DNA of 38,176 bases from Chloroflexota bacterium. Lineage in GTDB: Bacteria; Chloroflexota; Anaerolineae; Epilineales; SHYO01. The notes beneath the pieces were generated by a model, which made no database searches, was not told the origin of the DNA, and saw only the letters and a list, made by a program, of their open reading frames with translations. The stretch's first letter is position 1. Every line of letters begins with the position of its first letter. Shown here piece by piece: positions 1-38,176 of this stretch. The translations under genes and the position numbers were made by a program. The DNA lies in the NCBI GenBank assembly GCA_009692745.1, contig SHYO01000019.1:1-38176 (forward strand), given 5' to 3'.

Positions 1-12
1 CTAGAGTCTTAG
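1..12 (+). CDS. Possible 3' end of a second solute-binding protein gene (partial)
   Basis: The first 16 bases of the window are identical to positions 2111-2126, which encode the last residues (L-E-S-stop) of the solute-binding protein gene plus four bases after it. Read in the same frame, the window would begin with the last three codons and stop codon of an upstream paralogue. Only 16 bases support this, so a tandem duplication of the binding protein gene is an inference; chance or an assembly or cloning boundary effect is also possible. Confidence 0.3.
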   Translation, partial: LES

Positions 13-39
13 GCGAGAATAGCACCATCCCCATTATTC

Positions 40-93
40 ACCCCAGAATTGACAGGCGGCCGGAATGCATAGGGCGCACGTCAATTCTGGGGT
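40..93. repeat. 14-bp perfect inverted repeat upstream of the transporter operon
   Basis: The arms at 40-53 and 80-93 are perfectly complementary over 14 bases (ACCCCAGAATTGAC and its reverse complement) and are separated by 26 bases. No T-tract follows. It could be the terminator of the preceding gene, an operator, or a remnant of a small mobile element. It lies upstream of the promoter at 171-199. Confidence 0.6.
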
Positions 94-170
94 AGTGGGC
101 GCCAATCCCCCCGAATTCCCTCAGGATTTAGGAGACCTGGCCCCAAATGTGCCACCCTGGAGCAAATCTC

Positions 171-199
171 TTGACTTCCCTAGGGAAATAATATACAAT
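171..199 (+). promoter_or_regulatory. Sigma70-type promoter with a palindrome in its spacer
   Basis: The -35 element TTGACT (171-176) and -10 element TACAAT (194-199) are separated by 17 bases, close to the housekeeping consensus. Transcription should start near 206, giving a leader of about 95 bases before the binding protein gene. A perfect 12-bp palindrome, TTCCCTAGGGAA (176-187), fills the start of the spacer. That is where a repressor would block RNA polymerase, so it is a candidate operator controlling the glycan locus. Confidence 0.65.
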
Positions 200-301
200 G
201 GGGTCGATCTTGATTGTATTTGCTATTCCTGGCTTTGTGCCGGGGTTTTCGGATCGTTGTCGAGGATAAACTTGAACGCAAAATAAGGGAGGAGTATCGA
301 A

Positions 302-2122
302 ATGTCTGAAAAGACGAGCAAGCAAGTTACACGCAGGCAGTTCATGCGTTGGGCCATGGGCGCCACGGTAGCCGGAGTAGGTGCCTCATTGTTGGCAGCC
401 TGTGGCGCGACGCCCACGCCAGCCCCCGCCCCGCCCCCAGCAGCCGCAGCCACCACTGCCCCGGCGGCAGCGGCCACCACAGCTCCGGCGGCAGCGGCCA
501 CAACCGCTCCCGCAGCGGCAGCCACGGCAGCCCCCGCCAAACCCACTGCTCCCCCGGCAGCCGCTAAAAGGGGCGGGACATTGACTATGGGTTACGCCCA
601 GAAAACCAGCTTCGCAAACCTCTTCGCTCCCGAATTCAACGCCGGCGGCACGGATATCTACCTGCGCCGCACCGCCTTCAGCGGGTTGGTGCAGGTGAGC
701 CAGGACTTCTTGACCTATATCCCCGACCTGGCGGAAAAGTGGGAATTCTCGGGCAACAAATGTATCTTCACGCTGCGCAAGAACGTCAAATGGCACGACG
801 GCAAGCCCTTCAGCGCTAAAGATGTGCTCTTCAGCTTCCGCCTGATTGCTCACCCGAATGTCAAGCAATGGAACGGTGTGGGCATGATCATCGATTACAT
901 TGTCGGTATGAAAGACTTCTCGGAAGGCAAAGCGGACAAGACCAGCGGCATCACCGCGCCGGATGATTACACCGTGGTCTTTGAGATGACCAAACCCTTC
1001 CGCGAGCCCTTCCTGTCGGCCATCAACAGCTTTGTGATGGTGCCCGAGCACATTCTGGGGAAAATACCGGAGGCGCAATGGGCCTTGGATGAAAGCGCCG
1101 CCCAGGGATTGAAGAAGTCGGACTTTGGCCTGAGGTCGCCCATCGGCACCGGTCCTTTCAAGATCACCAGGTATGAAGTCGACCAATTTGTGGAGTATGA
1201 GCCGTATGCCGACTACCACCGCGGCAAGCCCTTGCTGGATAAGCTGGTCTACGTTGCGTACACCGATGCCCTGGCGATGGCGGCGGCGGTGGAGAAAGGC
1301 GAGTGCCACATCGGCGTCCGGATGGCCAACTCCGAGTTTGATCGCTTTAAGAAAATCTCTAGCGTAAATATCGTGATTAATCCCGGCCTGGCAAATGAGG
1401 GGTTCGAGATTAACAAGGGCCGGCCCTACCTGGCGGACAAACGCTTCCGCCAGGCGTTGAACTACGCTGTGGATAAGGAGAGGATCGTCAAAGATTTCTT
1501 CTACGGCGCCACTGTGCCCGCCCAGGCGAACATCTACTATGCCAAGTACGGCGTCAGCCCGAAAGTCGCGCCTTACATGAAGTATGACCCGGCCAAGGCC
1601 ACACAGTTGATCAAGGATGCGGGCTGGGATCCCAACCGCAAGCTGCGCATCCTGCTGGACGTGGTGGACCCGATGCGGGAGCCGGAATATGAGATGATCC
1701 GGGACTACTGGGCAAAGGTGGGGGTGAAAACGGAATACCAGATCGTAGGAGCGGCAGATTACAGTAAGGTCGTCGGTACAGCGCCGTTCGACTGGGACGT
1801 TTTGTACAGTGCTTATGCCTGGGGTCCCAACCTGGCCAGCGCTACCAGCTTTTTTAGAGATCCCCTCAAGCGCTTCCCGGACTACGAAGAAGGGGCAGCC
1901 ATGTGGGAAAAAGCCTTGCTGCTGGAGAAGGATGAGGATGTCAAAGCGGCGATCTGGCAGTTGCAGGAGATGCTCGCCGAGGAACAAAGGTACGTTTTCA
2001 TTGCGCAATCTACCGGCTGGCATACGATCAACAAAAAGGTCGCGGGCTTTGCTATCAAGCCGATCTATGCCCTGTGGACCAGGAATGACTGGGGACTGGA
2101 AAAGCTTTATCTAGAGTCTTAG
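302..2122 (+). CDS. ABC transporter substrate-binding protein, SBP_bac_5 family, Tat-exported lipoprotein
   Basis: This 606-residue protein is the extracytoplasmic receptor of a Dpp/Opp-type ABC importer. The N-terminus has a twin-arginine motif (R11-R12-Q-F-M) followed by a lipobox ending in Cys34 (L-L-A-A-C), so it is probably Tat-exported and lipid-anchored. Residues 35 to about 90 are a low-complexity Ala/Pro/Thr linker. The rest resembles family 5 solute-binding proteins, with a typical stretch on charging the ligand cleft (KWHDGKPFSAKDV). A strong Shine-Dalgarno (GGGAGGAG, 287-294) precedes the ATG. Two permease genes follow directly, so they form one transporter. Family 5 receptors bind peptides but also oligosaccharides; the surrounding glycosidase-like genes favour a glycan or glycopeptide ligand, which is inference. 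Confidence 0.93.
   Translation: MSEKTSKQVTRRQFMRWAMGATVAGVGASLLAACGATPTPAPAPPPAAAATTAPAAAATTAPAAAATTAPAAAATAAPAKPTAPPAAAKRGGTLTMGYAQKTSFANLFAPEFNAGGTDIYLRRTAFSGLVQVSQDFLTYIPDLAEKWEFSGNKCIFTLRKNVKWHDGKPFSAKDVLFSFRLIAHPNVKQWNGVGMIIDYIVGMKDFSEGKADKTSGITAPDDYTVVFEMTKPFREPFLSAINSFVMVPEHILGKIPEAQWALDESAAQGLKKSDFGLRSPIGTGPFKITRYEVDQFVEYEPYADYHRGKPLLDKLVYVAYTDALAMAAAVEKGECHIGVRMANSEFDRFKKISSVNIVINPGLANEGFEINKGRPYLADKRFRQALNYAVDKERIVKDFFYGATVPAQANIYYAKYGVSPKVAPYMKYDPAKATQLIKDAGWDPNRKLRILLDVVDPMREPEYEMIRDYWAKVGVKTEYQIVGAADYSKVVGTAPFDWDVLYSAYAWGPNLASATSFFRDPLKRFPDYEEGAAMWEKALLLEKDEDVKAAIWQLQEMLAEEQRYVFIAQSTGWHTINKKVAGFAIKPIYALWTRNDWGLEKLYLES
440..535 (+). repeat. Four in-frame 24-bp repeats encoding the Ala/Thr/Pro linker
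   Basis: Codons 47-78 of the binding protein consist of four imperfect copies of an eight-residue unit, A-A-A-A-T-T-A-P. The last copy reads A-A-A-A-T-A-A-P. The DNA repeats every 24 bases and is very GC-rich. It encodes a flexible tether between the lipidated cysteine and the folded domain. Such tracts change length easily by slippage. Confidence 0.85.
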
Positions 2123-2212
2123 GCGAATTATCGGGTGAGGGGATGGGTCGCGAGTACGCGCGGGCCACCCCCCCGCCACTGCATCCTCTCCTGGGAAGGA
2201 AATTGCCGAACT

Positions 2213-3175
2213 ATGTCACAGTACCTGTTGCGCCGTATCCTGCTGATCATTCCCTTATTGTTTGGCGTCACTGTCATGAACTATACCATCTATGCCCTGG
2301 CGCCAGGGGACCCGGTCTCCGCCATGATCGATCCGATGGAACAGCGGCAGATGACCCCAGAGACTTTGAAAGAGATGCGGGAGGCGTTGGGCTTGAACAA
2401 ACCGCTGCCGGTGCGCTATGCCCTGTGGTTAAAGGAAGTGCTGCGAGGTAACCTGGGCTACTCCATATGGCGCATCCGGCCGGTATCCGAGGTGATTAGG
2501 ACAGGCATTGGCAACACCATCGGGCTGGTGACAATGGCGCTGCTGCTGTCGACGATCGGGGGCCTGCTGCTAGGTATTATCTCCGCGCTCAAGCCCTACT
2601 CAGCGCTGGACTATGCGCTGACGGGTTTCGCTTTTGCGGGGGTGGCGATGCCCGGCTTCTTCTTTGCTTTGGTTTTGATTTACCTTGTATCACTACGTCT
2701 GGGGCTCTTACCCACCGGCGGTATTATGACGCCAGAGCTACCTCCTTCTGTGTCGGACCGGCTCGTACATCTGATTTTGCCGGGAATTGCCCTGGCCTAC
2801 GAGAGCATGGGCGGCCTGATGCGCTATACACGCTCGAGCATGTTAGAGGTATTGGGCCTGGAATATGTGACCACCGCCCGGGCAAAAGGGCTGCCGGAAT
2901 GGTTGGTAGTCGGGCGCCATGTTTTCCGCAACGCGCTGCTGCCGGTCATCACTATATTAGGGTTGCGCCTTCCTAGTCTCTTCGGCGGCGCGGTACTGAT
3001 CGAGACGGTGTTCAACTTCCCCGGCATTGGCCTGACCATGGTAGACGCCACCAAGCAACGGGATTACCCGTTGCTGATGGGAGGCGTCCTAATAACGGCG
3101 ACCCTGATACTCTTCAGCAACTTGTTGGCTGATATGGCCTACGCCTGGGCCGATCCACGCATCAGGTATGATTAG
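2213..3175 (+). CDS. ABC transporter permease, DppB/OppB type
   Basis: This 320-residue inner-membrane subunit is one of two that form the import channel. The ATG at 2213 is preferred over an in-frame start 26 codons upstream, because it gives the classic N-terminus of this family (M-S-Q-Y-L-L-R-R-I-L) running straight into the first membrane helix. GGAAGGAA lies about 12 bases before it. Further helices and the cytoplasmic EAA-type loop (T-T-A-R-A-K-G-L, near residue 220) that docks onto the ATPase are present, and the C-terminus D-P-R-I-R-Y is typical. It sits between the binding protein gene and the second permease gene. The matching ATPase genes are not in the window. Confidence 0.92.
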   Translation: MSQYLLRRILLIIPLLFGVTVMNYTIYALAPGDPVSAMIDPMEQRQMTPETLKEMREALGLNKPLPVRYALWLKEVLRGNLGYSIWRIRPVSEVIRTGIGNTIGLVTMALLLSTIGGLLLGIISALKPYSALDYALTGFAFAGVAMPGFFFALVLIYLVSLRLGLLPTGGIMTPELPPSVSDRLVHLILPGIALAYESMGGLMRYTRSSMLEVLGLEYVTTARAKGLPEWLVVGRHVFRNALLPVITILGLRLPSLFGGAVLIETVFNFPGIGLTMVDATKQRDYPLLMGGVLITATLILFSNLLADMAYAWADPRIRYD

Positions 3176-3266
3176 TTCCCAACCAGGGTGGGGAAATTTT
3201 ACAAATGGATGGCACGTTCAGGCATATTCCTATTAATACCGTTCAATAACCTCCGAGGTGAATGGC

Positions 3267-4181
3267 ATGGCAGAGCAGGCTATTAAGGCAGACAATGCAT
3301 TAGACGATGTTTGGCAGAAGCGGTCAAAAGTTGCTACTCCGCGAGCCCGTATTTGGCGCCGCTTCCGGCGCCATAGGGCGGCCATGACGAGTCTGATTTT
3401 CCTGATCATTGTGGCTGTGTTAGCCATAGCGGCACCGTTGGTAGCCCCAAATGACCCGGTCAAACTATATCCGGGTCTGACGCGCCACGAGCCCACTTCA
3501 GAACATATCTTAGGGGGGGATCTCGCCGGGCGAGATGTCTGGTCCCGGCTGGTCTATGGCGGCCGGGTCTCCCTTTCGGTGGGGATCGTGGCCGTCTCCA
3601 TCTCGGTCGTCATCGCAATAATCCTGGGGACGCTATCAGGTTTTTATGGCGGCAGGGTAGATATGCTCATCATGCGCGCCACCGATGTGATGATGACTTT
3701 TCCGGGCTTGATCCTGATTATGACCGTGGTGGCAGTGTTGGGACCGAGCATCTATAACGTGATGGCGGTCATCGGCCTGTTAGGGTGGACAGGCATGGCG
3801 CGCCTGGTGCGCGGCCAGATCCTGTCGGTGCGCGAATGGGATTTCGTGATGGCGGCGCGCTGTTTGGGCGTACCGGACCGGCGCATCATGCTGTCCCACA
3901 TATTACCGAATGCCCTGGCGCCGCTGCTGGTAGCCGCGACCTTCGGTGTAGCCGGCGCCATCCTGACGGAAGCCGGCCTATCCTTCCTGGGCTTCGGTGT
4001 CCTCCCCCCCACTCCCTCGTGGGGCAACATGCTGATTGGCGCCCAATCCATTAACACCCTGGAACAGTACTGGTGGTTGTGGATCCCCTCAGGCACCGCG
4101 ATTTTGCTGACGGTACTGGCGATTAATTTTGTGGGTGATGGTTTACGGGATGCGCTGGACCCACGCATGCAAATATCCTAG
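3267..4181 (+). CDS. ABC transporter permease, DppC/OppC type
   Basis: This is the second channel subunit (304 residues) of the Dpp/Opp-type importer. I place the start at the ATG at 3267, with GAGGTG at 3255-3260 as ribosome binding site; an in-frame GTG at 3258 overlaps that site and is less likely. The protein has the N-terminal cytoplasmic segment and first helix typical of the OppC_N region, then the G-R-D-V-W-S-R-L motif, several membrane helices, and an EAA loop (A-A-R-C-L-G-V, near residue 197). It ends with D-P-R-M-Q, as usual. The next gene is a sialidase-like protein rather than an OppD ATPase, which is unusual. Confidence 0.93.
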   Translation: MAEQAIKADNALDDVWQKRSKVATPRARIWRRFRRHRAAMTSLIFLIIVAVLAIAAPLVAPNDPVKLYPGLTRHEPTSEHILGGDLAGRDVWSRLVYGGRVSLSVGIVAVSISVVIAIILGTLSGFYGGRVDMLIMRATDVMMTFPGLILIMTVVAVLGPSIYNVMAVIGLLGWTGMARLVRGQILSVREWDFVMAARCLGVPDRRIMLSHILPNALAPLLVAATFGVAGAILTEAGLSFLGFGVLPPTPSWGNMLIGAQSINTLEQYWWLWIPSGTAILLTVLAINFVGDGLRDALDPRMQIS

Positions 4182-4290
4182 TACTTTGTCAACCATGATG
4201 TGACGGGTAGTATAGGGCCTTGTGCCCGTCCCCACGCCCACAAGGGGCTATACTACCACCCATCAGATTATGGGTGACAAACTACTTAGG
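4182..4290. mobile_element. MITE-like hairpin element (copy 1), core 4206-4257
   Basis: The gap between the permease and sialidase genes is almost entirely one long imperfect inverted repeat. The core arms GGTAGTATAG (4206-4215) and CTATACTACC (4248-4257) pair perfectly. After a 2-base mismatch, CCTTGTG (4218-4224) pairs with CACAAGG (4239-4245). Outer arms around TTTGTCA and TGACAAA extend the fold to about 100 bases. The reverse complement of the core closely matches the outer element at 28942-29098, so this is a dispersed repeat family. In RNA it would form a strong hairpin and could separate expression of transporter and enzyme genes. Confidence 0.75.
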
Positions 4291-4304
4291 TAGATAGGGG
4301 AATC

Positions 4305-5567
4305 ATGACACAGGTAATCAATCTACCGGGATTGCGCCTCAAGCTCCATAAGCCGCGCGTAGCAGCCGAAGGGGTCGGATTTTGCTGGTACCCGGATATC
4401 TTGAAATTTGCTAGCGGCGAGCTGATGCTGGCCCACAGCCTCAACGCCGACGCCAACGGTAGCCAGATCACTGCACAATCCATCCGGCTTTCTTTTGACC
4501 AGGGCCAGACCTGGGAACATGCCTACGATGTGAATGGCTTCCACTGCGGCGGCGGCGAGGTGCGCATCAGCCTGGCAGATGGCAGCCTGGCGGGACCCAG
4601 TTATGCCGGCTTCAAACCCGACCCACCCGGCCAGTGGCGCAGCTTGGCCACCCACTACTGGCGCTTCGACCAGGGCGGGCGGCGCTACAGCGTAGAGACC
4701 TGGGGCGCCAGGATCGAAGGCTTGCCGCGGGATGTCGCCGCTCCCGCAGGCGAGAGTCGCTGGAACTGGGTTAGCTTCAGTCTGTTTGGCACCGCCGTGG
4801 CAGTAGCGCCGGGGCGGTACGTCACCACCGGCTGCCTGCGGTACCAGGGAGACACACGGGAAACCACCGTAGCGCTGGTATCCGAGGACGAGGGCCGCAC
4901 CTGGCGCTATCTCTCTACGATAGCAGGTCCCGACGATATCCCGGACGCCAAAGAAGGCTTCGACGAGCCGTGTATGGTGAAACTGGCGGATGGAGACCTG
5001 ATGTGTGTCAGCCGCGTGGGAGGCGGCTCCGACCAGCCCCTGGCTCGGGCCTACAGCAGCGACGGCGGCCAAAGCTGGACGGGTATCGACCGCCTGCCGG
5101 CCTGGAGCGTGGCGCCGAACATGGCGCGGCTGGAGAACGGTGTGATCGCCCTTTCCACCGGCCGGCCCGGCCTCTTCCTCTGGCTTTCGGCCGATGCCCG
5201 CGGGAAGCACTGGGAACCCTTTGACTTGATCGCCTATCATAACTCGGTGCTGGAGCAGCCCCACCACATGAGCCTGGGGGCATCCGGCCTGGCGGTGACG
5301 CCGAGAGAGAAATATATAAACGATCATTTCGACTTCAATGATCCCTGGCAGACAACGGCCTATACTGCCATGCTGGAAGTTTCGCCCAACCGGCTTTTCC
5401 TGGTTTACGACCGTATGCCCTACGGCTGGATGCCGGTGCCCACAGATGCCGAGGTGCGCGGCCGCATCCTGGCGCATTATCCCGAGCTCGCCCTGGCCCC
5501 CAACAGCCTGATGCCGCGCGAACGCGCCCGTATCTACCTGCTGGAAGTGGAAGTGGAGCGCGAGTAG
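4305..5567 (+). CDS. Sialidase-like BNR/Asp-box propeller protein (group A paralogue 1)
   Basis: This 420-residue protein has three clear Asp-box motifs (S-x-D-x-G-x-T/S-W) at residues 63-70, 193-200 and 251-258, the hallmark of six-bladed sialidase-fold propellers (GH33-like). It shares with the proteins at 7919 and 9183 the signatures D-P-P-G-Q-W-R, L-P-R-D-V, F-D-E-P-C-M and L-S-T-G-R-P-G, so the three are duplicates. No signal peptide is present, suggesting a cytoplasmic enzyme acting on imported sugar. The usual N-terminal R-I-P motif carrying a catalytic Arg is replaced by W-Y-P, so true sialidase activity is doubtful; another glycosidase or lyase activity is possible. An AGGGG site (4296-4300) precedes the ATG. 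Confidence 0.85.
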   Translation: MTQVINLPGLRLKLHKPRVAAEGVGFCWYPDILKFASGELMLAHSLNADANGSQITAQSIRLSFDQGQTWEHAYDVNGFHCGGGEVRISLADGSLAGPSYAGFKPDPPGQWRSLATHYWRFDQGGRRYSVETWGARIEGLPRDVAAPAGESRWNWVSFSLFGTAVAVAPGRYVTTGCLRYQGDTRETTVALVSEDEGRTWRYLSTIAGPDDIPDAKEGFDEPCMVKLADGDLMCVSRVGGGSDQPLARAYSSDGGQSWTGIDRLPAWSVAPNMARLENGVIALSTGRPGLFLWLSADARGKHWEPFDLIAYHNSVLEQPHHMSLGASGLAVTPREKYINDHFDFNDPWQTTAYTAMLEVSPNRLFLVYDRMPYGWMPVPTDAEVRGRILAHYPELALAPNSLMPRERARIYLLEVEVERE

Positions 5568-5696
5568 GGGAACATATCCCTGAACTGCAGCGCCCTATCC
5601 ATCTGTTTTCTGTCGGGTTCCTCTGTACCCTTTGGACATCCACCCTGCGAACCATGTCGCGCTGTATGAGCCGGCGCCGGAGAAAGGAAACCGCGG

Positions 5697-6776
5697 ATGG
5701 AACGGTATCTAGCCATCGACAATGTCTGTGCCTGGCCCAATTTGACGCTACTGCCCAATGGGGAGGTTGCCGCCATCATTTTCAATCAACCCAGCCACGG
5801 TCGCTGGGAAGGTGACGTGGAATGCTGGGTGAGCGCCGATGAGGGGCGCCGCTGGGAGCGCCGTGGGGTTGTGGCCGCTCATGAGCCAGGAAGCGTACGC
5901 CTCAACGTGGCGGCGGGGTTGGCCCATGATGGCGCCCTGGTAGCGATCGTGTGGGGCATAGCTCCCAAACCGCCGCCACCGGCTCCCGGACAAGAGCAGC
6001 CTTTAACCTATGCGTTGCCACGGCCTCAGTCTTTCCCAGGCACATTGGGTAGTATGGTTATCCCCCCGCCTCCCCCGGAGAAGCGCCCCGACATCTCGCA
6101 AATATTGGACAACCTTGTCTGCCGCTCCACGGATGGCGGGCGGAGTTGGACCAGGACAGCATCCTTTGCCCTACCGGATGGTGTATCCTGGCTGGTACCT
6201 TTCGGCGATATTGAACGCAGCCCCGATGGCACTCTGGCCGTCACGTCTTACTGGGAAGATCGAGATGGTAAGGCGGCTCTGTACCTCTCACGCAGCCGCG
6301 ATGATGGGCAGAGCTGGGGAGACAGTGTGCTCATGGGGGCGGACAATTATAATGAAACCGACCTGCTCTGCCTGGATGCCAGACGCTGGCTGGCTGCCGC
6401 CCGCACCACCCAAGATCAACATCTGGAGCTATTAGTTTCCGAGGACGGCGGCTACCATTGGTCTCCCTCGGGTCCCCTCACCTTGCCCTATCAGCATCCA
6501 GGCCACTTGTTGCGCCTGAGCGATGGCCGCATTCTTTTGACCTATGGCATTCGAAATCATGGGCAATATGCTGTTGGCGCCCGGCTCAGCGCCGATGCGG
6601 GCCGCAGTTGGGGACCACCGCTGATCCTGGTGGATCTGGACGATGCCACCGACGGCGGTTACCCGTCCAGTGTGCAATTGGCAGATGGCACGATCATCTC
6701 GGCCTACTATACTAATCGCATCCGGGCTCACCGGCGCTACCACATGGGCGTGGTACGCTGGCAGGCTGACAGTTAA
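5697..6776 (+). CDS. Sialidase-like BNR-repeat propeller protein (group B)
   Basis: This 359-residue protein carries five Asp boxes, beginning S-A-D-E-G-R-R-W (46-53) and S-T-D-G-G-R-S-W (144-151), with three more near S-R-D-D-G, S-E-D-G-G and S-A-D-A-G. That fits a sialidase-fold propeller with almost every blade marked. It is only distantly related to the group A proteins. A proline-rich insert (residues ~90-130) sits between the first and second Asp boxes. There is no signal peptide. As in its neighbours, the N-terminal blade has W-P where classical sialidases have R-I-P. GAGAAAGGA lies 8 bases before the ATG. Substrate is unknown; context suggests the same glycan as the other enzymes here. 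Confidence 0.82.
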   Translation: MERYLAIDNVCAWPNLTLLPNGEVAAIIFNQPSHGRWEGDVECWVSADEGRRWERRGVVAAHEPGSVRLNVAAGLAHDGALVAIVWGIAPKPPPPAPGQEQPLTYALPRPQSFPGTLGSMVIPPPPPEKRPDISQILDNLVCRSTDGGRSWTRTASFALPDGVSWLVPFGDIERSPDGTLAVTSYWEDRDGKAALYLSRSRDDGQSWGDSVLMGADNYNETDLLCLDARRWLAAARTTQDQHLELLVSEDGGYHWSPSGPLTLPYQHPGHLLRLSDGRILLTYGIRNHGQYAVGARLSADAGRSWGPPLILVDLDDATDGGYPSSVQLADGTIISAYYTNRIRAHRRYHMGVVRWQADS

Positions 6777-6793
6777 CCCTGACAATAATATCC

Positions 6794-7399
6794 ATGGCGC
6801 AGATACCAGAGCAGAAACCAACACCCAGTTCTCTCCATTGGAAAAAGCAATTTGATGTAGGCCCCTCGGCGACCCTGACATCGCCTTTTTCCTACATTGC
6901 CTATGGGTTACTCCTGTTGCTGGGTGTATTAGCTTTGCTTGGTATAGGCATTACCGCAGCCAACTACCTGAGCTCGATCGCCAGCGCCCAGGGTTTGGGG
7001 CTACAGCTTGGGGAGGTACAGATCAGCCAAACCGGACCTGCGCGAGCCAGACTCCAGTTCAAGGTACACAATGGCTCAAGCCAAGGGGTACGTATTGAGG
7101 CGTATGAGGCGTTCCTGTTCCTCAAGGGCCGGCTCGTAACCAACAGCTATGCCGGTATAGAACCCGGCGCCAATGCGGCAGATTTTAGAAATTCCCTTAT
7201 TTTCACCAAGGAGCTGGCGCCTGCCCAGTCCCTGGATCTGGATCTAACCCTGTATATCCCGGCAGACCAGGCAGAGCGCGCCAGAGAGACCTTAAGCGCC
7301 AGTACCGTGACCTGGTCCGCCAATGTGTTGCTGCGAGTACACTTTCCCAACACCAGTGAAGCGCGCTGGTTAAGACTAACTTCCCGCTTTCCAGAGTAG
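6794..7399 (+). CDS. Hypothetical single-pass membrane protein
   Basis: I do not recognise this 201-residue protein. Residues 1-32 are polar, residues ~34-58 form one strong membrane helix (Y-I-A-Y-G-L-L-L-L-L-G-V), and the rest is a soluble, probably beta-rich domain predicted to face outside. It contains alternating hydrophobic patterns such as A-R-L-Q-F-K-V-H-N, reminiscent of LEA14/WHy-type or other immunoglobulin-like sandwiches, but this is only an impression. No clear Shine-Dalgarno is visible. It begins 17 bases after the preceding propeller gene and ends 4 bases before the next membrane protein gene, so the pair is probably translated together inside the glycan operon. Confidence 0.7.
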   Translation: MAQIPEQKPTPSSLHWKKQFDVGPSATLTSPFSYIAYGLLLLLGVLALLGIGITAANYLSSIASAQGLGLQLGEVQISQTGPARARLQFKVHNGSSQGVRIEAYEAFLFLKGRLVTNSYAGIEPGANAADFRNSLIFTKELAPAQSLDLDLTLYIPADQAERARETLSASTVTWSANVLLRVHFPNTSEARWLRLTSRFPE

Positions 7400-7403
7400 A
7401 TTC

Positions 7404-7838
7404 ATGAGCTATAAACTGCAACAGACTATCGCCGTGCTGGCTGCCGCCCTGGTTCTGACCTATGCCGGGATGGTCGCAGTCTCGGATTTGCGCGACTTTT
7501 CCCCCTGGCCGTTCAACCTGCTGGGGTTGGCGGTACTTTCCTTCCTCTGTGGAGGGGTCATGGCGGCGAGTGTGCCACGGGCCATCTGGCTAACCTTGCT
7601 GGCGGCGGCGCTGGCAGTGGTGATCTTCGGCGGGCTGTGGAGCTATTTCTGGTGGACCTTATTAGGGCACTATATCTCATTCTCCGAAATTGCTTTGTCA
7701 GATTATGTCTTCCTTTATATAGCACAACGCGGCGGATTGATGTTCGTTATTACCGCTCTGACCGGACTGATAGGATCCGTAACTGTGCTGGCCTTCCTTC
7801 CTGAGCAGTATTTACCCAAAAAACGACAGGATATATGA
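7404..7838 (+). CDS. Hypothetical multi-pass membrane protein
   Basis: This 144-residue protein is very hydrophobic, with about four membrane helices (near residues 8-27, 37-56, 58-82 and 107-130) and a basic C-terminal tail (P-K-K-R-Q-D-I). It starts 4 bases after the previous gene, and the two small membrane proteins are likely partners. I see no catalytic motif and no family I can name. Its position between sialidase-like genes suggests a role at the membrane linked to the glycan locus, but it may simply be a passenger. Confidence 0.7.
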   Translation: MSYKLQQTIAVLAAALVLTYAGMVAVSDLRDFSPWPFNLLGLAVLSFLCGGVMAASVPRAIWLTLLAAALAVVIFGGLWSYFWWTLLGHYISFSEIALSDYVFLYIAQRGGLMFVITALTGLIGSVTVLAFLPEQYLPKKRQDI

Positions 7839-7851
7839 TCCCAGATCATAT

Positions 7852-7887
7852 CAGGAATTCCTGCAGGAATACCTGCCGGAATACCTG
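7852..7887. repeat. Three tandem 12-mers before the second group A gene
   Basis: CAGGAATTCCTG (7852-7863), CAGGAATACCTG (7864-7875) and CCGGAATACCTG (7876-7887) are consecutive near-identical 12-mers. The first is a perfect palindrome and the others are nearly so. They lie 17 bases upstream of the Shine-Dalgarno (AAGGAG, 7904-7909) of the gene at 7919. They could form a folded leader or a multi-copy operator. Confidence 0.7.
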
Positions 7888-7918
7888 TCCTTGATCCGGG
7901 ACCAAGGAGAAAAATCTT

Positions 7919-9076
7919 ATGCGTGAAATCAATCTGAGTGGATTAAAGGTGCGCCTGGATGACCCGATACAGGTGACGGAGGGGGTGGGTCACACCTGGT
8001 TCCCCCAATTAACCCGGTTCACCAGCGGGGAGCTGCTGGCTTCCACGTCCGCTGTAGCGGATGCCCACGGTTTACCGATTCATGCGCAGCGTGTCTACCT
8101 CTCTACCGACCAGGGGCGCACCTGGGAATACCGCTATACTGTCTCCGAAGCCATGCTCTCCATCAAAATCCCCCGTCCCAACGGCGATATCCTGAGCCTT
8201 GGCCGGGTCACCCCCGATCCGCCGGGCCAGTGGCGAAATTTCATTGGGAATTACATCCGCTACCAGGCCGGAGGGCGGCGTATCCAGATCGAAGATGGAG
8301 GCATGCGCGTGCTGGGACTGCCGCGCGATGTGCGCGCCATGCCACCACAACATGTCTTGCCGGGGCAGGTGGATCATGGCCAACAAACCTTCGACGGCAA
8401 TGGCTTAGAAATAGATGGCCGGTTACTGACGACCATGTACTTAACCTTTGCCGGAGACGATCTCTACAGTGTGGTGTTGATCGCGTCAGACGATGAGGGG
8501 CGCACCTGGCGCTATCTCTCCACCGTCGCCGGCCCCGACGCCGTACCCGGCGTGCCGGAAGGACCGTGCGAGCCCAACCTGGCGCAGCTAGAGACCGGGG
8601 AATTGATGTGTATCATGCGCCTGGGGAGCGGCCCTGACTGGCACCTGGCCCGTTCCTACAGCCAGGATGGCGGGCGCAGTTGGTCGCCGGTAGACCGGTT
8701 GCCGGCCTTCAGTGTGGAACCCAGCCTGAAGCGGCTGAGTAACGGCGTGCTCGTGATCTCCTCCGGCCGGCCGGGTATCTACCTGTGGCTCTCTACCGAT
8801 CCACGGGGCGCGTCATGGCAGCAGATTGACATCGTGGTGCACCACAATGCCTGGGCGCCTGATGCCGGCTATACCATCATCCCGGAGAGGTCAGGGGAGC
8901 GCGCCAAAAGACATGGCGGGGATCAGACCACGGCGTATACTGAATTGGTTGAGATCTCGCCCAACCGCCTGCTGCTGATCTACGACCGGGTTCCTTTCGG
9001 CTGGAACTCGGTGCCGCTGGATTCTGCGCAGCGCAGCCGGATCTTTGTCCTACCGATAGAGATTGAGCGTGCATGA
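7919..9076 (+). CDS. Sialidase-like BNR/Asp-box propeller protein (group A paralogue 2)
   Basis: This 385-residue member of the group A set has Asp boxes at residues 62-69 (S-T-D-Q-G-R-T-W), 190-197 (S-D-D-E-G-R-T-W) and 248-255 (S-Q-D-G-G-R-S-W). It shares D-P-P-G-Q-W-R-N, L-P-R-D-V-R and S-S-G-R-P-G-I-Y-L-W-L-S with its paralogues. It has no signal peptide, so it is probably cytoplasmic. The N-terminal blade reads T-W-F-P-Q-L instead of the R-I-P motif of true sialidases. It is closer to the gene at 9183 than to the one at 4305: both lack the insertion before the C-terminus and end with the same L-P-I-x-x-E-R pattern. Translation starts from an ATG 9 bases after AAGGAG. Confidence 0.85.
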   Translation: MREINLSGLKVRLDDPIQVTEGVGHTWFPQLTRFTSGELLASTSAVADAHGLPIHAQRVYLSTDQGRTWEYRYTVSEAMLSIKIPRPNGDILSLGRVTPDPPGQWRNFIGNYIRYQAGGRRIQIEDGGMRVLGLPRDVRAMPPQHVLPGQVDHGQQTFDGNGLEIDGRLLTTMYLTFAGDDLYSVVLIASDDEGRTWRYLSTVAGPDAVPGVPEGPCEPNLAQLETGELMCIMRLGSGPDWHLARSYSQDGGRSWSPVDRLPAFSVEPSLKRLSNGVLVISSGRPGIYLWLSTDPRGASWQQIDIVVHHNAWAPDAGYTIIPERSGERAKRHGGDQTTAYTELVEISPNRLLLIYDRVPFGWNSVPLDSAQRSRIFVLPIEIERA

Positions 9077-9133
9077 GGTACAATAATTCCCAAACCCGCC
9101 AGGGCATCATGAACTGTGAAAATCTCTTCTTTC

Positions 9134-9157
9134 GTAGGTGCGGTTTGCAACCGCACG
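9134..9157. repeat. REP-like palindromic repeat (copy 1)
   Basis: The 24 bases from GTAGGTGCGG to ACCGCACG contain the hairpin GTGCGGTT-tgc-AACCGCAC. The same unit recurs at 16161-16183 and, with one change, at 29331-29354. Here it lies in the leader of the third group A gene, about 25 bases before its ATG, where its hairpin would be transcribed. Confidence 0.85.
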
Positions 9158-9182
9158 ATTTCCATATCGGAAGCAGGTTACG

Positions 9183-10325
9183 ATGCAAACGCTACAACTC
9201 AATGATATCCGTATAGTTCTGGGACAGCCCCAGCAAGTCACAGCAGGCACCGCCTTTTGTTGGTTTCCGTATCTGTCGAAATTTTCCGGCGGCAATCTAT
9301 TGCTGACCCACAGCCTCCAGGCGGATGCCGACGTTGGTCTGCGCGCTATGGCCGTCATGGTCTCGCGAGACCACGGCCAGACTTGGGATCTCAGCTATGA
9401 CGTCTCTCATGGCCCTGCAGTCAGAATCTCTTTGCCGGATAATACCATTGCCGGCCCGACTTTCTCGCCAATTCCCGACCCGCCGGGACAATGGCGCAAC
9501 TTTCGCGTCCACTATGTCCGTTATGAGGCCGGAGGCGCAGGATACAAACTGGAGCCTTGGGCCGCCCGCATTCTGGACCTGCCGCGGGACGTGGCGCCGT
9601 GGAAAGGACCCAGCCGCTACTGGCAGGCAGAGATCGCCCTGGTGGGGGATGCCGTTAAGGTGGACGGCCGTTACGTTACCACCTGTCCCCTCCGGTTCCA
9701 GGGAGATCCGCTCTATAGCTGTGTAGCTCTGGCGTCGGACGATAACGGCTATACCTGGCGTTACCTCTCCACCATGGTGACGGCAGAGGCCATCTCGGAT
9801 GCCAGGGAAGGCTTCGACGAACCCTGCATGCTCCAACTATCCAACGGGGACCTGATGTGTGTCAGCCGGGTCGGCTCAGGGAGAGATCAGGCGCTGGCCC
9901 GTGTCTACAGCAGCGACGGCGGCAAATCCTGGTCGCCACCGGATCGCCTACCGGCCTTCAGCGTCATGCCCGCTATCCGCCGCTTGCACAACGGGGTGAT
10001 TGCGCTATCCACCGGCCGGCCGGGAATTTACTTATGGCTTTCCACCGATCCCAGGGGTACATCCTGGCAAATGGTTGATATCGTGGCGCACCATAACCAG
10101 TGGGCGCCGAATGCCACCCATAAGATTAATCCCGAGCTATCACCGGACCCGCAGAAACGGCACGCTGCCGACCAGACTACGGCTTACACGGCTCTGGTTG
10201 AAATCGAACCCAATCAGTTACTGCTGGTATATGACCGGATTCCTTTCGGCTGGAACGGGGTCCCGGCCGGCTCAGACGAACGCAGCCGGATCTACCTCTT
10301 GCCCATTCACGTGGAACGCACATAA
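9183..10325 (+). CDS. Sialidase-like BNR/Asp-box propeller protein (group A paralogue 3)
   Basis: This 380-residue paralogue has Asp boxes at residues 61-68 (S-R-D-H-G-Q-T-W), 185-192 (S-D-D-N-G-Y-T-W) and 243-250 (S-S-D-G-G-K-S-W), plus the group A signatures D-P-P-G-Q-W-R, L-P-R-D-V-A and G-F-D-E-P-C-M. I start it at the ATG at 9183, whose N-terminus aligns with the other two; an in-frame ATG at 9138 lies inside the palindromic repeat at 9134-9157 and would add 15 residues not found in the paralogues. The Shine-Dalgarno is weak. No signal peptide is present. As in the other copies, the R-I-P arginine is missing (C-W-F-P-Y-L in its place). Confidence 0.85.
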   Translation: MQTLQLNDIRIVLGQPQQVTAGTAFCWFPYLSKFSGGNLLLTHSLQADADVGLRAMAVMVSRDHGQTWDLSYDVSHGPAVRISLPDNTIAGPTFSPIPDPPGQWRNFRVHYVRYEAGGAGYKLEPWAARILDLPRDVAPWKGPSRYWQAEIALVGDAVKVDGRYVTTCPLRFQGDPLYSCVALASDDNGYTWRYLSTMVTAEAISDAREGFDEPCMLQLSNGDLMCVSRVGSGRDQALARVYSSDGGKSWSPPDRLPAFSVMPAIRRLHNGVIALSTGRPGIYLWLSTDPRGTSWQMVDIVAHHNQWAPNATHKINPELSPDPQKRHAADQTTAYTALVEIEPNQLLLVYDRIPFGWNGVPAGSDERSRIYLLPIHVERT

Positions 10326-10388
10326 CAGAGTAAATAGCTCTAGCATATCCAATTCTGGTTGTGGAAATAATATCTGGAGGACGAGACT

Positions 10389-12206
10389 ATGGATGGATCC
10401 ACCCGCAGCACACAAATCAACAATAGCAACCAAACCATCTATCTGACGGACCTCGACCACTGCACACCTCTCAGCGCCCTCTCCTCTGAGCCTCATCACG
10501 GTTACTGGCGTAAGCTGGAATATAAAGCTGCATCCGGCATGGATGGCGCATCCGGCACGGATCAATTATCCGGTACTATGTTAATGGCGGCCGAGCTCAC
10601 GGATGCGCCCGAGATCACCTATCCGCTGCATATGAATGGTTGGTATACTATCTCCTTCGGCGTAGTACATATGCGGGGTTTCGACAATGTAGTACAAGTC
10701 AAACTGACTTCAGACCCCTGCTTTTCCCTTTTGACATTGCGCGCGCGTCCGGACCGGGGCATTGTCAATCCCAGGGATGGGATTCTATGGGGCATACACA
10801 TTCAGGAAGTCTTCTGGAAAGCCGCCGACCTCACAAATCAACAGATCCTGCTCCGCCAGTTGTGTACCCAGGTGGCCGATCAGGGCGATCAACTGGGCAG
10901 TCGCCGTTATGCCAAAGTAGGACTTGTCTACATAAAACTGACCCCGCTCTCGGCTGAGGAAGTAAAGGCCTTACAGGATGACCGGCAGCGCACCGATACC
11001 CGTCGCCTCTTTGCCCATAATGACGCCAGTAGTTTCCAATATAGCCATCTAGTCACGACACCTGAAGACATCAAAAGGGAGATTGAGCCGTATCGCAACA
11101 CCGACTTCTCCCGCCTCTATTGGGAAGCGGCCTACGGCGATATGATGCTTTACCTGGGGAAAGCAGGCCGGCTGCCTACCCTGGAAGGTGAGGATGAATT
11201 CTATACGGTGGGCGAATATATGTACACCCGCACCTGGCGCACATTCCGCGACCAGGGTATAGACCCGCTGAAGGTGGCTGTGGAATATGCTCATGAGATA
11301 AATGTGGAGTTACATGCCGGTTTTCGCACCGCCGGTTTCTACCATTCGCCTTTAACCGAAGCGGCGGCGAATTGGCAGAGCTTCTATGCGCAGCATCCTG
11401 AGTTACGGGGTGTCGGGCGCGATGGGAAGCTATCCCCCCGCATCTCCTATACATACCCGGAGACCCGCCGCTATGTCACCTCTCTATTGCGGGAAGTGGC
11501 GGAATATGGCGTGGATGGGATAGCGCTGCTCTACGTGCGCCGCCCGCCCCTGGTCGAGTATGAGCCTCCGCTGGTCGACGGCTTTATAGCTGAGTACGGC
11601 CAGGACCCCCGCACACTGGACCCCAAGGACCCCCGTTGGCTGGCCTATCGCTGCCGCACCCTGACCCAGTTCATGCGCGAGGTGCGGCAGGAGATGGATG
11701 CCGTGGCGCGCGAGCGCGGCCAAACCAGGCGGATTGAGGTATCGGCGGTGGTGTCGGGCCGAGAGGAGGAGAATCTGATGGACGGCATGGATATCAAGGG
11801 CTGGATTGCAGCAGGGTTGGTGGACACCATCGTCCCCAACACCATGTCGCCGCGCCTGAATACCACCACGGAATCCTGGCCTGACCTGCGGGACGTGACC
11901 TATTGGGTAGAGCTGACGAAAGGCACAGCCTGCAAGCTGGCTTTGAACATCATGCCCCGTACCATGCCGCCGGAGGAATACCGCCGCAAAGCCGAAGCGT
12001 TGTACGCCGCCGGGGTGGAAAATATATTCTATTGGGATTGCAACGGGCGCGCTACCTATAACTTCTCTTGGGATGCCTTACGCCGCATGGGCCACCGGGA
12101 GGAGATCCAGGCCTGGATGCACGCAGGGGAGCCTGACTTGGAGCCGGAGCGCATGATTTTCAATGAATTGGGCGGGTGGGATATGAATTATGATACCCCA
12201 GGGTAA
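10389..12206 (+). CDS. Family-10-like (GHL10-type) glycosidase-like protein, paralogue 1
   Basis: This 605-residue protein appears to have an N-terminal beta-sandwich (residues ~1-195) followed by a TIM-barrel resembling the GHL10/DUF187 glycosyl hydrolase-like group. Barrel strands are suggested by V-E-L-H-A-G-F-R (near 306) and D-G-I-A-L-L-Y-V-R-R (near 376), the latter resembling the D-G-I-x-x-D-Y-x-R strand of that family. Its paralogues at 16331 and 18124 share the same architecture and the R-R-P-P-L-V-E-Y-E-P-P-L stretch. It lacks a signal peptide. A very good ribosome binding site (GGAGGA, 10376-10381) precedes the ATG. The sugar substrate is unknown; the assignment is by fold pattern, not by proven catalytic residues. 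Confidence 0.75.
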   Translation: MDGSTRSTQINNSNQTIYLTDLDHCTPLSALSSEPHHGYWRKLEYKAASGMDGASGTDQLSGTMLMAAELTDAPEITYPLHMNGWYTISFGVVHMRGFDNVVQVKLTSDPCFSLLTLRARPDRGIVNPRDGILWGIHIQEVFWKAADLTNQQILLRQLCTQVADQGDQLGSRRYAKVGLVYIKLTPLSAEEVKALQDDRQRTDTRRLFAHNDASSFQYSHLVTTPEDIKREIEPYRNTDFSRLYWEAAYGDMMLYLGKAGRLPTLEGEDEFYTVGEYMYTRTWRTFRDQGIDPLKVAVEYAHEINVELHAGFRTAGFYHSPLTEAAANWQSFYAQHPELRGVGRDGKLSPRISYTYPETRRYVTSLLREVAEYGVDGIALLYVRRPPLVEYEPPLVDGFIAEYGQDPRTLDPKDPRWLAYRCRTLTQFMREVRQEMDAVARERGQTRRIEVSAVVSGREEENLMDGMDIKGWIAAGLVDTIVPNTMSPRLNTTTESWPDLRDVTYWVELTKGTACKLALNIMPRTMPPEEYRRKAEALYAAGVENIFYWDCNGRATYNFSWDALRRMGHREEIQAWMHAGEPDLEPERMIFNELGGWDMNYDTPG

Positions 12207-12224
12207 TATAGCAGGAGGCGCACG

Positions 12225-14156
12225 GTGAAATACCCTATCCGTTACATACGCCAGGACATACCCGCGTTCGAGACTCCTGCGTATCAGGGGCAAACGTACG
12301 AAGACTGGGTTCCCGATACCCTCGACATCCAGGAGCGGGCTGCTCTGGCGGTCAATGGGTTAACCGGCCCGACAGATCCTGAGAAAGATCACATGCTGTA
12401 TTTCGGTGTCGATTTCCGCACCCAACCACCCAGCATGCGTCACCGGGGGTCGGACATTTGCCAGACAAAATTCGAGGAGTCCTTGCCCCTGATGCGCATT
12501 GCCAGCGGCGCCAGTCTCAACAGCCACATTGACCCGGTCTGGATGGGGAATGCCCTGCATCAGATCGGGCCAGATGGGCTCTTCTACTGGCCGTGGTTCC
12601 CCTGGGTAAAAACACCCGATTGGGGGTTGGGATATGGGCTGGCAGCGGATAAAGCGGCAGGCGAACAACCAGCGGCAGGTGAGTATGCCATTCCGCTCTT
12701 CTGCGGCCGGCGCATAGGGGCCATGACCCTCTACGCCCTGCGCGATCCTGCTGGCCCCTGGCACAGCGAGATCCAGAAGATGGTCAGCGGCCTGGAGAGC
12801 ATTTTGATTGATAAGGGCGATTATGGCTACTTCCCCCAGGGAGAATTCTATCCCAACCGGCCACGGGTAAAGGATGCGGCTATGCCGGTGGGCATCTGGT
12901 CCAGCCTGGTCGGGTGGACCATTCAAGGACTGGCTCAATATCACCGGGCGAGCGGCTACCAGCCAGCCATCGACCTGGCCAGCAAGCTGGCCCGCTATCT
13001 CGCCTACCATGGCCGTTATTATGGTCCTAACGGTGAGTTTCTGCCCAATTATGCCGGCGAGGACGGTGGCAGGGTGCCAGGCAGGGAGGGTTTCCAGGGC
13101 TTTGATCCAGGAACAGTAGAATGGAAGCAGTATACCCATTTCCAGCACCACATGGTCCCGCTGCTCGGCACGTTGGACCACGCGCTGGCAGTGGCAGATC
13201 GCGACCTGGTCGAGTTCGTGCGCCTGGCATTCGAGTGGGCCAGGACCAAAGGCAACATCCTCGTCGGCTATTTCCCGGAAAACATCGACCGCGTCAACGA
13301 GTTGGAGACCTCAGAGATCTGTGAGGTGGCGGGCATGATTGGCCTGGCCCTCAAGCTCAGCGCCGCCGGGGTGGGAGATTACTGGGACGATGCCGACCGC
13401 TGGATCCGCAACCAGTTTGCCGAAGGCCAGCTTTTGCAGGCGGATTGGGTGTACCGCGTGGCGGCCGGCGCGATAGCCGGCAGTCGAGCGCGGCTGACCC
13501 CTTCAATGATAGACCCCCTACTTCAAACTTGTGACCACGTACCGGAAAGGAATATTGGCGCTTTCGCCGGTTGGCCGGCAGCCAATGACTGGTATATCGG
13601 ACACGGGTCAGGGATTATGCACTGCTGCACCGGGAACGGCACGCGCGCGCTCTATTACATCTGGGAGCACATGCTTTCCTATGAGCGGGGGACGTTGAGC
13701 GTCAACCTGCTGCTCAATCGACCGTCTCCCTGGGCTGATGTCCATAGCCATATCCCGTATACCGGCCAGGTGGACGTACGCCTCAAGCAACCCTGCAGCC
13801 TGCGGGTGCGAATTCCCGAATGGACCCAACCTGCTGACGTGCGCTGCACGGTAAACGGCGCCCCCCACCAACCAGCCTGGGATGGGCGCTATGCCCTGAT
13901 AGGCAGCGCCGAGGCGGGTGCGGGACCTCTTGCGCCGGGCACCATAGTCAAGCTCACCTTCCCTATTGCGGAGCGGACGGTCGAAGTAGATATTGAGAAG
14001 CAACACTATAGCCTGGTCTTGCGCGGCAACGAGGTGGTTAACATTGACCCACCAGGGCGCTTCTGCCCGCTCTACCAGCGGGGGCACTACCGCCAGAGCG
14101 ACAGCCGCTGGCGTAAGATGACGCGCTTCGTTTCAAGTGAGGATATGGTTTGGTAA
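12225..14156 (+). CDS. GH127-like (DUF1680-type) glycoside hydrolase family protein
   Basis: This 643-residue protein begins with GTG, 6 bases after GGAGG. The first two thirds are helical and consistent with an alpha/alpha toroid. Near residues 466-473 the motif H-C-C-T-G-N-G-T-R recalls the cysteine-rich active site of GH127-type beta-L-arabinofuranosidases, where one Cys is the nucleophile and others bind zinc. A C-terminal beta-sandwich follows, with the phrase L-R-V-R-I-P-E-W that is typical of that group. No signal peptide is present. It starts 18 bases after the preceding glycosidase-like gene, so they are co-transcribed. Overall similarity to true GH127 looks distant, so the sugar specificity should not be assumed. 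Confidence 0.7.
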   Translation: MKYPIRYIRQDIPAFETPAYQGQTYEDWVPDTLDIQERAALAVNGLTGPTDPEKDHMLYFGVDFRTQPPSMRHRGSDICQTKFEESLPLMRIASGASLNSHIDPVWMGNALHQIGPDGLFYWPWFPWVKTPDWGLGYGLAADKAAGEQPAAGEYAIPLFCGRRIGAMTLYALRDPAGPWHSEIQKMVSGLESILIDKGDYGYFPQGEFYPNRPRVKDAAMPVGIWSSLVGWTIQGLAQYHRASGYQPAIDLASKLARYLAYHGRYYGPNGEFLPNYAGEDGGRVPGREGFQGFDPGTVEWKQYTHFQHHMVPLLGTLDHALAVADRDLVEFVRLAFEWARTKGNILVGYFPENIDRVNELETSEICEVAGMIGLALKLSAAGVGDYWDDADRWIRNQFAEGQLLQADWVYRVAAGAIAGSRARLTPSMIDPLLQTCDHVPERNIGAFAGWPAANDWYIGHGSGIMHCCTGNGTRALYYIWEHMLSYERGTLSVNLLLNRPSPWADVHSHIPYTGQVDVRLKQPCSLRVRIPEWTQPADVRCTVNGAPHQPAWDGRYALIGSAEAGAGPLAPGTIVKLTFPIAERTVEVDIEKQHYSLVLRGNEVVNIDPPGRFCPLYQRGHYRQSDSRWRKMTRFVSSEDMVW

Positions 14157-14208
14157 GACGGGCTGGATGAAAAGACTGTAAGCCAAGGCAACAGCTAAAG
14201 GAACATAT

Positions 14209-15063
14209 ATGTTGACGCAATCACAGGTTAAACATTTTCAAGAACAAGGTTATGTCATTGTCCCCGGGCTGAATCCGGCTCTGCTGGAACCGCTGCGCCG
14301 CGCGTCAGCCGCCAAAGTCGAGGAGTGGTCTAAGATACCCCTCGATCAGGCCAGTGATCGCTATTGGGTCCAGTTTCGCCCCGGCATCGATGACCAGGCA
14401 TTTTTAGATTACATGGCTTCTGACAAGCTATTAGGGACGATGCAAGACCTGATCGGACCTAATCTGGTTTGGAATGCCCTTTTTTGCCTGCTGGGTGCAT
14501 ATCGCCGCGGCAACTGGGCCCGCGTCTGGCATCGCGACGGCATGAACCGGTATAACAGCCCGGAAGAGGAAGTGGCCATCCTGATGCAACGCCAACTCCA
14601 TGCCCAGTGGAACTGCGCGCTCTACGAGGGCGATAACTGCCTGCAGGTCATACCCGGCAGCCACCGCCGCCCCATTACGGCGCAGGAAGTTCTTATTCTG
14701 CGCCAGGACCCCAACGCCGATCTGCCCAACCAGGTCGTCGTCGAGCTGCAGGTCGGTGAAGCCGTCTATTACAACCATCTGCTGATTCACCGCGGGGTCT
14801 ACAAAGAAGGGCTGCGGCGCGAAACGCTCCACGGCCATATTATGGCGGTGGAACAACCGTGGGAAACCATCCACGTCGCCCGGGGCGCCGAATATATGCT
14901 GGAAGCGGGTTACCTGGAAAGCGTCTCCCCCCACCTGCGGCCCATGTTCGAAAACACGATCGCTTATATGCACAAAATCAACCAAGGCCAAATTCCCGCT
15001 CCCAAACCCGGTGATGGTATGGGCAGCCGCGAATATGTCGAATTCGTTACCGCACCAAGATAA
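14209..15063 (+). CDS. Phytanoyl-CoA dioxygenase (PhyH) family protein
   Basis: This 284-residue protein belongs to the Fe(II)/2-oxoglutarate dioxygenase superfamily. The iron-binding triad is visible as H108-R-D110 (in W-H-R-D-G) and His194 (in L-I-H-R-G-V), with Arg204 shortly after as a candidate 2-oxoglutarate anchor. The opening Q-V-K-H-F-Q-E-Q-G-Y-V-I-V is the standard PhyH N-terminus. These enzymes hydroxylate small molecules, and many bacterial members act on natural products or sugars rather than phytanoyl-CoA. Its place between glycosidase-like genes suggests oxidative processing of the imported compound or removal of an alkyl substituent; that is inference. AAAGGA precedes the ATG. 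Confidence 0.88.
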   Translation: MLTQSQVKHFQEQGYVIVPGLNPALLEPLRRASAAKVEEWSKIPLDQASDRYWVQFRPGIDDQAFLDYMASDKLLGTMQDLIGPNLVWNALFCLLGAYRRGNWARVWHRDGMNRYNSPEEEVAILMQRQLHAQWNCALYEGDNCLQVIPGSHRRPITAQEVLILRQDPNADLPNQVVVELQVGEAVYYNHLLIHRGVYKEGLRRETLHGHIMAVEQPWETIHVARGAEYMLEAGYLESVSPHLRPMFENTIAYMHKINQGQIPAPKPGDGMGSREYVEFVTAPR

Positions 15064-15079
15064 AGGTAAAGGCCAACCC

Positions 15080-16138
15080 ATGCCGGAATTGAAGATTACC
15101 GTCGGCGAACCTAGAACTATCAGCAGCTCCGACAGCTTTCACTGGTTTCCCACCATTTTATATCGCCTCAAAGATGGCAGCCTGCTGCTGGGATTCTCGG
15201 TGACCCCGGATGAGATTGCGGGGGACCAGGCCCGCGGTCAACCCCACGCCTTACTCAAGAGCATGGATGGCGGCGCCAATTGGTTTCTCCTGAGAACCTC
15301 TCAGGGCAGCCTCGATGCTTCTCTGCCCGTGGGCCAACTGGATGACGGCCCCCATGGTACCCTCCTGGGAAATATGATGTTTGTCTTTATGAAATACTCC
15401 GGCGAGCTCTATACTCTGGAATGGCGCTCTCGCGATGGAGGCGTGACGTGGCAAGGACCACAAGAAGTGCCGATTCGCTTTCCTCCTGGCCTGATCCAGC
15501 CGGCTGATCCCCAACCGCCGGGTCGCCATATCGCGGATTTCTTTCTAGAAGGGCACATCATCCAACTGCCGGATGGGGATTTATTATGCGCTGCCGACGG
15601 TAGATTCACCGGCGATACCCAATACCGCGTTTGCCTGCTCCGGGCCGGGGCTACCGAGCCCGGCTGGTCCTATGTCTCGACCATCGCTGCGCCCGATACG
15701 GACACCAGGGATTTCACCGAACCGGCTTTGCTCCGCCTGCCGGATGGCAGTTTGCTGTGTATCCTGCGCACCACCATGTCGGTGGCCTCCCCGATGTATC
15801 AAGCAAAATCCACCGATGGCGGCCAAACCTGGAGTCACCCGATCTCCTTGCCGGTGAACGGGGTCCGGCCCCGCCTGGTTTTGATGCAAAACGGCGTCAT
15901 CGCCTGCAGCTATGGCCGCATCAGCCATCCACCCTCCCTGGGTGACCAGATCATCTTCAGCATGGATGGGGGCGAGACATGGACCGTTCCCACCACCATC
16001 TACCACGGTCCCAGCACCGGCTACACCAGCATGGCCGAAGTTAGCCCCGGCGAGTTGCTGTACGCTTACGATGCTCTGGGCTTTGGCTGGTCCAAACGTA
16101 ACAATATTATGATGGTGCGTATTAAGGTTGAACTGTAA
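15080..16138 (+). CDS. Sialidase-like BNR/Asp-box propeller protein (group C)
   Basis: This 352-residue propeller has four Asp boxes: S-M-D-G-G-A-N-W, S-R-D-G-G-V-T-W, S-T-D-G-G-Q-T-W and S-M-D-G-G-E-T-W. I start it at the ATG at 15080 (M-P-E-L-K-I-T-V), 16 bases after the dioxygenase gene and behind AAAGG; the longer reading frame from 15011 overlaps that gene and adds a low-quality N-terminus. There is no signal peptide. The N-terminal blade has S-F-H-W-F-P in place of a sialidase R-I-P. It is only distantly similar to groups A and B, and is the fifth of the six propellers in the locus. Confidence 0.82.
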   Translation: MPELKITVGEPRTISSSDSFHWFPTILYRLKDGSLLLGFSVTPDEIAGDQARGQPHALLKSMDGGANWFLLRTSQGSLDASLPVGQLDDGPHGTLLGNMMFVFMKYSGELYTLEWRSRDGGVTWQGPQEVPIRFPPGLIQPADPQPPGRHIADFFLEGHIIQLPDGDLLCAADGRFTGDTQYRVCLLRAGATEPGWSYVSTIAAPDTDTRDFTEPALLRLPDGSLLCILRTTMSVASPMYQAKSTDGGQTWSHPISLPVNGVRPRLVLMQNGVIACSYGRISHPPSLGDQIIFSMDGGETWTVPTTIYHGPSTGYTSMAEVSPGELLYAYDALGFGWSKRNNIMMVRIKVEL

Positions 16139-16157
16139 CTATAACTGTTCCCATTTT

Positions 16158-16231
16158 CTGTAGGTGCGGTTTGCAACCGCACGCTTTTGCCCCATGAGTA
16201 AGACGTGCGGTTAAAAACCGCACCTACAGGA
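16158..16231. repeat. REP-like composite palindrome (copy 2, two inverted units)
   Basis: Two copies of the 24-base unit seen at 9134 face each other. The left unit begins CTGTAGGTGCGGTT (16158-16171). The right unit ends AACCGCACCTACAGG and is its inverted partner. Each unit is itself a small hairpin (GTGCGGTT with AACCGCAC), so the whole 74 bases could form a cruciform with side hairpins. This is the organisation of a bacterial interspersed palindromic element. It occupies the gap between the propeller gene ending at 16138 and the glycosidase-like gene starting at 16331 and may reduce read-through. Confidence 0.88.
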
Positions 16232-16330
16232 AGGTTATTTTACCGTAATTCTGAACAGTCTCCTATAACTCTCTGGCTGTTTATCAACCAGGTTGCTTAA
16301 GGTAATTAGAATATTAGAAGGGAGAAAACA

Positions 16331-18109
16331 TTGGGAGATATACACCTGGACCTGGAGGCACATCGAGCAGAAACCATCTACCTGACTGATCTGGATCGGG
16401 TTTTGCCGGAAAGTGCTGTGTCCGCGCAGGCGCGACGACAGCAATGGCGGACACTCTCCTACAGAGCTGATACCCTCTCTGGCGCCATGCTGGTGGCAGG
16501 GGATCTGACAGATGCAGCCGAGGTCAACTACCCTTTGCACCTGGAAGGCTGGTATGCCATCTCCATCGGCCTGATCCATGAGCGCGGTTTCGATAACCTG
16601 GTACAGGTAAAACTCAGCGCAGATCCTTGCTTTACCATCCTGAGCCTGCGCCCTGGGTCGGATCCGGAGAATACCCTGCCAGCAGGGGTCGGGCGGTGGA
16701 CGACGAATATCCAGGAGCTTTTCTGGAAGAGCGCCGACCTGACCGGCCAGAGCATGCATTTCCGCCAACTATGCACCTATGCCCTGCCTGGGAATCTGCC
16801 GGATGTGAATCATTATGCGAAAGCCGGCATCGCCTATATCAAACTCGTCCCCCTCTCTGCTACGGAAGTGGCGGCTCACACCAGGGACCGGCAACGCAAA
16901 GATACGCGGCGTCTTTATGCCCATCATGATGCCAGCAGCTACCAATTCTATTATCTCGTGGCTACGCCCGAGGATGTCTGGCGTGAGATTGAGCCCTTTC
17001 GTCACACCGACTTCTCACGCCTTTATTGGGAAGTAGCCTATGGCGACCTACAGCTCTACCTGGGAAAAGCGGGACGCTTGCCCACCTTTGATGGCGTAGA
17101 GAACTTCTTCCATGCCGGTGAGCGCATGTGTGCCGAAACCTGGCGCACCTTCCGCGACAAAGGTATCGACCAACTCAAACTCGCTACGGATTTTGCCCAC
17201 GACGCCGGCCTGGAGCTGCACGCCAGTTTCCGCCCCGCCGGATTCATTTTTACCCCTCTTTCGGAGAATAATTACAACTGGCAGGGTTACTACAAACAAC
17301 ACCCGGAGCTGCGGGGGGTAGCGCGCGATGGCAGCCGGTCGCCGCGCATCTCGTACACCTATCCCGAGACGCGCCAATACGTGCTCTCTTTGTTGCGGGA
17401 AATAGCCCAATACCCTGTAGACGGCATCTGCTTACTCTACGTACGCCGTCCCCCCCTGGTGGAATACGAGCCGCCCCTGATCGAGGGTTTTATGGCCGAA
17501 TATGGCGCAGATCCGCGGCAGTTGGACGAAGAAGATCCCCGCTGGCTCTCCTACCGGTGTAAAGTCCTGACAGGATTCATGCAGGATCTGCGCCAAGAGA
17601 TGGAGGCTGTAGCGCGAGAGCAGGGGCGGGGGCATATCGAGATTTCCGTTGTCATCTCGGGCCGGGAGGGAGAAAATCTGCTGAATGGCATCGATGTGCA
17701 AGCCTGGATTGAGGGTGGCCTGGTCGACACGGTTATTCCCTACACCATGGCGCCGCGATTGGATAGCTCCCAGGAGTCCTGGCCGGATCTGCAGGCTATT
17801 GACAATTGGGCAGCTCTGACACAGGGGACCAACTGCAAGCTGGCTCCTAATATCCTCCCGCGCATACAGACGGGAGCGGCATACAGGCACAAAGCAGCAG
17901 CGATATACGGCCGGGGCGTGGAGCAGCTCTTCTTTTGGGACTGCAATAGCCGCGCCAATTTCAATCCGTCCTGGGACGCCCTACGCTCTCTGGGACACCG
18001 TGAGGAGATTGATGCCTGGATAAGGGATGGTGAACCATCCTTGAAACCGGCCTACACCATCTTACGAGACGTAAACGACTGGCCCATGGCTTACGATACA
18101 CCCGGGTAA
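16331..18109 (+). CDS. Family-10-like (GHL10-type) glycosidase-like protein, paralogue 2
   Basis: This 592-residue protein is the closest paralogue of the one at 10389. Shared blocks include E-T-I-Y-L-T-D-L-D, F-S-R-L-Y-W-E, R-R-P-P-L-V-E-Y-E-P-P-L and an identical final Y-D-T-P-G. The N-terminal sandwich and TIM-barrel layout are the same, with barrel strands at L-E-L-H-A-S-F-R and D-G-I-C-L-L-Y-V-R. Translation appears to start at a TTG codon, because AGAAGGGAG lies 7 bases upstream and the next in-frame ATG is far inside the conserved domain. No signal peptide is present. The pairing of a propeller gene and this gene copies the arrangement at 9183-12206, which points to block duplication. 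Confidence 0.78.
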   Translation: MGDIHLDLEAHRAETIYLTDLDRVLPESAVSAQARRQQWRTLSYRADTLSGAMLVAGDLTDAAEVNYPLHLEGWYAISIGLIHERGFDNLVQVKLSADPCFTILSLRPGSDPENTLPAGVGRWTTNIQELFWKSADLTGQSMHFRQLCTYALPGNLPDVNHYAKAGIAYIKLVPLSATEVAAHTRDRQRKDTRRLYAHHDASSYQFYYLVATPEDVWREIEPFRHTDFSRLYWEVAYGDLQLYLGKAGRLPTFDGVENFFHAGERMCAETWRTFRDKGIDQLKLATDFAHDAGLELHASFRPAGFIFTPLSENNYNWQGYYKQHPELRGVARDGSRSPRISYTYPETRQYVLSLLREIAQYPVDGICLLYVRRPPLVEYEPPLIEGFMAEYGADPRQLDEEDPRWLSYRCKVLTGFMQDLRQEMEAVAREQGRGHIEISVVISGREGENLLNGIDVQAWIEGGLVDTVIPYTMAPRLDSSQESWPDLQAIDNWAALTQGTNCKLAPNILPRIQTGAAYRHKAAAIYGRGVEQLFFWDCNSRANFNPSWDALRSLGHREEIDAWIRDGEPSLKPAYTILRDVNDWPMAYDTPG

Positions 18110-18123
18110 AGGAGGAAATAATT

Positions 18124-19794
18124 ATGCCCCACGATCGACCTGCTACCTTTATTTCTGATCTCAGCCAATGCACCCCTGCTTCGGCCCTGGTGACAGACCA
18201 GCCTCGCAAAGGCCATTGGCAGGTGATTCCCTATGAAGCCGAGGGGGTTTCCGGCAAGATGCTGGTGGCGGGAGTCGAGTGTAACGCCCCCACCCTGAAT
18301 CTGCCCCTGAATCTCCAGGGCTGGTATGCCATCCATCTGGGCACGTGGACCCACTGGGTGGATAGCATGGTGAAGGTGAAACTCACCAGTGATGCCTGTT
18401 TTACGCCGGTGGCCACCCCCACCCCCGATTGGCATAACAACTGGTTCTCCAGTATCGGCGAGGTTTTTTGGAAATACGCCGATCTGACCGGCCAGGAGCT
18501 GCTCATCAGCCAGATGAGCACGGGACTGTCATGGCGGGCTAATATCGCCTACGTCAGACTCGAACCGCTGTCCCCTGCCGAAGTCGCCGCCTTGCAACAG
18601 GAACGGGCCAGGGCGGATACCAAACGCCTGATTGCCTATAACGACGCCTGGAGTTTTGTTTACAGCAGGGCGCCTACGACGAAAGAAGAGATCTGGGAAG
18701 AGGTGGAACCTTTCCGCGATACGGATTTCAAAACGCTGCTGTGGGGCCTGGGTGAGGGCAGCGCTACCTTGTACCTGTCGCAGGTCGGCGAGCTTATGGA
18801 ACGGCAGGGTGTGGATGATTTTCAGCGCATCGGCGATCGGCATGCGGCCGAGAGCTTCCGTACCCTGAAGCGCCAAGGTATTGACCCGCTGCGCACGGTG
18901 ATTGATCATGCGCATAGCATGGGTTTGGAACTGCACGGCTCTTACCGGGTGGGTGGCTGGTCTGTGCCACCTCCCGAGCACTCAGAAGACCGTTTTTACC
19001 GCCAACACCCGGAATGGCGTTGTGTCGACCGGGATGGGCGCTCCATCAGCCGCATGAGCTATGCGTATCCCGGTGTGCAGGAATTTATCATCTCCCTACT
19101 GCAGGAGGTTGTGGAACGCGGCGCGGATGGGGTCAACCTGGCTTTTATCCGCGGCGTCCCCTCTGTCCTATATGAGCCGCCCCTGGTCGCGGGTTTTCAA
19201 GGGCAGTATGGCCAGGACCCGCGCCAGTTAGCAGAAGATGACCCGCGCTGGCTGCAGTATAAAGCCGGTTGGATCACGAGTTTCATGCGCCTGTTGCGCC
19301 GGAAGATGGATGAGGTGGGGAAGCAGCAGGGCCGCCACATCCAGGTCTCGGCCACCGTGATGAACCCCGTGGCCTATTGTCTTACCTTTGGTCTCGACGT
19401 GGCGACCTGGGCGCGGGAGGGCCTGGTGGATTTCTTGATCTCGAACCCCTGGCACGGCCCGCCGGAGCTGGACATTGCCTCCTTCATGGCAGCAACCCAG
19501 GACACGACCTGCCAGGTCTATGCCGAAATGCTGCCGCGTAAGATGCCGCCGGAGGAATATCGCCAGCGCGCTATGGCTAACTACACCCTGGGTGTGGCTG
19601 GATTAGCTTTCTGGGATACAGATACGGAAAATCGCCTGGCGTTGAAGGACCAATGGAGCATGGTGCGCCGCCTGGGACATGAGGAGCAATTGGCCGGTTG
19701 GACAGGCGACCAATGGCCTGCCTACCGCCAGGTGCCGCTCCACACCCTGGGAGGCCATACTATGGATAAATACTCGCCTTATTGGTCCGCCTGA
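18124..19794 (+). CDS. Family-10-like (GHL10-type) glycosidase-like protein, paralogue 3 (divergent)
   Basis: This 556-residue protein is a third, more divergent member of the set. It keeps the N-terminal sandwich (G-W-Y-A-I-H-L-G), the helix-rich middle and the barrel strands (L-E-L-H-G-S-Y-R and D-G-V-N-L-A-F-I-R). The Y-V-R-R-P-P motif is changed to F-I-R-G-V-P, so its active site probably differs. It starts from an ATG behind a near-perfect AAGGAGG, only 14 bases after the previous gene, so it is likely to be strongly translated from the same transcript. No signal peptide is seen. Confidence 0.76.
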   Translation: MPHDRPATFISDLSQCTPASALVTDQPRKGHWQVIPYEAEGVSGKMLVAGVECNAPTLNLPLNLQGWYAIHLGTWTHWVDSMVKVKLTSDACFTPVATPTPDWHNNWFSSIGEVFWKYADLTGQELLISQMSTGLSWRANIAYVRLEPLSPAEVAALQQERARADTKRLIAYNDAWSFVYSRAPTTKEEIWEEVEPFRDTDFKTLLWGLGEGSATLYLSQVGELMERQGVDDFQRIGDRHAAESFRTLKRQGIDPLRTVIDHAHSMGLELHGSYRVGGWSVPPPEHSEDRFYRQHPEWRCVDRDGRSISRMSYAYPGVQEFIISLLQEVVERGADGVNLAFIRGVPSVLYEPPLVAGFQGQYGQDPRQLAEDDPRWLQYKAGWITSFMRLLRRKMDEVGKQQGRHIQVSATVMNPVAYCLTFGLDVATWAREGLVDFLISNPWHGPPELDIASFMAATQDTTCQVYAEMLPRKMPPEEYRQRAMANYTLGVAGLAFWDTDTENRLALKDQWSMVRRLGHEEQLAGWTGDQWPAYRQVPLHTLGGHTMDKYSPYWSA

Positions 19795-19823
19795 TACGTT
19801 GAATTTACAATAGGAGTGCAAAC

Positions 19824-21056
19824 ATGGAACATCGTGTAATCTTTAAAGACCCGGCGCATTATGCCTCATTTCCCCGCGTGCGGCGCATGCGCAATGGTGA
19901 ATTGCTGTTGGCCTACTATGACCAGTCCGATGAAGTTCGCGCCCAGCATCCCAACATCCATCCCCACTACCAGTTTGGCTCTCACGTCGTCGTGCAACGC
20001 TCGCGGGACGAGGGGCAAAGCTGGCAGCGCTCCCTGGTGGATGAGTGGCCGGCAGAGTGGCGCCAATCGGATATCATCCACCTCCAGCCGGGGGAGCCCT
20101 ACCGCGAACCGGACGCTCCCGATTGGCAATCGGCCGCCGAATTGGAGGACGGCACGATCATCCACTCAGCGGGCAGCCTGTTGTGGCACCGCGATCCTGA
20201 ACGGCTGCGCTTGCCGCCGGAGATCGCCGATCCACCAGTGGCCACACCCGACGGTTGGTATCGCACCTACATTCATGGATTGGTAGCTCGCTGCCGTTTT
20301 GTAGATGGCCGTTGGCACAAAGAGTTATCGTCGCTCAAAGTGCCGCCTTATACCTGGCCCCACTGGGGTTGGTGCGCTCCACGGCGCATGCCGGATGGCT
20401 CCCTGGTAGCGATTATGTTGGGCAAGCACCCGGAATACCCGGAGCGCCAGCCGGGCACTATTTTTGCCGCCCGCTCTACAGATAACGGCATGACCTGGGC
20501 CGCCCAGGGAATTATCTCTCCCCACAATTTCCAGGGGACCGCGCCCCAATCGGGGGATCCTGCTGTTCAAGGGAGCGCCGCCTTGCCCTACACCTGGTCC
20601 CTTTGCGATGAAGTGACCATGGCCCTCACTCCCGGTGGCAAGTTGGTCAGCGTGCATCGCACCGAGGGCGAGCCGGACACACTCTGGCCGCTGGTCTGGC
20701 ATGTGGAAGGCTTTGTCCATCAGGCAGATTCGCTGGATTTGGGCCAGACCTGGCAACCGGCCCATAAAACGCCGATGTGGGGCCACCCGGCCCATCTGCT
20801 GCTGCTGGACAACGGTCTGCTGGTTTGCGTCTTCGGCTACCGGCGCGCGCCCTTTGGCATCCATGCTTGCATCAGTTACGACGAGGGGCAGACCTGGGAT
20901 TATGAAAACGTGCGCATCCTGCGCTCCGATGGCGCCGTCAGGGACCTGGGGTATCCTAACTCGGTCCAACTGAAAGACGGGCGCATCTACACCACCTACT
21001 ATTTCACCAAGTCAGACGGCATCCGCCATATCGCAGCGACGGTATGGTCCGTCTAA
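19824..21056 (+). CDS. Sialidase-like BNR/Asp-box propeller protein (group D)
   Basis: This 410-residue propeller has four Asp boxes: S-R-D-E-G-Q-S-W, S-T-D-N-G-M-T-W, S-L-D-L-G-Q-T-W and S-Y-D-E-G-Q-T-W. The N-terminal blade reads S-F-P-R-V-R-R-M, so again aromatic-Pro replaces R-I-P, although an Arg follows immediately and might take over. It is rich in His and Trp around residues 160-200. There is no signal peptide. TAGGAG lies 8 bases before the ATG, and the gene begins 29 bases after the third glycosidase-like gene. It is the last propeller of the locus. Confidence 0.82.
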   Translation: MEHRVIFKDPAHYASFPRVRRMRNGELLLAYYDQSDEVRAQHPNIHPHYQFGSHVVVQRSRDEGQSWQRSLVDEWPAEWRQSDIIHLQPGEPYREPDAPDWQSAAELEDGTIIHSAGSLLWHRDPERLRLPPEIADPPVATPDGWYRTYIHGLVARCRFVDGRWHKELSSLKVPPYTWPHWGWCAPRRMPDGSLVAIMLGKHPEYPERQPGTIFAARSTDNGMTWAAQGIISPHNFQGTAPQSGDPAVQGSAALPYTWSLCDEVTMALTPGGKLVSVHRTEGEPDTLWPLVWHVEGFVHQADSLDLGQTWQPAHKTPMWGHPAHLLLLDNGLLVCVFGYRRAPFGIHACISYDEGQTWDYENVRILRSDGAVRDLGYPNSVQLKDGRIYTTYYFTKSDGIRHIAATVWSV

Positions 21057-21157
21057 CTAAGGGCCCAAAGAATGCAAAGGGCCACTAGCTTGTTCCTTTT
21101 CCTGCCCAAAAAGCTATCCTGTTTGCTTCCATTTAAGAAGGAAGGACAACATCTGTC

Positions 21158-22072
21158 ATGCGTCTCGTAACTTGCAGATACCGCGCTGAAGCATTTTTAG
21201 GTCTGAGGATCGGCGATCAAATTGTACACCTGGCCGAAGCCATGGAGCGCAGCGGCGCCACCAGCGTTTACTCCGAAATGCTCGACTTTCTTAGCGCCGG
21301 TGACACAGGTATGCAGGCCCTGAACCGGGCCTTCGCCTGGCTGCACACCGGCAATAATTTCGAGCAACTGACGCACTACCCGGTGCAGGAGGTGGATTAT
21401 CTGCCTCCCATTCCCAACCCCTCCAAAATCGTGGCCATCGGCCTCAACTATATGGACCACTGCCGCGAGCAGAATATCGCCCCCCCGGTTGAACCCCTGA
21501 TCTTCGCCAAGTTCCCCTCCGCTTTGATCGGCGCGGGCGACGAGATCCGCTGGGACCCCGGCCTGACGCAAAAGGTCGATTACGAAGCGGAATTGGCCGT
21601 CATCATCGGTCGCCAGGGGTACCGCATCCCCGCCAGCCAGGCGTTCGACTATGTCGCCGGTTACACCTGCGCCAACGACGTCTCCGCCCGCGATCTGCAA
21701 TTCGGCGATAAGCAATGGGTGCGCGGCAAATCCCTCGACACCTTCTGTCCCCTGGGGCCGGAGCTGGTCACGCGCGATGAAGTGCCCGATCCCCACAATC
21801 TCAGCATCCGCTGCCTGGTCAACGGCCAGGCGTTGCAAGACTCCAACACCCGCGAGCTGATCCACAAGATCCCGGCCTTGATCGCCCACGCCAGCCGTTC
21901 TTTCACCCTCTACCCTGGGGACGTGATCCTCACCGGTACGCCCGACGGCGTCGGCGCTTTCCGCAAACCGGAAATCTACCTGAAGCCCGGCGATGATGTG
22001 CTGGTGGAAATCCAGGGCATCGGCCAACTGCGCAACCGCACCGGCCAACCTATTGAGGAGTTTGCGCAGTAG
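21158..22072 (+). CDS. Fumarylacetoacetate hydrolase (FAH) family protein
   Basis: This 304-residue enzyme belongs to the FAH family, which hydrolyses or decarboxylates 2-keto acids in aromatic and sugar-acid breakdown. Metal ligands are visible as E143 and E145 (D-Y-E-A-E-L-A-V) and D174 (N-D-V-S-A-R-D), with the catalytic-loop histidine at H101 (G-L-N-Y-M-D-H). The C-terminal L-T-G-T-P-D-G-V-G loop is canonical. As the last gene of a glycan locus it most plausibly acts on a 2,4-diketo-3-deoxy sugar acid, as in L-rhamnonate or L-fuconate pathways; that is inference. GGAAGG lies about 12 bases before the ATG. Confidence 0.92.
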   Translation: MRLVTCRYRAEAFLGLRIGDQIVHLAEAMERSGATSVYSEMLDFLSAGDTGMQALNRAFAWLHTGNNFEQLTHYPVQEVDYLPPIPNPSKIVAIGLNYMDHCREQNIAPPVEPLIFAKFPSALIGAGDEIRWDPGLTQKVDYEAELAVIIGRQGYRIPASQAFDYVAGYTCANDVSARDLQFGDKQWVRGKSLDTFCPLGPELVTRDEVPDPHNLSIRCLVNGQALQDSNTRELIHKIPALIAHASRSFTLYPGDVILTGTPDGVGAFRKPEIYLKPGDDVLVEIQGIGQLRNRTGQPIEEFAQ

Positions 22073-22081
22073 AGTGGGAGG

Positions 22082-22172
22082 CTGTCAACGGATTTGGGGA
22101 ACGGATTGAACGGATTAGCCCCGCCGCGCGACCACCATTCCGTTCAATCCGTGGTCAGAAATCCGTTGACAG
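22082..22172. repeat. Single copy of the 124-bp-array palindrome
   Basis: This 91-base imperfect palindrome begins CTGTCAACGGATTT and ends with its exact 14-base reverse complement minus flanks (AATCCGTTGACAG type end). Internal arms carry ACGGATTGAACGGA and TTCCGTTCAATCCGT. Short GGGAGG/CCTCCC flanks extend the pairing. The same palindrome is the core of the tandem array at 22681-23833. It fills the gap between the FAH gene and the GxxExxY gene. Confidence 0.88.
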
Positions 22173-22209
22173 TACCTCCCAATCAACTCAACCCATCCGG
22201 AGCAGTGTT

Positions 22210-22674
22210 ATGGCAGACAAAAGTATCGTTACACCCCAGGATCCGGTGACGTTCAAAATCATTGGCTGCGCCATGGCCGCCCACCGCCAGCTTGGGCCGG
22301 GACTGCGGGAAGATACTTACCAACGAGATCTGGAAGCGCGCTTGGGCGAGGTGGGGCTAGCCTGTGAAGCTCAAAAGCTGCTGGAGGTCTATGATGAGAG
22401 TGCAGGGCACGTGCTGCTGGGCTATTATATCCCCGATTTCATGGTGGCCGAACAGGTGATTGTGGAGATCAAAGCGCTCAGCGGCCTGGACAACAGCCAC
22501 ATGGCACAGATTATCGGCTATATGGCCGTGACGGGATACCCGGTAGGGTTGTTGATCAACTTTGGCGCTCGCAGCCTGCAATGGCGCCGTATCTTCCCAC
22601 CCAAGAAAATAACCGAGCATAAAGTGAACCGTCAATGGCTCTTTGTGCCCGATTGGCTGAAAGGGAGCACGTAA
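22210..22674 (+). CDS. GxxExxY family protein (PD-(D/E)XK-like)
   Basis: This 154-residue protein has the defining motif as G-L-R-E-D-T-Y (near residues 31-37), followed by the nuclease-like core: P-D-F in Y-I-P-D-F-M and V-I-V-E-I-K-A-L, the D...E-x-K of the PD-(D/E)XK superfamily. The length fits the family, whose members are small and of unproven function. It is unusual in being flanked closely on both sides by copies of one palindromic repeat: the single copy ends 38 bases upstream and the array starts 7 bases after its stop codon. The ribosome binding site is a modest CGGAG. A role in DNA processing at these repeats is possible but unproven. Confidence 0.88.
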   Translation: MADKSIVTPQDPVTFKIIGCAMAAHRQLGPGLREDTYQRDLEARLGEVGLACEAQKLLEVYDESAGHVLLGYYIPDFMVAEQVIVEIKALSGLDNSHMAQIIGYMAVTGYPVGLLINFGARSLQWRRIFPPKKITEHKVNRQWLFVPDWLKGST

Positions 22675-22680
22675 AGGAAG

Positions 22681-23833
22681 CTGTCAACTTGGTACAGAAC
22701 TGTTGTCAGCTATCCTCCCCCAGTACCATTCACTTTAGGGACAATACTGTCAACGGATTTTTAAGAACGGATTGAACGGATTCGCCTCACCGCGCGCCAA
22801 CTAATCCGTATAATCCGCTCCCGAATCCGTTGTCAGCTATCCTCCCCCATACCATTCACTTTAGGGACAGAACTGTCAACGGATTTTTTTAGAACGGATT
22901 AAACGGATTCGCCCCACCGGGCGCCAACCAATCCGTTCAATCCGTTCCCTGAATCCGTTGTCAGCTATCCTCCCCCATACCATTCACTTTAGGGACAGAA
23001 CTGTCAGCGGATTTTTAGAACGGATTGAACGGATTCGCCCCACCACGCGCCAACTAATCTGTTTAATCCGCTCCCGAATCCGTTGTCAGCTATCCTCCCC
23101 CATACCATTCGCTTTGGTACAGAACTGTCAGCGGATTTTTAGAACGGATTGAACGGATTCGCCTCACCGCGCGCCAACTAATCCGTTTAATCCGCTCCCG
23201 AATCCGTTGTCAGCTCTCTCCCCCATACCATTCGCTTTGGTACAGAACTGTCAGCGGATTTTTAGAACGGATTGAACGGATTCGCCTCACCGCGCGCCAA
23301 CCAATCCGTTCAATCCGCTCCCAGAATCCGTTGTCAGCTCTCTCCCCCATACCATTCGCTTTGGTACAGAACTGTCAGCGGATTTTTAGAACGGATTGAA
23401 CAGATTCGCCTCACCGCGCGCCAACTAATCCGTTTAATCCGCTCCCCAATCCGTTGTCAGCTCTCTCCCCCATACCATTCGCTTTGGTACAGAACTGTCA
23501 GCGGATTTTTAGAACGGATTGAACGGATTCGCCTCGCCGCGCGCCAACCAATCCGTTCAATCCGTGCCCCAATCCGTTGTCAGCTCTCTCCCCCATACCA
23601 TTCACTTTAGGGACAGAACTGTCAGCGGATTTTTAGAACGGATTGAACGGATTCGCCCCACCACGCGCCAACTAATCCGTTTAATCCGCTCCCCGAATCC
23701 GTTGTCAGCTCTCTCCCCCATACCGTTCGCTTTGGCAGAGAACTGTCAACGAATTATTAGACCGGATTCCGCGGATGAGCCACTCCGCGCCCGCAACCAA
23801 TCCGTTCAATCCGTTCCCCGAATCCGTTGACAG
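22681..23833. repeat. Tandem array of about nine 124-bp palindromic units
   Basis: Unit starts (CTGTCA[A/G]CGGATT) occur at 22747, 22873, 23001, 23125, 23248, 23372, 23495, 23619 and 23743, spaced 123-128 bases apart, after a degenerate start at 22681. Each unit holds an approximately 90-base palindrome with CTGTCAACGGATT-like ends and inner GAACGGATTGAACGGATT paired with AATCCG-TTTAATCCG. A conserved ~35-base linker (CTCTCCCCCATACCATTC...) follows. Linkers come in two flavours: a TTTAGGGACAG form at the edges and a TTTGGTACAG form in the middle. This pattern suggests expansion by unequal exchange from the middle. No gene is present. It stops 1 base before the avd stop codon. Confidence 0.95.
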
Positions 23834-23834
23834 C

Positions 23835-24098
23835 TCATATCGCCCAGCGCACGGCCAGGCGTAAATACAACCTGACCTTATTCAGCGCCTCGTCCGCCAG
23901 GCCCAACTGCTGGCGCCGGGCGCTGCCTTTGCGCAGGTTGGCCTCTTCCAGCCGCTCGCGCAAATCAAAGGCCGCGTCCAGCAGGCATTGGGTGAAGGTA
24001 TGCCGCTGCGCCCGCGGGAAATGGTTGGTGGCCGGCAGCAGCCATGTCAGAAAATCATACGTGCGGGTAAATATCGGCATCTCCGCCTGGTTTGCCAT
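23835..24098 (-). CDS. avd: Avd-like four-helix-bundle protein of a diversity-generating retroelement, probably truncated
   Basis: This 87-residue protein resembles DGR accessory variability determinant (bAvd), which binds reverse transcriptase and template RNA during mutagenic retrohoming. Recognisable stretches are F-T-R-T-Y-D-F-L-T-W-L-L (helix 1), N-H-F-P-R-A-Q-R (the conserved F-P-R-x-x-R turn), D-L-R-E-R-L-E-E-A-N (helix 2) and L-N-K-V-R-L-Y-L-R-L-A (helix 3). Full-length relatives are, from memory, about 110-125 residues, so the last helix seems lost. The stop codon lies 1 base from the tandem repeat array, which probably replaced the 3' end. It is downstream of, and co-directional with, the variable protein gene. 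Upstream AAGGAGCGCTC gives a good Shine-Dalgarno. Confidence 0.75.
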   Translation of the reverse strand: MANQAEMPIFTRTYDFLTWLLPATNHFPRAQRHTFTQCLLDAAFDLRERLEEANLRKGSARRQQLGLADEALNKVRLYLRLAVRWAI

Positions 24099-24167
24099 GA
24101 GCGCTCCTTTCTATGCTCGGCTTTCTATCCCATCCATGCATCTTATCAGAATTCAGAATATCAGAGT

Positions 24168-24199
24168 ACCAGAGGCCAGAGGGACCAGAGGTCAGAGGT
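24168..24199. repeat. 16-bp tandem repeat at the 3' end of the variable protein gene
   Basis: ACCAGAGGCCAGAGGG (24168-24183) and ACCAGAGGTCAGAGGT (24184-24199) are adjacent copies with two differences. The second covers the stop codon and the last two codons of the NACHT-FGE gene. Degenerate CAGAAT/CAGAG units continue to the left. It lies just downstream of the variable region, where DGRs often have structured DNA that helps retrohoming; a link is speculative. Confidence 0.6.
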
Positions 24200-27100
24200 A
24201 TGGGAACAGCACCACGCGAAACCCGAAAATGTAGTCCCAGCGGCGCGGATTGAAGAAGCTGCGGTAGGCGCAGCGCACGTGCCTATCACCATCGAGGAAC
24301 GCCCCGCCCCGCAGCACCCGGCGTTCCTCTGGCCCAGCAGCAGGATCTTCCCTTTTTTGCCTTCCGGCGGCATCCGCCGGATATGGATATTTATCCCATA
24401 AGCTGCGCGTCCACTCCCACACATTCCCGCTCAGTTCCTCCACTCCGTAGGGACTGGCTCCCCCGGGAAAGCAACCTATCGCGCTCGTATCACCGATACC
24501 AGTATCACTGTAATTCGCCCGGTTCGGGTCCGGCGCGTCACCCCAGGGATATTTCCGCTGCGGGTTGGCATTGGGCTGCCGCGCCGCATCCCCGGACAAC
24601 ACCAGGCCGGTCGATACCTGGCGGGTAACCGGCGGCGCCGGCACTTCCAGCCCACCCCGCACTGCCTTCTCCCACTCCGCCTCGCTGCACAGGTACACGC
24701 CCCAGCGCGGCGCCAGTGCTCCCTGCTGCCGCAGCCACTCCGCCAGCCAGCGGCTGAAAGCCAGCGCCTCGTACCAGGTGACGCCCACCACCGGGTGGTT
24801 CGCCAGGTTATAGGGTTCCCCGTAATCGTAAGCCGCCGTGCGTCCGGTCTCGTCATTGTACGCCTTTACCACCCCATCTGTCCATACACCGGCGGCTTGC
24901 GCTTCCGGCCAATACTGTGGCCGCGCGTAACCGCCGGCCTGGACGAAAGCCCTGTACTGGGCATTGGTCACCGGGTAACGGCCGATCCAATAGCTATATG
25001 GGATCTCTACCGGGTGCTGCGGCTTTTCATCTTTGTACGCCACCTCATCTTTGTCGGAACTCCCCATCATAAACGACCCGGCCGGCACATAGCAGAATTC
25101 CATCCCCTCCAGGGTCGTGGCCTGCGGGCGCGGGTCGCCCAGGCGGGCCAGGGTTCGCCCGGCGGCGGCGCGCTCCAGGGCGGGCAGCGTATCACCTCGC
25201 ATGATCTGCTGCTGCCAATCGATCACCCGGTCAACTTTGGGCTGGTTTTGCGGGCTGATGCGGGACAGGTCGGCGGTCTCGACCAGCGCCTGGCCGGCCA
25301 ACAAAGCTCCCCAACAGCCAGGCAGTGTCACGCGCCCGCCTTCCGGTTCGGTATAGCACAGGGCCTCGGCTAATGTCCAGATCAGGCTGGCTGAGCCACG
25401 TACTGATTTAGCCCCGGCCAGTAAAACCGCTTCCCGCCAGCGGTTGGGATCGGCGCAGGCAAGCTGCGCGATTTTATCCGGGAAATCGTGATCGGTCAGG
25501 TAGCAGGCGGCCAGATACTCCTGAAAGGTACGGTGGGGAAAGGTATAAACACTCACACCATGCGGCAGCAATAAACCGGCCCGCTGGCTGAGGTAATCCA
25601 CCAGTTGCGCCGGATTGACCGCGCGGTTCTGGCTTAGATGCATTAATCCGGCCACGATCTGCCCTTCCGCGATATCGGCGGCGCCGTTCAGGTCCGGCTG
25701 GCCGGCATGCGCCTGGAAGGCCAGCTCGTTGAGCAAACCGCGCACCTGCCCCCGATCCACCTTTAGCCATTCCACCAGGCTGGGCTGCATCATGGCGATA
25801 TTCCCCTGGGCATCGTGTACCACCCGCTGGCTTTCCCAGGCATAGAGCAGCAGATCCACCGCATCGGCGTAGAGTTCTTCACGCTTTTCCGGCAAACTCC
25901 CGCCGCGCCAGGCGTGCAGGCTGGCCATTAAGGTCAATAGCAAGGGGCGCTCAGCCAGAGATTGGAGCCGGTCGCTGGAAAAAATGGCGCGCTTCAGCAA
26001 CTCAGCCCGCCCCAGGGCATCCTCAAGTTGCATTTTGCGCAAACCGGCAATATGGGTATACCAACGCTCTACAAATTGGCGGATTTGCCCTGGGCTGAAG
26101 GGCGCCAGAGTTGCCTCGGCAAATTCGGGTAAGCGCCACTCTTGCTTCTGGTAAGCATACGTCCGGCTGGTCACCACCACCCGGCAGCGGTAAAAGGTGC
26201 CGGCAAAGCCTTCCACCACCTGTTTGATTTGGGTGCGGCGCTGGCCGGCTTCGGGCACTTCATCCAGCCCGTCCAGCAGGATGAGACCTCCCTGTTCCAT
26301 AAGTTCACGGCGCATCAGGGGTGCATAATCCGCCAGGCTGGCTGCCTGCAATTCCGCTTCAATAAAGCGCCATAAATGTTCGGCGGTAGCTTCCTGGTCC
26401 GGCGGAGGCAGTTCGCGCGCGGCGAAATCCCGCAAGATAATCCGCACTGGCAGGAGCGTGGCATGGGACCAGGGTTGGCGCTCCTTTTGCTTTTCATCCT
26501 GCTTTTCGCCGGCGCTGTCGCCTGGGAGGGGCGCTGTCAGCAGCTCCAGGTTGGCTTCAGAGCGGCCCAGCATCTCCCCCGCCATACAGAGGGCCACAAA
26601 ATTGACAAAGGTGCTCTTCCCGCTGCCCGGGTCTCCCAGCAGCACCAGGTGACGCTGCCGGTCCATTTGCTCCAGGGCGGAGAGGTAACGCGCCTCTGAT
26701 GGCAGAGACAGGCCACGCGCTGCAGCGTCCCGTTCTTCGGGTGTCCCGGTCAGTAAAGCCGTATAGACCGCATTGAGGTGCAGGTGGGCTTTCGGATCGC
26801 CTGCCACTTCGGGGTCTATGCCGGACAGTGTGAGACGATGGACTTTTCCGAAAAGCTGGTTGAGGTAAGCAGCGCGCAGAGTACTCTGAGCGATATGCGG
26901 CAGGATGCGCAGCTCCTGCAGCATCGCATCCAGGTAGGCGGTGTTCACCCAGGGCAATTTGCCGGATTGGCGCCGGATACTTTCCGCATAAGCCTGCAGG
27001 AAGGCGCGCAGCCCGGCCGCGAATTCCAGCCCCTGGTAATCCGTCGGGTGCTGCTTTACGGGGGGCATTTCCCAGAAAAGCCGCTCCAGCTTAGCAATAT

Positions 27101-27458
27101 CCACCACCGTGGCGGGATCTTGCGGCACGTTGGCCAGGGTGACCAGTTTGGCCATCTCGGTCACCACCTCGGGCGTCTCGGTCAGGAATTTGCCCAGGGT
27201 TTTTCCATACCGGGCCAGCCACTCTTGCGCCTGGCGGTCGTGGGCGGCAGCCAGGGCGGGCGCCAGCGCCGGAACCATCGCCCTGATGCCGGCGGCCAGG
27301 GCCTTTTGCAGAGCCTCGCGCTGCTCCTTATCGCCTTCGATGGCCCGCCCAATACGCCCCGGCAGCTCATCGACAACCAGCTTATCCAAGAGCTTTTTAG
27401 CTATCTCGATCGTCCAGGGGCTTATGATTGCCAGAATGATTGTAAACGGGTCTGCCAT
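24192..27458 (-). CDS. NACHT-type STAND NTPase fused to a formylglycine-generating-enzyme (C-type lectin fold) domain; DGR variable protein
   Basis: This 1088-residue protein has three parts. Residues 1 to ~270 are helical and may be the signalling or effector end. Residues ~270-480 form a NACHT NTPase with Walker A G-D-P-G-S-G-K-S-T (275-283) and Walker B L-L-D-G-L-D-E (394-400), followed by a helical region to ~780. Residues ~785-1088 are an FGE-sulfatase/CLec domain (M-E-F-C-Y-V-P-A-G-S-F-M-M-G, W-Y-E-A-L-A-F, L-S-G-N-V-W-E-W-T, R-V-L-R-G-G). Its extreme C-terminus is a DGR variable region. It is probably a cytoplasmic sensor whose lectin-fold domain binds a changing ligand and triggers NTPase-driven oligomerisation, possibly in defence or self-recognition. 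ATG follows GGGAGG. Confidence 0.93.
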   Translation of the reverse strand: MADPFTIILAIISPWTIEIAKKLLDKLVVDELPGRIGRAIEGDKEQREALQKALAAGIRAMVPALAPALAAAHDRQAQEWLARYGKTLGKFLTETPEVVTEMAKLVTLANVPQDPATVVDIAKLERLFWEMPPVKQHPTDYQGLEFAAGLRAFLQAYAESIRRQSGKLPWVNTAYLDAMLQELRILPHIAQSTLRAAYLNQLFGKVHRLTLSGIDPEVAGDPKAHLHLNAVYTALLTGTPEERDAAARGLSLPSEARYLSALEQMDRQRHLVLLGDPGSGKSTFVNFVALCMAGEMLGRSEANLELLTAPLPGDSAGEKQDEKQKERQPWSHATLLPVRIILRDFAARELPPPDQEATAEHLWRFIEAELQAASLADYAPLMRRELMEQGGLILLDGLDEVPEAGQRRTQIKQVVEGFAGTFYRCRVVVTSRTYAYQKQEWRLPEFAEATLAPFSPGQIRQFVERWYTHIAGLRKMQLEDALGRAELLKRAIFSSDRLQSLAERPLLLTLMASLHAWRGGSLPEKREELYADAVDLLLYAWESQRVVHDAQGNIAMMQPSLVEWLKVDRGQVRGLLNELAFQAHAGQPDLNGAADIAEGQIVAGLMHLSQNRAVNPAQLVDYLSQRAGLLLPHGVSVYTFPHRTFQEYLAACYLTDHDFPDKIAQLACADPNRWREAVLLAGAKSVRGSASLIWTLAEALCYTEPEGGRVTLPGCWGALLAGQALVETADLSRISPQNQPKVDRVIDWQQQIMRGDTLPALERAAAGRTLARLGDPRPQATTLEGMEFCYVPAGSFMMGSSDKDEVAYKDEKPQHPVEIPYSYWIGRYPVTNAQYRAFVQAGGYARPQYWPEAQAAGVWTDGVVKAYNDETGRTAAYDYGEPYNLANHPVVGVTWYEALAFSRWLAEWLRQQGALAPRWGVYLCSEAEWEKAVRGGLEVPAPPVTRQVSTGLVLSGDAARQPNANPQRKYPWGDAPDPNRANYSDTGIGDTSAIGCFPGGASPYGVEELSGNVWEWTRSLWDKYPYPADAAGRQKREDPAAGPEERRVLRGGAFLDGDRHVRCAYRSFFNPRRWDYIFGFRVVLFPYL
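24210..24317 (-). other. DGR variable region (VR) of the NACHT-FGE gene
   Basis: The last ~36 codons before the tail (residues 1048-1083) match the variable loop of DGR-diversified FGE/CLec proteins. Invariant scaffold residues R-G-G, V-R, A-Y-R, P-R and G-F-R-V-V are kept. The positions between them, normally AAC or AAT codons in the template, here read F, L, D, D, H, C, S, F, F, N, R, W, D, Y, F. Their codons (TTC, CTC, GAT, CAC, TGC, AGC, CGC, TAC, etc.) nearly all end in C or T, as expected when only the first two bases, adenines in the template, are mutated. No template repeat was found in the window. Confidence 0.8.
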
Positions 27459-27549
27459 GATTACCTCCCTGCCACTATGGATTTCGTTGGGGGTTGTTAC
27501 ATATGATGAGATGGAAGTCAGGGCGCGCCAAACACAACGGCTCGAACCC

Positions 27550-27963
27550 TCACCCCGCCTTCAACCGCTGGTAGCACCCTTCCCACGTCTCTGACGAGCG
27601 CATTAGCTTATTGATAGTGATATCGGTAAAGCGAGGCGCCAGCCGGGCCAGCATGGGGGGCAGATCCTGCCACCGCTCCTCCCGCACCACCCGTTCCAGG
27701 TCGGCGGCGGCTTTGGCGGCCCATTCCCACTCCATGCGAAACCGGTCGGCCTTCAAGAAGTAATTGCGCTTCTCCCAGGCCGTCGCGGATTGGTCCACCC
27801 CTTCCAGAATTTCCCGCAGGCAAAAGACAATCAACGCCGCCAGGTCTTTGACTTCGTCATCCAGAGAGCGTTTCGCCATCAGGCGATTTAAGGTTTCGGC
27901 AATCGTGCGGCGCAGTTGATTGCGGGTGTTAGCGGTCTTCTCTATGGCGATGACACGTCCCAA
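27550..27963 (-). CDS. Small helical hypothetical protein upstream of the NACHT-FGE gene
   Basis: This 137-residue protein is not one I can name. It is strongly charged and almost entirely alpha-helical in pattern, with blocks N-Q-L-R-R-T-I-A-E-T-L-N-R-L, D-L-A-A-L-I-V-F-C-L-R-E-I and W-E-W-A-A-K-A-A-A-D-L-E. It starts at TTG (27963), 8 bases after AAGGAG, and no in-frame ATG gives a sensible protein. It ends 91 bases before the NACHT-FGE gene on the same strand, so the three genes helical protein, NACHT-FGE and avd probably form one operon. A role as adaptor or partner of the NTPase is a guess from context. Confidence 0.75.
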   Translation of the reverse strand: MGRVIAIEKTANTRNQLRRTIAETLNRLMAKRSLDDEVKDLAALIVFCLREILEGVDQSATAWEKRNYFLKADRFRMEWEWAAKAAADLERVVREERWQDLPPMLARLAPRFTDITINKLMRSSETWEGCYQRLKAG

Positions 27964-28028
27964 GGTGCTTTGCTCCTTCTATAATACGGAAATGTTAGAT
28001 GACGTTGTCGATTTCCCTCTTCAACCTG

Positions 28029-28871
28029 TTAATACAGCAACCACTCCAGGCGCGAACGGTAGGTTTGGGTCAATTCGTGCTCAGACCCCAAAATTTCAAA
28101 CACGCGCAGCATCGCCTTGCGACCGGCGTCGTTCTCAAATTTACGATTCAACCTGACTACTTCCAGTAACTCTTCCAGGGCCTCTGCATACGCCCCGCGG
28201 GCGGCCAGGCGTATCCCCAGGGCATAATGGGCTGCCACATGCTGCGGATTCTGCGCCAGCGCCGCTCGCGCTTCAGCTTCAGACGGCCGGGTCGCGCCAT
28301 CCTGGGCCAGCTCAATCCGAGCGCGCAGCGCAGAGACACGGGAAAATTGCGGCGTAGTATACGGTACGCTATGCAACATTTGCAATGCATCCGCATATCG
28401 TTCCTGGGCCAAAAGCACTTCCGCCATACCTAGCAGCGCCTGCCCGTTATCCGGCTCGGCATCTAACACCTGGGTAAAAAGCGCGGCGGCGCTATCGACA
28501 TCCCCGGCAGCGACCAGCGCCTGGGCCTGCTGCAGCAGCGGCGCGGCCGCGGAAGGTTGGATACGCTTTATGAACTCACGCACTTGTGGCTCGGGCAATG
28601 CGCCTACAAATTCATCCACCACCTGCCCGTCGCGGAAGGCTTTCACCGCCGGAATGCCCATCACATTATATTCCATCGCCAGGCGTTGGTTGTCATCTAC
28701 GTTGACTTTGACCAGCTCAAACTTGCCGCCGGCATCCTGCGATAGGCGCTCTAACGTCGGACCCAAGATGCGGCATGGGCCACACCAGGGCGCCCAGAAA
28801 TCCACCAACACCGGCAGATCATATGAGCGGCGGATGACATCCTCTGCAAAAGTCGTTTCTGTAACATCCAT
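28029..28871 (-). CDS. cnoX: Thioredoxin-TPR protein, CnoX/YbbN-type co-chaperedoxin
   Basis: This 280-residue protein joins a thioredoxin domain (residues 1-105) with the redox motif W29-C-G-P-C33 to a helical TPR region (residues ~110-280; A-E-P-D-N-G-Q-A-L-L-G-M-A, Q-H-V-A-A-H-Y-A-L-G). This is the build of CnoX (YbbN), a holdase that protects clients from oxidation and hands them to DnaK/DnaJ or GroEL. In E. coli YbbN the motif is S-x-x-C and inactive, whereas this copy keeps both cysteines and may be redox-active. It sits downstream of the hrcA-grpE-dnaK-dnaJ genes on the same strand, though a 513-bp repeat patch separates it from rsmE, so it probably has its own promoter. The Shine-Dalgarno is weak. 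Confidence 0.88.
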   Translation of the reverse strand: MDVTETTFAEDVIRRSYDLPVLVDFWAPWCGPCRILGPTLERLSQDAGGKFELVKVNVDDNQRLAMEYNVMGIPAVKAFRDGQVVDEFVGALPEPQVREFIKRIQPSAAAPLLQQAQALVAAGDVDSAAALFTQVLDAEPDNGQALLGMAEVLLAQERYADALQMLHSVPYTTPQFSRVSALRARIELAQDGATRPSEAEARAALAQNPQHVAAHYALGIRLAARGAYAEALEELLEVVRLNRKFENDAGRKAMLRVFEILGSEHELTQTYRSRLEWLLY

Positions 28872-28913
28872 ATCTAACCCCGTATTTCACTTTGTAATCT
28901 GATAGATTGACTA

Positions 28914-29125
28914 CTGGACTGTCCAGTATGATTTGATGGATGGTAGTCTAGCCCCTTGTGATTCTGTAGGTTTTCGGTTATTTCCCCACTAGATACGGGA
29001 AAATGGACCGAAGCAGACACAGCCCCTAGTAGTATAAAGGGCGTTTTCCTACAGAATCCCTTGTGGGCGTTGGGACGGGCACAAGGCCCTAGACTACCTA
29101 TCAACTCAGATGTGCCAGTCCACTA
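28914..29125. mobile_element. MITE-like hairpin element (copy 2), interrupted by another element
   Basis: The core arms GGTAGTCTAG (28942-28951) and CTAGACTACC (29089-29098) are perfect inverted repeats, followed inward by CCTTGTG and CACAAGG after a 2-base mismatch, exactly as in the copy at 4206-4257 but in the opposite orientation. The inner stretch GGCGTTGGGACGGG also matches copy 1 with one difference. Left-flank similarity extends to about 28926. A second element is inserted at 28961-29057. No gene overlaps it. Confidence 0.8.
28961..29057. mobile_element. 97-bp MITE-like insertion with 8-bp target-site duplication
   Basis: The insert begins ATTCTGTAGG and ends CCTACAGAAT, 10-base perfect terminal inverted repeats. 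It is bounded by direct copies of CCCTTGTG (28953-28960 and 29058-29065). Removing the insert and one copy of the 8-mer restores an uninterrupted outer element matching copy 1 at 4206-4257, so the insertion is well supported. Inside, TTCGGT and ACCGAA, with TTTCCC and GGGAAA, form a hairpin. It has no coding capacity and must have been moved in trans. Confidence 0.85.
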
Positions 29126-29330
29126 CCGCTATGTCAACGATGGTTTGACTATCTGGCGCACGGGCGCGGCGACCGCGCCCCTACCTGGCTGCTACGGTTC
29201 CAATAATATCCCTATTCTCACGCTGCCGCAAGCGGGCCTCTACCGGCGGGCAGGCTCATTTGCCCGACAAAGCATTTGCCCGGCGGGTATTACACTTTGA
29301 GTGAGGTTACCTATTAATTCCGGCTATCCC
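29126..29330. other. Non-coding patch of short palindromes between the MITE and rsmE
   Basis: No gene is supported here. The patch contains a GC-rich hairpin GGGCGCGG-cga-CCGCGCCC (29162-29180) and a smaller stem CGGGCA/TGCCCG (29247-29252 with 29261-29266), followed by a third TGCCC-GGCGGG tract near 29277-29287. It continues the repeat-rich character of 28914-29125 and appears to be a landing zone for small mobile palindromes. Confidence 0.6.
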
Positions 29331-29354
29331 GTAGGTGCGGTTTTCAACCGCACG
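29331..29354. repeat. REP-like palindromic repeat (copy 3)
   Basis: GTAGGTGCGG followed by TTTTCAACCGCACG is the same 24-base unit as at 9134-9157 with a single base change in the loop. It lies 30 bases beyond the rsmE stop codon and may serve as a 3' RNA hairpin for that transcript. Confidence 0.85.
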
Positions 29355-29384
29355 GTCGTGCTGCGTCGAGCGAGCCGCACGAAC

Positions 29385-30119
29385 TCAGAGGTCGCTAAAC
29401 TCCTGTAGGATACTCGAGGCGGCCAGCAGACCGGCGACTGCGGCCGGCGGCCAGCGTCGCCCCAAGGTTACCGGATGCACGCCATAGCGCTGCGCCCGGG
29501 CAATCTCATCGAGGGTAAACTCTTCCGGCGGCCCCCCCATCACAATAATACTGAAGGGCCGGGGTCGTAGGGCCCGCACATACGGCAATAGCGCTGGACT
29601 CTCCGTAGCCAGCAGCAGCGCCAGGCCGCTGCGGGTGACATCGGCGCAGGCCGTTTCAAAGAGCACTGCCGGGCGAATCTGGGGTAGGCGCGCCCGGCCG
29701 GCCGCTGCTGCGGCCTCCAGAATGATGGTATTCCAGAAAGCCAGGCGCTCATCCTGCAACATCTGCATGGCGCCCAACTCGGTACGTTCAGTGATCATCG
29801 GCACGAATTCTACCACCCCCAGAGCAGTGCCGTAGCGCAGCAGGTGCTCGAACTCATCTGCTGGTAAAAGCCCTTGGTATAAGGATATTTTGGTGCGCGG
29901 TTCGGCCGCAGAGAGCGCCCGGCGCAACAACTTGCAGCGCACTTCGGCATCCGCCATCTGCTGGATAATAACGGTATACTCCCAGCCCGAGTTATCACAC
30001 AGCACTAACGTCTGGCCTACCTCTAACCCACGCTGGTACACCTGGTCGGCCAGGAGAGAGGGCAAAGGGAATTCCGTGGGACGTACAACGCTGGATGGGA
30101 CAAAAAATCGGGGTGGCAA
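29385..30119 (-). CDS. rsmE: 16S rRNA m3U1498 methyltransferase RsmE (divergent)
   Basis: RsmE methylates U1498 of 16S rRNA using SAM through a C-terminal SPOUT knot. I start the 244-residue protein at TTG (30119), because GGGAGGAGG lies just upstream and the resulting P-P-R-F-F-V-P is the standard RsmE N-terminus; an ATG 27 codons earlier adds an atypical leader. The PUA-like N-terminal domain and the A-L-G-V-V-E-F-V-P...T-E-R-T segment are recognisable. However, the usual G-P-E-G-G-F motif reads G-G-P-P-E-E-F, and L-G-x-R-I-L-R-x-E-T-A reads L-G-R-R-W-P-P-A-A-V-A. The SAM site is therefore altered, and activity is uncertain. Position after prmA matches the Bacillus-type gene order. Confidence 0.8.
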   Translation of the reverse strand: MPPRFFVPSSVVRPTEFPLPSLLADQVYQRGLEVGQTLVLCDNSGWEYTVIIQQMADAEVRCKLLRRALSAAEPRTKISLYQGLLPADEFEHLLRYGTALGVVEFVPMITERTELGAMQMLQDERLAFWNTIILEAAAAAGRARLPQIRPAVLFETACADVTRSGLALLLATESPALLPYVRALRPRPFSIIVMGGPPEEFTLDEIARAQRYGVHPVTLGRRWPPAAVAGLLAASSILQEFSDL

Positions 30120-30245
30120 CCTGCCTCCTCCCGAGAGTAAAAGGTGGAACGAAAATAGTAAATCGCCTGGTGGGTCAAATCGCAGCGTACTACTGGGCAA
30201 AACCCTACGGCAACTACCGCAAGAGTACTTCAGAAATACTATGAG

Positions 30246-31151
30246 CTACCTGGTAAATTCACCTGCGAGTGTGATCCAATCGCCCAATTGCTGGCGCTGC
30301 AAGACGGTAATACCCTCTTGCGCAAAGCACTGCCGCACGCTCTCTTCGCGATCAAAGATAATGCCACTAACTATAATGTGGCTGCCGGCTGCTACGAAGG
30401 GATGCAACTGCGGCGCCAATTCAACGATGATATGGGCCAGGATATTCATCAGCACCAGGTCAAACTTGCCCATTTCTTGGGGCAAATCCTGCAGACTACC
30501 GGGAATAATCTGCGCCTGCTCTGTTACCTCACTGAGAACCAGATTCTCCTGGCCGATGCGAACCGCCAGGCGATCGATCTCCAGGCCCACAACCGTGGCA
30601 GCGCCTAGCTTTACTGCCCCTATCGATAGGATGCCAGAGCCCGCCCCCACATCCAGCACGCGCATCCCCGGCTTTACCAGCCTTTCCATGGCCACCAGGC
30701 ACAGAGCCGTACTTGGATGGGTACCCGTACCGAAGGCCATGCCGGGATCCAACCGGATGACTGCCTCACCCGGTTGTGGCTCGTATGCCAACCAGGCAGG
30801 CACGACCACAGTCCGCTCGCCCAGGCGGGTAATATTGTAATGGCGCTTCCAGGCCTCAGACCAGTCCTCTTCAAGCAGCTCCCTAAATTGCGGCGCGGGT
30901 ATGGGATAGATGCGCCCCAGGTGCCACAGACCTTCTTCAATGCGCTGCCGTCGCTCGGCGGTATCTTCCGCGACCAACAGCAGGTAGGCTTTAACGGTAA
31001 ATGGGGCATTGGCATTACCGTGCGAAGACATTTCATCCTGCAGTTGTATCTGTTCAATCACTGCCCCACCCTCACCGTAGCGAGCAAACAGCTCATGGAC
31101 AGCTTCAGCAGCCTCACCGTCCACTGTGACACTGATTTCCAGTAAGGTCAT
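30246..31151 (-). CDS. prmA: Ribosomal protein L11 methyltransferase PrmA
   Basis: PrmA trimethylates ribosomal protein L11. The 301-residue protein has an N-terminal substrate-recognition domain and a Rossmann methyltransferase domain. Diagnostic motifs are A-F-G-T-G-T-H-P-S-T (139-148), the SAM-binding D-V-G-A-G-S-G-I-L (167-175) and the N-I-L-A-H active-site loop. Its ATG overlaps the dnaJ stop codon by four bases (ATGA, 31148-31151), so the two are translationally coupled. It is followed after 126 bases by rsmE, the order found in many Gram-positive and Chloroflexota genomes. Confidence 0.96.
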   Translation of the reverse strand: MTLLEISVTVDGEAAEAVHELFARYGEGGAVIEQIQLQDEMSSHGNANAPFTVKAYLLLVAEDTAERRQRIEEGLWHLGRIYPIPAPQFRELLEEDWSEAWKRHYNITRLGERTVVVPAWLAYEPQPGEAVIRLDPGMAFGTGTHPSTALCLVAMERLVKPGMRVLDVGAGSGILSIGAVKLGAATVVGLEIDRLAVRIGQENLVLSEVTEQAQIIPGSLQDLPQEMGKFDLVLMNILAHIIVELAPQLHPFVAAGSHIIVSGIIFDREESVRQCFAQEGITVLQRQQLGDWITLAGEFTR

Positions 31152-32269
31152 ACTTTAAAGGCGTCCTTGAGTTTATCAAAAAGGGATTTCTCACCGTGGC
31201 CGATCGGTTCGCGTCCCAAGGTTTTACCTAGCTTATCGAAGAGCTCCCGCTGCTCGGTGGTCAGGTGGCGCGGCACCGGTACCGTCACGATCACGATTTG
31301 ATCTCCCCGGCCGGAACGGCGCAAAAATGGCACGCCTTTGCCCCGGATGTAGAAGACATCGCCGTTCTGGGTCCCCGCCGGGATGGTCAAGCGCGAGTTC
31401 CCGTCCAGGATAGGCACTTCTACCTCATCCCCCAGGGCTGCCTGGGCCACATTGATAGGATACTCGAGAATAATGTCGTTTTCCCGCCGCTGGAAGATAG
31501 CGTGAGGTTGTACATTGAGTACCACATATAAACTACCGGCCGCTCCATTGCGCAGGCCGGCATCCCCCTCGTTACTCAGGCGAATCTGGGTACCATCGTC
31601 CACGCCCGCCGGTATCTCAACCATAATCCGGCGACTATGCTGTATGGCCTTACTCCCCTGGCATTCACGGCAAGGCGTCGAGAGTACTTCTCCGGCCCCT
31701 TCACAGCGCGGGCAGGCAGTCACGTTGACAAATTGGCCAAAGATAGATTGCTGTACCCGCCGAACTTCCCCTGCCCCTTTGCACTGGGGACAGCGTATCG
31801 GGGTAGTTCCCGGCTCCGCCCCGCTGCCCTTGCAGACCGGACAGGTTTCGTTGCGCGGAATCTCAATCTCTTTTTTGGTGCCGAATACCGCCTCTTCAAA
31901 GCTGATGTCCAGGCCTACCCGCAAATCCGCCCCCTTTTGCGGTCCCTGGCGGGCGCCCCGGCCACGCCGCCCTGCGCCAAAGAACTCATCAAAAATATCG
32001 GCAAAGGGACCATAATCGGAGAGATCCCCGGGACCGGCGCCCGGGCGCACGCCCGCCATGCCAAAGCGGTCGTAAGCCGCGCGTTTCTGCGGATCGCTCA
32101 AAATTTCGTAAGCTGCGCTTATTTCTTTAAAGCGCGACTCGGCGTCGGCTTCCTTATTCACATCCGGATGAAATTGGCGCGCTAAGCGTCTGTATGCCTT
32201 TTTAATGGTTTCTAGATCCGCCTGGCGATCTACTCCGAGGACGTTATAGAAATCGTGATTTTCACTCAT
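31148..32269 (-). CDS. dnaJ: Chaperone DnaJ
   Basis: DnaJ (Hsp40) delivers unfolded clients to DnaK and stimulates its ATPase. The J domain contains H-P-D (in Q-F-H-P-D-V-N), followed by a short Gly/Phe-type linker with G-A-G-R-R-G-R-G. Four zinc-finger repeats follow: C-P-V-C-K-G-S-G, C-P-Q-C-K-G-A-G, C-P-R-C-E-G-A-G and C-R-E-C-Q-G-S. A C-terminal client-binding domain completes a type I DnaJ. I use the ATG at 32269 (M-S-E-N-H-D-F-Y), giving 373 residues; a GTG four codons upstream is an alternative, and neither has a strong Shine-Dalgarno. It is separated from dnaK by 280 bases, with its own likely promoter, and overlaps prmA by four bases. Confidence 0.96.
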   Translation of the reverse strand: MSENHDFYNVLGVDRQADLETIKKAYRRLARQFHPDVNKEADAESRFKEISAAYEILSDPQKRAAYDRFGMAGVRPGAGPGDLSDYGPFADIFDEFFGAGRRGRGARQGPQKGADLRVGLDISFEEAVFGTKKEIEIPRNETCPVCKGSGAEPGTTPIRCPQCKGAGEVRRVQQSIFGQFVNVTACPRCEGAGEVLSTPCRECQGSKAIQHSRRIMVEIPAGVDDGTQIRLSNEGDAGLRNGAAGSLYVVLNVQPHAIFQRRENDIILEYPINVAQAALGDEVEVPILDGNSRLTIPAGTQNGDVFYIRGKGVPFLRRSGRGDQIVIVTVPVPRHLTTEQRELFDKLGKTLGREPIGHGEKSLFDKLKDAFKV

Positions 32270-32379
32270 AACCGGCGGCACCTGTTTCTGGACGAAAGCT
32301 GTAAAAACGCGCGGCGCGAATTTTTCGGCGCGGCGCCAGTGCTACAGCTCCATCATACACTTCAAATTTTTATCATTTA

Positions 32380-32409
32380 ATAATACCACGGCTGGTATCA
32401 CTTTGACAA
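32380..32409 (-). promoter_or_regulatory. Candidate promoter for dnaJ-prmA-rsmE
   Basis: On the minus strand TTGTCA (32409-32404) and TATTAT (32385-32380) are separated by 18 bases, a fair sigma70 match. Transcription would start near 32373, giving a leader of about 100 bases. That leader holds a GC-rich hairpin (32308-32340) followed by five T residues (sense strand) before the dnaJ start, which could attenuate expression. No CIRCE copy is seen here. Confidence 0.45.
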
Positions 32410-32508
32410 AACTGCATGCCATGAATAAAGACCGGGCTAGAAGAGGAGCTTAGGATCCCGGATCTAAAATTCTTCAGGCAACCCCTTCACCCCAATTCTA
32501 ACCCGGTG

Positions 32509-32534
32509 GGGGGCAGAGCTACGACTCCGCCCCC
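32509..32534 (-). terminator. Hairpin downstream of dnaK
   Basis: Sixteen bases past the dnaK stop codon, the minus strand reads GGGGGCGGAG, a short loop, then CTCTGCCCCC. This gives a 10-bp stem with one G-T pair. No run of T follows, so it is an imperfect intrinsic terminator or an RNA-stabilising hairpin. It would partly insulate dnaK from dnaJ and shift their ratio. Confidence 0.45.
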
Positions 32535-32549
32535 TTGACGTGCGGCTAA

Positions 32550-34448
32550 CTAAACTTCGCGGTATTCACCTTCAACAGTATCACCGCTATCCTTGCCTTT
32601 GCTCTCGCCGCCGTTGGAAGAAGTACCTTCAGGGCTGCCATCAGGCGACTGGTACATGCTGGCGCCTATTTGTTGCATGGCCTGGTTCAACTCCTCGGTC
32701 TTGTGCCGAATATTGTCCGTATCCTTACCGCTCATGGATTCCCGCAGCGCAGCCAGCTTAGATTCCACATTGCTCTTGACGTCGGCCGGGACTTTATCGC
32801 CCAGGTCACGCAACGTCTTCTCGGCCTGGTAAAGGACGGTGTCCGCCGTATTGCGGGTCTCAACCTCTTCCTTACGCTGCCGGTCTTCTCCGGCGTGAGA
32901 CTCGGCCTCGTCCACCATCTGCTTCACTTCGCTCTTGGAGAGACCGGAGCTGGCCGTAATGGTAATCTTCTGGGTCCGGCCGGTGGCCTTATCCTGCGCT
33001 GACACATGCAAAATCCCGTCCGCGTCAATATCAAAGGTCACCTCAATCTGAGGCAAACCGCGCTGGGCCGGTGGAATCCCATCAAGGATGAAGCGACCCA
33101 GTGTCTTATTGTCCACCGCTATCGGTCGCTCGCCCTGGACCACGTGAATTTCCACACTGGTCTGGCTATCTGAAGCCGTAGAGAAGACCTGGCCCTTGCG
33201 GGTGGGAACGGTAGTATTGCGCTCAATCAAAGGCGTTGCCACTCCGCCCATGGTTTCAATCCCCAAGGTCAGTGGCGTGACATCTAACAACAAGACGTCC
33301 TTCACATCGCCGCCCAATACGCCCGCCTGGATGGCAGCCCCCAGTGCCACTACCTCGTCGGGGTTAACCCCCTTGTGCGGCTCCTTGCCAAAGACCTTCC
33401 GCACGGCCTCCTGCACCGCCGGCATGCGGGTCATACCGCCCACCAGCACCACTTCATCCACCTCCGCAGCCTTCATGTCAGCATCGGTCAATGCCTGGCG
33501 CACTGGCCCCATGCTCTTATCAATCATGTCCCCGGTCAGTTGCTCCAGCTTGGCGCGGGATAACGTCAGATTCATGTGCTTAGGTCCGTTAGCATCTGCC
33601 GTGATAAATGGCAGGTTGATCTCCGTCTGCAATGTGGTCGAAAGCTCTTTCTTGGCTTTCTCAGCGGCTTCGCGCAAGCGCTGCAACGCCTGCCGGTCCT
33701 GGCGTAGATCAATACCGCTTTCCTTACGGAACTCGTCGGCCACATAGTTCACGATGCGCTGATCAAAGTCATCCCCACCCAGGAACGTATCCCCATTGGT
33801 GGATTTCACTTCGAATACACCTTCACCGATATCCAGGATGGAGATATCAAACGTGCCACCACCCAGATCATACACGGCGATCTTCTCGTCCTTTTTCTTA
33901 TCCAGTCCATAGGCCAGGGAGGAAGCCGTAGGCTCATTGATAATCCGCATCACATCCAGGCCGGCAATCTTGCCCGCGTCCTTGGTTGCCTGACGCTGAG
34001 AATCATTGAAATAAGCCGGTACGGTGATCACCGCCTGGGTGATCTTTTCACCGAGGTAAGCCTCGGCATCGTCCTTCAGCTTCCGCAAAATCATGGCCGA
34101 TATCTCGGGCGGAGAATATTCCTTACCACCCATCCAGACGCGTAGATCGCCATTGGGCGCCTCGGTCACACGATAAGAGACCATCTTCATAGCACGTTGC
34201 ACTTCAGCATCGCCGAACTTGCGGCCCATAAAGCGCTTGATCGAATAAATGGTATTCTCAGGGTTTACAATCCCCTGGCGCTTAGCCACCTCGCCCACGA
34301 GACGCTCCCCTGTCTTGCTATTCACTGCCACCACGGAAGGGGTTAGACGACTACCTTCTGCATTAGGAATTACGGTAGGTTCGCCACCTTCCATCACTGC
34401 AACTACAGAATTTGTGGTACCAAGGTCAATGCCTATAATTTTTGCCAT
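32550..34448 (-). CDS. dnaK: Chaperone DnaK (Hsp70)
   Basis: This 632-residue Hsp70 starts with [10 protein letters not shown] (phosphate loop 1) and contains the signatures [12 protein letters not shown] and [10 protein letters not shown]. The linker [12 protein letters not shown] leads into the substrate-binding domain and helical lid. It ends in the usual acidic tail (E-G-E-Y-R-E-V) after a Gly/Ser-rich stretch. It uses ATP cycling with DnaJ and GrpE to refold proteins in the cytoplasm. AAGGAG lies 12 bases before the ATG. The gene follows grpE by 60 bases and should be transcribed from the CIRCE-controlled hrcA promoter. Confidence 0.99.
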
Positions 34449-34508
34449 TGTTCTCTGTTACTCCTTTATATCTTTCGTATCATATCTTCTAATTAGTCTT
34501 ATTTGATT

Positions 34509-35093
34509 CTACGCGGAGGGGTTGCGAGCCATCTTCACCAAAGCCGGGCGGATAATCCGATCTCCCATGCGATATCCCTTCTGCAATTCCGCAACCACAT
34601 ACCCGTCTGGCTGCTCTGTAGTGTCCTCCTGCATTAATGCTTCGTGCAGCGTTGGATCAAAAGGCTTCCCAACGGTCTCAATAGGTTGAACGCCTTCTTG
34701 CTCCAATATGGTGCGCAATTTACGTTCAATCAACGTTATGCCTTGCATCCAGGCGCCATCTCGGATTTCACCGGGAATATTCTGTTCCGCTCGTTCAAAA
34801 TCATCCAGCACAGGCAATACGCGAGCCAACAAAGAGCCTATCGCCCGTTGTGAGGTTTCCGTCTGTTCCCGTTCCATACGCTTGCGATAATTGGCGAATT
34901 CGGCGGCAATCCGCCGCAACTGATCAAGATATTCGGCCGCTTTGCTCTCAGCCTCTTTCGTCCGGCTTTCCATATTCAATTCCAAATCTTCTTTCTCCCC
35001 ATTTTGACCAGTAGCAACCGTATCCCCTGCATCCGGGGTAGCCCGCGGATCAGGGGTGGCATTAGTGGTCTTATCCGAAACATTATCTTCCAT
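34509..35093 (-). CDS. grpE: Nucleotide exchange factor GrpE
   Basis: GrpE releases ADP from DnaK. The 194-residue protein has a disordered acidic N-terminus (1-60), a long coiled-coil helix (E-Y-L-D-Q-L-R-R-I-A-A-E-F-A-N-Y-R-K-R) and a beta domain with F-D-P-T-L-H-E-A and G-Y-R-M-G-D-R-I-I-R-P-A-L-V, the GrpE signature. The start at 35093 is favoured because GAGGAG lies 7 bases upstream; a reading frame from 35129 would place that site inside the gene. It lies between hrcA (73 bases upstream) and dnaK (60 bases downstream). Confidence 0.97.
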   Translation of the reverse strand: MEDNVSDKTTNATPDPRATPDAGDTVATGQNGEKEDLELNMESRTKEAESKAAEYLDQLRRIAAEFANYRKRMEREQTETSQRAIGSLLARVLPVLDDFERAEQNIPGEIRDGAWMQGITLIERKLRTILEQEGVQPIETVGKPFDPTLHEALMQEDTTEQPDGYVVAELQKGYRMGDRIIRPALVKMARNPSA

Positions 35094-35166
35094 AACCGCA
35101 CTCCTCAATAATGTTGTATTTCCACACAAATTCGCCCGGAACTGATGCCCTCATCTTTATAATAGA

Positions 35167-36210
35167 TTAAATCCCCTCAGACCGGTTATAACCATATGTG
35201 TCAGCAACCATTTTACTCAACAGGTCGGCCATATACCTGACGAGCGAAACACCCCGTTCGTAAGGCAAACGTATCGGTCCAACCAACCCTAAAGCACCGA
35301 AGGCTTCCGGAGAGACGCCGTAGCGCGCCAGGACAATGCCAAAGTCCTGCTTCGGCTCGACTTCACCTTCACTGCCGATGATAATGGTTATACCTCTGAA
35401 ATCGATACCCAGATCCTCCAACACGCTCAGGATTAACTCCTGGTCAAGCTGTTCAAGTACCGACTGAGCCTTTTCATGGCCTGCAAATTCCGGCTGCTGC
35501 AACATATTTACTACGCCATCCAGGTATATCTGCCCTTCCGTCCAGCGGTCTACCTGGTGCATATGGTCAATAATACGAGCTGCAATTTGGCCAGCAAACC
35601 CCTCAAGTGTCGCGCTATATACGTGAATCTGGCTGGCCGTCCGGCTGCCAATTTCCGCGTTCAGTTGATTGGTCAGACGCTGCAACTCTTCCTCGCCGAT
35701 ATGTGCCGGTTGGGCCAGTGTCCCCTGGCGCACCGTGCCATCGTCCAGCACGATAACTAACAAGACGACCCGCTCTCGAATCGAGAGCAACTGCACATGC
35801 TTCAACCGGCTGACTGTCACCCGCGGCGCCGCTACCCAACCGGCAACCTGGGTAGCATGGGCCAAAACCGCCGCGGAAAGGCGCATCCACTCTTCCAGAT
35901 CCTTGCCACTCTGGTGAAATTGATGATGGATCCGCCGCTGCTCTGAAAGAGAGAGACTGGTTTCCTGCATCAACCGCTGCACAAAGTACTGGTAACCCTT
36001 ACGCGTAGGCATGCGCCCGGCAGAGGTATGCGGGTGCGTCAAAAATTCCGCCTCTTCCAGGGCTGCCATCTCATTCCGGATGGTAGCCGAGGAAAGCGAA
36101 GGAAGGTACTCTTCCGCAATCAGCTTTGAGCCAATTGGCAAAGCAGAGGCAATATGCTGTTTTATGACCAATGCCAGGATAGCTTCCTGGCGCGCAGTTA
36201 GTTCTTCCAT
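35167..36210 (-). CDS. hrcA: Heat-inducible transcription repressor HrcA
   Basis: HrcA represses class I heat-shock genes by binding CIRCE and needs GroEL to stay folded. The 347-residue protein has an N-terminal winged helix (L-T-A-R-Q-E-A-I-L-A-L-V and the recognition helix S-S-A-T-I-R-N-E-M-A-A-L-E), a typical A-G-R-M-P-T-R-K-G-Y turn, and the C-terminal dimerisation and GAF-like region (I-I-G-S-E-G-E). A perfect CIRCE lies 24 bases before its start, so the gene is autoregulated with grpE and dnaK. No strong Shine-Dalgarno is present. Confidence 0.97.
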   Translation of the reverse strand: MEELTARQEAILALVIKQHIASALPIGSKLIAEEYLPSLSSATIRNEMAALEEAEFLTHPHTSAGRMPTRKGYQYFVQRLMQETSLSLSEQRRIHHQFHQSGKDLEEWMRLSAAVLAHATQVAGWVAAPRVTVSRLKHVQLLSIRERVVLLVIVLDDGTVRQGTLAQPAHIGEEELQRLTNQLNAEIGSRTASQIHVYSATLEGFAGQIAARIIDHMHQVDRWTEGQIYLDGVVNMLQQPEFAGHEKAQSVLEQLDQELILSVLEDLGIDFRGITIIIGSEGEVEPKQDFGIVLARYGVSPEAFGALGLVGPIRLPYERGVSLVRYMADLLSKMVADTYGYNRSEGI

Positions 36211-36234
36211 AAGAATATGCTGTACTTTAGTATA

Positions 36235-36261
36235 TTAGCACTCTCCATAATAGAGTGCTAA
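36235..36261 (-). promoter_or_regulatory. CIRCE operator (HrcA binding site)
   Basis: TTAGCACTC (36235-36243), nine bases, GAGTGCTAA (36253-36261) is an exact match to the CIRCE consensus TTAGCACTC-N9-GAGTGCTAA. It lies between the predicted hrcA transcription start and the start codon, the usual place, and is predicted to be bound by the HrcA encoded next to it. Confidence 0.98.
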
Positions 36262-36271
36262 AAGCATAAAA

Positions 36272-36300
36272 AGGATACCACGGATGCCCCTGGATGTCAA
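36272..36300 (-). promoter_or_regulatory. Sigma70-type promoter of hrcA-grpE-dnaK
   Basis: On the minus strand TTGACA (36300-36295) is a perfect -35 element. It is followed after 17 bases by TATCCT (36277-36272). Transcription should start near 36265, immediately upstream of CIRCE, so bound HrcA would sit over the start of transcription. Confidence 0.75.
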
Positions 36301-36364
36301 CCTTTAGATCAATAGTTTTGCTAAATATTTAGACATATTCTTTAATGCTTTATTATAAGCTTCT

Positions 36365-36394
36365 TTGTCAATAGACAGTTAAGAAGAATATACT
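36365..36394 (+). promoter_or_regulatory. Candidate promoter for comEA
   Basis: TTGTCA (36365-36370) and TATACT (36389-36394) are separated by 18 bases in an AT-rich stretch that contrasts with the GC-rich genes. A second perfect -10 hexamer, TATAAT (36477-36482), lies nearer the gene but its -35 is poor (TTTCCC, 36454-36459). Either could drive comEA. Confidence 0.45.
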
Positions 36395-36521
36395 AAACCT
36401 GTTATATAAAATGACTTCCAGTTTCGCAAATTGTCCAACAGGCCGAGCGCCATTTTCCCAGCAGCAGTCTATAGGGTATAATGCTGCATCCATCAAGGAA
36501 TATCAACGGGACTAAACTAAT

Positions 36522-37115
36522 ATGGGACAATCCTGGCGCACTTTCGCAGGTACGCTGATTGTGACTTTATTGCTGGTAGGCGCTGTGCTATTTCTCATCA
36601 AACGACCGGCTCCCGGGGCAGTTGAGCTGCACCCGGTAACTGCCGGCCCGGCGCTCTCGCCCGGCCCCAAACAAATCGCCGTCTATATTAGCGGAGCAGT
36701 CCTCCACCCGGATGTATACACTTTGATTGAGGGCGCCCGGCTTAAGGATCTGGTGACGATGGCCGGCGGGCTACTCCCTGAGGCGGATGCGGCCTCGATA
36801 AACCTGGCCGTATCTCTAGGGGATGGACAGCATTTCCACATCTCCCGCCAGGGCGAGACCCCCATCCCATCTGCTGCCGCCAATAACAGCGCCGCTCCCG
36901 CTACCCAGGTGCAATCTACGAATAAGATCAATCTAAACACCGCCACTGCTACCGAGTTGGATAGCCTACCCGGCATCGGACCCAGCATCGCCCGGCGTAT
37001 CATGGATTACCGCACCAAGAATGGGCCGTTCAAATCCATTGAGGATATAAAATTAGTCTCAGGTATCGGCGACGCCATGTTCGAAAATTTGAAAGACCGC
37101 ATTACCGTGCCATAG
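36522..37115 (+). CDS. comEA: ComEA family helix-hairpin-helix DNA-binding protein
   Basis: ComEA is the membrane-anchored DNA receptor for natural transformation. The 197-residue protein has an N-terminal membrane helix (residues ~8-26), a SLBB-type domain (about 50-110; V-Y-I-S-G-A-V-L-H-P-D-V-Y), a Ser/Ala/Thr linker, and a C-terminal helix-hairpin-helix pair (L-N-T-A-T-A-T-E-L and L-P-G-I-G-P-S-I-A, then L-V-S-G-I-G). This is the full ComEA layout with length in the normal range. No strong Shine-Dalgarno precedes the ATG. The next gene is convergent, so comEA is probably transcribed alone; comEC is not in the window. Confidence 0.93.
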   Translation: MGQSWRTFAGTLIVTLLLVGAVLFLIKRPAPGAVELHPVTAGPALSPGPKQIAVYISGAVLHPDVYTLIEGARLKDLVTMAGGLLPEADAASINLAVSLGDGQHFHISRQGETPIPSAAANNSAAPATQVQSTNKINLNTATATELDSLPGIGPSIARRIMDYRTKNGPFKSIEDIKLVSGIGDAMFENLKDRITVP

Positions 37116-37156
37116 AGATTCTTGAAAATCAGGGCATCGATCCTCTGAGAGCGCAT

Positions 37157-37170
37157 GGGGGGGCCCCCCC
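37157..37170. repeat. G7C7 palindrome between convergent genes
   Basis: Seven G followed by seven C lies in the 56-base gap between comEA and the dehydrogenase gene, one base before the latter's stop codon. It may act as a bidirectional terminator-like hairpin or be a homopolymer slippage site. Homopolymer counts here could also be sequencing error. Confidence 0.6.
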
Positions 37171-37171
37171 G

Positions 37172-37993
37172 CTAATCCATTTCGAATCCGCCATCCACAT
37201 TCAGCGTCTGGCCGGTGATATAATCGGCATCGGCCGAACAGAAAAAGGCAATTGCCCCGGCTATATCTTCGAGGGTAGCAGCGCGCTTCAGCGGAATATT
37301 TTCGATAAAGGCCGCCTGGGCTTCTCCGGGCTGGCTACCGAAGAGCCGGCCCCGATCCAGATCGATCTGCTTCCACATAGGGGTTGGCACCACACTGGGA
37401 GAAACTGCATTTACATTTATATTGTAGGGCGCCAGCGCCAGCGCCGCTGATTGGGTAATGCTGATGATAGCCGCTTTGGTCGCCGCGTAGTGGGTCGCCA
37501 AAGGGCGACCGCGCCGGCCGGAAATAGAGGAGAGATTGACGATTTTCCCATAGCTGCGCTCAGCCCTACCGGCAGTTTTCACATTTTCAGGGATCTGGCG
37601 CACCATTTGTAAAGCGACCGCTTGCAGGCAGAAAAATAACCCGCGCTGGTTAACCGTATGGATCATATCCCAATCCGTCTCCGCCAACTCCAACATAGGT
37701 TTTGTCTGGGTAATCCCGGCATTGTTCACCAAAATATCGATGTGCCCAAACTGCTGGGTCACCGATGTCACCATCTGGCGCAGGGCGCTCACATCTCCAA
37801 CATCGATGGGATATGCCAGGGCGCGCCGTCCCAGCGCCGCGACCTGCTGCGCCACCAGAGCCGCGGTCTGCGGGTTAAATTCCGCAATCACCAGGTCGGC
37901 GCCTTCCCGTGCGAGGCGCAAGGCCACACCCTGGCCGATACCCTGCCCAGCGCCCGTGACTATCGCCACTTTTCCTGCCAGCCGCTGTTCCAT
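37172..37993 (-). CDS. Short-chain dehydrogenase/reductase (SDR) family oxidoreductase
   Basis: This 273-residue classical SDR has the cofactor motif T-G-A-G-Q-G-I-G (13-20), N-N-A-G (90-93) and the catalytic set S156, Y169 and K173 (Y-A-A-T-K), with a C-terminal V-D-G-G-F. Close relatives act on sugar alcohols, sorbitol, acetoin or 3-oxoacyl groups, and the substrate cannot be read from the sequence. An extra segment (residues ~135-148) near the substrate loop is seen. AAAGGT lies 8 bases before the ATG. It is convergent with comEA and divergent from the partial gene at the window end. Confidence 0.93.
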   Translation of the reverse strand: MEQRLAGKVAIVTGAGQGIGQGVALRLAREGADLVIAEFNPQTAALVAQQVAALGRRALAYPIDVGDVSALRQMVTSVTQQFGHIDILVNNAGITQTKPMLELAETDWDMIHTVNQRGLFFCLQAVALQMVRQIPENVKTAGRAERSYGKIVNLSSISGRRGRPLATHYAATKAAIISITQSAALALAPYNINVNAVSPSVVPTPMWKQIDLDRGRLFGSQPGEAQAAFIENIPLKRAATLEDIAGAIAFFCSADADYITGQTLNVDGGFEMD

Positions 37994-38055
37994 ATATCTT
38001 TACCTTTTCGAATATGGTGCTCTTCGCGTATCTCTACTTTCCGCTAAGTTAAGCT

Positions 38056-38084
38056 TTGCCGGGGTGGGCAACATGGTGTAAACT
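38056..38084 (+). promoter_or_regulatory. Candidate promoter for the terminal partial gene
   Basis: TTGCCG (38056-38061) and TAAACT (38079-38084) are separated by 17 bases and lie 37 bases before the proposed start codon at 38122. The match is moderate. Confidence 0.4.
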
Positions 38085-38121
38085 GGCTGTACTTTCGAAT
38101 CCATGCTGGAGGGCCGATCCA

Positions 38122-38176
38122 ATGAACGAACCTACTTGGCAGATGATGACGTTGCTGTGCAGTGTCGTGCGGTCCA
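38122..38176 (+). CDS. Unidentified gene, 5' end only
   Basis: An ATG at 38122 with GGAGGG nine bases upstream opens a frame (M-N-E-P-T-W-Q-M-M-T-L-L) that runs to the window edge. An alternative ATG at 38103 in another frame also stays open but lacks a well-placed ribosome binding site. Eighteen codons are too few to assign a family. Confidence 0.45.
   Translation, partial: MNEPTWQMMTLLCSVVRS

Follow-up and report, generated by a model that had tools for sequence, protein, structure and literature searches.

The window analysed here, a stretch of 38,176 nucleotides from a Chloroflexota bacterium (contig SHYO01000019.1 of assembly GCA_009692745.1), contains a minus-strand gene whose product joins a NACHT domain to a C-terminal FGE/CLec domain, and next to it a truncated Avd gene and an array of palindromic repeats. 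The features are as follows.

24192..27458, minus strand: NACHT-FGE protein (DGR target), 1088 aa, open reading frame confirmed
26055..26651, minus strand: NACHT domain, residues 270-468 (Pfam PF05729, E 4.8e-10)
24210..25097, minus strand: FGE/CLec domain, residues 788-1083 (PF03781, FGE-sulfatase, E 1.3e-45)
24210..24320, minus strand: variable repeat (VR), 37 codons, residues 1047-1083, 18 codons variable in the comparison of four VRs
24146..24196, minus strand: tract of 7 TCTG repeats spaced about 7-8 nt apart, located immediately 3' of the VR and extending across the stop codon
23835..24098, minus strand: truncated Avd (accessory variability determinant; NF033474), 87 aa, about 29 C-terminal residues missing
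22702..23836, no strand assigned: array of MITE-like palindromic units (about 9, each of 124 bp) with the ends CTGTCAACGGATT / AATCCGTTGACAG
22082..22172, no strand assigned: solitary copy of the 124-bp palindromic MITE-like element

The presence at 24192-27458 of a reading frame combining NACHT with a C-terminal FGE/CLec domain, as proposed in the first-pass annotation, was borne out by the Pfam matches. The structure prediction that this annotation had called for was run on the FGE/CLec domain and gave a model with a pLDDT of 81.7, whose best matches among solved structures included EgtB and FGE; the Pfam match and this model place the VR at the C-terminal end of the domain. The model of residues 1-779, covering the N-terminus and NACHT, was unusable (pLDDT 46.6). 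Pfam and NCBIfam recognised no effector domain before NACHT in this protein, PADLOC returned no match, and the NCBIfam EruA model gave a sub-threshold match of 34 bits (cut-off 1000). It had also been suggested that the domain order may be new. However, matches to the protein were detected in 47 of the 60 genomes searched (the window's own counted), some of them nearly full length, and the NACHT-CLec DGR architecture is already known from Dore 2024 (PMC10907252).

The same VR was found in three further NACHT-FGE genes of this genome (C61a, C61b and C17). Between the VRs of the window and C61b, 13 first and 11 second codon positions differed compared with none of the 37 third positions, whereas upstream in the same domain third positions differed at 114 of 218 (52%); the chance of this outcome is about 1.3e-12 if sites are independent. 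The absence of third-position differences implies that both VRs have received recent copies. The C61a and C17 VRs differed at 14 first and 10 second positions and again at 0 of 37 third positions, against 36 of 201 third positions upstream (chance about 7e-4). The variable codons are 1055-1060, 1065, 1067-1070 and 1072-1078, that is, 18 rather than the fifteen positions previously guessed without a template, and 16 of them end in C or T compared with a background of 48%. Four variable columns, two in each flank of the VR, are not of the adenine type and separate C17 and C61a from the window and C61b.

Since the genome's own template was not seen, the adenine columns of the VR were inferred from the four VRs of the genome and then checked against six foreign templates. 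The L139 template has A at 27 of the 33 own-variable columns versus 5 of the 78 invariant ones, and the L137 template at 26 of 33 versus 3 of 77; the other four have A at 20 to 24 of the 33 own-variable columns. The C-terminal loops of FGE domains generally vary among homologs, as would be expected if diversifying selection of the ordinary kind, or gene conversion between paralogs, had acted with no DGR involved. Yet neither process freezes third positions while 24 first and second positions differ, and neither puts variation on the adenines of foreign templates, which makes this explanation extremely improbable. Thus, the DGR-type diversification of the NACHT-FGE C-terminus postulated in the first-pass annotation was upheld by the frozen third positions and by variable columns lying on the template adenines of relatives, and at the level of sequence the last 37 codons of the gene are confirmed as a DGR variable repeat.

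TR/VR pairs with differences confined to A were present at 9 of the 34 loci scanned, and no TR/VR pair was detected at the ten loci of this genome (the window being represented by positions 20001-30000). Three L082 pairs and one of the three L135 pairs were rejected because they looked like other repeats. The cassettes of related genomes (L134, L135, L136, L137, L139, L151 and L152) have a NACHT-FGE or FGE target, and thus share with the window the kind of target domain and a homologous Avd, and they contain adenine templates of their own; in these the template and RT adjoin the VR, whereas the window has neither. The earlier reading was to be abandoned if template and RT were absent from the complete genome or close relatives, and this is not the case, because relatives have template repeats, an Avd and a reverse transcriptase adjacent to a gene of this kind. 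In the G044 cassettes, which encode the Avd closest to that of the window (75% and 73% identity), the order is VR-Avd-TR-RT. Pairwise third-position differences among the three NACHT-FGE genes of G013 were 16, 6 and 16 of 33, and no single shared template is therefore demonstrated there. Alignment of the regions after ten templates revealed no simple shared structure, and the scan of viral contigs for the VR pattern gave no match. On visual inspection, some of the ten templates are followed by a recurring CAAATA motif and by GC hairpins.

The window Avd matched NF033474 over profile positions 1-76 of 104 (E 4.2e-14; 52.7 bits, under the cut-off of 80) and the bAvd profile with E 7.3e-7 (30.1 bits, cut-off 40), so that an Avd does lie near the VR, as a truncated gene with a match below cut-off. 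Its end and the first repeat of the array coincide to within a couple of bases, and the array occupies the place taken in the G044 cassettes by the Avd end, template and RT. The genome search for template and RT proposed in the first-pass annotation succeeded in the cassettes of relatives and was negative in the assembly itself (83% complete, 223 contigs, 4.37 Mb): no reverse transcriptase exceeded the cut-off in the profile search (3 of 14 control genomes did), a DGR RT protein used as a query found none, which by itself is a weak negative, and a DNA search to E 10 detected no template repeat in the window or the assembly. Because the template repeat was not found, the locus is described as a cassette remnant and not as a complete DGR. 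Besides the four VRs and chance-looking matches, searches of the assembly with the inferred template and a degenerate pattern returned a fragment at C61:3187-3224 that resembles a VR and has 18 identical bases. The RVT_1 matches on C192 (E 0.09) and C190 (E 0.24) were weak and were not taken as RTs. Rfam gave no match on the window and C61 at the gathering threshold.

According to Dore 2024 (PMC10907252), intact DGR variants coexist with variants degraded by MITEs or transposons, and the array junction could accordingly represent one strain or an assembly choice in a population that also holds intact VR-Avd-TR-RT variants. This we consider improbable, since the contig reads on beyond the array into a normal gene and six other contigs also contain the core of the palindromic element. 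It could also be argued that the DGR of this lineage is defunct, the RT and template having been lost genome-wide and the four VRs being recent fossils, as the failed searches for RT (by profile and by protein) and template and the truncation of Avd would suggest. However, the complete identity of third positions between the window and C61b, against 52% difference upstream, would then need very recent copying, and the assembly in which the searches failed is only 83% complete; we regard loss throughout the genome as rather unlikely.

The TCTG tract distinguishes the VRs of this genome from the rest of its sequence. Across the 4.37 Mb, a triple-TCTG pattern matches nine times, in part with overlap, and every match lies immediately 3' of one of the four VRs; as a marker of DGR targets it is specific in this genome despite the missing RT. 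The tract recurs after 10 of 10 cellular VRs and not after templates, in the set where the idea arose and which hence is not independent. As an independent test we took 29 viral loci from IMG/VR, of which 5 without a TR/VR pair were dropped; the tract was present in 23 of the 24 remaining pairs and again not after templates (L194 had 0 TCTG and CTG repeats instead, L189 had 1). At least three TCTG were counted at 18 of 48 FGE gene ends. Among the other 30, the VR-like NACHT-FGE genes L034, L035, L040 and L049 have 0-1, and L136, whose VR is confirmed, shows no more than 2. The 17 FGE gene ends from L084-L102, which are presumed to be non-DGR, all have 0-1. In the eight plasmid loci fetched, the Prosthecochloris and Moritella VRs had 0 TCTG and the Ideonella VR 3. 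The tract was patchy in 11 named phage loci (BPP-1 and ten picked from the 40 rows listed), where TCTG counts within 60 nt were higher after the VR than after the TR in 3, zero after both in 7 and lower after the VR in 1 (BPP-1). By eye, 7 of these 11 have CTG/TTG-type repeats at about 8 nt (VHML and VP58.5 being near-identical there), and crAss cr53_1, FP_Brigit, Shewanella QDWS and Bacteroides Versailles have none. TCTG counts at all ORF ends (50 of 472 with at least 4) were unusable as a background because copies of the same loci that overlap one another had entered the count.

No description of a (T)CTG tract was found in the openly accessible DGR papers searched (main text); the string TCTG is absent from the main text of Dore 2024 (PMC10907252), and in two of the ten papers where it stands together with the DGR term it belonged to a table of oligonucleotides and to the probe of an assay. 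Our tentative suggestion, for which the odds fall somewhat short of even, is that DGR targets carry an undescribed cis element of (T)CTG cores with a 7-8 nt period, which sits after the stretch homologous between VR and TR and before the hairpin and does not occur after templates. It would mark the recipient as opposed to the donor and enable one RT and template to act in trans on several dispersed VRs. In cyanobacterial DGRs the core would be a different one (CCCTTT-type) with the same period. Loading of a multimeric factor, e.g., an Avd-RT complex, onto the target may be the role of the periodic array. On remote targeting, a cyanobacterial study went no further than suggesting a possible part for cis features, cruciforms or homing sites among them (PMC7517822). 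A GC hairpin or cruciform after the VR is common in the literature and not strictly required; hairpins are present after the C61a, C61b and C17 VRs, and none with a perfect stem of at least 6 bp and a 3-6 nt loop was detected within 170 nt of the window VR.

In the Bordetella phage BPP-1 DGR as described by Guo 2011 (PMC3240598), the VR also lies at the 3' end of the target gene and is followed by a small gene, the template and the RT. The BPP-1 target, however, is a phage tail protein and not a NACHT-FGE protein, and directly after its VR there is a GC hairpin and only a partial CTG/TTG motif; in the window the VR is followed by a long TCTG tract and by no hairpin. The closer counterparts are the clade 5D STAND/NACHT-CLec targets, which, as reported in Dore 2024 (PMC10907252), share with the window gene a central NACHT, a C-terminal CLec/FGE domain with the VR, an N-terminal extension in which no domain is known, multiple targets in one genome, diversification in trans and arrays of MITE-like elements in place of RT or template. 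The window protein has the central STAND/NACHT and diversified C-terminal CLec of this group. It differs from those described there in coming from another lineage, in an array that also truncates Avd, and in a genome where neither RT nor template is assembled. Cassette decay by MITE-like repeats, resembling that in the window, has been reported for Thiohalocapsa.

Judging from bacterial NACHT and Avs proteins, the variable face would probably sense an invader ligand and NACHT would signal defence, a role that we favour with some reservation. The antiphage proteins share with the window protein the NACHT NTPase and a C-terminal sensor, whereas here the sensor is a CLec domain, no recognised N-terminal effector domain is present and PADLOC is silent. 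The diversified domain could instead serve self/non-self recognition or the binding of a nutrient or surface ligand. The failure to recognise any effector domain before NACHT would fit this, as would the neighbourhood, since the eight ORFs profiled (PDDEXK_3, FAA hydrolase, thioredoxin-TPR, RNA methyltransferase, PrmA, DnaJ, the Avd remnant and one unmatched) are largely housekeeping and include no obvious defence gene. At the same time, antiviral STAND proteins are organised in this way, with NACHT and a sensor at the C-terminus, according to Dore 2024 (PMC10907252), and a sister target contains EAD10, an effector-associated domain; a function other than invader sensing is thus the less likely alternative.

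Taken together, we consider it very probable that a set of at least four receptors has been rewritten from an adenine template family, that the local cassette has decayed, and that rewriting is supplied in trans or stopped recently. As the substitution pattern shows, the window gene is one of at least four NACHT-FGE genes with a C-terminal CLec face remodelled through mutagenic retrohoming, the source being an adenine-rich template family. Its former cassette was probably VR-Avd-template-RT, as in G044, and the MITE-like palindromic array presumably took the place of the Avd end, template and RT. Because the array now stands there, rewriting would either be supplied by a template and RT missing from the 83%-complete assembly or have ceased recently, and the (T)CTG tract that follows each VR may serve as an address on the target side through which dispersed VRs could be hit in trans. 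One genome would thus hold an NLR-like set of at least four receptor genes and one template family, with one adjoining cassette decayed. The (T)CTG tract offers a concrete candidate for how a DGR finds remote targets and, if confirmed, losing the local machinery and relying on diversification in trans would be a recurrent route.

Domain matches bore out the combination of NACHT and FGE/CLec domains that the first-pass annotation had proposed for this gene, and a structure model bore out its FGE/CLec part. The features discussed here are as follows.

24192-27458, minus strand: NACHT-FGE open reading frame of 1088 aa, with a NACHT domain at residues 270-468 and an FGE-sulfatase domain at residues 788-1083
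22702-23836: MITE-like palindromic array of about nine 124-bp units
22082-22172: solitary palindromic copy, fold z -5.7

The last 309 residues were predicted with a pLDDT of 81.7 (alignment of 21 sequences). Because the top solved-structure matches of this model were FGE-fold proteins, including EgtB and formylglycine-generating enzymes, the predicted CLec/FGE fold of the C-terminus is sound; of the 18 variable residues, 11 are placed by the model outside helices and strands. Residues 1-779 reached a pLDDT of only 46.6, and the helical N-terminus therefore stays an impression. The closest named relatives were found in a Chloroflexi MAG (L083; 62% over residues 214-504), an Actinomycetota MAG and two gammaproteobacterial MAGs.

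A search of the 83%-complete genome (4.37 Mb in 223 contigs), with the gene's 3' end as query, turned up three more places, two on contig C61 (C61a and C61b) and one on C17, all of them NACHT-FGE genes. The four variable repeats (VRs) align gap-free across 37 codons, and with few exceptions the sites that vary are bases 1 and 2 of codons with a final C or T, or base 1 of NGG. The window and C61b VRs differed at 13, 11 and 0 sites at codon positions 1, 2 and 3, and the 218 codons upstream at 68, 62 and 114; C61a and C17 gave 14, 10 and 0 in the 37 codons of the VR and 21, 29 and 36 in 201 upstream codons. The absence of third-position differences within both pairs upholds the DGR-type diversification, which had been deduced from residues without a template. 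Since the third positions are frozen, the VRs of the window and C61b must have been overwritten recently. All non-variable bases of codons 8-33 are identical in the four copies, and two codons per flank split C17 and C61a from the window and C61b, so that one or two templates are both possible. Four other FGE-like genes of the genome (L023-L026) were also compared with the window gene: the two with equal loop length differed from it at 21/33 and 19/33 third positions, and the remaining two were not comparable.

We scanned 34 loci for gap-free repeat pairs with differences confined to A of one copy. Convincing template repeat (TR)/VR pairs were detected in nine (L081, L134, L135, L136, L137, L139, L144, L151 and L152) and in none of the ten loci of the window's genome. 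Six foreign templates from this set were aligned to the genome's own VRs using own-invariant columns only, the register of the L152 template being probably off by an indel. Across the six, own-variable columns were A in 20 to 27 of 33 cases and own-invariant columns in 3 to 11 of 77-78. As the variable columns mostly fall on A of foreign templates, sequence comparison shows the diversification to be real and adenine-templated.

The template repeat and DGR reverse transcriptase (RT) that the first-pass annotation had suggested seeking were not found in the 83%-complete assembly. It contained no RVT_1 match above cut-off (RTs of any kind counted, 19 genomes had such a match in the searched set of 60, to which this genome belongs), no match to a DGR RT protein used as query, and no template in an inferred-sequence search to E 10. 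The template and RT could lie outside the assembled sequence, either in the genome's missing part or in a coexisting strain, or could have been lost very recently. Supply in trans is favoured over very recent loss, and the part of Dore 2024 (PMC10907252) consulted offers a precedent for trans diversification. Perhaps L144 (genome G018), a NACHT-FGE gene with VR and template and no DGR RT match within the fetched 8 kb, is another locus without its RT; the sole RVT_1 match in G018 at E 1e-5 maps to a different contig and shares 25% identity with the DGR RT query. An intergenic fragment on C61 (L021 3187-3224) shares 18 identical bases with the window VR and continues in codon-like fashion (TAC CGC TAC TGG GAC GAT); it looks like a stray VR piece from a related template. 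By eye, a CAAATA motif and GC-rich hairpins recur downstream of the templates in L144, L151, L135 and L137, perhaps as a structured RNA recruiting the RT.

Downstream of the window VR, an 87-aa ORF matches the accessory variability determinant Avd (NF033474, E 4.2e-14, 52.7 bits vs a cut-off of 80) and no second bAvd match occurs in the genome. The ORF product shares 75% and 73% identity with the Avd of two cassettes of genome G044, ordered Avd-TR-RT (L150; template by eye) and VR-Avd-TR-RT (L151), and ends about 29 residues before these 116-residue proteins do. A palindromic element with ends CTGTCAACGGATT and AATCCGTTGACAG starts at most a couple of bases from the stop codon of this ORF; one array unit folded with z -4.3. 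The 18-bp core of the element (at most 1 mismatch) is present on six other contigs (C197, C26, C50, C105, C123 and C146), continuing into the same end sequence in the three inspected, and with the patterns used a tandem arrangement was seen only in the window. According to the part of Dore 2024 (PMC10907252) consulted, MITE-like arrays have taken the place of the template or the RT at DGR loci of Thiohalocapsa. The window array, which stands where Avd stops short, looks like an instance of the same process in a different lineage. The array is flanked by a PD-(D/E)XK_3 family protein at 22210-22674 (plus strand).

Directly 3' of the VR lies a run of TCTG(A/G) at 7-8 nt spacing (24146-24196, minus strand, in the window), which was also seen at the three sisters (L021, L022) and in relatives. 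Ten confirmed cellular VRs had 2-7 TCTG within 100 nt and their templates 0-1, the VR being higher in 10/10; 17 presumed non-DGR FGE gene ends (L084-L102) had 0-1. A triple TCTGR pattern gave nine partly overlapping matches in the genome, all at the four VRs, and its reverse gave one. The independent test set, not used to form the idea, comprised 29 viral-contig DGR loci, 24 of which gave TR/VR pairs. In these, TCTG within 100 nt averaged 2.79 after the VR vs 0.08 after the TR (higher after the VR in 23 pairs, lower in none, equal in one), the highest mean count among 256 tetramers. CTG-CTG distances within 60 nt after the VR peaked at 7-8 (56 pairs), 14-16 (35) and 22-24 (17), and templates were followed by three such pairs in all. 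Of 11 cyanobacterial VRs, 10 carry at least two CTTT, and likewise CCCT, in the same place, the CTTT spacing being mostly 7-8 nt. Among 11 named phages, scored partly by eye, the tract was patchy: BalMu-1 and FP_Lagaffe had clear TCTG, phages of Vibrio, Pseudoalteromonas, Aeromonas and Bordetella had CTG/TTG variants, and four had none. The tract is present also at targets without a downstream Avd (C61a, C61b and C17), an observation that speaks against a function confined to avd expression. We regard the (T)CTG tract as a candidate target-side DGR signal. As a recognised element it may be new. The part of Guo 2011 (PMC3240598) consulted, on the BPP-1 DGR, places a hairpin 4-34 bp downstream of the VR and mentions no repeat tract, and a limited search of the DGR literature found no description of one.

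The receptor type itself is already known. The domain order had been thought possibly new, but NACHT-CLec targets of clade 5D precede the window protein in the portion of Dore 2024 (PMC10907252) consulted, as do DGR-linked FGS domains in PMC7159879 (Kaur et al. 2020). A receptor role is proposed for the NACHT-FGE protein by analogy, from the architecture of NACHT with a C-terminal sensor, from published proposals and from the C17 sister (L022 2543-5116), a NACHT-FGE DGR target with an N-terminal effector-associated domain, EAD10. The presence of EAD10 on this sister implies that N-termini differ among targets with one VR type.
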